Source: Dehalococcoidia bacterium
GTDB lineage: Bacteria; Chloroflexota; Dehalococcoidia; UBA2979
DNA: 35,569 nt
Assembly: GCA_004296805.1 (NCBI GenBank)
Contig: SCVR01000092.1
Coordinates: 1 to 35,569 of the forward strand
Direction: 5' to 3'
The notes under the pieces were generated by a model that was not told where the DNA came from, did not search any database, and saw nothing but the letters and a program-made list of their open reading frames with translations. This document shows, piece after piece, positions 1-35,569 of the stretch; within the stretch, counting starts at the first letter, position 1, and every line of letters begins with the position of its first letter. Made by a program: the position numbers and the translations under genes.

Positions 1-549
1 CTCCTCGCCGGCCGGTGCTGCGAAGGCGATCGGGTTCGTGCCAAAGCGCGGGTCCGCGCCGCGCGCCGGGCGCACGCTGCGGTTCGCGTTCGTGACCGCC
101 ATGCCGATCATGTCCTGCGCCGCCGCCATCATCGGGTAGTACCCGACCATCCCGATGTGACGGCCCTCGACGACCCCGGCCTGCCCGATGCCGGTGGCCT
201 GCGCCTTCGCGATTGCCGTCTGCATCGCGAGGTGCGCCCCCACCACCCCGAGGCCCCCCGAGTTCGAGATGACCGCCGAACCGGCAGACTCGCGCAGCAC
301 CCGCGGCGTCACGCTCGGATCGATCAGCCCCGCCTCGATCTGATCCATGTACCGCAGCCCCGTGACCACGCCGTGCGTGTCCACGCCGCGCAAGTCCGAG
401 GCCACCAGGATGTCCGAGGTGATCGCCGCGTGTGCTTCGGACACGCCGAGCGACACGAACAGCCGCGCCATCTGCTCACGGAGCGCCGCCCCGCCGACAC
501 GGACAAACTCGCCGGACGCGATCTGCTCAGGAGTCGGCTCGCTCGCCAT
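1..549 (-). CDS. Malate/L-lactate dehydrogenase family (Ldh2-type) oxidoreductase, C-terminus cut by window edge
   Basis: This gene is absent from the ORF track because it has no stop inside the window. Reading minus from ATG at 549 gives 183 uninterrupted codons, MASEPTPEQIASGEF... to the left edge. Visible family features are the DLRGVDTHGV segment (the D..GV.(S/T)HG signature near the active site), SNSGGLGVVGAHLAM, and GADPRFGTNPIAFAAP, the conserved GtNPia segment that helps bind nicotinamide cofactor. The family is Rossmann-unrelated and NAD(P)-dependent, and oxidises malate, lactate, ureidoglycolate or similar 2-hydroxyacids. About half the usual ~340-360 residues are present. The start lies 5 nt after the stop of the upstream 2-hydroxyacid dehydrogenase, so the two are almost certainly cotranscribed. 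The substrate cannot be assigned. Confidence 0.85.
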   Translation of the reverse strand, partial: MASEPTPEQIASGEFVRVGGAALREQMARLFVSLGVSEAHAAITSDILVASDLRGVDTHGVVTGLRYMDQIEAGLIDPSVTPRVLRESAGSAVISNSGGLGVVGAHLAMQTAIAKAQATGIGQAGVVEGRHIGMVGYYPMMAAAQDMIGMAVTNANRSVRPARGADPRFGTNPIAFAAPAGEE

Positions 550-554
550 CCGGG

Positions 555-1523
555 CTAGAACCCGCGCGCCTTGTTGATCAAGCCTTCGAGTGGCTCACCC
601 GCGCGGTAGTGCGCGAGGTTGCGGCAGAAGCGGTCCATGTTGCGCGGGATCCGGAACTGGCTCGCCCCCGCCGTGTGCGGCGTCATGATCACGTTCGGCG
701 CCGACCACAGCGGGTGATCGGCCGGCAGCGGCTCGACCGGCGCGACATCGAGGCCGGCACCTGCGATCTGCTTCGCGTGGATCGCGGCCACCAGCGCGTC
801 CGCGTCCACCACCTCGCCCCGCGTGACGTTCACTAGGATCGCCGTGGGCTTCATCAACTCGAACGCACGCTTCCCGAACAGCCCCCGCGTGTCCGGCGTG
901 AGCGGCAGCCCGGAGGTCACCACGTCAGCCGTGCGGAAGAGTTCGTCGAGCCGATCGCTGCCCCACACTTCGGGGACCTCCGCGGACGGAGACACCGGGT
1001 CACAGTCGACGGCGATGCACCGCATCCCGAAGCCAACCGCGCGCCGCGCGATCGCGCGGCCCGTCCCCCCGAACCCCACGATGCCCATCGTGCAGCCCTC
1101 GAGCTCGAACTCCTCGGAGCGGTACTCGACGCGGTGCTCCCAGGACGAGGGCCCGTCGACGACCGCACGGGCCAGACGCCGCGTCAGCGCGAGCAGGTGG
1201 GCGAACGTGTGGTCCGCCAGATGCGGGCCCACCATCCCCTTGTCCCCGGACAGCAGGACATCGCTGGCCACCATCTCCGGAAACAGGTACGCGTCCGCCC
1301 CCGACGTAATCGCGTGCACCCATCGCAACTTCCGAGCGCGCGCGAACATCGCCGGCGTGATCACGCCGAGGACCACCTCGACATCCTCCATCGCCTCGAT
1401 CGCCTCGCCCGGTGTGTCCGCGATGCGGATGTTGGTGTCAGGCCCCGCAGCCTCTCGGATGCGCGCGAGCAGTGGCTCGCCCACGGTGGGCATCGTGACG
1501 CCGGGGATGATGAGGATGTTCAC
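555..1523 (-). CDS. D-isomer-specific 2-hydroxyacid dehydrogenase, NAD-dependent
   Basis: A 322-residue protein with the two-lobed D-2-hydroxyacid dehydrogenase layout. The catalytic lobe is at about 1-100 and 290-322, and the nucleotide lobe has GIVGFGGTGRAIA near 147-159 followed by AVDCDP, an acidic residue after strand 2 that favours NAD over NADP. Catalytic residues are visible: Arg about 235 in NVTRGEVVD, Glu about 264 in DVAPVEPLP, and His about 283 in TPHTAGAS. It interconverts a 2-hydroxyacid and a 2-ketoacid. The start codon is GTG. There is no Shine-Dalgarno sequence before it, but a TATCGT hexamer lies 7 nt upstream, consistent with a leaderless transcript. It lies between a metal hydrolase and an Ldh2-type dehydrogenase on the same strand, suggesting a small hydroxyacid catabolic operon. 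Confidence 0.88.
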   Translation of the reverse strand: MNILIIPGVTMPTVGEPLLARIREAAGPDTNIRIADTPGEAIEAMEDVEVVLGVITPAMFARARKLRWVHAITSGADAYLFPEMVASDVLLSGDKGMVGPHLADHTFAHLLALTRRLARAVVDGPSSWEHRVEYRSEEFELEGCTMGIVGFGGTGRAIARRAVGFGMRCIAVDCDPVSPSAEVPEVWGSDRLDELFRTADVVTSGLPLTPDTRGLFGKRAFELMKPTAILVNVTRGEVVDADALVAAIHAKQIAGAGLDVAPVEPLPADHPLWSAPNVIMTPHTAGASQFRIPRNMDRFCRNLAHYRAGEPLEGLINKARGF

Positions 1524-1530
1524 GGCCGGG

Positions 1531-1536
1531 ACGATA
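1531..1536 (-). promoter_or_regulatory. Candidate -10 box (TATCGT) for a leaderless hydroxyacid dehydrogenase mRNA
   Basis: On the minus strand TATCGT ends 7 nt before the GTG start at 1523, and no purine-rich ribosome-binding site lies between. That spacing would place transcription start at or next to the start codon. No convincing -35 is visible. The upstream gene ends only about 30 nt away, so this could be an internal operon promoter or chance. Confidence 0.35.
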
Positions 1537-1554
1537 GCACGCGCGCCGGACGTG

Positions 1555-2430
1555 TTAACCGAGGGCTGCCGCGGGGTTCTGCTGCACCATCCGCTTCATC
1601 GCATCCGTGGTGAATCCGGCATCGATGAACCGCTCGATCCACGAGCCAAAGCCCACCGGAGGCGCCGGGTTCGCTGCCTGTCCGAGGTCCGTCGAGAGGA
1701 TCACGTGCTCCGGCCCCGCCGCGCGCACGTCCGCCGCGACCGAAGCGAAGTACTCGTCGCCCCCGTCGCGGAACGCGTTCACCGCACACTGCTCGATGAA
1801 CGCCCCGCGCTCGGTCAGCGCCGTTTGCACCTCCAGTGGGATCCGGAACGACGTGGCGTGCGACACGATCGAACGGACGCCGCGCCGCCTCGACTCCGTC
1901 ACCAGCGCCAGGGTCTCCGTCGGGTCGAGGTGCCCGCTGCACAGCGTCGCCCCGTGCTCCACCATCAGGTCGAGCAGCGTGTGGCACACCGGGACGAGGG
2001 CTCCCTGTTCGTCGAGGACGCGGATCGCCTCCGCTTTCGCGTGCCATCGCCCGAACGTGTCACGCGACCACGCGGTGTCGAAGGTCGGCCACCACACCAC
2101 GCGCGTCCCGATCCGGAGCGCCGCCTCCAGCGCGTCCGGGTTCAGCCCGCCGACCGCGTGGTCGAGGGCGATCGCGCCATGCACCTTGATCCCCTGGACC
2201 TCCTGGTCGAGCGCCCACGCCAGTGCCTGCGTCGGGTACTCGTGGCTCTTCAACACCACCGCCGCGAGGCCCGCCTCCCGCGCCGCATACACCAGCGCGC
2301 GCGCGTCCATCCGCCGTTCCGCATACGGATCTGGCGAGGCGTGGACGTGGACATCGATGGCGCCACGCAGCAGCGCCCGGGAGTCTTCTCGTAGTTCCGC
2401 CAGAGTCTCAACTCGGTATGGCGTCGCCAT
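1555..2430 (-). CDS. DUF6282-like amidohydrolase-superfamily protein
   Basis: About 291 residues with a TIM-barrel metal-hydrolase pattern. AIDVHVHASPD near residue 25-34 gives the two strand-1 metal histidines, VVLKSHEYPT near 58-67 supplies a Lys/His pair, further histidines occur in PVCHTLLD, CSGHLDP and IVSHATS, and a C-terminal ILSTDLGQ aspartate resembles the strand-8 ligand. This matches my memory of the DUF6282 group of amidohydrolase-like proteins, whose substrates are mostly unknown. The ORF track starts at a GTG (2442), but GGAGG lies 5 nt before the ATG at 2430, so that ATG is the better start. It is first in a minus-strand operon with two hydroxyacid dehydrogenases and may open or hydrolyse a precursor of their substrate (inference). 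Confidence 0.72.
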   Translation of the reverse strand: MATPYRVETLAELREDSRALLRGAIDVHVHASPDPYAERRMDARALVYAAREAGLAAVVLKSHEYPTQALAWALDQEVQGIKVHGAIALDHAVGGLNPDALEAALRIGTRVVWWPTFDTAWSRDTFGRWHAKAEAIRVLDEQGALVPVCHTLLDLMVEHGATLCSGHLDPTETLALVTESRRRGVRSIVSHATSFRIPLEVQTALTERGAFIEQCAVNAFRDGGDEYFASVAADVRAAGPEHVILSTDLGQAANPAPPVGFGSWIERFIDAGFTTDAMKRMVQQNPAAALG

Positions 2431-2533
2431 CGCACCCTCCACCCAGTCGAGCCCAAGTCGTCAGGCTCGCCGCACTCTATCGCCTCGCTAGCCGTCCAGA
2501 AGGCGCCTCCTCAGATTCCCGGCCCTGTCGAAT

Positions 2534-2607
2534 TGTCAGGTTCGAGGCCGTCAGGGTGAATAAGAATTTGATAGAACCCAGATGCTGATCCTGACACCTC
2601 TCTGACG
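2534..2607. promoter_or_regulatory. Four GTCAGG-type half-sites between divergent hydrolase operon and TetR gene
   Basis: Two direct copies, TGTCAGG (2534-2540) and CGTCAGG (2549-2555), are followed by two inverted copies, CCTGACA (2590-2596) and TCTGACG (2601-2607). The outer TGTCAGG and CCTGACA are perfect reverse complements. They sit in the 222-bp divergent region upstream of the TetR gene, where an autoregulatory operator is expected. The half-site spacing is unusual for a single TetR dimer. An AT-richer patch (TGAATAAGAATTTGATAG) lies between the pairs and may contain the promoters. Confidence 0.35.
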
Positions 2608-2652
2608 CCGGTCCGGGCGCACGCCGCGGGCACGATATGCGAGACCTGCGCG

Positions 2653-3237
2653 ATGCTCGAACAGCCGCTCGACCGACGGCAGCAGATCCTCGGTGCCGTC
2701 GCCTCGTGCGTGTCCGAGGAAGGGATGGGCGCCGTCACCCTCCGCAACGTCGCACGCCGGATCGGCGCGACCACCGGGATGCTGACCCACTATTACGCGA
2801 ACCGCACGGCGCTCCTGAAGGACGTCGCCACCTCCGCGGAAGCCGCGCTCCACACCCGCATCGCCCGACGGCCCACACTCGACCAGCACGACGGATGGCT
2901 GTGCGCGCTGTTCGAGGAGTCCCTCGCGCCCAGCAGCCCCGGCACTCTCCCATGGGGCTTCTGGCTGGAATACTGGGCCTCCGCCGAGCGCGACCCAGAA
3001 CTGGGCAAGCACAGCATGGAGCGGCTTGATGCACTCCGACGTGAGGTCGAGGACTGCGTCCGCGCCGGCATCGAGGATGGCACCTTCCGCGGGGATCTCG
3101 ACGTCCGCGACGCCGCCCAGACGATCGTCGCCTTCATGCACGGGCTCGGCATGGAACTCGCCGTCCGGCATGAACGGCTCGACACGCGCACCCGGGGCCT
3201 GTTCGTTACGTTGCTCGACGGCTTCCGCGCACCATAG
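2653..3237 (+). CDS. TetR/AcrR-family transcriptional regulator
   Basis: 194 residues, typical TetR length. The N-terminal DNA-binding domain is clear: RRQQILGAVASCVSEEGMGA (helix 1), then the helix-turn-helix VTLRNVARRIGATTGMLTHYY near 28-48 and the NRTALL segment that starts helix 4. The C-terminal domain from about residue 60 is the variable ligand-binding and dimerisation part and does not reveal the inducer. The gene is divergent from the hydrolase/dehydrogenase operon, and the shared intergenic region holds repeated GTCAGG half-sites, so it probably controls itself and that operon (inference). The ribosome-binding site is weak. Confidence 0.88.
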   Translation: MLEQPLDRRQQILGAVASCVSEEGMGAVTLRNVARRIGATTGMLTHYYANRTALLKDVATSAEAALHTRIARRPTLDQHDGWLCALFEESLAPSSPGTLPWGFWLEYWASAERDPELGKHSMERLDALRREVEDCVRAGIEDGTFRGDLDVRDAAQTIVAFMHGLGMELAVRHERLDTRTRGLFVTLLDGFRAP

Positions 3238-3296
3238 GCGGCACCCCCTCGCCGCGCCGCCGTCCACTCGGTAGCATCGCCCGCTCACCCTCCACC

Positions 3297-4052
3297 ATGT
3301 CGACGGCGCACGAGGACGAGCCGATGCCGCACACGCCACCACCCGCCTCACACCACAACCATCTCGGGCAACCCATCGGTGGGCCAGTCGAGGGATGGAC
3401 TCCGAGCGTCAGCCCGGCGCGTACTGCGATGGCGGGCCGCTACTGCCGCCTCGAACCCCTCAACGTCGCCCATCACGCGGAAGACCTGATCGCCGCCTGT
3501 GCAGGAGATGTTGAGGGGCGGATGTGGACGTACCTGCCGTACGGCCCCTTCGAGTCGCCCGCGGCCCACCGCGCCTGGCTTGCGGATGCCGCAGCGGCGC
3601 CGGACCAGTCGTTCTTCGCCATCCTCGATGTGGCGACCGGGCGCGCTGTCGGGGTCGCTGCCTACATCCGCGACGATCCGAGGCACGGCGTCATCGAGGT
3701 GGGGCACCTCGCGTACTCGCCGCTGCTTCAACGGACGCCCGCATCAACCGAGGCGATGTACCTCATGATGCGCCGCGTGTTCGAGGAGTGCGGCTACCGG
3801 CGCTACGAGTGGAAGTGCAACAGTCACAACGCGCCCTCGTGGGACGCTGCCGAACGCCTCGGCTTTAAGTTCGAGGGCATCTTCCGCCAACTCCAGGTGG
3901 TGAAGGGCCACAACCGCGACACGACCTGGCTCTCGATCCTCGACAGTGAGTGGCCTGCGCTCCGCGCGGCGTTCGAGGCGTGGCTCCACCCTTCGAACTT
4001 CGACGCCGAGGGGCAGCAGCGACGGCGGCTCGAGGACTTCAGGACGGGCTAG
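3297..4052 (+). CDS. GNAT-family N-acetyltransferase, RimJ/RimL-like
   Basis: 251 residues from ATG 3297; ATG 3324, preceded by GAGGACGAG, is an equally good start. The N-terminal extension LGQPIGGPVEGWTPS and the run MWTYLPYGPFESPAAHRAWL are typical of a RimL-like acyl-CoA N-acyltransferase subgroup. The acetyl-CoA-binding half includes IEVGHLAYSPLLQRTPASTEA and the strand/helix YRRYEWKCNSHNAPSWDAAERLGFKFEGIFRQ. It should transfer an acetyl group from acetyl-CoA to an amine on a small molecule or protein. Its tail ends 11 nt from the convergent carboxymuconolactone-decarboxylase-like gene. A TAGCAT hexamer lies about 19 nt before the ATG. The substrate is unknown. Confidence 0.85.
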   Translation: MSTAHEDEPMPHTPPPASHHNHLGQPIGGPVEGWTPSVSPARTAMAGRYCRLEPLNVAHHAEDLIAACAGDVEGRMWTYLPYGPFESPAAHRAWLADAAAAPDQSFFAILDVATGRAVGVAAYIRDDPRHGVIEVGHLAYSPLLQRTPASTEAMYLMMRRVFEECGYRRYEWKCNSHNAPSWDAAERLGFKFEGIFRQLQVVKGHNRDTTWLSILDSEWPALRAAFEAWLHPSNFDAEGQQRRRLEDFRTG

Positions 4053-4063
4053 CGCCGTGCGGC

Positions 4064-4633
4064 CTAGTCCTGCCGCGGGAACGGCGTGACCTGCCCAGGC
4101 CCTACCTCGACCTCGAACGCGTTGAGCGACATCGAGGTCAACGCGTAGAAGCCGATGACGGCGGTGATCTCCACGACGCCTCGCTCACCCCACGTCGCCA
4201 CTGCGCGGTCGTACAGCGGCTTCGGCAGCAGGTGTCCCACCAGCAATGCCATGCAGACGTCATACATCAGCAACTGCTCCGGCGAGGCCTGCACGGGCCG
4301 CTCGCCCTTGAGGATCGTGTCCATCACGTCCTGCGGGATCCCGTACTCCACGGCACGCGGCGCGTGCGCCGCCCACTCGACATTCGCCTCCCACACGCGC
4401 CCCGTGATCGAGATCGCCAGCTCGACAAGCCCGCGGTCCAGCGAAGTGCGGTTCCACAGCATCCCAGCGAGTGCGTAGAGCCGGTGGAACAACTCGGCGT
4501 TCAGGATCCACGGGTCAAACGGGCCGCCCATCATGCCGTCCGCGCGCGCCTTCCGCGTCTTCAGGAAGACGTCGTACTGCTCGCGCTGTTCGGGCGTCAG
4601 TTGGTCAGGGGTGTACTTCGTCTGTCGGGACAT
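4064..4633 (-). CDS. Carboxymuconolactone decarboxylase (CMD)-family protein
   Basis: 189 residues from ATG 4633, chosen because AGGAGG precedes it by 5 nt; the ORF track's longer version reads into the intergenic spacer and the upstream gene. The all-helical CMD core contains GRVWEANVEWAAHAPRAVEYGI near 79-99, with the family's Glu and the W..H pair. The CxxC of AhpD peroxidase-type members is absent, so a thiol peroxidase role is unlikely. Members act on gamma-carboxymuconolactone or are uncharacterised. It follows an SDR with a 34-nt gap on the same strand, so the two probably form an operon, possibly for ring or lactone catabolism (inference). Confidence 0.8.
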   Translation of the reverse strand: MSRQTKYTPDQLTPEQREQYDVFLKTRKARADGMMGGPFDPWILNAELFHRLYALAGMLWNRTSLDRGLVELAISITGRVWEANVEWAAHAPRAVEYGIPQDVMDTILKGERPVQASPEQLLMYDVCMALLVGHLLPKPLYDRAVATWGERGVVEITAVIGFYALTSMSLNAFEVEVGPGQVTPFPRQD

Positions 4634-4667
4634 CGAGACCTCCTCGGTCGCACGCCTGCTCGGTGGA

Positions 4668-5468
4668 TCAGCCAGAGACCAGCATCGCGCCGTCCACCGG
4701 CAGCGCCACACCACTGATGAAACGCGCTTCGTCGGAGTGCAGGAACAGCGCGGCGTACGCTACGTCCCACCCCGACCCCATCTTCTTGCCCAGCGGCACG
4801 TGCCGGTTGCGTTCCGCGATCACAATCTCGCGCGCCACGCCTTCTGCGACCCGCGGCTCAATCGCCATCGGCGTCTCCATCAGCCCCGGGAGGATCGTGT
4901 TCACGCGGATCATGTCGGCTGCGTGTTCTGCCGCGAGGTACTCCGTGAGGCCGATCACCGCGACTTTCGTCGTCTTGTAACCAACACGTGGGTACTTGTG
5001 GTGCGCTGCCGCCGACGAGATGTTCACGATCGAGCCGCCGCCCTGCTGCTGCATCACGGGGATCGCCCATTTGCAGGCCAGCCACATCCCGCGCAGGTTC
5101 ACCTCGAACACCCGGTCCCACGCCTCCACTCTCATCTTCACGGCGGTCTCGTCGCCCAGCGACAGGCCGCCGCCGATGTTGTTGTGCAGCAGGTCGAGGC
5201 GTCCGAACGCCTTCACACAGCTCGCCACCGCTGCCTGGACGTCCGCCTCGTTCCGCACGTCTGCCGCGAATGACTCAGCCTGACCGCCGGCCTGCCGGAT
5301 CTCAGCACAGGTCGCGGCCGCCCGGTCGCCTTCGAGGTCGACCACGAAGACCCGGGCCCCCTCCCGGGCAAGCAGCAGCGCCGTCGCCCGCCCGTTCCCG
5401 ATGGTGTCGCCGGGCGTCTGCCCGCCGCCCATCACGAGCGCCACTTTGCCTTCGACTCGTCCAGCCAT
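4668..5468 (-). CDS. Short-chain dehydrogenase/reductase with an extended glycine loop
   Basis: 266 residues with a classical SDR fold. The NAD(P) loop is unusual: ALVMGGGQTPGDTIGNGRA in place of TGxxxGIG, about five residues longer. FVVDLE after strand 2 ends in acidic residues, favouring NAD. Other motifs are LLHNNIGGG near 93-101 (NNAG position), NISSAAA near 149-155 (catalytic Ser) and VGYKTTK near 162-168 (Tyr164, Lys168). The C-terminus FISGVALPVDGAM is standard. It oxidises or reduces a secondary alcohol/ketone; substrate unknown. It precedes the CMD-like gene and is probably cotranscribed with it. Confidence 0.87.
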   Translation of the reverse strand: MAGRVEGKVALVMGGGQTPGDTIGNGRATALLLAREGARVFVVDLEGDRAAATCAEIRQAGGQAESFAADVRNEADVQAAVASCVKAFGRLDLLHNNIGGGLSLGDETAVKMRVEAWDRVFEVNLRGMWLACKWAIPVMQQQGGGSIVNISSAAAHHKYPRVGYKTTKVAVIGLTEYLAAEHAADMIRVNTILPGLMETPMAIEPRVAEGVAREIVIAERNRHVPLGKKMGSGWDVAYAALFLHSDEARFISGVALPVDGAMLVSG

Positions 5469-5557
5469 GCAGGAGTCCCTTCACGCGCAGCCTTCCAGGG
5501 CGCAACGCGGCCGGTGCATGGTAGCCGCCTCCGGACGAGCCTCGGCGACGTGGGCTG

Positions 5558-6688
5558 CTATCGAGCCCGCGCCCGCGCGCCTCCGGCGACCGCGGCCGCC
5601 AGCGCCGTCGTTACCGGTACGGCCGCCACGATGCCGATGCTCCCCACGACCGTGCGCACCACCTCGGTCGCCAGCGCGTCGAACGACACGAGGATCCCCG
5701 TTGGCTGCTGCTGCGCCGCCAGGATCAGGATCAGCGGAAGCGCCGTGCCCGCGTAGGCCAGCAGCAACGTGTTCGTCGTGGCGGCGATGTGGTCACGGCC
5801 CACGTTCATCCCCCGCCGAAACAACTCCTGGCGTGACAGGCTCGGGTTGGCCTCGTGTAACTCCGCGATCGCGGACGCCTGCGTCGTCGTCACGTCGTCG
5901 AGGACACCCACGGCGCCCAGGATCATGCTGCCGAGCAGAAGCCCGCGTGCATCGATGATCCCTGGACCGAGCAGGACCTGCAGCGTGCTCGCATCGTCCG
6001 TCGCCATCCCACTCAGGTGCGCAAATCCGACGGCACCCACCGCGAGCAACCCCGTGAGCACGAGGCACCCGAACGTCGCGCCGAGCGCCACCGCAGTCTT
6101 CCGCTCCACCCCGTGCCCCAGCGTGAGCGTTGTCGCCATGATCACGAGCGCGCCGAAGATGCACACCAGCAGTGGATCCCAGCCCGACATGATGGCCGGC
6201 ACGATGAACCGCGCGATCACGATCACGCTCGATGCCAGTCCCACCAGCGACATCGCACCGCGCGTGCCGCCCACGATGACGACCAGCAGCGCGAACGCCA
6301 GCGTCAGCGTCCACACCGGAATCCGCCGTGCCCGATCGCGAAGCTGGTACACCGTGCCCTGTTCGCCCTCGGCAGCGCCGAGCAGGACCGTCTCCCCGAC
6401 CTTCACTTCGAACGCATCCGCCGAGGCCGCCTGGTACGTCCTGTCCACCGCGAATCGCTCACCCTCGACCTCCACGATCACGCGCTGCTGCCGGATCACG
6501 CCCCCCGGTGTCGGGATGTCCTCCCCTGGGGTGACCTCCACCACCCGCGCCTCGCGGATCACCTCGTGCACCACGGGCAAACCTCGGCGCTCCCACACCC
6601 CCGAGGCGGGCAGGATCACCGTCAGCACGAGGAGGAGCGCCGCGATGCCTAGGTAGGCGAGCGTGGTGTTGCGGGCTTGCGGGAGCAT
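5558..6688 (-). CDS. YibE/F-family multi-pass membrane protein
   Basis: 376 residues. One N-terminal membrane segment (about 9-27) is followed by an extracytoplasmic domain rich in Val/Glu (about 35-120), then about seven hydrophobic segments from WTLTLAFALLVVIVGG onward. The diagnostic C-terminal blocks are GAVGVLDDVTTTQASAIAELHEANP-like, RRGMNVGRDHIAATTNTLLLAYAGTALPL and the small-residue tail. These match the YibE/F family (DUF family also found in Firmicutes), proposed to be transporters or export permeases, with no firm substrate. It is divergent from the zinc-type lipoprotein gene, and the nested palindrome between them could affect both. Confidence 0.85.
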   Translation of the reverse strand: MLPQARNTTLAYLGIAALLLVLTVILPASGVWERRGLPVVHEVIREARVVEVTPGEDIPTPGGVIRQQRVIVEVEGERFAVDRTYQAASADAFEVKVGETVLLGAAEGEQGTVYQLRDRARRIPVWTLTLAFALLVVIVGGTRGAMSLVGLASSVIVIARFIVPAIMSGWDPLLVCIFGALVIMATTLTLGHGVERKTAVALGATFGCLVLTGLLAVGAVGFAHLSGMATDDASTLQVLLGPGIIDARGLLLGSMILGAVGVLDDVTTTQASAIAELHEANPSLSRQELFRRGMNVGRDHIAATTNTLLLAYAGTALPLILILAAQQQPTGILVSFDALATEVVRTVVGSIGIVAAVPVTTALAAAVAGGARARAR

Positions 6689-6750
6689 CGGTGCTCGATT
6701 CGCTGCACGCGCGAGCGTACCCGCCTCGGCGGTTGAGCGATGTGACGGTG

Positions 6751-6779
6751 TTGCGCGGCAATCTGAGACTTCGTATCAT
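6751..6779 (+). promoter_or_regulatory. Promoter of the zinc-type lipoprotein gene
   Basis: TTGCGC (-35, 6751-6756) and TATCAT (-10, 6774-6779) are separated by exactly 17 nt, a good sigma-70-like promoter. The expected transcription start near 6786 falls inside the nested palindrome, so a bound repressor would block polymerase. The start codon follows at 6810 with GGGAG as ribosome-binding site. Confidence 0.6.
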
Positions 6780-6795
6780 CGATACATCGTCTCAG
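6763..6795. promoter_or_regulatory. Nested 33-bp palindrome, candidate metal-regulator operator
   Basis: The sequence divides as CTGAGAC-TTC-GTATC-ATC-GATAC-ATC-GTCTCAG. The outer 7-bp arms (6763-6769, 6789-6795) and the inner 5-bp arms (6773-6777, 6781-6785) are both perfect and share one centre at 6779, with 3-nt spacers on each side. It covers the -10 box and start region of the downstream zinc-type binding-protein gene. Fur/Zur and DtxR/MntR-type repressors bind palindromes in such positions, but it does not match a specific known box that I can name. It lies between divergent YibE/F and lipoprotein genes. Confidence 0.6.
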
Positions 6796-6809
6796 GTGGG
6801 AGCCTCCCG

Positions 6810-7715
6810 ATGCCGCGCCCCCTCTATCTCGTCATTCTGGCCATGGCCGCCGCAGCGCTTCTCGCCTCCTGCCGCGGCGCCTCCACACCCGAGGACGCCC
6901 GGCTGCGTGTGGTTGCCACCATCGCCCCGGTCGGCGCGCTCGCCCAAGCCGTGGCTGGCGACGCCGTCCGCCTCGACGTGATCGCAAAGGCCGGGGTTGA
7001 CCCCCACGAGTACCAACTCAAGACCGCGGACGCTCGCGCCATCGCGAATGCACAACTCATCCTTCGTAACGGGCTGGGTGCCGACGCCTTCCTCGACAAG
7101 GCGCTCGGCAACAGCAAAGGCACAGTCGTCACCATCACGGACGGCCTCACACTCCGCGACGGCGCGTCGGGGGACGGCGGCTCCGGCCACGACCCCCACG
7201 TCTGGCACGACCCCCACAATGACATCGCAATGGTCGAGGTCATCGTGAAGGCGCTCGCCACCGCCGACCCGGCGCACGCCGCCACCTTCGAGGCCAACGG
7301 CCGCGCCTACCAGGAGCGGCTGCGCCAGACCGACCGCGAGGTCCAGGCCCTCATCGAGGGCATCCCTCCTGCCAACCGCAAGATGGTCACCGACCACGAC
7401 GCCTTCGGATACTTCGCCGCTCGCTACGGCCTGACCGTCGTCGGCACCGTCATCGCCGGCGTCACCACAGGATCCGAGCCGTCCGCAGCCTCCGTCGCCG
7501 CGCTCGTCCAGACCATCCGCCGCGAAGGGGTCCGCGCCGTCTTCGCCGAGAGCTCCGTCGATCCCAAGATCGCCCGCCGCGTCGCGGAGGAGACCAATGT
7601 CCGGATCGTGGACGACCTCTACGGCGACTCCCTCGGCGCACCTGGTTCGGGCGCGGACACCATCGAGGGCATGTTGCTCTCGAACGCGCGAAAGATCGCC
7701 GACGCACTGAAGTAG
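6810..7715 (+). CDS. Zinc/manganese ABC transporter substrate-binding lipoprotein (ZnuA/TroA-like, cluster A-I)
   Basis: 301 residues from ATG 6810, chosen for the lipoprotein signal and GGGAG site; the track's upstream extension runs through the promoter. The signal peptide is YLVILAMAAAALLASC with lipid Cys21. Metal ligands can be placed: His66 in GVDPHEYQ, His130 in HDPHVWHDPHN, His196 in VTDHDAFGYFAARYGL and Asp273 in DLYGDSL. His rather than Glu at the third position favours zinc over manganese, as in ZnuA and TroA. The His-rich loop is short. FAESSVDPK near 245-253 is also conserved in the family. It delivers metal to a membrane permease, but no permease or ATPase gene is in this window. 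A nested palindrome covers its promoter. Confidence 0.88.
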   Translation: MPRPLYLVILAMAAAALLASCRGASTPEDARLRVVATIAPVGALAQAVAGDAVRLDVIAKAGVDPHEYQLKTADARAIANAQLILRNGLGADAFLDKALGNSKGTVVTITDGLTLRDGASGDGGSGHDPHVWHDPHNDIAMVEVIVKALATADPAHAATFEANGRAYQERLRQTDREVQALIEGIPPANRKMVTDHDAFGYFAARYGLTVVGTVIAGVTTGSEPSAASVAALVQTIRREGVRAVFAESSVDPKIARRVAEETNVRIVDDLYGDSLGAPGSGADTIEGMLLSNARKIADALK

Positions 7716-7776
7716 ACACGCGCCACCACTCACAGTCGGCGTATCGTGTACGTGGTGGGGGTAGACGGAGCGGCCG

Positions 7777-8412
7777 ATGCCCGGGGTGCCCTCACTCGCC
7801 TTCCACCGCACACGACTGCACGTATGCCTCGGGCTCGCTGCGGTGCTCGTCCTGGTGACCACCGCCTGCGGCGACGATCCACCGAAGGCGCCCGCACCCT
7901 CCACGCCTGCCCCCACCGCCACGCCCGCGGTCGCCCGCCCACCCGAGGTCACAGCCACACCCACACCGACGGCCGTGAGGACAGCCGCGCCAACCGTCGC
8001 CGCCGCTCTGAAGCCAGCCGCCCCGACTGCCGGCAGGTGGATCGATGTCGATGTCACGCGCTTCACGGTGAAACTAATGGACGGCAAACAGGTCGTCCGC
8101 GAGATCGGGCCCGTTGGCGTCGGCGCCCAGATCGACACCGGAGCGTACGAGTCCACGCAGACGGGGCTCTTCCGGGTCTACAACAAGACCGCCGGGCTCA
8201 CCTTCGACGCGCCCTACAACACCTACATCGACTGGTGGGTCGGCTTCGACGTCGACAAGGCGAACGGCTTCCACTCGTTCCTGCTGGACGCGAAGGGGAC
8301 CGTGGTCGATGCCTCGACCGGCCGCATCTCAAACGGATGCATCCGGACGCCGGATCCGAAGGCCGTGTTCGAGTTCGCCGAGGTGGGGATGCCGGTGTTC
8401 GTGCACGCCTGA
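7777..8412 (+). CDS. L,D-transpeptidase (YkuD domain) lipoprotein
   Basis: 211 residues. A signal peptide ends in the lipobox VTTAC with lipid Cys31, followed by a Thr/Pro/Ala linker (about 38-85) that would span the cell wall. The YkuD domain from about 88 contains GFHSFLLDAKG, which holds the catalytic-region His, and STGRISNGCIRTPD with Cys188 and Arg190, the S.GC.R signature of the catalytic Cys loop. The usual HGT triplet is HSF here. It cross-links or edits peptidoglycan, or attaches proteins, outside the membrane. GGAG precedes the ATG. Its 3' end is 15 nt from the convergent isoprenyl transferase gene, so two cell-wall genes meet tail to tail. Confidence 0.88.
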   Translation: MPGVPSLAFHRTRLHVCLGLAAVLVLVTTACGDDPPKAPAPSTPAPTATPAVARPPEVTATPTPTAVRTAAPTVAAALKPAAPTAGRWIDVDVTRFTVKLMDGKQVVREIGPVGVGAQIDTGAYESTQTGLFRVYNKTAGLTFDAPYNTYIDWWVGFDVDKANGFHSFLLDAKGTVVDASTGRISNGCIRTPDPKAVFEFAEVGMPVFVHA

Positions 8413-8427
8413 TGCGGGCAGCCTCGA

Positions 8428-9264
8428 TCAGCGCCCGCGACGGCGCTCCCGGTCCGCGTACGAACGCACCGCCCGCAGGAAGTCGATCCGGCGGAACTCC
8501 GGCCAGAACACATCGCAGAAGTAGTACTCGCTGTACGCGCTCTGCCACAGCAGAAAGCCTGACAGCCGCAACTCGCCGGAGGTCCGGATGATCAAGTCCG
8601 GGTCCGGAATATCGGGCGCATACAGGTACCGGCTGATCTCATCCGGCTCGATCCCGCTGGCGATGCCTTCGAGGGAGTCGCCGTTGCGGATGCGGTCCGC
8701 CAGCATCCGGCGCACCGCGTCCGTGATCTCCTCACGGCCGCCGTACCCAACCGCGACGAGCAACTCGTAGGGCCCATCGTTCGCCGTGGCCTCCTCGGCC
8801 CGCGCGATCGCGTCCTGCGTGCTCTGTGGCAACAACTCGCGCCGCCCGACCATACGCACGCGCCGTCGTCGAGGCGTCCCCGACTCGTCGTCACTGAACG
8901 CCGCAACCTTCTCCTCGATCAGGCTGAAGATCGCCTTCAACTCGTCGGGCCCACGTTTGAAGTTGTCCGTCGAAAGCGCCCACAACGTCACCGCGGGGAT
9001 CTCGAGGTCGTCGCACCAGCCGACGAGTTCCTCGACCTTGTCCGCGCCGCGTCGGTGCCCGTCGGTCACGACAGCCAGCCCCGCCTTCTTGGCGAAGCGG
9101 CGGTTGCCGTCCAGGATCACGCCCACGTGCTTCGGGATCGGCCCGTTCCGGATCGCCCGGTCGAGCTCGCGTTCATAGACCCGGTACACCAGGTCGAGGA
9201 CAGGTGCGGCGGGACGCTTCAGCAGCGCGAGCGCAGAGGCGGCAAGGTCGCGGTCACGCAGCAT
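8428..9264 (-). CDS. uppS: Isoprenyl transferase (cis-prenyl / undecaprenyl-diphosphate synthase family)
   Basis: 278 residues from ATG 9264; the 424-aa track ORF includes a spurious upstream extension into the divergent gene. Motifs run in family order: HVGVILDGNRRFAKK with catalytic Asp52, TDGHRRGADKVEELVGWC, VTLWALSTDNFKRGPDE, LLVAVGYGGREEI, DLIIRTSGELRLSGFLLWQSAYSEYYF and FWPEFRRIDFLRAV. It condenses isopentenyl diphosphate with an allylic diphosphate to make the Z-polyprenyl carrier for cell-wall synthesis. About 35 extra N-terminal residues precede the core. The symbol reflects the family; chain length is not known. There is no ribosome-binding site, and a TATGCT hexamer 6 nt before ATG suggests a leaderless mRNA. 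Confidence 0.88.
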   Translation of the reverse strand: MLRDRDLAASALALLKRPAAPVLDLVYRVYERELDRAIRNGPIPKHVGVILDGNRRFAKKAGLAVVTDGHRRGADKVEELVGWCDDLEIPAVTLWALSTDNFKRGPDELKAIFSLIEEKVAAFSDDESGTPRRRRVRMVGRRELLPQSTQDAIARAEEATANDGPYELLVAVGYGGREEITDAVRRMLADRIRNGDSLEGIASGIEPDEISRYLYAPDIPDPDLIIRTSGELRLSGFLLWQSAYSEYYFCDVFWPEFRRIDFLRAVRSYADRERRRGR

Positions 9265-9270
9265 GCCGCC

Positions 9271-9276
9271 AGCATA
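9271..9276 (-). promoter_or_regulatory. Candidate -10 box (TATGCT) for leaderless isoprenyl transferase mRNA
   Basis: GATATGCT on the minus strand ends 6 nt before the ATG at 9264, with only GGCGGC between and no Shine-Dalgarno match. No clear -35 is visible. The arrangement matches that before 21024 (GATATGGT) and 22384 (GATACACT). Confidence 0.4.
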
Positions 9277-9348
9277 TCGCGGATGCCGGAGCAGGGGCGG
9301 CTGGCGCCTGTTACTGTCATACGGCCGCTCCGTCCCACCGGAGGACCC

Positions 9349-10923
9349 ATGCAGACCCGCACCATCCGCGATGGCATCAGTGGCCTCCTGGCTGTCGCGC
9401 TCGCCCTCGGGATTGCCGAGCTCATCGCGGGCCTCACCGGTGCCGTCGCCCCGATCATCGCCACGGGCGACCTGCTCATCGACCACGCACCCGGCTGGTT
9501 CACCCACTTCGTCATCGGCCTCCTCGGCAAGAAGGACAAGCCCGCCCTCATCGCACTCGTAACGCTCGCGACCCTCGGCGTCGGCGTGGCCATCGGGCTC
9601 GTCGGACGGTCGAGGCCATCGCGAGCGCAGATCGGATTCGCTGTCCTTGGCGCCGTCGGTGCCGCGGTCGCCACGTTCGATACACCGGCCTCCTCCACGC
9701 AAGCCGCCCTCGTCGCTGCCTTCGGCCCCATCATCGGCGCCACCCTCGGCTGGCAGGCGCTCCGCCTGCTGCTGCTCGCCGGCACGATCGAGGACGCCCC
9801 CGCCCCCTCTGGGGACACGCCCGCACAGCCGATGACCCGCCGCATCCCCGGACGCCGTGCGTTCCTCGGCTTCGCGGCGGTCGCCGCCGGAGCATCGGCG
9901 ACCTCGTTCGTTGCCGGACGCAAGCTCGCCGGCTCATCGGTGGACGTCGAGGAGCAGCGCAGAGCGCTCGCGATCAACGCCGGCACACAGGAGGTCAACG
10001 GCGCACTCGACCTGAACGGCCTCTCGCCACTGATCACGCCAAACAAGGACTTCTACCGCATCGACACCACGCTCACGACGCCGCGCGTCGACGTCGCCAA
10101 GTGGCGGCTCAAGGTCTCCGGCATGGTGGAACGCCCCTTCGAACTCACCTTCGACGAACTCCTCTCTTTGCCCTCGCGCGAAGAGGTCATCACGCTCACC
10201 TGCGTCTCGAACGAGGTCGGCGGTGACCTCGTCGGCAACGCACGCTGGCTCGGCGTCCCCCTCGCCGACCTGCTCAATCGCGCGGGCGTGAAGTCGGGCG
10301 CAACCCAGGTCGTCGGCCGCTCCGTCGACGACTTCACCGTGGGCTTCCCCACGGAGGTCGCCCTCGACGGCCGTCCCGCCCTCGTCGCCTACGCCATGAA
10401 CGGCGAAGCACTCCCCGGCCCGCACGGTTTCCCGGCCCGCCTCGTCGTCCCCGGGCTCTACGGCTACGTCTCCGCGACTAAGTGGCTCACCGAGATCGAA
10501 CTCACTACGTGGGAGGCCTTCGACGCCTACTGGATCCCACGAGGCTGGTCGAAGAACGGCCCAATCAAGACCCAGTCACGCATCGATGTCCCGCGGGACG
10601 GCCGCACGGTGAAACCCGGACGCGTCGCCGTCGCCGGCGTGGCATGGGCAGGCAACCGCAGCATCAGCAAGGTCGAGGTGCGCGCGCGCAAACGCGGTGA
10701 GTCCGGAGACAGCAACCCGTGGATCACGGCTCGTCTCAGCGAGGCGCTATCCGGGAACGCCTGGCGTCAGTGGATCGCCGAGTGGGACGCCCAGGCCGGG
10801 GACTACCTCATCGAGGTGCGCGCCACCGACGGCAAGGGCGACGTCCAGACCGACAAGTACCACCGCTCCGACCCCGATGGTGCGACTGGCTGGCATCAGA
10901 TCGACGTGCGGGTACGAGCCTGA
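9349..10923 (+). CDS. Polytopic membrane molybdopterin-dependent oxidoreductase (sulfite-oxidase fold) with internal Tat-like signal
   Basis: 524 residues from ATG 9349, preceded by GGAGG at 5 nt; the 622-aa track version reads through the divergent promoter. Residues 1-145 hold about four hydrophobic segments. At 168-175 comes GRRAFLGF, a twin-arginine-like motif, followed by a fifth hydrophobic stretch (AAVAAGASATSFVAG). The extracytoplasmic sulfite-oxidase-type molybdopterin domain follows (about 215-400), with the Mo-ligand Cys285 in ITLTCVSNEVGGD, then RWLGVPLADLL and HGFPARLVVPGLYGYVSAKW-like sequence. A C-terminal dimerisation-type beta domain spans about 410-524. Similar actinobacterial molybdoproteins are inserted by Sec for the first helices and Tat for the last. 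Electron partner and substrate are unknown. Confidence 0.85.
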   Translation: MQTRTIRDGISGLLAVALALGIAELIAGLTGAVAPIIATGDLLIDHAPGWFTHFVIGLLGKKDKPALIALVTLATLGVGVAIGLVGRSRPSRAQIGFAVLGAVGAAVATFDTPASSTQAALVAAFGPIIGATLGWQALRLLLLAGTIEDAPAPSGDTPAQPMTRRIPGRRAFLGFAAVAAGASATSFVAGRKLAGSSVDVEEQRRALAINAGTQEVNGALDLNGLSPLITPNKDFYRIDTTLTTPRVDVAKWRLKVSGMVERPFELTFDELLSLPSREEVITLTCVSNEVGGDLVGNARWLGVPLADLLNRAGVKSGATQVVGRSVDDFTVGFPTEVALDGRPALVAYAMNGEALPGPHGFPARLVVPGLYGYVSATKWLTEIELTTWEAFDAYWIPRGWSKNGPIKTQSRIDVPRDGRTVKPGRVAVAGVAWAGNRSISKVEVRARKRGESGDSNPWITARLSEALSGNAWRQWIAEWDAQAGDYLIEVRATDGKGDVQTDKYHRSDPDGATGWHQIDVRVRA

Positions 10924-10951
10924 CGATTCGGTGGTAAGTGCCACGATGGCG

Positions 10952-10978
10952 TTGGGCGCCGGACAGCCTCGCTACAAT
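10952..10978 (+). promoter_or_regulatory. Possible promoter of the ABC exporter operon
   Basis: TTGGGC (10952-10957) and TACAAT (10973-10978) are separated by 15 nt; GCGTTG, starting two bases upstream, would give 17-18 nt spacing. TACAAT is close to the -10 consensus. It lies between the molybdoprotein stop and the exporter start. Confidence 0.4.
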
Positions 10979-11050
10979 GCGCACGGACACTGACGACAGT
11001 CCGCTCCATGCCGCGTGCCCGAACGCAGACAAGCGAGTTCCGACGTGCTG

Positions 11051-12865
11051 ATGACCTCCGCACCCGAGGCCGGTACGCCGCTACCTCCCGGTCGCGCGGG
11101 CTCCAACCGCATCCTGCAGTACGTGCTGCATTATCGCTGGCGCTATGGCGGCGGCATGGTCGCGCTCATCCTGGCGACGGTCGCCTCGCTGTTGCCACCG
11201 GTCGTCATCCAGCGCGCCGTCGATGATTTGCGTGACGGTATCGAGATGGACTCGCTCGCGCAGTACGCGGGTCTGATCGTGGCCCTTGCCGTCGTCGAAG
11301 GTACCTTGCGGTATTACTCCCGCATGGTGGTATCCGGTACCTCCCGAATCATCGAGTACCGCCTGAGAGATGACCTGGCGCGCCACCTCATGGCGCTCGA
11401 TCACAACTACTACGTGCACGCCCGCACCGGCGACCTGATGTCCCGCGCCACCAACGACCTGCAGGCGGTCCGTGATGTCCTCGGGCCGTCGCTCGTCGAC
11501 ATGAGCCGGATCCTCGTCGTCGGTGTGGCAGGCATTCTGTTCATGTTGTTCATCGATGTGCGCCTGACGCTGATCGCGCTCATCTACCTCCCCGTCGTCA
11601 TCGGACTGATGAGCTTCTTCGAGACCAACGTCGAACACCGTTTCATGGAGGTGCAGGAGCAACTCTCACATCTCACCGACCGGTCGCAGGAGAACATCGC
11701 GGGCATCCGCGCAGTGAAGGCATACGCCCAGGAAGACGCAGAGATCGCATCGTTCGCTCAGGCCAACGAGGAGATGCGCGGCCGCGCGATGCGCCTCGCG
11801 CTCTACCACTCCGGGCTGTTCCCCATCATGGGTGTGCTGACCGGCGCCGGGACACTCTTCGTCCTCTGGGTGGGCGGGCACGATGTCGTCGCGGGTCGGA
11901 TGTCGATGGGTGAATTCGTCGCGTTCAACTTCATCCTCGCTGTCCTCGCGAACCAACTGATGTCTGTCGGGTGGGTCGTCGCCATGGCACAACTCGGCAC
12001 CGTCGCGATCCGGCGCGTGAACGAGGTGCTACGCACCGTGCCCTCAGTCCTTGACGGAACTGGCACACCGCCGGCCCTCCCCGTCCGCGGCGAGGTCGAG
12101 TTCACCAACGTCAGCGTCGCCTTCGAAGGACGAGAGGTACTGCACGACGTGAACCTGCGCGTCCCGGCGGGCGCCACCGTTGCGCTCGTGGGTGGTACCG
12201 GCGCGGGCAAGACAACGCTCGCAGGCCTGCTCGTTCGGCTCTCCGACCCCACCGGCGGCACCGTCTGCCTCGACGGCATTGATGTGCGCGAGTGGCCGCT
12301 GGCCCTGCTGCGCGACTCGGTCGCATTCGTCCCGCAGGAGGCGTTCCTCTTCTCCGACTCCATCCGCGAGAACATCTCCTACGGCCGCCCCGAGGCGACG
12401 GACGACGAGTACGACCTCGCCACACGCATCTCGCGCCTCTCCAACGACCTGAAGGACCTAGCCGATGGCCTGGAGACCACCATCGGAGAGCGCGGCGTCA
12501 CGCTCTCCGGTGGCCAGAAGCAGCGGGCGGCCCTCGCGCGCGCGCTGCTGAAGCAGGCTCCCGTGCTCGTCCTCGATGACGCGCTCTCGCACGTGGACAC
12601 GCAGACCGAAGAGCAGATCCTCGATGGCCTCCGCGAGGTCATGCGGGGACGCACGACCATCCTCATCGCCCACCGCACGTCCACGCTCCGTTCCGCCGAT
12701 CTGCTCGCGATCATCGAGGGCGGCACCATCGTCGAACGCGGCTCCCACGACGAACTGCTCGCCGCGGACGGCGTCTACGCCCGCATCTACCGCGAGCAAC
12801 TCGACGCTGAGCGCCGCGCGCAGGAGCAGGCCGACATCGTGCTAGCGGACGGCGGTGGCGCGTGA
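11051..12865 (+). CDS. ABC exporter half-transporter, degenerate-site subunit of a heterodimer
   Basis: 604 residues from ATG 11051; GTG 11015 adds 12 residues, and neither start has a good ribosome-binding site. The type IV exporter membrane domain (six helices, about 20-320) precedes a nucleotide-binding domain with Walker A GGTGAGKTT, Q-loop FVPQEAFLF, canonical signature VTLSGGQKQ, Walker B VLVLDDALSHVD and His switch LIAHRTS. The residue after the Walker B Asp is Asp, not the catalytic Glu, so this subunit carries the non-hydrolysing site, as in TM287/288-type heterodimers. Its stop overlaps the start of the partner gene (GTGA). The likely role is export of a lipid, drug or peptide; there is no peptidase domain. 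Confidence 0.9.
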   Translation: MTSAPEAGTPLPPGRAGSNRILQYVLHYRWRYGGGMVALILATVASLLPPVVIQRAVDDLRDGIEMDSLAQYAGLIVALAVVEGTLRYYSRMVVSGTSRIIEYRLRDDLARHLMALDHNYYVHARTGDLMSRATNDLQAVRDVLGPSLVDMSRILVVGVAGILFMLFIDVRLTLIALIYLPVVIGLMSFFETNVEHRFMEVQEQLSHLTDRSQENIAGIRAVKAYAQEDAEIASFAQANEEMRGRAMRLALYHSGLFPIMGVLTGAGTLFVLWVGGHDVVAGRMSMGEFVAFNFILAVLANQLMSVGWVVAMAQLGTVAIRRVNEVLRTVPSVLDGTGTPPALPVRGEVEFTNVSVAFEGREVLHDVNLRVPAGATVALVGGTGAGKTTLAGLLVRLSDPTGGTVCLDGIDVREWPLALLRDSVAFVPQEAFLFSDSIRENISYGRPEATDDEYDLATRISRLSNDLKDLADGLETTIGERGVTLSGGQKQRAALARALLKQAPVLVLDDALSHVDTQTEEQILDGLREVMRGRTTILIAHRTSTLRSADLLAIIEGGTIVERGSHDELLAADGVYARIYREQLDAERRAQEQADIVLADGGGA

Positions 12866-14646
12866 GCTTTTACGACGACGAGTCAGCGATCGGAAAGGTG
12901 TACGACCGGCGCCTGACCGGGCGCTTGGGTCACTACGTGCGTCCCTACATCGTGCCGCTCGCGATCGCGGGAATCCTGATGCTCGCAGTCGCAGTGCTCG
13001 AGCTTGTCCCGATCCTCATCGTCCGCCACGCGATCGACCAGCAGATCGAGCAAGGGCTAACCGACGAACTGCCGCTCCTCGCGTTTTGGTACGTTGCGGC
13101 GCTACTGGCCTCGTTCGTAATCCGCTACGTCCAGGGTTACCTGATGGCATGGGTGGGGCAACGCGTCGTGGTCGACATGCGGATGGAACTGTTCAGGCAC
13201 ATCCAGCGCATGTCGATCTCGTTCTTCGACCGCAACCCGGTCGGGCGGTTGGTCGTGCGCCTCACCGGTGACGTCCAGCAGATCGAGGCGGTGATCTCAC
13301 AGGGCCTCGTCCAGATCTTCACGAACCTGCTGATGGTGAGCGCCATCATCGTTGCGATGTACGTCCTCGACTGGCGGCTGGCCGCGATCATGACGCTGTT
13401 CGTGATCCCGCTCGTGTGGCTCGTGAAGATCTTCGCTGCGGCGCAGCGCGATGCGTTCCGTGACCAGCGGATCTGGATCGCCCGCATCAACGCCTACTTG
13501 AACGAGATGATCAGCGGTGTCGCGATCGTCCAACTGTTCAATCGGCAACGGCGCAACCAGGAGAACTTCGACGAGCGCAATCGAGGCAACCTCGATGCAA
13601 ACCTGCGTGTCCTGTTCTGGTATGCCGTCTTTGAGCCGACCGTGGTGCTGTTTGGCGCCCTCACCACCGGCACCATCCTGTGGTACGGCGGTGCACGCGT
13701 CGCTGACAATGTGCTCTCGCTCGGCACGCTCGTCGCCTTCATCGCCTTCATGCAACGCTTCTTCTGGCCGATTCGGGAACTGGCCGAGCGCTTCACGATG
13801 CTCCAGGGGGCGATGGCCTCCGCCGAGCGGATCTTCGGGATTCTCGACCAGCCCGAGGAGATCGTCGACGCCCCCGATGCCGCCCCGTTGGACGAGGTGC
13901 GGGGCGCGATCCGCTTCGACCACGTCTGGTTCGCCTACCAGGGCGAGCACTGGGTGCTGCGCGGGCTCGACTTCTCCATCGCCCCTGGCGAGAAGGTCGC
14001 TATCGTCGGCGCCACCGGCGCCGGCAAGTCCACGATGATGTCCCTGCTGTCGAGGTTCTACGACGTGCAGCAGGGCGACATCCTGATCGACGGCGTCTCC
14101 GTGCGCGCCCTGCCCCAACGCTGGCTACGCCGGCACGTCGGCATCATGCTGCAGGATCCGTGGATCTACACCGACAGCGTCGCGGAGAACATCCGCCTGC
14201 GTGATACCTCGATCTCGCTCGACCGGGTGCGCGACGCTGCGCGCGCCGTTGGCGCTGACCGCTTCATCGAGGCTCTCCCCAACCAGTACGGCACCATGCT
14301 GGCCGAGCGCGGCGCCAACCTCTCCACCGGTCAGAAGCAACTGATCGCGCTCGCGCGCGTCGCCGCCTTCAACCCGGAGATCGTCCTCGTCATGGACGAG
14401 GCCACCGCCAGCATCGACCCGGAGACCGAGGCCACCATCCAGCGCGGCCTGGCCGAGGTCATGGTCGGGCGCACCGCCATCATCATCGCCCACCGCCTCA
14501 ACACGATCCGTGTTGTCGATCGCATCCTCGTCCTCCACCACGGCGAACTCGCCGAGGACGGCACACACGAACAACTGCTCGCGAAGGGCGGTGTCTACGC
14601 GCGCCTCCACGAACTCCAATTCACAGAACGCGCCGCGAACACCTGA
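12862..14646 (+). CDS. ABC exporter half-transporter, catalytically competent partner
   Basis: 594 residues starting at GTG within the GTGA overlap with the upstream half-transporter, implying translational coupling and matched stoichiometry. The membrane domain (about 25-320) is followed by Walker A GATGAGKST near 383-391, Q-loop IMLQDPWIY, signature ANLSTGQKQ near 485-493 (third position Thr instead of Gly), Walker B IVLVMDEATASID with catalytic Glu513, and His switch IIAHRLNT. Its intact Walker B pairs with the partner's LSGGQ to make the active site, while its altered signature faces the partner's Asp-type Walker B. Both variant positions therefore fall in one composite site, as expected of a true heterodimer. 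Confidence 0.92.
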   Translation: MSFYDDESAIGKVYDRRLTGRLGHYVRPYIVPLAIAGILMLAVAVLELVPILIVRHAIDQQIEQGLTDELPLLAFWYVAALLASFVIRYVQGYLMAWVGQRVVVDMRMELFRHIQRMSISFFDRNPVGRLVVRLTGDVQQIEAVISQGLVQIFTNLLMVSAIIVAMYVLDWRLAAIMTLFVIPLVWLVKIFAAAQRDAFRDQRIWIARINAYLNEMISGVAIVQLFNRQRRNQENFDERNRGNLDANLRVLFWYAVFEPTVVLFGALTTGTILWYGGARVADNVLSLGTLVAFIAFMQRFFWPIRELAERFTMLQGAMASAERIFGILDQPEEIVDAPDAAPLDEVRGAIRFDHVWFAYQGEHWVLRGLDFSIAPGEKVAIVGATGAGKSTMMSLLSRFYDVQQGDILIDGVSVRALPQRWLRRHVGIMLQDPWIYTDSVAENIRLRDTSISLDRVRDAARAVGADRFIEALPNQYGTMLAERGANLSTGQKQLIALARVAAFNPEIVLVMDEATASIDPETEATIQRGLAEVMVGRTAIIIAHRLNTIRVVDRILVLHHGELAEDGTHEQLLAKGGVYARLHELQFTERAANT

Positions 14647-14650
14647 ACCC

Positions 14651-14678
14651 TTGACGCGCTTTCCCTCGGGCGTACTGT
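14651..14678 (+). promoter_or_regulatory. Promoter for the small secreted protein gene
   Basis: TTGACG (14651-14656) and TACTGT (14673-14678) with a 16-nt spacer lie directly after the ABC exporter stop codon. It gives the following small gene a promoter independent of the exporter operon, with a leader of about 50 nt. Confidence 0.55.
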
Positions 14679-14735
14679 GATCGACGTGAGCCGCGGCCGC
14701 AGTCGCCCGCCTGTCCGGGCAGAGAGCAGCATCCA

Positions 14736-15032
14736 ATGACCTTCACCCGCACCGTTGAGTCGCCCGCAGCCCTCTCCCGCCCGTGGCTCGCGGCCATCGC
14801 TGGCACCGCGTTCGCCGCGATCACCCTCGTCGCGGCGCTCATCCAGCCGGCCACGGCCGTCACCGTGAACAACAGTGCTCCCTCAACACAGGCGGTCGCG
14901 CCGGCCGAGGAACCGTGGACACCCTCTACCATCCTTTACGGCGGGAGCGGCTCCGTTGCCCCCACTCAGCACCGCCTCCCGCTCTCCCTCGATGACCTCG
15001 ACCCGGAATGCACTTGCATCGGCTTCTTCTAG
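14736..15032 (+). CDS. Small secreted or membrane-anchored protein with C-terminal CTC motif, function unknown
   Basis: 98 residues, not recognised. Residues about 17-41 (WLAAIAGTAFAAITLVAALI, then PATA) form a signal peptide with a plausible AxA-type cleavage site, leaving a mature chain of about 57 residues. The mature part is Pro/Ser/Thr-rich and ends LDDLDPECTCIGFF, with two cysteines (92, 94) and a hydrophobic tail. That it is a real gene is supported by its own TTGACG/TACTGT promoter, the signal peptide and a strong hairpin 20 nt after its stop. It lies just after a heterodimeric ABC exporter pair. The Cys-containing C-terminus could be a modified or metal-binding tail or an exported peptide; none of this is shown. 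Confidence 0.6.
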   Translation: MTFTRTVESPAALSRPWLAAIAGTAFAAITLVAALIQPATAVTVNNSAPSTQAVAPAEEPWTPSTILYGGSGSVAPTQHRLPLSLDDLDPECTCIGFF

Positions 15033-15051
15033 CCACCCGCAACACCAGCAT

Positions 15052-15076
15052 GAGGGCCCCGCGTCGCGGGGCCCTC
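15052..15076 (+). terminator. Perfect 11-bp stem hairpin after the small secreted protein gene
   Basis: GAGGGCCCCGC - GTC - GCGGGGCCCTC, a perfect 11-bp stem with a 3-nt loop, lies 20 nt after the stop at 15032 and just ahead of the AAGGA site of the hydrolase gene. There is no T-run, so it may be a U-tract-less terminator common in GC-rich bacteria, an attenuator, or an mRNA-stabilising 3' end. Confidence 0.6.
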
Positions 15077-15095
15077 CGTCGTAAAGGACACGACG

Positions 15096-15797
15096 ATGCC
15101 AGCACTCCCCACCACCATCCTCGTCCACGGCGCATTCCACGGGCCCTGGTGCTGGGACCGCGTCACTCCCCTGCTGGAGGCTCGAGGCGTCCCCTACCGC
15201 GCAGTAGACCGAAGCATCGGGACGCCGCCGCGAGTCTCCTCGGAGGACCGCATCGATGACCGCCTCACCCGCGATGTCATCACCGCTGCCGGCGGCCCCG
15301 TCGTCCTCGTCGGGCACTCGCAAGGCGGTCGCGCCATCACCTGGGCTGGCGTCGACAACCCGGCGGTCCGTCACCTCATCTACCTCACCGCGGTCGTGCC
15401 AGGCACCGTGCCAAGCAACGTGCCTCCGGACTCCGCCGCCGCGTTCCTCCGCAAGGACTGGGGGATGGACCTCGATCTCCCCCTCGCCACACCCGTCTTC
15501 TACAACGACTGTTCTCCCGAGGACGTCGCGCATGCGACTGCGAGACTCCGAGGCCAGGCGAACACGATCGACCCCACCCCGCCGTTCGACCGCTACGGAT
15601 GGCAACAGGTGCCGTCGACCTTCGTCGTGTGCAACCGCGATCGGGCGATCACGCCGGAGAACCAGCGCGAGTGTGCCGCGCTGATCGAGCCGAAGTGCGA
15701 GGTCGTTGAGTGGGAGTCGAGCCACTCCCCGTTCTACTCGATGCCCGAGCGCCTCGCCGACCTCATCGAGTCCACCGCGCGCCGGTACGCCGAGTAG
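15096..15797 (+). CDS. Alpha/beta-fold hydrolase, esterase-like
   Basis: 233 residues. LVHGAFHGPWCWDRV near 9-23 supplies the oxyanion-hole HG motif. The nucleophile elbow is VVLVGHSQGGRAI (Ser about 74), the acid is in VVCNRDRAI, and the His is in SSHSPFYSMPERL, so the triad is complete. This compact form resembles plant-type MES/hydroxynitrile-lyase-like esterases that are common in soil bacteria. It would hydrolyse a small ester, but no substrate can be named. AAGGA lies 7 nt before the ATG, immediately after the strong hairpin. The stop codon is 2 nt from the convergent amidohydrolase stop. Confidence 0.87.
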   Translation: MPALPTTILVHGAFHGPWCWDRVTPLLEARGVPYRAVDRSIGTPPRVSSEDRIDDRLTRDVITAAGGPVVLVGHSQGGRAITWAGVDNPAVRHLIYLTAVVPGTVPSNVPPDSAAAFLRKDWGMDLDLPLATPVFYNDCSPEDVAHATARLRGQANTIDPTPPFDRYGWQQVPSTFVVCNRDRAITPENQRECAALIEPKCEVVEWESSHSPFYSMPERLADLIESTARRYAE

Positions 15798-15799
15798 CG

Positions 15800-17191
15800 C
15801 TAGCCCGCTGGCTCGCTCGTGTCGATCCGCGCGAGGACTTCAGACGGCCGATACTGACGCCCGTTGCTGATCACCAGCGATGCCGAGCGCGTCGCCTCGA
15901 TGTCGACCAACGGGTCCGCGTCCAGCACCAGCAGGTCCGCCCGCTTGCCTGCTTCGACCGTCCCGATCTCATGCCCGAGCCGCATCGTTTCTGCTGCCAC
16001 ACGCGTCGCACCCTGCAGCACATCCGAGGCCGATATCCCCGCACGCACCAGCAACGCCAACTCGCGATGCAGCGCGAAGCCCGGCACCTGCCCCGGCGCC
16101 GCACCCACATCGGTGCTGGGCACCACGATCCCCCCGGCGGCATGCACTCGACGCAAGAACTCGAGCTCGTTCGCCAGGGCGCGCCCGCCCATCTCTGGCT
16201 CGATCGGCGACATCGAAGGTGCCTCGCGGCCAGCCGCAGCAGCCGCCCGCACGGCCGCGTCACGCGCTGCGCGCTGCTGTACCGCCCGTTCCTTCATCGC
16301 GCGCGTGCGCCAGCGCTGCCCGGGCTCCGTCTGTGCCTCATTCGTGGCCATCCCGCCCGTGACCAGCACGGTCGTCGGGCTCAGCACCACCCGGCTCGCC
16401 ACGATCTGGTCGATGAACGTCTTCACATACGGTGCATCGAGGTCGGCGCGCGACCAGCCCTCAGACAGCCATGTCCAGTAGTTCGCGCGTGCGCCGTTGC
16501 CGTCCTCCCGCCCGTGGCGGTCCTCCAGGCGCACCACGTCCTGGTAGCACGTCGCGTGTACGTGCTCGAGGCAGTCGATCCCCGCCTCGATCGCCTCCGA
16601 GGCCCACGTGCGGCCGAGGTGCCCCGTCACCGGAACTCGCTGGTCGACCGCACGGATCATCGCCGCGACCAGGTCGGGCCGGAGGCCTGCATACAACTTG
16701 ATGCCGTCCACGCCCATCTCGATCAGACGGTTGACGTTCGCCACGCCCTCCTCGACCGAGCCGTTGAGCCACGTCATTTGCGGCCCGCTCGTCGCCACCG
16801 GCGAGCCCGGACGCCCTCCGAAGATCGAAGGCTGCCCGTCCAGCATCGGCCCGTGCACCACCATCCGAGGCCCCACCCGCTCCTCACGCGCGATCGCGTC
16901 GCGGATGGGCAGCGTCACCTCCGGCGCAGAACCGAGGTCACGCACGGTGGTGATGCCCGTGCCCAGGAACCCGAACAGCGAGTCTTCACCGCACAGCATG
17001 ACGTGGACGTGCATGTCCACCAGCCCCGGGATGACCGTCTTCCCGGACCCGTCGATCCGATCTGCGGTCGGCGGCACGGGCACATCCCCAACCGCCTCGA
17101 TGCGCTCGTCCGCGATCAGCACCGTCGCCGGCCGCGCGGCCGCGCCCGTGCCGTCCCAGACCGATGCTCCGGTGATCGCCAGCAGTGCCAT
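15800..17191 (-). CDS. Amidohydrolase-family metal-dependent hydrolase
   Basis: 463 residues with the composite beta-sandwich/TIM-barrel layout. The N-terminal strand ITGASVWDGTG and C-terminal RADLLVLDADPLVDIEATRSASLVISNGRQY form the sandwich. Metal ligands: H61 and H63 in GLVDMHVHV, Lys in GVDGIKLYAG (possibly carboxylated), His in VTGHLGRT and CLEHVHATC, and Asp in VVPSTDVGA. An Ala/Arg-rich helical insertion (about 300-345) is unusual in length. This imidazolonepropionase/prolidase-like branch hydrolyses amide or C-N bonds in cyclic or peptide-like substrates. GAGG precedes the ATG. It is the last gene of the operon headed by the luciferase-like oxidoreductase under the LacI-type operator. 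Confidence 0.85.
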   Translation of the reverse strand: MALLAITGASVWDGTGAAARPATVLIADERIEAVGDVPVPPTADRIDGSGKTVIPGLVDMHVHVMLCGEDSLFGFLGTGITTVRDLGSAPEVTLPIRDAIAREERVGPRMVVHGPMLDGQPSIFGGRPGSPVATSGPQMTWLNGSVEEGVANVNRLIEMGVDGIKLYAGLRPDLVAAMIRAVDQRVPVTGHLGRTWASEAIEAGIDCLEHVHATCYQDVVRLEDRHGREDGNGARANYWTWLSEGWSRADLDAPYVKTFIDQIVASRVVLSPTTVLVTGGMATNEAQTEPGQRWRTRAMKERAVQQRAARDAAVRAAAAAGREAPSMSPIEPEMGGRALANELEFLRRVHAAGGIVVPSTDVGAAPGQVPGFALHRELALLVRAGISASDVLQGATRVAAETMRLGHEIGTVEAGKRADLLVLDADPLVDIEATRSASLVISNGRQYRPSEVLARIDTSEPAG

Positions 17192-17220
17192 GCCTGACCT
17201 CGATGTGCGCCTGGAGAGTC

Positions 17221-17568
17221 TTAGAGGCCCGCGCTGATGGCGCTGTCCAGGGTGAATTCGTAGTACGTGATCGCCTCGCTCACGGCGAACTTCTCACGTT
17301 CGAACACGATGTCTGGCTGCTTCGCGAGCACCGATTCCAGCGTCAGGTTTGCCCCCAGCGCCGGCCACCGCATCACCGCCGGCATCTTCCGCCCCGGCCG
17401 CAACTCGATCGTCTCGTCGAGCATTGAGGGCTTCTGCGCCAGCATCGCGAGATACGCAGCGGCCAGCGTCTTCACTGCCGCCCCACCCTGCCCGGATCGC
17501 ATCTCCATGAACGCCTGCTCGATCTGCGCGCGCAGTGCCGGATCCTTGATCTGCTCAGGCTTCGCCAT
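17221..17568 (-). CDS. Conserved-looking 115-aa protein of unknown function
   Basis: The track's 172-aa ORF overlaps the luciferase-like gene. ATG 17568 with GGGAG upstream is the correct start, giving 115 residues (MAKPEQIKDPALRAQIE...). I do not recognise a family. The N-terminal 60 residues look helical (QIEQAFMEMRSGQGGAAVKTLAAAYLAMLA). The middle, ETIELRPGRKMPAVMRWPALG, is basic and Pro-rich, and the end, FEREKFAVSEAITYYEFTLDSAI, is helical again. There is no signal peptide, membrane segment or Cys cluster. Gaps of 19 and 29 nt to its operon neighbours tie it to the luciferase-like oxidoreductase and amidohydrolase. It might be a small accessory subunit of the oxidoreductase (inference). 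Confidence 0.7.
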   Translation of the reverse strand: MAKPEQIKDPALRAQIEQAFMEMRSGQGGAAVKTLAAAYLAMLAQKPSMLDETIELRPGRKMPAVMRWPALGANLTLESVLAKQPDIVFEREKFAVSEAITYYEFTLDSAISAGL

Positions 17569-17587
17569 CGCGAGTCTCCCTGCACCG

Positions 17588-18841
17588 CTAGATCGAGGAG
17601 TTGATCGGGAAGTCGACACCCCGCAACTGCTCGGCACGCCACGGCTTGTGCACCTTCTCGTGACGCTCCTTGAACTCCGGCAGGAGTTCCTTCCCGAACA
17701 TCTCGATCGACTCCATGATGTGCTCGTGCCGCCGGTCACCCGCCTGCGCCACGAAGATCATCGTGTCCAGGTGCTGGTCCTCGTACAGCTTCAGCGTTTC
17801 GCGCAGCCGCTTCGTCGTGCCGATGGCGTTCCCCGATCGCGCAGCGCGGTACAGCGCCTTCTGCACCTCGTCCGCCGGCTCCCCGGCCGCGATCTCCTGG
17901 TCCGAGAGGAATCCCTGCCGCGCCTGCACCGCCACCGCTGCCTGCGCCTCGGACGAGGCATTCACGTAGTCCCGGTAGATGTTCCGCTTGCCGGGCGTGT
18001 GCCGGCCACCTGTCAGCGGGTTGTAGTAGTAGCCGAGGGAGTACGAGAAGAAGCCCGGCCCGTTGGCGCTGCGCTTGATCGCTTCCTCATCGCTGGGCCC
18101 CATCATGAAGGTGTTGAGCACCGCCAGCGCCGGGTTGGTCGCCTGCCCGATCGGCATGCACTCCTCGCGCACCAGCCGGTAGTACTCCGTCGCGCGCTCG
18201 CCCAGCTCCTCCGGCGTCTCGAAGCCGAAGCCCAATGACCCCATCCCGAGGCGCGCCGCCACCATCGTCGTCTCGCGCCGGGACGCCGCCACCCACAACG
18301 GAGGGTGCGGCTTCTGCATCGGCTTCGGGACCACGTTCCGTTCGGGCATCGAGAAGTACTCACCCTGGAATCCCGGGTACGGCTCCATGTTCATCATCCG
18401 CGTGATCTCGCGCGTCGCTTCTTCCCACATCGCCTTCTTCAGGCCACGCGTCACCCCGAAGCCGCCCAGCTCCATGTCCGACGCGGACTCGCCGGTGCCG
18501 AACTCCACCCGCCCGTTCGACAGCAAGTCGAGCGCCGAGATGCGCTCCGCCACGCGGGCCGGGTGGTTGTATGCGGGTGGTGTAAGGACGATGCCGTGGC
18601 CTAGCCGGATGTTCTTCGTCCGCTGCGACAACGCGGCCATCATCAACTCCGGGGCGGAGGAGTGGGAGTACTCCTCCAGGAAGTGATGCTCCACCTCGAA
18701 CACGTAGTCAAAGCCGAGTTTGTCGGCCAGCTCCACCTGGTCCAGCATCTCGTGGTAGATGCGGTGTTCCGCATCTGGGTCCCAGGTCTCGCCCTCGAAC
18801 GTCTTGGGCAACTGGAGTTCGTAGAACAGCCCGAACTTCAT
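17588..18841 (-). CDS. Luciferase-like (LLM class) flavin-dependent oxidoreductase
   Basis: 417 residues, long for the family. The bacterial-luciferase TIM barrel is recognisable from MKFGLFYELQLP, LADKLGFDYVFEVEHHFLEEYSHSSAPELMMAAL, IRLGHGIVLTPPAYNHPARVAERISALDLLSNGRVEFGTGESAS and KPHPPLWVAASRRETT. It should use reduced FMN and O2 (or F420) to oxidise an organic substrate, perhaps as a Baeyer-Villiger or hydroxylating monooxygenase. It heads a minus-strand operon with a 115-aa protein and an amidohydrolase. GGGAG lies next to the ATG. A TTGACA promoter and a perfect LacI-type palindrome lie upstream, so repression by the nearby LacI-family protein is likely. Confidence 0.88.
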   Translation of the reverse strand: MKFGLFYELQLPKTFEGETWDPDAEHRIYHEMLDQVELADKLGFDYVFEVEHHFLEEYSHSSAPELMMAALSQRTKNIRLGHGIVLTPPAYNHPARVAERISALDLLSNGRVEFGTGESASDMELGGFGVTRGLKKAMWEEATREITRMMNMEPYPGFQGEYFSMPERNVVPKPMQKPHPPLWVAASRRETTMVAARLGMGSLGFGFETPEELGERATEYYRLVREECMPIGQATNPALAVLNTFMMGPSDEEAIKRSANGPGFFSYSLGYYYNPLTGGRHTPGKRNIYRDYVNASSEAQAAVAVQARQGFLSDQEIAAGEPADEVQKALYRAARSGNAIGTTKRLRETLKLYEDQHLDTMIFVAQAGDRRHEHIMESIEMFGKELLPEFKERHEKVHKPWRAEQLRGVDFPINSSI

Positions 18842-18862
18842 CGCATGCTCCCACCGTGCTTG

Positions 18863-18874
18863 GAGAACGTTCTC
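18863..18874. promoter_or_regulatory. Perfect 12-bp palindrome GAGAACGTTCTC, candidate LacI-family operator
   Basis: GAGAACGTTCTC reads identically on both strands and has the central AACGTT step typical of LacI/PurR/CcpA-family operators. It lies about 5-16 nt downstream of the predicted start of transcription for the luciferase-like operon, a repressing position. A LacI-family gene lies about 1.1 kb upstream on the same strand. Confidence 0.6.
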
Positions 18875-18885
18875 TCCGCGGCGGG

Positions 18886-18914
18886 ATGGTCAGGGCCACC
18901 CGCTCGCATGTCAA
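18886..18914 (-). promoter_or_regulatory. Promoter of the luciferase-like oxidoreductase operon
   Basis: On the minus strand a consensus TTGACA (-35, 18914-18909) is followed after 17 nt by GACCAT (-10, 18891-18886), a weaker match. The predicted start near 18879 is just ahead of the palindrome GAGAACGTTCTC. It lies in the 102-nt gap after the upstream SDR gene, so the operon can be controlled separately. Confidence 0.55.
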
Positions 18915-18943
18915 CCAATGATCGAGGCATCGCGCTCGTGATG

Positions 18944-19849
18944 TCAGGGACGCGATGGCCGCGGCGGCACCCCCGTGAGCCCGGCCATCTCACCGCCTGC
19001 TGCGGGTGGCGTCGGTTGCCGGTCGTGCAGGATGTCCTCCATCCGCACGCGCACCCGCTCTTTGATCGCAGGGTGCGTCAGGATGTAGAAGCGGCCCTCC
19101 CGGATCGCCTCGAACACGATCTCCCCCACCTCGTCTGGTGGCATCCCATCCGCCTGAAAGCGCGCACTCATCGCGTCCCGCATCGCCCGCATCGTCTGCG
19201 CGGCCTCGGGCGGGACGGGCGACTCCGCCCGCAGGTGCGCCGGTCGGTTCCGCTCTGCCTCGATGATCCGCGTCGCGATCATCCCGGGGCACAGGACCGA
19301 GGCGCCGATCTTTGCGTTCGCCGCGCGCAGGTCGAACGACAGCCCTTCGGTGAGTCGCGTGACGGCATGCTTGCTTACGCCGTAGATCGATCCGTTCCCC
19401 GTCGAGAGCCCAAGCACCGACGAGGTGTTCACGATGTGGCCATCTTCGCCGTGTGCCAGCATCGATGGCACGAATGCCTGCAACCCGTGCACCACGCCCA
19501 TCAGGTTCACGCCCAGGACCCACTGCCAGTCCTGTTCGGAAGATGCCCAGATCGGCCCCCCGCCACCAGAGACACCGGCATTGTTGCAGAGGACATGGAC
19601 CTTGCCCCACCGCTCGAGCACCCGGTCGCGCAGCGCCTCGACCGAGGCGAGGATCGAGACATCGGTGAGGACGGCCATGACCTCGGCCCCCGCCGATGCG
19701 AGTTCGCGTTCGGCGATCGCCAGCGGCTCCCGCTCCACGTCGGCCAGCGCGACCCGCATCCCCGCGCGCGCGAAGCGCCCGGCCATGCCCCGGCCGATGC
19801 CGCTCGCGGCCCCGGTGACGATCACGACCCTGCCCTCGAAGTCCTGCAT
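18944..19849 (-). CDS. Short-chain dehydrogenase/reductase (classical type)
   Basis: 301 residues from ATG 19849, preceded by GGAGG; the track's nine extra residues are not needed. NAD(P) loop VTGAASGIGRG near 11-21, LADVER with Asp after strand 2 (NAD preference), CNNAG near 88-92, catalytic Ser in NTSSVLG near 141-147 and YGVSK with Tyr156 and Lys160. The C-terminal extension beyond about 250 (RFYILTHPAIKERVRVRMEDIL) is typical of SDRs acting on larger hydrophobic substrates. It lies between the LacI-type regulator and the luciferase-like operon on the same strand and fits an alcohol/ketone step in the same pathway (inference). Confidence 0.88.
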   Translation of the reverse strand: MQDFEGRVVIVTGAASGIGRGMAGRFARAGMRVALADVEREPLAIAERELASAGAEVMAVLTDVSILASVEALRDRVLERWGKVHVLCNNAGVSGGGGPIWASSEQDWQWVLGVNLMGVVHGLQAFVPSMLAHGEDGHIVNTSSVLGLSTGNGSIYGVSKHAVTRLTEGLSFDLRAANAKIGASVLCPGMIATRIIEAERNRPAHLRAESPVPPEAAQTMRAMRDAMSARFQADGMPPDEVGEIVFEAIREGRFYILTHPAIKERVRVRMEDILHDRQPTPPAAGGEMAGLTGVPPRPSRP

Positions 19850-19896
19850 CGACCCGCCTCCGCACCCGGCCGCCACGGCCGAACGCGCGCGAGCCT

Positions 19897-19936
19897 ACCA
19901 CCCGCGCTTGCGAGGGCCGCGAAGGCCACGGGTGGT
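19897..19936. promoter_or_regulatory. 8-bp inverted repeat between SDR and LacI genes (operator or weak terminator)
   Basis: ACCACCCG (19897-19904) and CGGGTGGT (19929-19936) are perfect reverse complements with 24 nt between, including an inner GGCC/GGCC pairing. On the minus strand the downstream arm overlaps TGGTAGGCT, an extended -10-like sequence for the SDR gene. It may be an operator, or a terminator for the LacI gene whose stop is 63 nt upstream on that strand. Confidence 0.3.
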
Positions 19937-19998
19937 GAGACGGGACGTGCTCGCCTGAGGTCGCTCAAGCAGTGCGGGTTTGGAGGTTCGGAGCGGCT

Positions 19999-21024
19999 CT
20001 ACGCCTTCGGGGCGGGACCGATCGTGCCACCGGGGATCCAGCGGGAGAGGCCATGGATCCGGACGTCCTCAGAAGGCGGGCCGTTCTCGATCGCCTCAAG
20101 CATCACCCCGGCCATACGCCGGCCCAACTCGAACGAGTCCACATCGATGACCGCCGCCTGGTCGCGCTGCGCGGTCGAGGCGAACTTCGAGTCCGTGAAG
20201 CCCACCACCGAGACATCGTCGGGGACGCGCTTCCCCAGGGCGGCCAGTGCCGCCATGACATCGGAGAACTCGCTGTACTGGACGACGAATGCGGTCGGCG
20301 GCTCAGGCGATGCGAGCTCATCCGCGACCAGTTCGCGCACCGTGAACCCACTGTCGCGCGACGTGCGTCGGCGGATCTCAATACCCGCAGCCTCGCCGGC
20401 GCGGTCGAAGTAGGGGCGCCGCAGAGTCGCAGGCGTCCACAGCACGCCGTGCGAGAAGATCGTCAGCCGTTTGTGGCCCAGTGCGGCCAGCGCGTTCACC
20501 GCCTCGGTCGAAGCGACCGAGTTGTCCGCCGAAATCACCGTCAGCCCCGGCTCGCCGGGCAGCCAGCGCATCGCGAACGCGGGGACACCCGCGCGCGCGA
20601 ACGGCGCCAGGTGGCCCGACAGGTCACCGCGCGGCCAGATCATCATCAGCGCGTCCACGCGCTGGCCGTAGAAGTGCTGGAACAGGGAGGCGTACTGCGC
20701 CTTGTCGCCGCGCGCGCTCGTGACCGCCAATGAGTACCGCGCCTCGTGCGCGGCCGCGCCCAGGCCGTCGATCAGGTCGAGGGAGACCGGGCTGTTCAGG
20801 CGGTGGAAGAAGATGCCCAGCGTCATCGTCCGCGCCATGCGCAGGCCGCGGGCCGCCTCGTTCGGGCGGTAGCCGAGGTTCTCCACGGCGTCGCGCACGC
20901 GACGCTCCAGGTCGCCTCGGACACGGCGCGCGCCGGTCAGCGCACGCGATGCGGTGCTGACCGAGACGCCGGCTTCGTTCGCGACATCGAGGAGGGTGAC
21001 GGGACGGGGACGTTCAGTAGCCAT
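19999..21024 (-). CDS. LacI-family transcriptional regulator
   Basis: 341 residues from ATG 21024. The N-terminal headpiece is textbook: VTLLDVANEAGVSVSTASRALTGARRVRGDLERRVRDAVENLGYRPNEAARGLR (about 9-62), including helix-turn-helix and hinge helix. The remaining about 275 residues are the periplasmic-binding-protein-like effector domain (TLGIFFHRLNSPVSLDLIDGL..., AFVVQYSEFSDVMAAL, VPDDVSVVGFTDSKFAS). The effector could be a sugar or another small metabolite. It sits among SDR, oxygenase, CoA-transferase and thiolase-fold genes rather than sugar genes. No ribosome-binding site is visible, and TATGGT lies 6 nt before the ATG. Its likely target is the AACGTT palindrome near 18870. Confidence 0.9.
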   Translation of the reverse strand: MATERPRPVTLLDVANEAGVSVSTASRALTGARRVRGDLERRVRDAVENLGYRPNEAARGLRMARTMTLGIFFHRLNSPVSLDLIDGLGAAAHEARYSLAVTSARGDKAQYASLFQHFYGQRVDALMMIWPRGDLSGHLAPFARAGVPAFAMRWLPGEPGLTVISADNSVASTEAVNALAALGHKRLTIFSHGVLWTPATLRRPYFDRAGEAAGIEIRRRTSRDSGFTVRELVADELASPEPPTAFVVQYSEFSDVMAALAALGKRVPDDVSVVGFTDSKFASTAQRDQAAVIDVDSFELGRRMAGVMLEAIENGPPSEDVRIHGLSRWIPGGTIGPAPKA

Positions 21025-21030
21025 GGGAAA

Positions 21031-21036
21031 ACCATA
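21031..21036 (-). promoter_or_regulatory. Candidate -10 box (TATGGT) for leaderless LacI-family regulator mRNA
   Basis: GATATGGT on the minus strand ends 6 nt before the ATG at 21024; the intervening TTTCCC has no ribosome-binding potential. The CaiB-type gene ends 69 nt upstream, leaving room for a promoter but showing no good -35. Confidence 0.4.
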
Positions 21037-21093
21037 TCGCACGACTGCCGCACGATCACCGCGCCACGCGGGATCCCGAGGTGACGGAAGTCC

Positions 21094-22302
21094 CTAAACG
21101 TTCCGCGTGGCACCCGAGTCCCGGAGGGCCTCGATTTCGGCCCAACTGAATCCAGCGGCCAGCAAGACCGATTCCGTGTGCTGCCCCAGTTCCGGGCCGC
21201 CACCCTGTACCCGCGAGGGCGTCCCGCTCATCCGGACGGCGGGGCCGGGGACACGCATCCGGCCGAGGTTCGGGGTCTCGATCTCCTGCAGGTAGCCGTT
21301 CGCCCAGAATTGGGGGTGTTCGGCCAGCCCGGCGTAGTCGAGGACGGGGGCGTTCGGGACGTCCGCTGCTGTGATGCGCTCAAGCCAGTACGTCGATGGT
21401 CTGGTGCGGAATTGCGCTTCGAATGCCTCCACCAGCGCCTGCTTGTTGGCTTCGCGGTCGAACGGCCCGCGGAAGCGGGCGTCCTCCCGCAGGTCGGGGC
21501 GTTCGAGGGCGCCGCAGAGACGTTCCCAGAACGCCTGCGTGTTCGCGGCGATCGCGACATAGCGGCCGTCCGCGCACTCGTAGTGCGTGTACGTGGCGGC
21601 CCGACGCTCCTCGAAGCCACGTTGTTCACCGGTGCGGAGGAACCGCGTGATCGGCATTGCCTGCACCGCGGTCATCGCGCTGATCAGAGAGACATCGACG
21701 TGCTGGCCGATGCCCTCGCGCTCACGCACGACGAGCGCGCAGGCAATGCCGTACGCCAGCAGCATCGCGCCGATCTGGTCCGCGAACCCGCCGATGAGCG
21801 CATGCGGGACCTTCCCGGGGCCGCCACCCTGCTCCACCATCACCCCGGAGAGCGCCTGGCCGACGTGGTCGTAACCCGGGCGGTTCGCCCAGGGGCCCTG
21901 ACGCCCCCACGAAGAACCCGAGGCCAGGATGATGTCCGGCCGCAGCGCCTTCAGGTCGTCGTGGCCGAGGCCCCAGCTCTCCATGATCCCCGGGCGGAAG
22001 TTCTCCACGACGACATCGAAGTGCGGGACAAGACGGCGCACGGCGGCACGCGCCTCGTCGATGCGAAGGTCGAGCGTGATCGACTGCTTGCCGCGGTTGT
22101 GTGCCTCAAAGTAGGCGGAGAAGCCGTCCGGGCCGAGGCCATTTGCGCGCCCCGGCTCACCTCCGGGCTCCTCGACCTTGACGACTTCGGCACCCATGTC
22201 GGAGAGGAGGACGGTCGAGTACGGTCCCTGCTGGTATCGGGTGAAGTCGAGCACGCGGATACCCGCGAGTGCGCCGTGATCGCCAGTCGCCTCTGCCGTC
22301 AT
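21094..22302 (-). CDS. CaiB/BaiF family (class III) CoA-transferase
   Basis: 402 residues from ATG 22302, preceded by GGGAGG; the 877-aa track ORF is an artefact running through the divergent gene. Family blocks: LAGIRVLDFTRYQQGPYST near 12-30, LSDMGAEVVKVEEPGG, NRGKQSITLDLR, DVVVENFRPGIMESWGLG, RPGYDHVGQALSG near 141-152, and GIGQHVDVSLISAM, where Asp203 aligns with the Frc Asp169/racemase Asp156 position. It moves CoA between carboxylic acids, or racemises 2-methylacyl-CoA. Divergent from an Ltp2-like/DUF35 pair with mirrored promoter elements, it may load CoA onto the acid those proteins cleave (inference). Confidence 0.9.
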   Translation of the reverse strand: MTAEATGDHGALAGIRVLDFTRYQQGPYSTVLLSDMGAEVVKVEEPGGEPGRANGLGPDGFSAYFEAHNRGKQSITLDLRIDEARAAVRRLVPHFDVVVENFRPGIMESWGLGHDDLKALRPDIILASGSSWGRQGPWANRPGYDHVGQALSGVMVEQGGGPGKVPHALIGGFADQIGAMLLAYGIACALVVREREGIGQHVDVSLISAMTAVQAMPITRFLRTGEQRGFEERRAATYTHYECADGRYVAIAANTQAFWERLCGALERPDLREDARFRGPFDREANKQALVEAFEAQFRTRPSTYWLERITAADVPNAPVLDYAGLAEHPQFWANGYLQEIETPNLGRMRVPGPAVRMSGTPSRVQGGGPELGQHTESVLLAAGFSWAEIEALRDSGATRNV

Positions 22303-22323
22303 CAGCCGACCTCCCGAGCGAGG

Positions 22324-22378
22324 GCGAGTGTATCGCCAACAGGACGCGGCCCCGGCGCATCCGAACGGATACACTCGC
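22324..22378. promoter_or_regulatory. Perfect 11-bp inverted repeat with mirrored -10 boxes in the CaiB/Ltp2 divergent promoter
   Basis: GCGAGTGTATC (22324-22334) and GATACACTCGC (22368-22378) are exact reverse complements 44 bp apart start to start. On each outward-facing strand the repeat contains GATACACT, giving TACACT -10 hexamers at 22370-22375 (plus) and 22332-22327 (minus). On the plus side the -10 ends 8 nt before the ATG, implying a leaderless mRNA. On the minus side it leaves an 18-20-nt leader containing GGGAGG. No -35 consensus is visible in the 33-nt spacer, so an activator or shared regulator may be needed. Confidence 0.6.
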
Positions 22379-22383
22379 GCCCC

Positions 22384-23514
22384 ATGGAGAGCCTTCGGAA
22401 CCGCGTCGCCATCGCCGGGGTCGGCGAGACCGAGTATTCGCGCGCCTCGGGCCGCAGCGAGACCCGGCTGTCCCTGGAGGCCATCCTGCACGCCCTCGAC
22501 GACGCCGGGCTGACACCACAGGACGTCGACGGGTTGATGCGCTGGTCCGTGGACACCAGCAGCGAGGCGGAGATTGCTTCCAACCTCGGCATCAGAGACC
22601 TCGCGTGGTTCGGGGAGATCAACCAGGCCGGGAACGTGGGCGCCGCGCTTGTCGCCCACGCATCTGCAGCCATCGCGACCGGCCTGGCGCAGTGCATCGT
22701 GATCTACCGAGGTGTGAACGGGCGGTCTGGCCGCCGCTACGGGCGTGGCGAGGTGACGGGACGCCGCGGCCAGGGCGCGGCCGCCTTCACTGAGCCGTTC
22801 GGGCTGCTGACGCCCCAGCACCAACTCGCGATGGTGGCGCGACGCCGAATGCACGAGTTCGGTACCACGAGCCGGCAGTTCGGCTGGGTGGCCGTAAGCG
22901 AGCGCGAGCATGCGAACCGAAACCCGCGCGCCACGTTCTACGAGACCCCGTTGACCATCGACGACCACCAGAACGGGCGGTTCATTGTCGATCCGTTCCG
23001 GCTGAACGACTGCTGCCTGGAGACGGACGGCGGAGGCGCGTTTGTGCTGGTGAGTGCGGAGCGGGCGCGCGGACTGAAGAAGCCGCCCGCGCTCGTGCGA
23101 GCGGCGGCGCAGGCCGGCCCCGGTGACCGTGGTTTCGTGGACACCGCCGCCGTGAGCCTCGCGCCGCGACTGTGGGCGCAGGCAGAGGTGCGCCCCGAGG
23201 ACATCGACGTGGCGCAGATCTACGACCACTTCGCGCCGTACGTGATCTTCGCGCTGGAGGACTACGGCTTCGTGGAGCGAGGAGAGGGTGGCCCGTTCGT
23301 AGAGGCCGGCGGGATCCGCTGGGACGGCGGGATGCTGCCGGTGAACACCTCCGGCGGCCACCTGAGCGAGGCGTACCTGCAGGGGATGAACCAGCTGATC
23401 GAGAGCGTGCGGCAAGTGCGCGGCGAATCGACCTCGCAGGTGGCGAACGTGGAGCTGTCGTTTTGCGACACAGGCATCGGCACCGGCGCGGTGATCCTGG
23501 AGCGTGACGCATGA
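22384..23514 (+). CDS. Thiolase-fold lipid-transfer/Ltp2-like protein, probable acyl-CoA aldolase subunit
   Basis: 376 residues from ATG 22384; the 778-aa track ORF is a read-through artefact. The thiolase fold is shown by VAIAGVGETEYSRASG, NQAGNVGAALVAHASAAIATGLA, FGWVAVSEREHANRNPRA, DCCLETDGGGAFVLVSAERA and SFCDTGIGTGAVIL. The N-terminal nucleophilic Cys of true thiolases is missing (NVGAAL there). Instead it has QIYDHFAPYV with Tyr280 and NTSGGHLSEAY with Tyr331, which plausibly correspond to the two catalytic tyrosines of Ltp2 aldolases. A DUF35 partner overlaps by ATGA. Ltp2/DUF35 complexes cleave beta-hydroxyacyl-CoA side chains by retro-aldol reaction in steroid catabolism; substrate here unknown. 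Confidence 0.82.
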   Translation: MESLRNRVAIAGVGETEYSRASGRSETRLSLEAILHALDDAGLTPQDVDGLMRWSVDTSSEAEIASNLGIRDLAWFGEINQAGNVGAALVAHASAAIATGLAQCIVIYRGVNGRSGRRYGRGEVTGRRGQGAAAFTEPFGLLTPQHQLAMVARRRMHEFGTTSRQFGWVAVSEREHANRNPRATFYETPLTIDDHQNGRFIVDPFRLNDCCLETDGGGAFVLVSAERARGLKKPPALVRAAAQAGPGDRGFVDTAAVSLAPRLWAQAEVRPEDIDVAQIYDHFAPYVIFALEDYGFVERGEGGPFVEAGGIRWDGGMLPVNTSGGHLSEAYLQGMNQLIESVRQVRGESTSQVANVELSFCDTGIGTGAVILERDA

Positions 23515-23921
23515 GCGCCCGCCCCGGCTTCCCGCTTCCTGTCCCCTCAGAGGACTCCGCACCGTTCTGGGAGTTCCTGCAGCAGGGCGAACTGCGCCTG
23601 CAACGCTGCGCGGACTGCTCCACACTGGCCCACCCGCCTCGGTTGATGTGTCCCGCGTGCGGCTCGTTCGAGCGCGACTGGTCGCCCGTGAGCGGACGGG
23701 GCACGGTCTACTCGTACGTGGTGACACGTCAGGCCGTGCACCCCTCGTTCGAAGGACACACCCCCTACGCGACGGTGGTGGTGGAACTCGCAGAGGGCCC
23801 TCGTCTCACCAGCAACCTCATCGATGTGGCGGTGGACGATATCCAGATCGGGATGCCCGTCGAAGTGGCGCTTGTCGCAGTGAGCGATGAGGTGACGCTG
23901 CCGCTCTTCCGTCGGGCTTAG
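23511..23921 (+). CDS. DUF35 OB-fold/zinc-ribbon acyl-CoA-associated protein
   Basis: 136 residues, starting in an ATGA overlap with the Ltp2-like gene. N-terminal helix PSEDSAPFWEFLQQGELRLQRC, then a rubredoxin-like zinc ribbon CADC...CPAC with Cys33, 36, 47 and 50, then an OB-fold from about 55 (GRGTVYSYVVTRQAVHPSFE, PYATVVVELAEGPRLTSNLI, IGMPVEVALVAV). This is the standard DUF35 architecture. Such proteins bind thiolase-fold partners and complete their active site or CoA channel. The overlap and order are the strongest evidence that the two form one enzyme. Confidence 0.92.
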   Translation: MSARPGFPLPVPSEDSAPFWEFLQQGELRLQRCADCSTLAHPPRLMCPACGSFERDWSPVSGRGTVYSYVVTRQAVHPSFEGHTPYATVVVELAEGPRLTSNLIDVAVDDIQIGMPVEVALVAVSDEVTLPLFRRA

Positions 23922-23935
23922 TCCCACGCTACTCA

Positions 23936-23955
23936 CCAGCCCGAAGCCCGGCTGG
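23936..23955. terminator. Weak hairpin in the convergent gap after the DUF35 gene
   Basis: CCAGCC - CGAAGCCC - GGCTGG gives a 6-bp stem with an 8-nt loop, 14 nt after the DUF35 stop and in the gap to a convergent gene. There is no T-run. The remaining ~115 nt of the gap (to 24070) shows no further gene, RNA or repeat that I can support. Confidence 0.3.
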
Positions 23956-24070
23956 CATGCAACGCCAGACTCAGATCTCTTGAGCGAGTACCGCCCAGAC
24001 CTGTTGAGTGTGATCGCTGCAACAACGTCAGCGGCAGGTGGGTGCCAAATCAGACTTCGACGTCGCAGCG

Positions 24071-24826
24071 TCAGCGTTGTCCAGCGACGGCGAGCCGGCC
24101 GTCCACACCGTGCTTCGCGATCAGTCCGGCGACGAAGCCGGAGTCGCGGGCGTGCTCAACGAAGGCTTGAAGGAACGCAGCAGCGGCGGTGTTGGCCTTT
24201 GGCGTGCCAACCGCCTGTTGGACCACGGAGAAGTGTCCGTCCAGCACGCGTGCACCGGGGAGGCGCTTCACGTCTTCGAGCAATCCGGGGCGCAGCGCCG
24301 CCATCGCCTCAATGCCGTCCGCGACAAAGCGGTCGAAGACCAGGTCGGCGGTGTCGAGGCGGACGAGGGTTGCCTCCTTGATGTTCCGCTCCAGCCAGAG
24401 CCCGTAAGCGCTGCGCGGTGAGACGGCAATGCGGACTCCGGGGCGGTCGACTTCGTCCACGCTCCTGATTGGTGATCCCGCGGGGACGAGGTATGTGGCC
24501 TCGATCTCTGCATAGGCATCGGTGAACGCGATCTTCTCAGCGCGCTGCGGCTCTGCGCCAATCAGACCGATGTCCCAGGCGTCATCGTTGACAGCGTCAC
24601 CGAGTTCACCGGGACTCTTGTAGGGCACGAGTTTGAGCGGCACGCCGAGGCGCGCGGCGATCGCACGTGCCAGGTCTGGTGACACGCCATCCGGATCGCC
24701 TTCGGGTGTGCGTCCGGTGACGAGCAGGAAGTTGCCCATGTTGATGCCAGCGCGGAGCGCACCGCTGGTCGTCAGTTGGGCCTGCGCCTCCGCCGAGAGT
24801 GGGACCGACTCGAAGTTCGTCGTCAT
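24071..24826 (-). CDS. Signal-less solute-binding-protein-like protein (SBP_bac_3 fold)
   Basis: 251 residues. The fold of amino-acid ABC binding proteins is clear: LRAGINMGNFLLVTGRTPEGDPDGVSPDLARAIAARLGVPLKLVPY, the DDAWDIGLIGAEPQRAEKIAFTDAYAEIEATYLVP block and GVRIAVSPRSAYGLWLERNI. However, the N-terminus MTTNFESVPLSAEAQAQL has no signal peptide or lipobox, so the protein should be cytosolic. A signal-less subgroup of this fold is widespread and may be enzymatic or sensory rather than for transport. No permease or ATPase is nearby. It starts 36 nt after the sortase stop and in the same reading frame. The ribosome-binding site is poor. Confidence 0.78.
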   Translation of the reverse strand: MTTNFESVPLSAEAQAQLTTSGALRAGINMGNFLLVTGRTPEGDPDGVSPDLARAIAARLGVPLKLVPYKSPGELGDAVNDDAWDIGLIGAEPQRAEKIAFTDAYAEIEATYLVPAGSPIRSVDEVDRPGVRIAVSPRSAYGLWLERNIKEATLVRLDTADLVFDRFVADGIEAMAALRPGLLEDVKRLPGARVLDGHFSVVQQAVGTPKANTAAAAFLQAFVEHARDSGFVAGLIAKHGVDGRLAVAGQR

Positions 24827-24862
24827 GGGCGGGAGTGTAGGGGCGTGCCCTACTAGGGCGCT

Positions 24863-25645
24863 CTACTGGATGCGCTTGGCGATGATGACGTCGCGGTCGA
24901 GGTACTCCCCGAATCCGTTGGTGCCGTACACGATGCGGCCGCCGCAGGTGAACATGGTGAGCCACTCCTCGCCCTTCGGGCGCTTGGTGGGCCAGAGGAT
25001 CTCGGCCATGGGCATGCTGTCGACCTCGTAACGGACGTTGCTGAAGACGCGGTAGCGGAGGTTGCGTCCGTCCGACATCACAATGGTGATCTCGTCACCG
25101 GCCTTCGCACCGACGAGTTGGTAGAACGGGCCCTGGAAGTGGTTCCAGGTCTCGTGGGCGGAGAAGACCGAGTTGCCGCCGGCACCGGGGCGGTCGAAGT
25201 CGGGGTAGAAGCCGACGGCGTAGGAGCCGTCGCGTGGCGACTCCATCTCGTTGTTGATGATGTTGTCGACTTCGACGTAGTGGTCCAGCCCGAGGTTCGG
25301 CGCGTAGACACGAGCGATGCCGACGTTATTCGCAGGAGGCGCCGTCTCCCTCGGCGGGGGCGGGGGGAAGTACGTCTTGCCGGTAGAGGCAACGAACGCC
25401 GGGGTGGCGGCCTGAGGCGTCCCGACCGTGGTGGGGATCGGCTTCGGCGTCTCGGTCGGGGTGGGTGTCGAGGTTGCGGTGCCGGTCGCGGTGGCTGTGG
25501 CGCTGCCCGTGGGTGCGACGGTCACTTCAGGCTGCCTGTCGCTAGAACAGGCCGCCACAGAGATGAAGATCACAGCGGTGCTCACGAGGGCACTGGCACG
25601 TGTGCGTCGGGTGATCCGCTTCGCGCCAGTGAAGTCCGTGGGCAC
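24863..25645 (-). CDS. Sortase-family lipoprotein (class D/E/F-like)
   Basis: 260 residues from a GTG start with AGAGGG 7 nt upstream. A signal segment ends ISVAAC (lipid Cys33). A low-complexity Thr/Ala/Pro linker spans about 40-105. The sortase barrel follows: VGIARVYAPNLGLDHYVEVDNI, then FSAHETWNHF with catalytic His164, LTMFTCGGR with catalytic Cys234 in the TLxTC-like motif, and DVIIAKR with Arg258. All three catalytic residues are present, so it should be an active transpeptidase. Most sortases are held by a membrane helix, so a lipid anchor is less usual. No LPxTG substrate is encoded in the window. Confidence 0.88.
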   Translation of the reverse strand: MPTDFTGAKRITRRTRASALVSTAVIFISVAACSSDRQPEVTVAPTGSATATATGTATSTPTPTETPKPIPTTVGTPQAATPAFVASTGKTYFPPPPPRETAPPANNVGIARVYAPNLGLDHYVEVDNIINNEMESPRDGSYAVGFYPDFDRPGAGGNSVFSAHETWNHFQGPFYQLVGAKAGDEITIVMSDGRNLRYRVFSNVRYEVDSMPMAEILWPTKRPKGEEWLTMFTCGGRIVYGTNGFGEYLDRDVIIAKRIQ

Positions 25646-25769
25646 TGCTGTTCCCTCTGAAATGCGCCCCGCGGTGCCAGTGTACGGCCTTTGGCGGAAG
25701 GAGGAATGGGCCCGTGGCGGGCACGACAGTGTCGAGGGTCAAGGCGGCCAGACCAGAGCGCAGTGACTT
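25646..25769. other. Intergenic region upstream of the sortase, with a small palindrome
   Basis: The 124-nt gap between the Thr/Pro-rich protein and the sortase contains CGACAGTGTCG (25724-25734, 5-1-5 palindrome). On the minus strand it directly follows TTGACC, a possible -35, but no -10 is seen at the right distance. I see no small gene here. Confidence 0.25.
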
Positions 25770-26294
25770 CTAGCGGAGGTTGAGGCGCCTTCGAGGCGTC
25801 GCAGTGACAGTGGCCTTCGGCGTCGGGGTCTTTGCGGCAGTCGCGGTGGCTTTCGCCGTCGGTGTCGGCGTCGGTGACTTGGTCGCGGTCGGTTTCGACG
25901 TGGGTGCCACCTTTGCGGTAGCCGTCGCGGTTGGCGTCACGGAGGCTCCGAGGGCTACACCGATGCGTGGGTTGAGAGGGGCGCCTCCACCGGACCAACG
26001 CACGGTGGCGGCGTGTTCCTTGCCGTTCACCGCGAAGTGGACAGTGGAGCCATCCTTCGGTTGGCACGGCGCCTCAGCGGGGATGCTGATCTTCCAGTTG
26101 CCAGCGGCGCTGACGCGGGCACTCCCGCAATCGACACCGTTAATGGCGGCGGTGACCAGGTCGCCTGCGGGAAGTCCCATGCCGTAGGCGGTGTAGGGAG
26201 GCATCTGGGCGGAGACCACACCCGCGCTGCCGAGGCCAACCGACGTCCCGACGACCGCGACGAAAGCGAAATGAAGCAGGCGGCGTCTGGGCAT
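25770..26294 (-). CDS. Secreted protein with Thr/Pro/Lys-rich C-terminal tail, function unknown
   Basis: 174 residues, with GAAGGAT upstream of ATG. The signal peptide spans about 1-30, ending VVSAQ. A compact domain of about 85 residues follows (DLVTAAINGVDCGSARVSAAGNWKISI..., HFAVNGKEHAATVRWSGGGAPLN), with two cysteines (56, 77) that could form a disulfide. It looks like a small beta-sandwich of the repeated carbohydrate- or wall-binding kind, but I cannot name a family. From about 118 the chain is Thr/Pro/Ala/Lys repeats ending TPRRRLNLR. There is no LPxTG motif or C-terminal membrane helix, so it is not an obvious substrate of the adjacent sortase. The basic tail could bind the wall. Confidence 0.72.
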   Translation of the reverse strand: MPRRRLLHFAFVAVVGTSVGLGSAGVVSAQMPPYTAYGMGLPAGDLVTAAINGVDCGSARVSAAGNWKISIPAEAPCQPKDGSTVHFAVNGKEHAATVRWSGGGAPLNPRIGVALGASVTPTATATAKVAPTSKPTATKSPTPTPTAKATATAAKTPTPKATVTATPRRRLNLR

Positions 26295-26341
26295 CGGTCA
26301 TCCTTCGAGGCCCTCCCAGACTGAGGCTGTTCTGGCTCGAC

Positions 26342-26391
26342 TGCCGTCGGGGAGAACACTGAGTCCGAGCGGTGGGAGCACTCAGACGGCA
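26342..26391. promoter_or_regulatory. Long-range 7-bp inverted repeat in the divergent region upstream of the secreted protein
   Basis: TGCCGTC (26342-26348) and GACGGCA (26385-26391) are exact reverse complements, enclosing a second CTGAG/CTCAG pair (26359-26363, 26381-26385). In RNA from the minus strand it would lie in the leader of the secreted Thr/Pro-rich protein gene. It could be an operator or an RNA structure; no known riboswitch consensus fits. Confidence 0.25.
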
Positions 26392-26436
26392 CCCCTCGTG
26401 TCTCGTCTCGCCCGTGTGCCTCGTCGTGCATCCGCT

Positions 26437-26466
26437 TTGGCGACGCCTCAGGGCGCGGCGTACCAT
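26437..26466 (+). promoter_or_regulatory. Promoter of the carboxyltransferase gene
   Basis: TTGGCG (26437-26442) and TACCAT (26461-26466) are separated by 18 nt. The leader of about 42 nt contains GGGAG before the ATG at 26515. Confidence 0.5.
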
Positions 26467-26514
26467 CGGGCCGCCTCCCGGGTGCGTGGCCTCGGGACCT
26501 CAAGGGAGTACCGA

Positions 26515-28065
26515 ATGACCTGGCAACCAGAAGTCGACGAACTCGAACGACGACGCGCACTAGCCGCGCAGATGGGCGGGCCGGAGGGGATCGCGCGTCA
26601 GCACGCGAACGGGAAGCTGACCGTCCGCGAGCGGATCGATGCCTTCGTGGACCCCGGGTCGTTCCGGCAGTTCATGGGCTTGATGGGCAACGCCACATAC
26701 GAGGACGGCCAGCTCGCGAGCATCACGCCTCGTGCGGCGGTGGACGGCTTCTGCACGCTCGACGGCCGGAAGGTCGTGGTCACCGGCGGCGACTTCACCG
26801 TGCGCGGGGGGTCAGGCGGAGGATCCGGCGGGATGGGGATGGAGCCGTCCGCGAGCCGGCGTGCCCTCGAGTGGCGGGTGCCGTTCGTGCGGTTGCTCGA
26901 CGCGGCGGGCGGAAGTGTGCGCACGTTCGACGAGATGGGACGGACGTACCTGCCAGACGGGAACGTCGGCGCGGCTGTCGATGTGCAGTTGCTGCGGATG
27001 TCGCCGATGGTGTCGGCGGTACTCGGATCGGTCGCGGGCCTGCCTGCAGTGAACGCGTGCATGTCCCACTTCAGCCTGATGGTGAAGGACACGAGCCAGT
27101 TGTTCCCCGGTGGCCCCCCGGTGGTGAAGGCCGCCCTGGGCTACGACGTGGACAAGGAGACGCTGGGCGGCTGGGAGATGCACACGCGCATCTCAGGCGT
27201 CATCGATAACCTCGCAGAGAGCGAGGCCGAGGCGTTCGCGATGATCCGTCGCTTCCTTTCGTACCTGCCCTCCAACGTGTACGAGATGGCGCCGCGTACG
27301 GAACCGCAGGATCCGGTAGACCGCCGCGACGAGTCGCTGCTGTCGATCATCCCCAAGGACCGGCGTCGTGGGTACGACGGGCATCGAGTGGTGAACGCGG
27401 TGGTGGACCGCGACTCCTTCTTCGAGATCGCGCCGCACTACGGACGCGCCCGGATCACGGGCCTCGCGCGGTTGAACGGGTACCCGGTCGGGATCATGGC
27501 GAACAACCTGGCGTTCGGCGGGGCGACCGATGTGACCGCAGGCGAGAAGGTGATCCGCCTGATCCAGCTGTGTGACACGTTCCACCTGCCGCTGATCTCG
27601 CTCGCGGACGAGCCGGGGTTCATGGTCGGCATTGAGTCGGAGAAGCGCGGCATCGAGCGGGCCGGTGCCCGCCTCGTGATCGCGACGTGCGAGAGCCGGA
27701 TGCCATGGGCGACGGTGGTCACCGGCCAGTTGTACGGCGTGGCCGGGCAGTGCCAGCACCGTCCGACCGGGATGTTCCGCCGCTACGCCTGGCCCTCCGC
27801 GCGGTGGGGCTCGATGCACATCGAGGGCGGGGCGTCCGCGGCGTACCGACGGGAGATCGAGTCGGCGCCCGATCCGGAGGCGAAGCGGCTGGAGATCGAG
27901 GCCCGCCTCAATTCGTTCGCTTCCCCGTTCCGGACGGCGGAGGCCACGGGCCAGGACATCATCGATCCTCGGGACACGCGTCCGCTCCTGTGCGAGTTCG
28001 TCGAGGAAGCGCAGGGCATCCTGCGGACGCAACTGGGGTCGTCGCCGACGCCGTACCACCCGTAG
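26515..28065 (+). CDS. Acyl-CoA carboxylase carboxyltransferase (beta) subunit
   Basis: 516 residues from ATG 26515 with GGGAG at 8 nt; the track's extra 39 residues lie in the promoter. The two crotonase-like CT halves are visible. The N half has ARQHANGKLTVRERIDAFVDPGSF, GGDFTVRGGSGGGSGG and GGPPVVKAALGYDVDKETLGGWEMHTRISGVIDNLAE. The C half has FFEIAPHYGRARITGLARLNGYPVGIMANN, FHLPLISLADEPGFMVGIESEK and ATVVTGQLYGVAGQCQH. It transfers CO2 from carboxybiotin to an acyl-CoA. No biotin carboxylase or carrier gene adjoins it, so it must work with a distant partner, possibly the single-chain enzyme's system. Probably cotranscribed with the F420-type oxidoreductase 30 nt downstream. Confidence 0.9.
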   Translation: MTWQPEVDELERRRALAAQMGGPEGIARQHANGKLTVRERIDAFVDPGSFRQFMGLMGNATYEDGQLASITPRAAVDGFCTLDGRKVVVTGGDFTVRGGSGGGSGGMGMEPSASRRALEWRVPFVRLLDAAGGSVRTFDEMGRTYLPDGNVGAAVDVQLLRMSPMVSAVLGSVAGLPAVNACMSHFSLMVKDTSQLFPGGPPVVKAALGYDVDKETLGGWEMHTRISGVIDNLAESEAEAFAMIRRFLSYLPSNVYEMAPRTEPQDPVDRRDESLLSIIPKDRRRGYDGHRVVNAVVDRDSFFEIAPHYGRARITGLARLNGYPVGIMANNLAFGGATDVTAGEKVIRLIQLCDTFHLPLISLADEPGFMVGIESEKRGIERAGARLVIATCESRMPWATVVTGQLYGVAGQCQHRPTGMFRRYAWPSARWGSMHIEGGASAAYRREIESAPDPEAKRLEIEARLNSFASPFRTAEATGQDIIDPRDTRPLLCEFVEEAQGILRTQLGSSPTPYHP

Positions 28066-28095
28066 CCGTTGACGCGAAGTCTGGGGAGAACATCG

Positions 28096-28947
28096 ATGCA
28101 GTACGGCACAGGGCTTCCGTTGAGCGGCGGGTCCTACGACCCGGTGATGCTGAAGGACTTCGCGCAGGCCCTCGATGGCGCGGGCTTCCATGTGCTGTCG
28201 TCAGGCGGGCATCTGCTGAGCGCAGAGCCGGGGCGGTTCCCGGCGAACCCGACGCCGACGTACTCGGGGTCGTTCTTCGAGCCGTTCGTGACGTACTCGT
28301 TCCTGGCGGCGGTGACGACGCGGCTGCGGTTCCGCCCGAGCATCCTGATCCTGCCGATGTTCCCGACGGCGATGGTGGCGAAGCAGTCAGCGGCGCTGGC
28401 CCTGTTGAGCGGCGGACGGTTCGAGTTGGGCGTCGGTGTCTCATGGAACACGGTGGAATACGCGGCGATGAACGCGGACTTCCGGACGCGCGGACGTCGG
28501 CTCGATGAACAGATCGAGGTCCTCCGCCTGTTGTGGGCGGGCGGGCCTGTGACGTTCGAGGGCCGCTGGCACCATTTCGATGCCATTGGACTGGGCATCA
28601 CGCCGCCCCCGATCCCGATCTGGATGGGGACCGGCCCCGGAGAGCATCAACTGCGCCGCCTGGCGAAGTCGGCAGATGGGTGGCTGCCGATGGGCGACCC
28701 GAGCGCCTCGCTGCCGCAACTACACGAGTTGCTGATCGAGCACGGACGCGATCCGCTGACGTTCGGGCTGACGGGGCGGGTGACGCTCTCCGACGAGGGG
28801 GCGGGGGCGTGGGTCACCCACGCCGAGCGGTTGGTCGCGATGGGCGTGACGGAAATCACGCTCGGGACACCACCGGCACTCGACCGGGCGGCCTCGCTGG
28901 CGCGGTTGATCGAAGGCCGGCGCGTGCTGGGCGATGCGATCGGGTAG
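28096..28947 (+). CDS. LLM-class F420-dependent-type oxidoreductase
   Basis: 283 residues, with GGGGAG 7 nt before ATG. Family blocks: MQYGTGLPLSGGSYDP, LAAVTTRLRFRPSILILPMFPTAMVAKQSAALALLSGGRFELGVGVSWNTVEYAAM (the coenzyme-binding core), RRLDEQIEVLRLLWAGGPVTFEGRWHHFD and PPPIPIWMGTGPGEHQLRRLAKSADGWLP. The size and core sequence fit the F420-dependent subgroup of luciferase-like enzymes better than FMN monooxygenases. It moves a hydride between coenzyme F420 and an organic substrate. It follows the carboxyltransferase gene by 30 nt, suggesting a shared acyl-CoA or related pathway (inference). Confidence 0.87.
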   Translation: MQYGTGLPLSGGSYDPVMLKDFAQALDGAGFHVLSSGGHLLSAEPGRFPANPTPTYSGSFFEPFVTYSFLAAVTTRLRFRPSILILPMFPTAMVAKQSAALALLSGGRFELGVGVSWNTVEYAAMNADFRTRGRRLDEQIEVLRLLWAGGPVTFEGRWHHFDAIGLGITPPPIPIWMGTGPGEHQLRRLAKSADGWLPMGDPSASLPQLHELLIEHGRDPLTFGLTGRVTLSDEGAGAWVTHAERLVAMGVTEITLGTPPALDRAASLARLIEGRRVLGDAIG

Positions 28948-29021
28948 TCCCGACTCGGGGGTGACGTTCGGCGGGACGCGCTGACCCAGTCACGGTGCGA
29001 CGATGGGTGCCGGAGCGGCAC

Positions 29022-30398
29022 ATGCGACCTGCAGCGACCCCAGCATCAGCGAAGGATGAGCCTCACGCGGACTCGCATGTGCGGTTCGTGTATGCCTCGC
29101 TCTTCATCGGGGTGGTCGGCGGGTTCTCATTGGCGGTGTGGCTGCCAATCGCCGGGGCGCTCGGCCGGATCAACCTGTCCTGGGTGACGCACGCACAACT
29201 GCACGGGCACATGCAGGTGGCAGGGTTCGCGGGGTTGTTCGTGCTGGGAGTGCTGACGAAGTTGGCGCCCCGGTTCGGGAACGGCAACGAGGTCAACAAA
29301 GGACTCCTCGATGTCGCGTTTGTCTGCCTGACCGTCGGGCTGGCGCTCCGAGTGGGCGGGCAGCCGCTGGCGGGGCACGCGCCCTTCGCCGTCGCCCTCG
29401 CAATCGGCCCCGCTCTCGAGTTCGTGGGGACCGCAGCGGCCGCAACGGCGATCGGCGCCGTGCTGTGGCCGGCGGCCGCCTCAGGTGCGCCCCACGCGAT
29501 GCTGATCGTTGGCGGCCTCGGGTGGTGGACGTTGCAGGCAGCGCTCTCGGCCGGGTGGTACATCGACCTCGCACGCGACGGCGGCACGGTGCTGCGCTCC
29601 GACCGCGACAGCGTCGTACTGGTCATGCAGGTCTACGGGGGCCTGCTGGGCGTGTTCGCGGGGGTTGGACTGCGGACGTTTCCGACGTTCTTCGCGATGC
29701 CCGCGCCCTCGATACGTCTGGGCCGCGGCGCAGCGGTGTTGCTGTGGGCGGGTGTGATCGCGTGGTCCGCCACCGGGTTCGCCTCGACGCGCGGCCATGA
29801 CTTCGATGCGGTCATGGCACTCGGGCAGGCGGGGGTGGGGACGGGGATCCTCGTGCTGGTGAGCGCAACGGGGTGGTGGCGTAAAGAGATGCGTCTCGCG
29901 GCCGCCTCGCAGCCGCTGGCGTGGCCGTTGCGGATGACACTGATCGCGTTGACATCGACCGGGGTACTGCTGCTCGCGACCGGCTTGGCGGCGCTGCTCC
30001 GCGGGACACCGACGTCCGCGCACACCCTCGATGCCGCCCGGCATGTGTTCACCGTGGGCGTGGTGACGCAGGGGATCGTGACGATGGCGCAGTTGATCCT
30101 GCCGGAGTTCGCGAGCGAACGGCTGGTGCACCGGCCGAGTCCGTGGCGCGGCATCCTGCTGGGCGTCGGGCTGGCCTCGGCCGCCGTGCTGCGCGGGGTG
30201 GTGCCGCTGCTCGGGCTCACCGGGACGGTGGGATTGTGGCTGATGGCGGTCGGCGGCGGGCTCGCGTTCACCTCGATGGCCACATTCGCCATCGCATTCT
30301 GGCGAGCGCGACGGATGCACGTCGCGTATCTGGCGAAGGTGGCGAAGTGGCGGCTGCAACCGATCGAGGTGCGGGGGACGCCTCCGGGCGCCGAGTAG
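29022..30398 (+). CDS. NnrS-like polytopic membrane protein
   Basis: 458 residues from ATG 29022, preceded by GGAG at 6 nt (GTG 28995 lacks a site). About twelve hydrophobic segments fill the chain. Conserved-looking His positions are in WVTHAQLHGHMQVAGFAGLFVLGVLTKLAPRF near the second segment and in DAARHVFTVGVVTQGIVTMAQLILPEFASERL near segment nine. These resemble the heme/metal-binding His of NnrS-family proteins, linked to nitric-oxide and nitrosative-stress responses, and distantly to cytochrome oxidase subunit I. No denitrification genes are in the window, so the role is uncertain. A hairpin follows the stop codon. Confidence 0.6.
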   Translation: MRPAATPASAKDEPHADSHVRFVYASLFIGVVGGFSLAVWLPIAGALGRINLSWVTHAQLHGHMQVAGFAGLFVLGVLTKLAPRFGNGNEVNKGLLDVAFVCLTVGLALRVGGQPLAGHAPFAVALAIGPALEFVGTAAAATAIGAVLWPAAASGAPHAMLIVGGLGWWTLQAALSAGWYIDLARDGGTVLRSDRDSVVLVMQVYGGLLGVFAGVGLRTFPTFFAMPAPSIRLGRGAAVLLWAGVIAWSATGFASTRGHDFDAVMALGQAGVGTGILVLVSATGWWRKEMRLAAASQPLAWPLRMTLIALTSTGVLLLATGLAALLRGTPTSAHTLDAARHVFTVGVVTQGIVTMAQLILPEFASERLVHRPSPWRGILLGVGLASAAVLRGVVPLLGLTGTVGLWLMAVGGGLAFTSMATFAIAFWRARRMHVAYLAKVAKWRLQPIEVRGTPPGAE

Positions 30399-30403
30399 GC
30401 CAC

Positions 30404-30426
30404 AGGCAGCCGACCGCGTGCTGCCT
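30404..30426. terminator. Convergent terminator hairpin between NnrS-like and PhnB-like genes
   Basis: AGGCAGC - 9 nt - GCTGCCT forms a perfect 7-bp stem starting 6 nt after the NnrS-like stop and overlapping the stop codon of the convergent PhnB-like gene. The palindromic stem could serve both directions. No T-run is present. Confidence 0.45.
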
Positions 30427-30883
30427 AGCCCTCGAAGGCGCGCCGCAGGCCGTCGATGTCGATCTTCTTCATGCCCATCATGGCCTGCAGCGCGCGGTCA
30501 GCCTTCTCACGGTCGGGGTCACCAATGTAGCGGGGCAGTGCCGTGGGGATGACCTGCCAGGACAGGCCGAACTTGTCTTTCAGCCAGCCACACTGCTCGT
30601 CAGACCCGCCTTCGGAGAGTCGCGACCAGTAGTAGTCGACTTCCTCCTGCGTGTCGCAGGAGATGTAGAACGAGACGGCAGGGGTGAAGGAGTAGTGCGG
30701 GCCGCCGTTCAGGGCATAGAACGGCTGGCCCAGCAGCTCGAAGGTCGCAGACATCACCGGAGCATCCGGGCCGCCCATCCGGGAGACCTCGGTGACCTTC
30801 GAGTCCTTGAACACCGAGGTGTAGAAGGCGATCGCCTCCTCGACCTGGCCGTCGAACCACAGGAATGGGGTGATGCTCTGCAA
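30425..30883 (-). CDS. VOC-superfamily protein, PhnB/3-demethylubiquinone methyltransferase-like fold
   Basis: 152 residues from a TTG start at 30883. The family begins with a short chain reading xQSITPFLWFDGQVEEAIAFY, and AAGGA lies 7 nt before this TTG, whereas the track's ATG adds 25 residues of unrelated sequence. Motifs: TPFLWFDGQVEEAIAFYTSVF, FELLGQPFYALNGGPHYSFTPAVSFYISCDTQEEVDYYWSRLSEGG, CGWLKDKFGLSWQVIPTAL and the C-terminal ADRALQAMMGMKKIDIDGLRRAFEG, all typical. Proteins of this glyoxalase-like fold are mostly uncharacterised or confer resistance or isomerase activity. Alone on its strand and divergent from the methyltransferase gene. Confidence 0.88.
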   Translation of the reverse strand: MQSITPFLWFDGQVEEAIAFYTSVFKDSKVTEVSRMGGPDAPVMSATFELLGQPFYALNGGPHYSFTPAVSFYISCDTQEEVDYYWSRLSEGGSDEQCGWLKDKFGLSWQVIPTALPRYIGDPDREKADRALQAMMGMKKIDIDGLRRAFEG

Positions 30884-30989
30884 CGCGGATTCCTTCGATG
30901 GTGGGGAGCCTTGAGATGCCCGAGTGTAGCGAGGTCCCAGCCTCGACCACGGCATCACAACGACGTTGCAGTTGACCGGCCTCGCGTAA

Positions 30990-31006
30990 CAACCTCATGG
31001 AGGTTG
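30990..31006. promoter_or_regulatory. Perfect 7-3-7 palindrome in the divergent PhnB-like / methyltransferase region
   Basis: CAACCTC - ATG - GAGGTTG is a perfect 7-bp inverted repeat, 47 nt before the methyltransferase start and 107 nt upstream of the PhnB-like start. A TTGACC hexamer precedes it by 13 nt on the plus strand. The position suits an operator for either gene; no regulator gene is adjacent. Confidence 0.4.
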
Positions 31007-31052
31007 CTACCCACGACCCGTTTGCGCGTCCAGCCAGTGCGACGATGGCTGC

Positions 31053-31748
31053 GTGACCACGCGACTCGCCCCCACGGATCAGACTGCGCGCGACCTCTTC
31101 GCGCCCATCGCTTCGAACTACGACCGCTGGTCGGCGGTCCTCAGCATGGGTCAGGACCCACGCTGGCGGGCGGAGATGGTCGAACGACTCGGGGCGCCAT
31201 CGGATGCCCGGGTGCTGGATGTAGCGGCAGGGACCGGACTGATCACGCGGTTGCTCCAACGACGCGTGCGTCAGGTGGTGTCACTCGACCTGAGCGCCGA
31301 CATGCTCGCGATGGCCCACGCGCGAGGGGCAACAGCGATCCTCGCGACCGCGGAGCATCTGCCACTGGCCAACGGTACGTTCGACGCGGTCACGTTCGGC
31401 TACCTCTTGCGGTATATGCCGGAGCCGATCATCGCGATGCGTGAACTGTTCAGGGTCATGCGGCCCGGCGGTGTGATCGGGATGGTCGAGTTCGGACGGC
31501 CGAGCGGGATCTGGCGGCCGCTCTGGTGGCTGTACACACGGCTGCTGTTGCCCGCGGCAGGTGTGATCGCGGGGCGTGGATGGACCCGGGTCGGTTGGTT
31601 CCTCGGCCCGAGCATCGACGCGTTCTTCGACCGCTACGCGGACGACGAGGCATTAGCCGCCCTGTGGAGATCCGCCGGGTTCGTTGATGTCCGGTTGGCC
31701 CGGCCCTCGCTCGGTGGCGGATTGTTGATGTGGGCGCGCCGACCGTGA
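31053..31748 (+). CDS. UbiE/MenG-like SAM-dependent methyltransferase
   Basis: 231 residues from GTG 31053. Class I Rossmann methyltransferase: DLFAPIASNYDRWSAVLSMGQDPRWR (the UbiE/COQ5-type N-terminus), motif I VLDVAAGTGLITRLL, acidic VSLDLSADMLAMAHARG, ATAEHLPLANGTFDAVTFGYLLRYM and LFRVMRPGGVIGMVEFGRP. The pattern strongly recalls the C-methyltransferases of ubiquinone and menaquinone synthesis. A Trp-rich membrane-proximal stretch (IWRPLWWLYTRLLLPAAGVI) follows. It overlaps the next gene by GTGA, so the two products probably act together on a membrane lipid or quinone. No ribosome-binding site is evident before the GTG. Not assigned as menG because no other quinone gene is here. Confidence 0.83.
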   Translation: MTTRLAPTDQTARDLFAPIASNYDRWSAVLSMGQDPRWRAEMVERLGAPSDARVLDVAAGTGLITRLLQRRVRQVVSLDLSADMLAMAHARGATAILATAEHLPLANGTFDAVTFGYLLRYMPEPIIAMRELFRVMRPGGVIGMVEFGRPSGIWRPLWWLYTRLLLPAAGVIAGRGWTRVGWFLGPSIDAFFDRYADDEALAALWRSAGFVDVRLARPSLGGGLLMWARRP

Positions 31749-32485
31749 CTACGAAGTCGACTCGCCTGACGACACTGCAGCCCGCGTTCTACACGCACAC
31801 CGGCGACCTCCCGGGTGACCTGTTGGCGCTGCTGCACCTCCCCTATACGGCGTGGCACCTCGCCTACATCGTCTTCGGTGCCGCGCTGGCGCCCGCCCTG
31901 AACTGGTCAACACTGCTGGGGACCTTGCTCGCGTTCTTCTTCGGGACCGGCATCGCCGCGCACGCCTTCGACGAGTGGAACGGGCGTCCGCTCGGCACGC
32001 ACATGTCCGATCAGGCGCTCATGACGTTCGCCGGGATCGGCATCGCAGGCAGCGGAGCAGTCGCGCTGACGGGCGCCGTTGTGCTCTCTCCGTGGGTGCT
32101 GGTGTGGGCGGGTGCGGGGTTGCTGCTGATGACGGGTTACACCCTCGAGTGGCATCGATGGATGCACTCGGACGCAGCGTTTGGCCTGACGTGGGGCGGC
32201 TTCCCGGTGCTCGTAGGCTACTGGGCACAGACTGGAGACATCGATGCCGCCGCCGTATTCGTCGCAGGGGCAGCCACACTCCTCAGCCTCGCGCAACGCA
32301 GCCTGAGCACCCACGCCCGCGCAGTGCGCCGCAAGGCCGACGATGCCACCGTCCACTTCGAGCGGCCGGCAGGCATCGATGACTGGGGACGTGAGCACCT
32401 GCTCAGCACGTGGGAGCAACCGCTGAAGTTGCTGGCCGCGTCGGTGGTTACGCTCGCAGCCGGAATGCTCGTGACGCGGATCTGA
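31745..32485 (+). CDS. Multi-pass membrane protein, possibly UbiA-prenyltransferase-like
   Basis: 246 residues from GTG 31745, which forms a GTGA overlap with the methyltransferase stop (the track's 31730 start is less likely). About six hydrophobic segments. The loop after segment two reads AAHAFDEWNGRPLGTHMSDQAL, resembling the position of the NDxxD/DxxxD prenyl-diphosphate motif of UbiA proteins but degenerate. A second polar loop, GYTLEWHRWMHSDAAFGLTWG, could be the other active-site loop. I cannot claim prenyltransferase activity. Coupling to a UbiE-like methyltransferase supports a lipid or quinone modification role (inference). The stop is 27 nt from the convergent carboxylase stop. 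Confidence 0.65.
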   Translation: MTTKSTRLTTLQPAFYTHTGDLPGDLLALLHLPYTAWHLAYIVFGAALAPALNWSTLLGTLLAFFFGTGIAAHAFDEWNGRPLGTHMSDQALMTFAGIGIAGSGAVALTGAVVLSPWVLVWAGAGLLLMTGYTLEWHRWMHSDAAFGLTWGGFPVLVGYWAQTGDIDAAAVFVAGAATLLSLAQRSLSTHARAVRRKADDATVHFERPAGIDDWGREHLLSTWEQPLKLLAASVVTLAAGMLVTRI

Positions 32486-32512
32486 TCTCCCGGCCCCGGG
32501 ACCTCATCTCCA

Positions 32513-35500
32513 TTACCAGATGTCGATCAGCCGCTTCCTGCCGGTGCGGGGTGCGGGCTTGCCGATGCCCGAAAGCGTCTGGGCGAGCAGGTTGCGTGTG
32601 TCCGCAGGGTCGATCGTGTTGTCGACACCGAAGCCCACAGCCTGCTGGATCGCCTTACCTCGCTGATACGCGCGGTCGACGAGTTCCTGGTAGCGCTCCT
32701 TGCGGGCGACGGGGTCGGCGATCGACTCGAGTTCGGCGCGGAAGCCGAGTTTCACCATGCCTTCGAGGCCCATGCCTCCGAACTCTCCGGTAGGCCAGGA
32801 GACGTTGAGAGTGGCGGAGCGGTACGACCCCGCAGCCATCGCGATAGCGCCGAGGCCATATGCCTTCCTCAACACCACGAAGAGCAACGGGACCGTGATG
32901 TTCGAGCCGACGACAAACATTCGGGCAGCGTGACGGACGAGGGCGGTCTTTTCGACCTCGGGCCCGACCATGATGCCGGGGGTATCGCAGAGCGAGAGGA
33001 TCGGTATGTCGAAGGCGTCGCACAGCTGCATGAAGCGGGCGGCCTTGTCGGACGCGTCTGAGTCGATCGCCCCGGAGATGTAGTTGGGGTTGTTGGCGAT
33101 GACCCCGACGGGCCGCCCCTCGATGCGGATGAACGAGGTGACCATCGCAAGGCCGAAGTCCTTGCGCAGTTCGAGGACCGTCCCAGCGTCGGCGAGGGTC
33201 TCGATGATCTTGCGGACGTCGTAGACGCGGAGGCGGTTCTCCGGGATGTGGCGGCGCATCCAGCGCTGGTCATGCTCCTGCCAGGTCTTGAGGTTGCCCT
33301 GGAAGTATGAGAGGTACTTCTTGGCGGCCGCGACGGCCTCGGCCTCGTCGCGGACAGCGATGTCGACGACGCCGTTCTTGCGCTGGATGGACATCGGGCC
33401 GACTTCCTCAGGACGGAAGACGCCGAGCCCGCCACCCTCGATCATCGCGGGCCCCCCCATTCCGATGCTGGAGTTCGCGGTGGCGATGATGACGTCGCAG
33501 GAGCCGAGGAGGGCAGCGTTGCCGGCGAACGAGAAGCCGGAGTTCACGCCGACCAGCGGGACGAGGCCGGAGAGGCGGCCGAGCGAGCGCCATGAGTCGG
33601 TCTGGCCGGTGGTGATGGAGATCGGGGGGAGCGGTTCGCGTGCGCCGGGCTCACGCTTCGGTGCCTGCTCTCGCTCGCCACGGGGGGTGCCGCCACCGCC
33701 CTGAGCGCGTCCGCCGCCGCCCTCCGTGAAGAGGACGACGGGGAGCATCCAGTTCTTGGCGACCTCGAGCAGGCGGTCCGTCTTGCGGTGGTTCTGGCCG
33801 CCCTGCGTCCCGGCGAGCACGGTGTAGTCGTAGGCGAGGACGGCACAGCGTGAGGCGTCCGCGCCGAAGTCTGCGGCGTTGATGGTGCCGGTGCCCGTGA
33901 CCATGCCGTCCGCCGGGTAGCGTCGCATGACCTCCTCGGTCGGACGCGGGATCCCCACCGGCAGGACCAGGCCGCCGTACTCGACGAAGGAACCCGGGTC
34001 GATGAGGTCATCGATGTTCTCGCGTGCGCTGCGGCCTCCCGCGGCGTGGCGATTCTCCATTGCCTCCGGACGGGCGGCGTCGGTCGTGTAGAACTGGCGC
34101 TCGAGGACCTCAGCGAGGTCCGGCCGGATCTCATCGAGGTCGAAGTCCTCCTGCTGCTCGGCAGCGCCGCCACCGACCTCGGCCGGTTCGATGAAGAGGA
34201 CGGGCGGGCCGTCGTAGATCGTGTCGCCCTTCGCCACGTTGAGCTGGCGCACGATGCCCGCGACGGGCGCAGAGACAACGTGCTCCATCTTCATCGCTTC
34301 CATCACGAGCAGTTGCTGGCCAACACGCACGGTGTCGCCCAACTTCACGTCGAGCGAGACGATGGTGCCCTGCAAGAGTGAGTTCACGGCGACAGACCCG
34401 TCCGGGCCGGCCGCGGGCGTTTCCTCCTCGAGGGCGTCCGCGACACTGGGGCCTGCGCCTCGACGCTCCTGTGCCGTGTGGGCGAGGACGGCGAGCGGGT
34501 CCACGGCATCGACCTTCGCGCCTGCGAGCCGTGCGCCGCCGGGGGCCGCGGGCGCCAGCGCGACGGGCGCAGCCGCCACAGCAGGAGCAGGAGCGGGCGC
34601 GCCTTCGAAGAAGTGGCGCGGCTGCTGGGCGGCCGCAGCCACGATGTCAGCCGTGTAGTCCTCGATGAAGCGCGTGGCGTAGTTGGCGGCAGCGAACTGC
34701 GGGTGGGCGAGGATGCCTTGCAGGAACGGGATGTTCGTCTGGAGCCCCTCGATGCGGAACTCGGAGAGGGCGCGCCGGGTCTTGGCCGCAGCGGCGGCGA
34801 AGTCGCCGTTCGTGTGGACGATGACCTTCGCGAGCATGGAATCGAAGCGTGGGCTCGTCTTGTAGCCGACGTAGCCAAAGGTGTCCGTGCGGAGGCCCGG
34901 ACCAGACGGCACCTCGAAGGCAGTGAGGGTGCCGCCGGAGGGGCGCGGCGATCCGTCGGGCGCCATGGTCTCCATGTTCACGCGCACCTGGATGGCGAAC
35001 CCTCGAGGCGAGGGGGCGCGGTCCTGCGTGAGGCCGAGTCCGGCGAGCGTCTCGCCAGCGGCGATCCGGAGTTGTGTCTGCACGAGGTCGACGCCCGTGA
35101 CCTCCTCAGTCACGGTGTGCTCCACCTGGAGGCGTGGGTTGGCCTCGATAAAGGCGAAGAACGAGTCGTCACGCAGGTCGGTCGCGTCGACGAGGAACTC
35201 GATGGTGCCGAGGCTTTCGTACTTCGCGGCACGGGCGAGTTTGACAGCAGCGGCGGTGATGCGGTCGCGCAGGCCCGCAGGGAGACCCGGGCTGGGCGCG
35301 ATCTCAACGAGCTTCTGGTGACGGCGCTGGATGGAGCAGTCGCGCTCGCCGAGGTGGACGACCTCGCCGGTGGGATCACCGATCACCTGCACCTCGATGT
35401 GGCGGGCACGCTCCACGAGCCGCTCGATGTAGACGGCACCGTTGCCGAACGCGGCCTTCGCCTCCGAGGACGCACGCTTCACGGCATCCTCGATCTCCTC

Positions 35501-35569
35501 GGGCGTGCGGACGACGCGCATGCCCCGGCCACCACCACCCGCGACGGCCTTCACGATGACCGGTGCACC
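32513..35569 (-). CDS. Single-chain biotin-dependent acyl-CoA carboxylase (BC-BCCP-CT fusion), N-terminus cut by window edge
   Basis: The frame continues past the track's start at 35554 to the window edge (GAPVIVKAVAGGGGRGM), so the gene is 5'-truncated; about 155 residues of biotin carboxylase are probably missing. In track numbering, 1-310 is the ATP-grasp biotin carboxylase (RDCSIQRRHQKLVEIAPSP, FIEANPRLQVEHTVTE). An Ala/Pro linker spans 315-340. A biotin carrier follows at about 390-457 with biotinyl Lys422 in VMEAMKMEHV. Carboxyltransferase fills 480-1013 (GGQNHRKTDRLLEVAKNW, AMIEGGGLGVFRPEEVGP, SLCDTPGIMVGPEVEK, FVVLRKAYGLGAIAMAAGS). The order matches single-chain long-chain acyl-CoA carboxylases. 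A Gly/Arg/Pro-rich insert (about 614-645) is unusual. It makes a malonyl- or methylmalonyl-CoA-type product. Confidence 0.92.
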   Translation of the reverse strand, partial: GAPVIVKAVAGGGGRGMRVVRTPEEIEDAVKRASSEAKAAFGNGAVYIERLVERARHIEVQVIGDPTGEVVHLGERDCSIQRRHQKLVEIAPSPGLPAGLRDRITAAAVKLARAAKYESLGTIEFLVDATDLRDDSFFAFIEANPRLQVEHTVTEEVTGVDLVQTQLRIAAGETLAGLGLTQDRAPSPRGFAIQVRVNMETMAPDGSPRPSGGTLTAFEVPSGPGLRTDTFGYVGYKTSPRFDSMLAKVIVHTNGDFAAAAAKTRRALSEFRIEGLQTNIPFLQGILAHPQFAAANYATRFIEDYTADIVAAAAQQPRHFFEGAPAPAPAVAAAPVALAPAAPGGARLAGAKVDAVDPLAVLAHTAQERRGAGPSVADALEEETPAAGPDGSVAVNSLLQGTIVSLDVKLGDTVRVGQQLLVMEAMKMEHVVSAPVAGIVRQLNVAKGDTIYDGPPVLFIEPAEVGGGAAEQQEDFDLDEIRPDLAEVLERQFYTTDAARPEAMENRHAAGGRSARENIDDLIDPGSFVEYGGLVLPVGIPRPTEEVMRRYPADGMVTGTGTINAADFGADASRCAVLAYDYTVLAGTQGGQNHRKTDRLLEVAKNWMLPVVLFTEGGGGRAQGGGGTPRGEREQAPKREPGAREPLPPISITTGQTDSWRSLGRLSGLVPLVGVNSGFSFAGNAALLGSCDVIIATANSSIGMGGPAMIEGGGLGVFRPEEVGPMSIQRKNGVVDIAVRDEAEAVAAAKKYLSYFQGNLKTWQEHDQRWMRRHIPENRLRVYDVRKIIETLADAGTVLELRKDFGLAMVTSFIRIEGRPVGVIANNPNYISGAIDSDASDKAARFMQLCDAFDIPILSLCDTPGIMVGPEVEKTALVRHAARMFVVGSNITVPLLFVVLRKAYGLGAIAMAAGSYRSATLNVSWPTGEFGGMGLEGMVKLGFRAELESIADPVARKERYQELVDRAYQRGKAIQQAVGFGVDNTIDPADTRNLLAQTLSGIGKPAPRTGRKRLIDIW

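Follow-up and report, generated by a model that had tools for sequence, protein, structure and literature searches.

The short intergenic region between a YibE/F gene and a divergently transcribed gene for a ZnuA/AztC-type lipoprotein in a Dehalococcoidia bacterium carries what looks like two perfect palindromes nested on a single centre, which raises the question of what such an element is and which of the two genes it serves. The window analysed is the whole 35,569-nucleotide stretch of contig SCVR01000092.1. We interpret the element, with a probability of roughly 0.8, as a double Zur operator, the target of a Fur-family zinc regulator encoded on contig C57 of the same draft genome. The features needed for the argument are listed here by position in the window.

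5558 to 6688, minus strand: YibE/F gene (PF07907), divergent
6751 to 6756, plus strand: -35 hexamer TTGCGC of the znuA promoter; GTTGC is invariant in four genus members
6764 to 6778, no strand: Zur-type box 1, TGAGACTTCGTATCA; 10/10 positions of TGANACNNNGTNTCA, intact in four aligned genus members
6774 to 6779, plus strand: -10 hexamer TATCAT of the znuA promoter; falls within box 1, in its right half, and is unchanged across four genus members
6780 to 6794, no strand: Zur-type box 2, CGATACATCGTCTCA; 9/10 positions of TGANACNNNGTNTCA, an inverted copy of box 1
6810 to 7715, plus strand: gene for a ZnuA/AztC-type zinc-binding lipoprotein of ~301 amino acids (PF01297)

The window reads exactly CTGAGAC TTC GTATC ATC GATAC ATC GTCTCAG at 6763-6795, so that the outer arms (CTGAGAC/GTCTCAG), inner arms (GTATC/GATAC) and 3-nt spacers described in an earlier note on this DNA are all present as stated. 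That note also placed the element over the -10 box of a promoter with a 17-nt spacer, and TTGCGC, 17 nt and TATCAT are indeed found in that order, as a sigma-70-like promoter. The spacing is 17 nt in four of the four genus members, and the -35 hexamer is TTGCCA in two relatives in the genus alignment. A generic promoter scan gave no score to TTGCGC-17-TATCAT at the site. The possibility that the element is a terminator was rejected because it is not followed by a T-run on its 3′ side; a generic terminator scan of 6763-6795 likewise returned no match.

The 33-bp pattern occurs once in the window, with 0 copies expected in shuffles, and a second copy is absent from the 2.6-Mb draft genome at up to three mismatches. 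The earlier judgement that two concentric palindromes are unlikely to arise by chance stands for the exact 3/3 geometry, of which 15 Markov-1 simulated windows gave 0 cases, and is weaker for concentric geometry in general, with seven cases of concentric 7+5-bp palindromes (loop 0-6, spacer 0-5) in the same 15 simulations, or ~0.5 per window. A second concentric 7+5-bp case in the window itself, at 15052, is a plain hairpin with 12-bp arms, the strong GC-rich one at 15047-15079 (GAGGGCCCCGCG-T-CGCGGGGCCCTC) that may be a terminator or a boundary element. The geometry of the element by itself is only mildly surprising and makes a weak argument. The element exceeds chance because it is conserved at orthologous promoters and, with the box enriched across the genome and the family as well, a chance palindrome has a negligible probability despite the simulated rate for palindromes of any concentric geometry.

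This conservation was followed through genus orthologues at 72-74% identity (G001, G003 and G004; L002, L003 and L089), in which the element occupies the corresponding position, ahead of znuA with yibE/F running the other way. The four genus members referred to at znuA are those whose locus was readable. The earlier note had staked its proposal on the palindrome recurring upstream of orthologues, and the check in relatives left that proposal standing. In the genus alignment, TTGC-n-TATCAT shows no change and TGAGACTnnGTATCATCGA little or none. Box 2 is kept in G003, altered in G001 (CGAGACGCCGTCTCA) and decayed in G004 (CGATACACCATAGCA). The inner arms are broken in G001 (GTATC/GAGAC) and the outer right arm is lost in G004, with box 1 intact in both; box 2 or the concentric symmetry has thus decayed in two of the four genus members, and in one of them box 2 itself is not conserved. 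Relatives further out retain the 15-mer TGAKACnnnGTMTCA and differ in where its partner lies, the spacing of the pair ranging from 16 to 59 bp; in L006, for example, TGAGACAATGTATCA and TGATACTTAGTCTCA lie 26 bp apart. The boxes are conserved while their partner moves, and therefore the unit is the 15-bp pseudo-palindrome, in the 7-1-7 form of the Fur family. These are 15-bp palindromes ending in TGA...TCA, and among 29 distinct boxes position 2 is G in 29/29 and position 3 is A with few exceptions.

The earlier description of two concentric palindromes consequently gives way to one of a 15-bp box present twice, for which mirroring is not required in relatives. Box 1 and box 2 are adjacent, with centres 16 bp apart, and on this comparison the nested look is a side effect of their mirrored arrangement. 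A single large operator of truly concentric palindromes, bound by one big dimer or by two nested dimers, would be in keeping with the perfectly symmetric arms in this genome and with the recurrence of the 16-bp spacing in G003, G001 and some other promoters. We regard such an operator as very unlikely, given that the symmetry is broken in G001 and lost in G004 around an intact box 1, that intact 15-mers elsewhere are 21-59 bp apart, that the 16-bp pairs in L164 and L177 are unmirrored, and that znuC carries one box only. Elsewhere, too, a nested palindrome may come from a mirrored pair of pseudo-palindromic boxes, a point to bear in mind when such elements are interpreted.

The distribution of the box was assessed by pattern searches of the 2.6-Mb draft genome; absences are provisional because the draft is 88.6% complete, and further regulators may be absent from it. 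The exact TGANACNNNGTNTCA pattern has one copy, at box 1. Allowing up to one mismatch, TGAKACNNNGTMTCA is found in five places: box 1, box 2, a site upstream of znuC (G000:C57:1995-2009), C311:6559 and C400:14894, of which the last two lie at gene ends and are probable chance sites. The znuC site emerged only after the 33-bp pattern was split into 15-mers. A search of 44 family genomes gave 36 exact sites, and the reversed pattern gave 2. Of 27 ZnuA-type loci drawn from this genome and its relatives, 15 carry a box, scored as a match in 9 or more of its 10 positions, in the 700 bp upstream of the aligned region. The counts were 0/27 for each of two control patterns upstream and 0/27 for the box pattern inside the SBP genes. 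Matches in L165 (katG-like) and L178 (truB-like) are possible chance occurrences and were left out of the evidence; the match at L165:3068-3082 is a perfect TGAGACCGGGTCTCA before a catalase-peroxidase-like gene (identified by eye), either chance or another Fur-family target. A zinc-independent ribosomal paralogue or a COG0523 gene, hallmarks of Zur regulons, was not seen behind a box in this genome.

The znuC site links the window to a candidate regulator. Contig C57 has the gene order zur-znuC-znuB, and its box, TGAGACTTCGACTCA, lies between zur and znuC, directly after a TACGCT hexamer. It is kept as TTGAKACnnnGRCTCAA just 3′ of TACGCT in 5/5 genus members. The box is thereby found at the core promoters of zinc-uptake genes on both contigs, overlapping the znuA -10 in four genus members and following the znuC -10 in five, and it joins znuA to a znuCB partner on another contig. 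The linkage extends beyond the genus, with zur immediately before a boxed znuA in G014, G016, G021 and G007 and also in a Bacillota (L014) and a Bipolaricaulota (L025) genome, and with a box just upstream of zur itself in L202, L204, L205 and L208. The proposal of the earlier note that a Zur-like metalloregulator acts here gains from the finding that a Fur-family, Zur-like gene adjoins znuCB in the same genome and that this operon bears the same box.

The C57 protein has a Fur-family domain (PF01475, 93 bits) and a Cys4 structural site (CSEC...CPEC) that aligns with that of FurB and is conserved in relatives. Its nearest solved structures by sequence are M. tuberculosis FurB/Zur and then S. 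coelicolor Zur; none of the NCBIfam Zur models reaches its cut-off for this protein. The column of the FurB and S. coelicolor Zur sensory cysteine (C79 in S. coelicolor) is occupied by glycine, and the FurB aspartate column has a cysteine that nearly every relative in the class retains, which suggests a rearranged sensory site in these Zur-like proteins. The Zur-like proteins at L083:1465-1887 (minus strand) and L181-L207 have a cysteine at the FurB aspartate column (GLVC/GLVD) and glycine, alanine or threonine at the sensory cysteine column. C79 is essential in Streptomyces coelicolor Zur (PMC6103462). The positions of the sensory residues vary among Zur proteins with the N2OS set kept (PMC6103462), and so the moved cysteine is compatible with zinc sensing.

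A second Fur-family fragment, at the end of the short contig C386 and with no linkage there to znu genes, may be an alternative binder of the boxes. Regulators of the DtxR/MntR family often control TroA-type importers, and a site for such a protein would suit the lipoprotein downstream. DtxR-family regulation is disfavoured because a PF02742 gene was not found in the draft genome by a search that gave matches in control genomes; the 15-bp TGA...TCA form is moreover that of the Fur family, the site co-occurs with a Fur-family gene, and we consider a DtxR/MntR site highly improbable.

The nature of the metal is approached through the importer. The His-His-His-Asp pattern of ZnuA-type ligands reported in the earlier note is present in the PF01297 lipoprotein, which has a histidine (TDHDAF) where the manganese binder 5hx7 has a glutamate (TSEGAF). 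In NCBIfam the SBP fits best to AztC and the permease to AztB, both of them zinc components and both below the model cut-offs. The Fur-family regulator might instead use the same boxes to sense manganese or iron in the manner of Mur or Fur, znuA being really part of a manganese importer: Deinococcus MntC is close behind AztC for the SBP, Deinococcus MntA gives the ATPase its highest score, manganese binders are numerous among the PDB relatives of the SBP, and the canonical sensory cysteine position of Zur is lost from the regulator. We judge manganese or iron sensing unlikely in view of the ligand histidine and the AztC and AztB matches, together with a regulator whose nearest PDB entries are Zur proteins and which keeps a conserved cysteine near the sensory site. 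Zinc is most likely the metal signal.

Whether the divergent gene belongs to the same response is a separate matter. Each of the four genus members has its YibE/F gene divergent from znuA. TACGCT, the apparent znuC -10 in five genus members, recurs on the minus strand at 6719-6714 (AGCGTA), in a block upstream of yibE that is invariant in the genus alignment. If this hexamer is the yibE -10, as it could be, the boxes would lie ~57-87 bp upstream of the start. In Streptomyces, the box through which Zur activates zitB lies 5′ to the -35 (PMC5472717), and the boxes here could by this geometry also control yibE/F, possibly by activation at high zinc. The leftward promoter has no recognisable -35, and in the wider relatives a methyltransferase-like, an MFS-like or another gene (identities by eye) takes the place of yibE/F with the boxes kept. 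The boxes are well upstream of any likely yibE promoter, the wrong position for repression. Control of yibE/F from these boxes is accordingly improbable, and a search of the literature for links between YibE/F and zinc or other metals yielded nothing usable. The inclusion of YibE/F in the same metal response, as the earlier note had it, is not borne out by a neighbour order that is lost outside the genus and boxes so far from the likely yibE promoter, and the gene is probably a neighbour outside the output of the operator.

We propose the following mechanism for the double Zur operator, in which binding, repression, the zinc signal and the number of dimers are inferred from the arrangement of the sequence. 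Each 15-bp TGAKACnnnGTMTCA box would be the footprint of one dimer of the C57 regulator. When zinc is sufficient, zinc-loaded Zur dimers would occupy both boxes. Box 1 extends over the -10 hexamer and the 3′ part of the -35/-10 spacer, and box 2 would lie over the likely start site, as judged from the position of the -10. The bound protein would block RNA polymerase at znuA, and the single box just downstream of the znuC -10 would do likewise there. When zinc is scarce, Zur would release both promoters, and znuA and znuCB would be made together, so that one ABC importer would be rebuilt from two loci.

Boxes in relatives are also found at genes other than znuABC. At L154:1-5872, L167:3038-3715 and L175:3019-5904 they precede genes for differing combinations of a FeoB-like GTPase/Gate protein, a YpdA/ArsO-like flavoprotein and an orphan DQCWCWGxDV protein that has no Pfam or NCBIfam match; the L154 set also includes a methyltransferase and a glutaredoxin-like protein. 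A zinc-starvation uptake set is a possible reading of these genes. At L160:1890-4909, L164:6175-9179, L174 and L177 the boxes accompany genes for a PF01497 binding lipoprotein and for CydDC-like ABC exporters, lying next to or between them, and these genes could constitute a metallophore-type system. At L169:643-4085 a box separates the gene of a putative membrane protein rich in histidine (CDF-like by eye) from that of a His/Asp-rich lipoprotein with no Pfam match. It is conceivable, if doubtful, that Dehalococcoidia-type Chloroflexota share a lineage-wide zinc regulon with a code of its own, namely a Zur with a relocated cysteine and a modular TGAKACnnnGTMTCA box at variable spacing, reaching in relatives beyond znuABC to the FeoB-like GTPase/Gate protein, the flavoprotein, the DQCWCWGxD protein and the PF01497 and CydDC-like set. 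If true, this extended set could represent a new zinc-scavenging pathway. For a branch of the Chloroflexota known mainly from metagenomes, the element provides a zinc-repressor site and a regulator that can be put to the test, and the specific 15-bp pattern is an aid for finding zinc-starvation genes in relatives.

The anatomy and logic of the element are those of known Zur operators, and it would be a zinc-uptake switch-off of an already known kind. The RegPrecise collection for Chloroflexi comprises 30 transcription factor regulogs in 5 genomes, and Zur is represented in more than 25 taxonomic groups (PMC3840689). A literature search for a Chloroflexi Zur motif or the TGATAC/GTATCA spelling found nothing usable. 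The Streptomyces Zur box is a 15-bp 7-1-7 element (PMC5472717), and Streptomyces znuA has two such boxes, the second of which has been suggested to tighten repression (PMC6103462, PMC5472717). The S. coelicolor and actinobacterial box (tGaNNatSatNNtCa; taaTGaNAANNNTTNtCANta by comparative analysis) and the boxes described here share the 15-bp length, the TGA...TCA ends, the 1-bp centre, the overlap with the znuA promoter, the presence of two copies at znuA and a regulator from the same Fur-family branch. They differ at symmetric positions 6 and 10, where TGANACnnnGTNTCA has C and G and the actinobacterial TGANAAnnnTTNTCA has A and T; the A at 6 and T at 10 of TGaNAANNNTTNtCA are not found here, C at 6 and G at 10 being present in 53/58 box strands. 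The flanking taa/ta of the actinobacterial motif are also absent from this window. Comparison with the actinobacterial motif thus makes a modest case for a lineage-specific spelling variant. The C57 protein shows partial similarity to M. tuberculosis FurB and S. coelicolor Zur, sharing with them its assignment to the Fur family by sequence, its Cys4 site (CxxC...CxxC) and an HHHH stretch, and differs from them in having glycine for the sensory cysteine and a conserved cysteine for the aspartate. As in the AztABC and ZnuABC zinc importers, the SBP best matches AztC, the permease best matches AztB and the ATPase belongs to the metal-importer group, whereas the matches fall short of every curated cut-off and the genes here occupy two loci, a solitary znuA next to yibE/F and, on another contig, znuCB together with zur.
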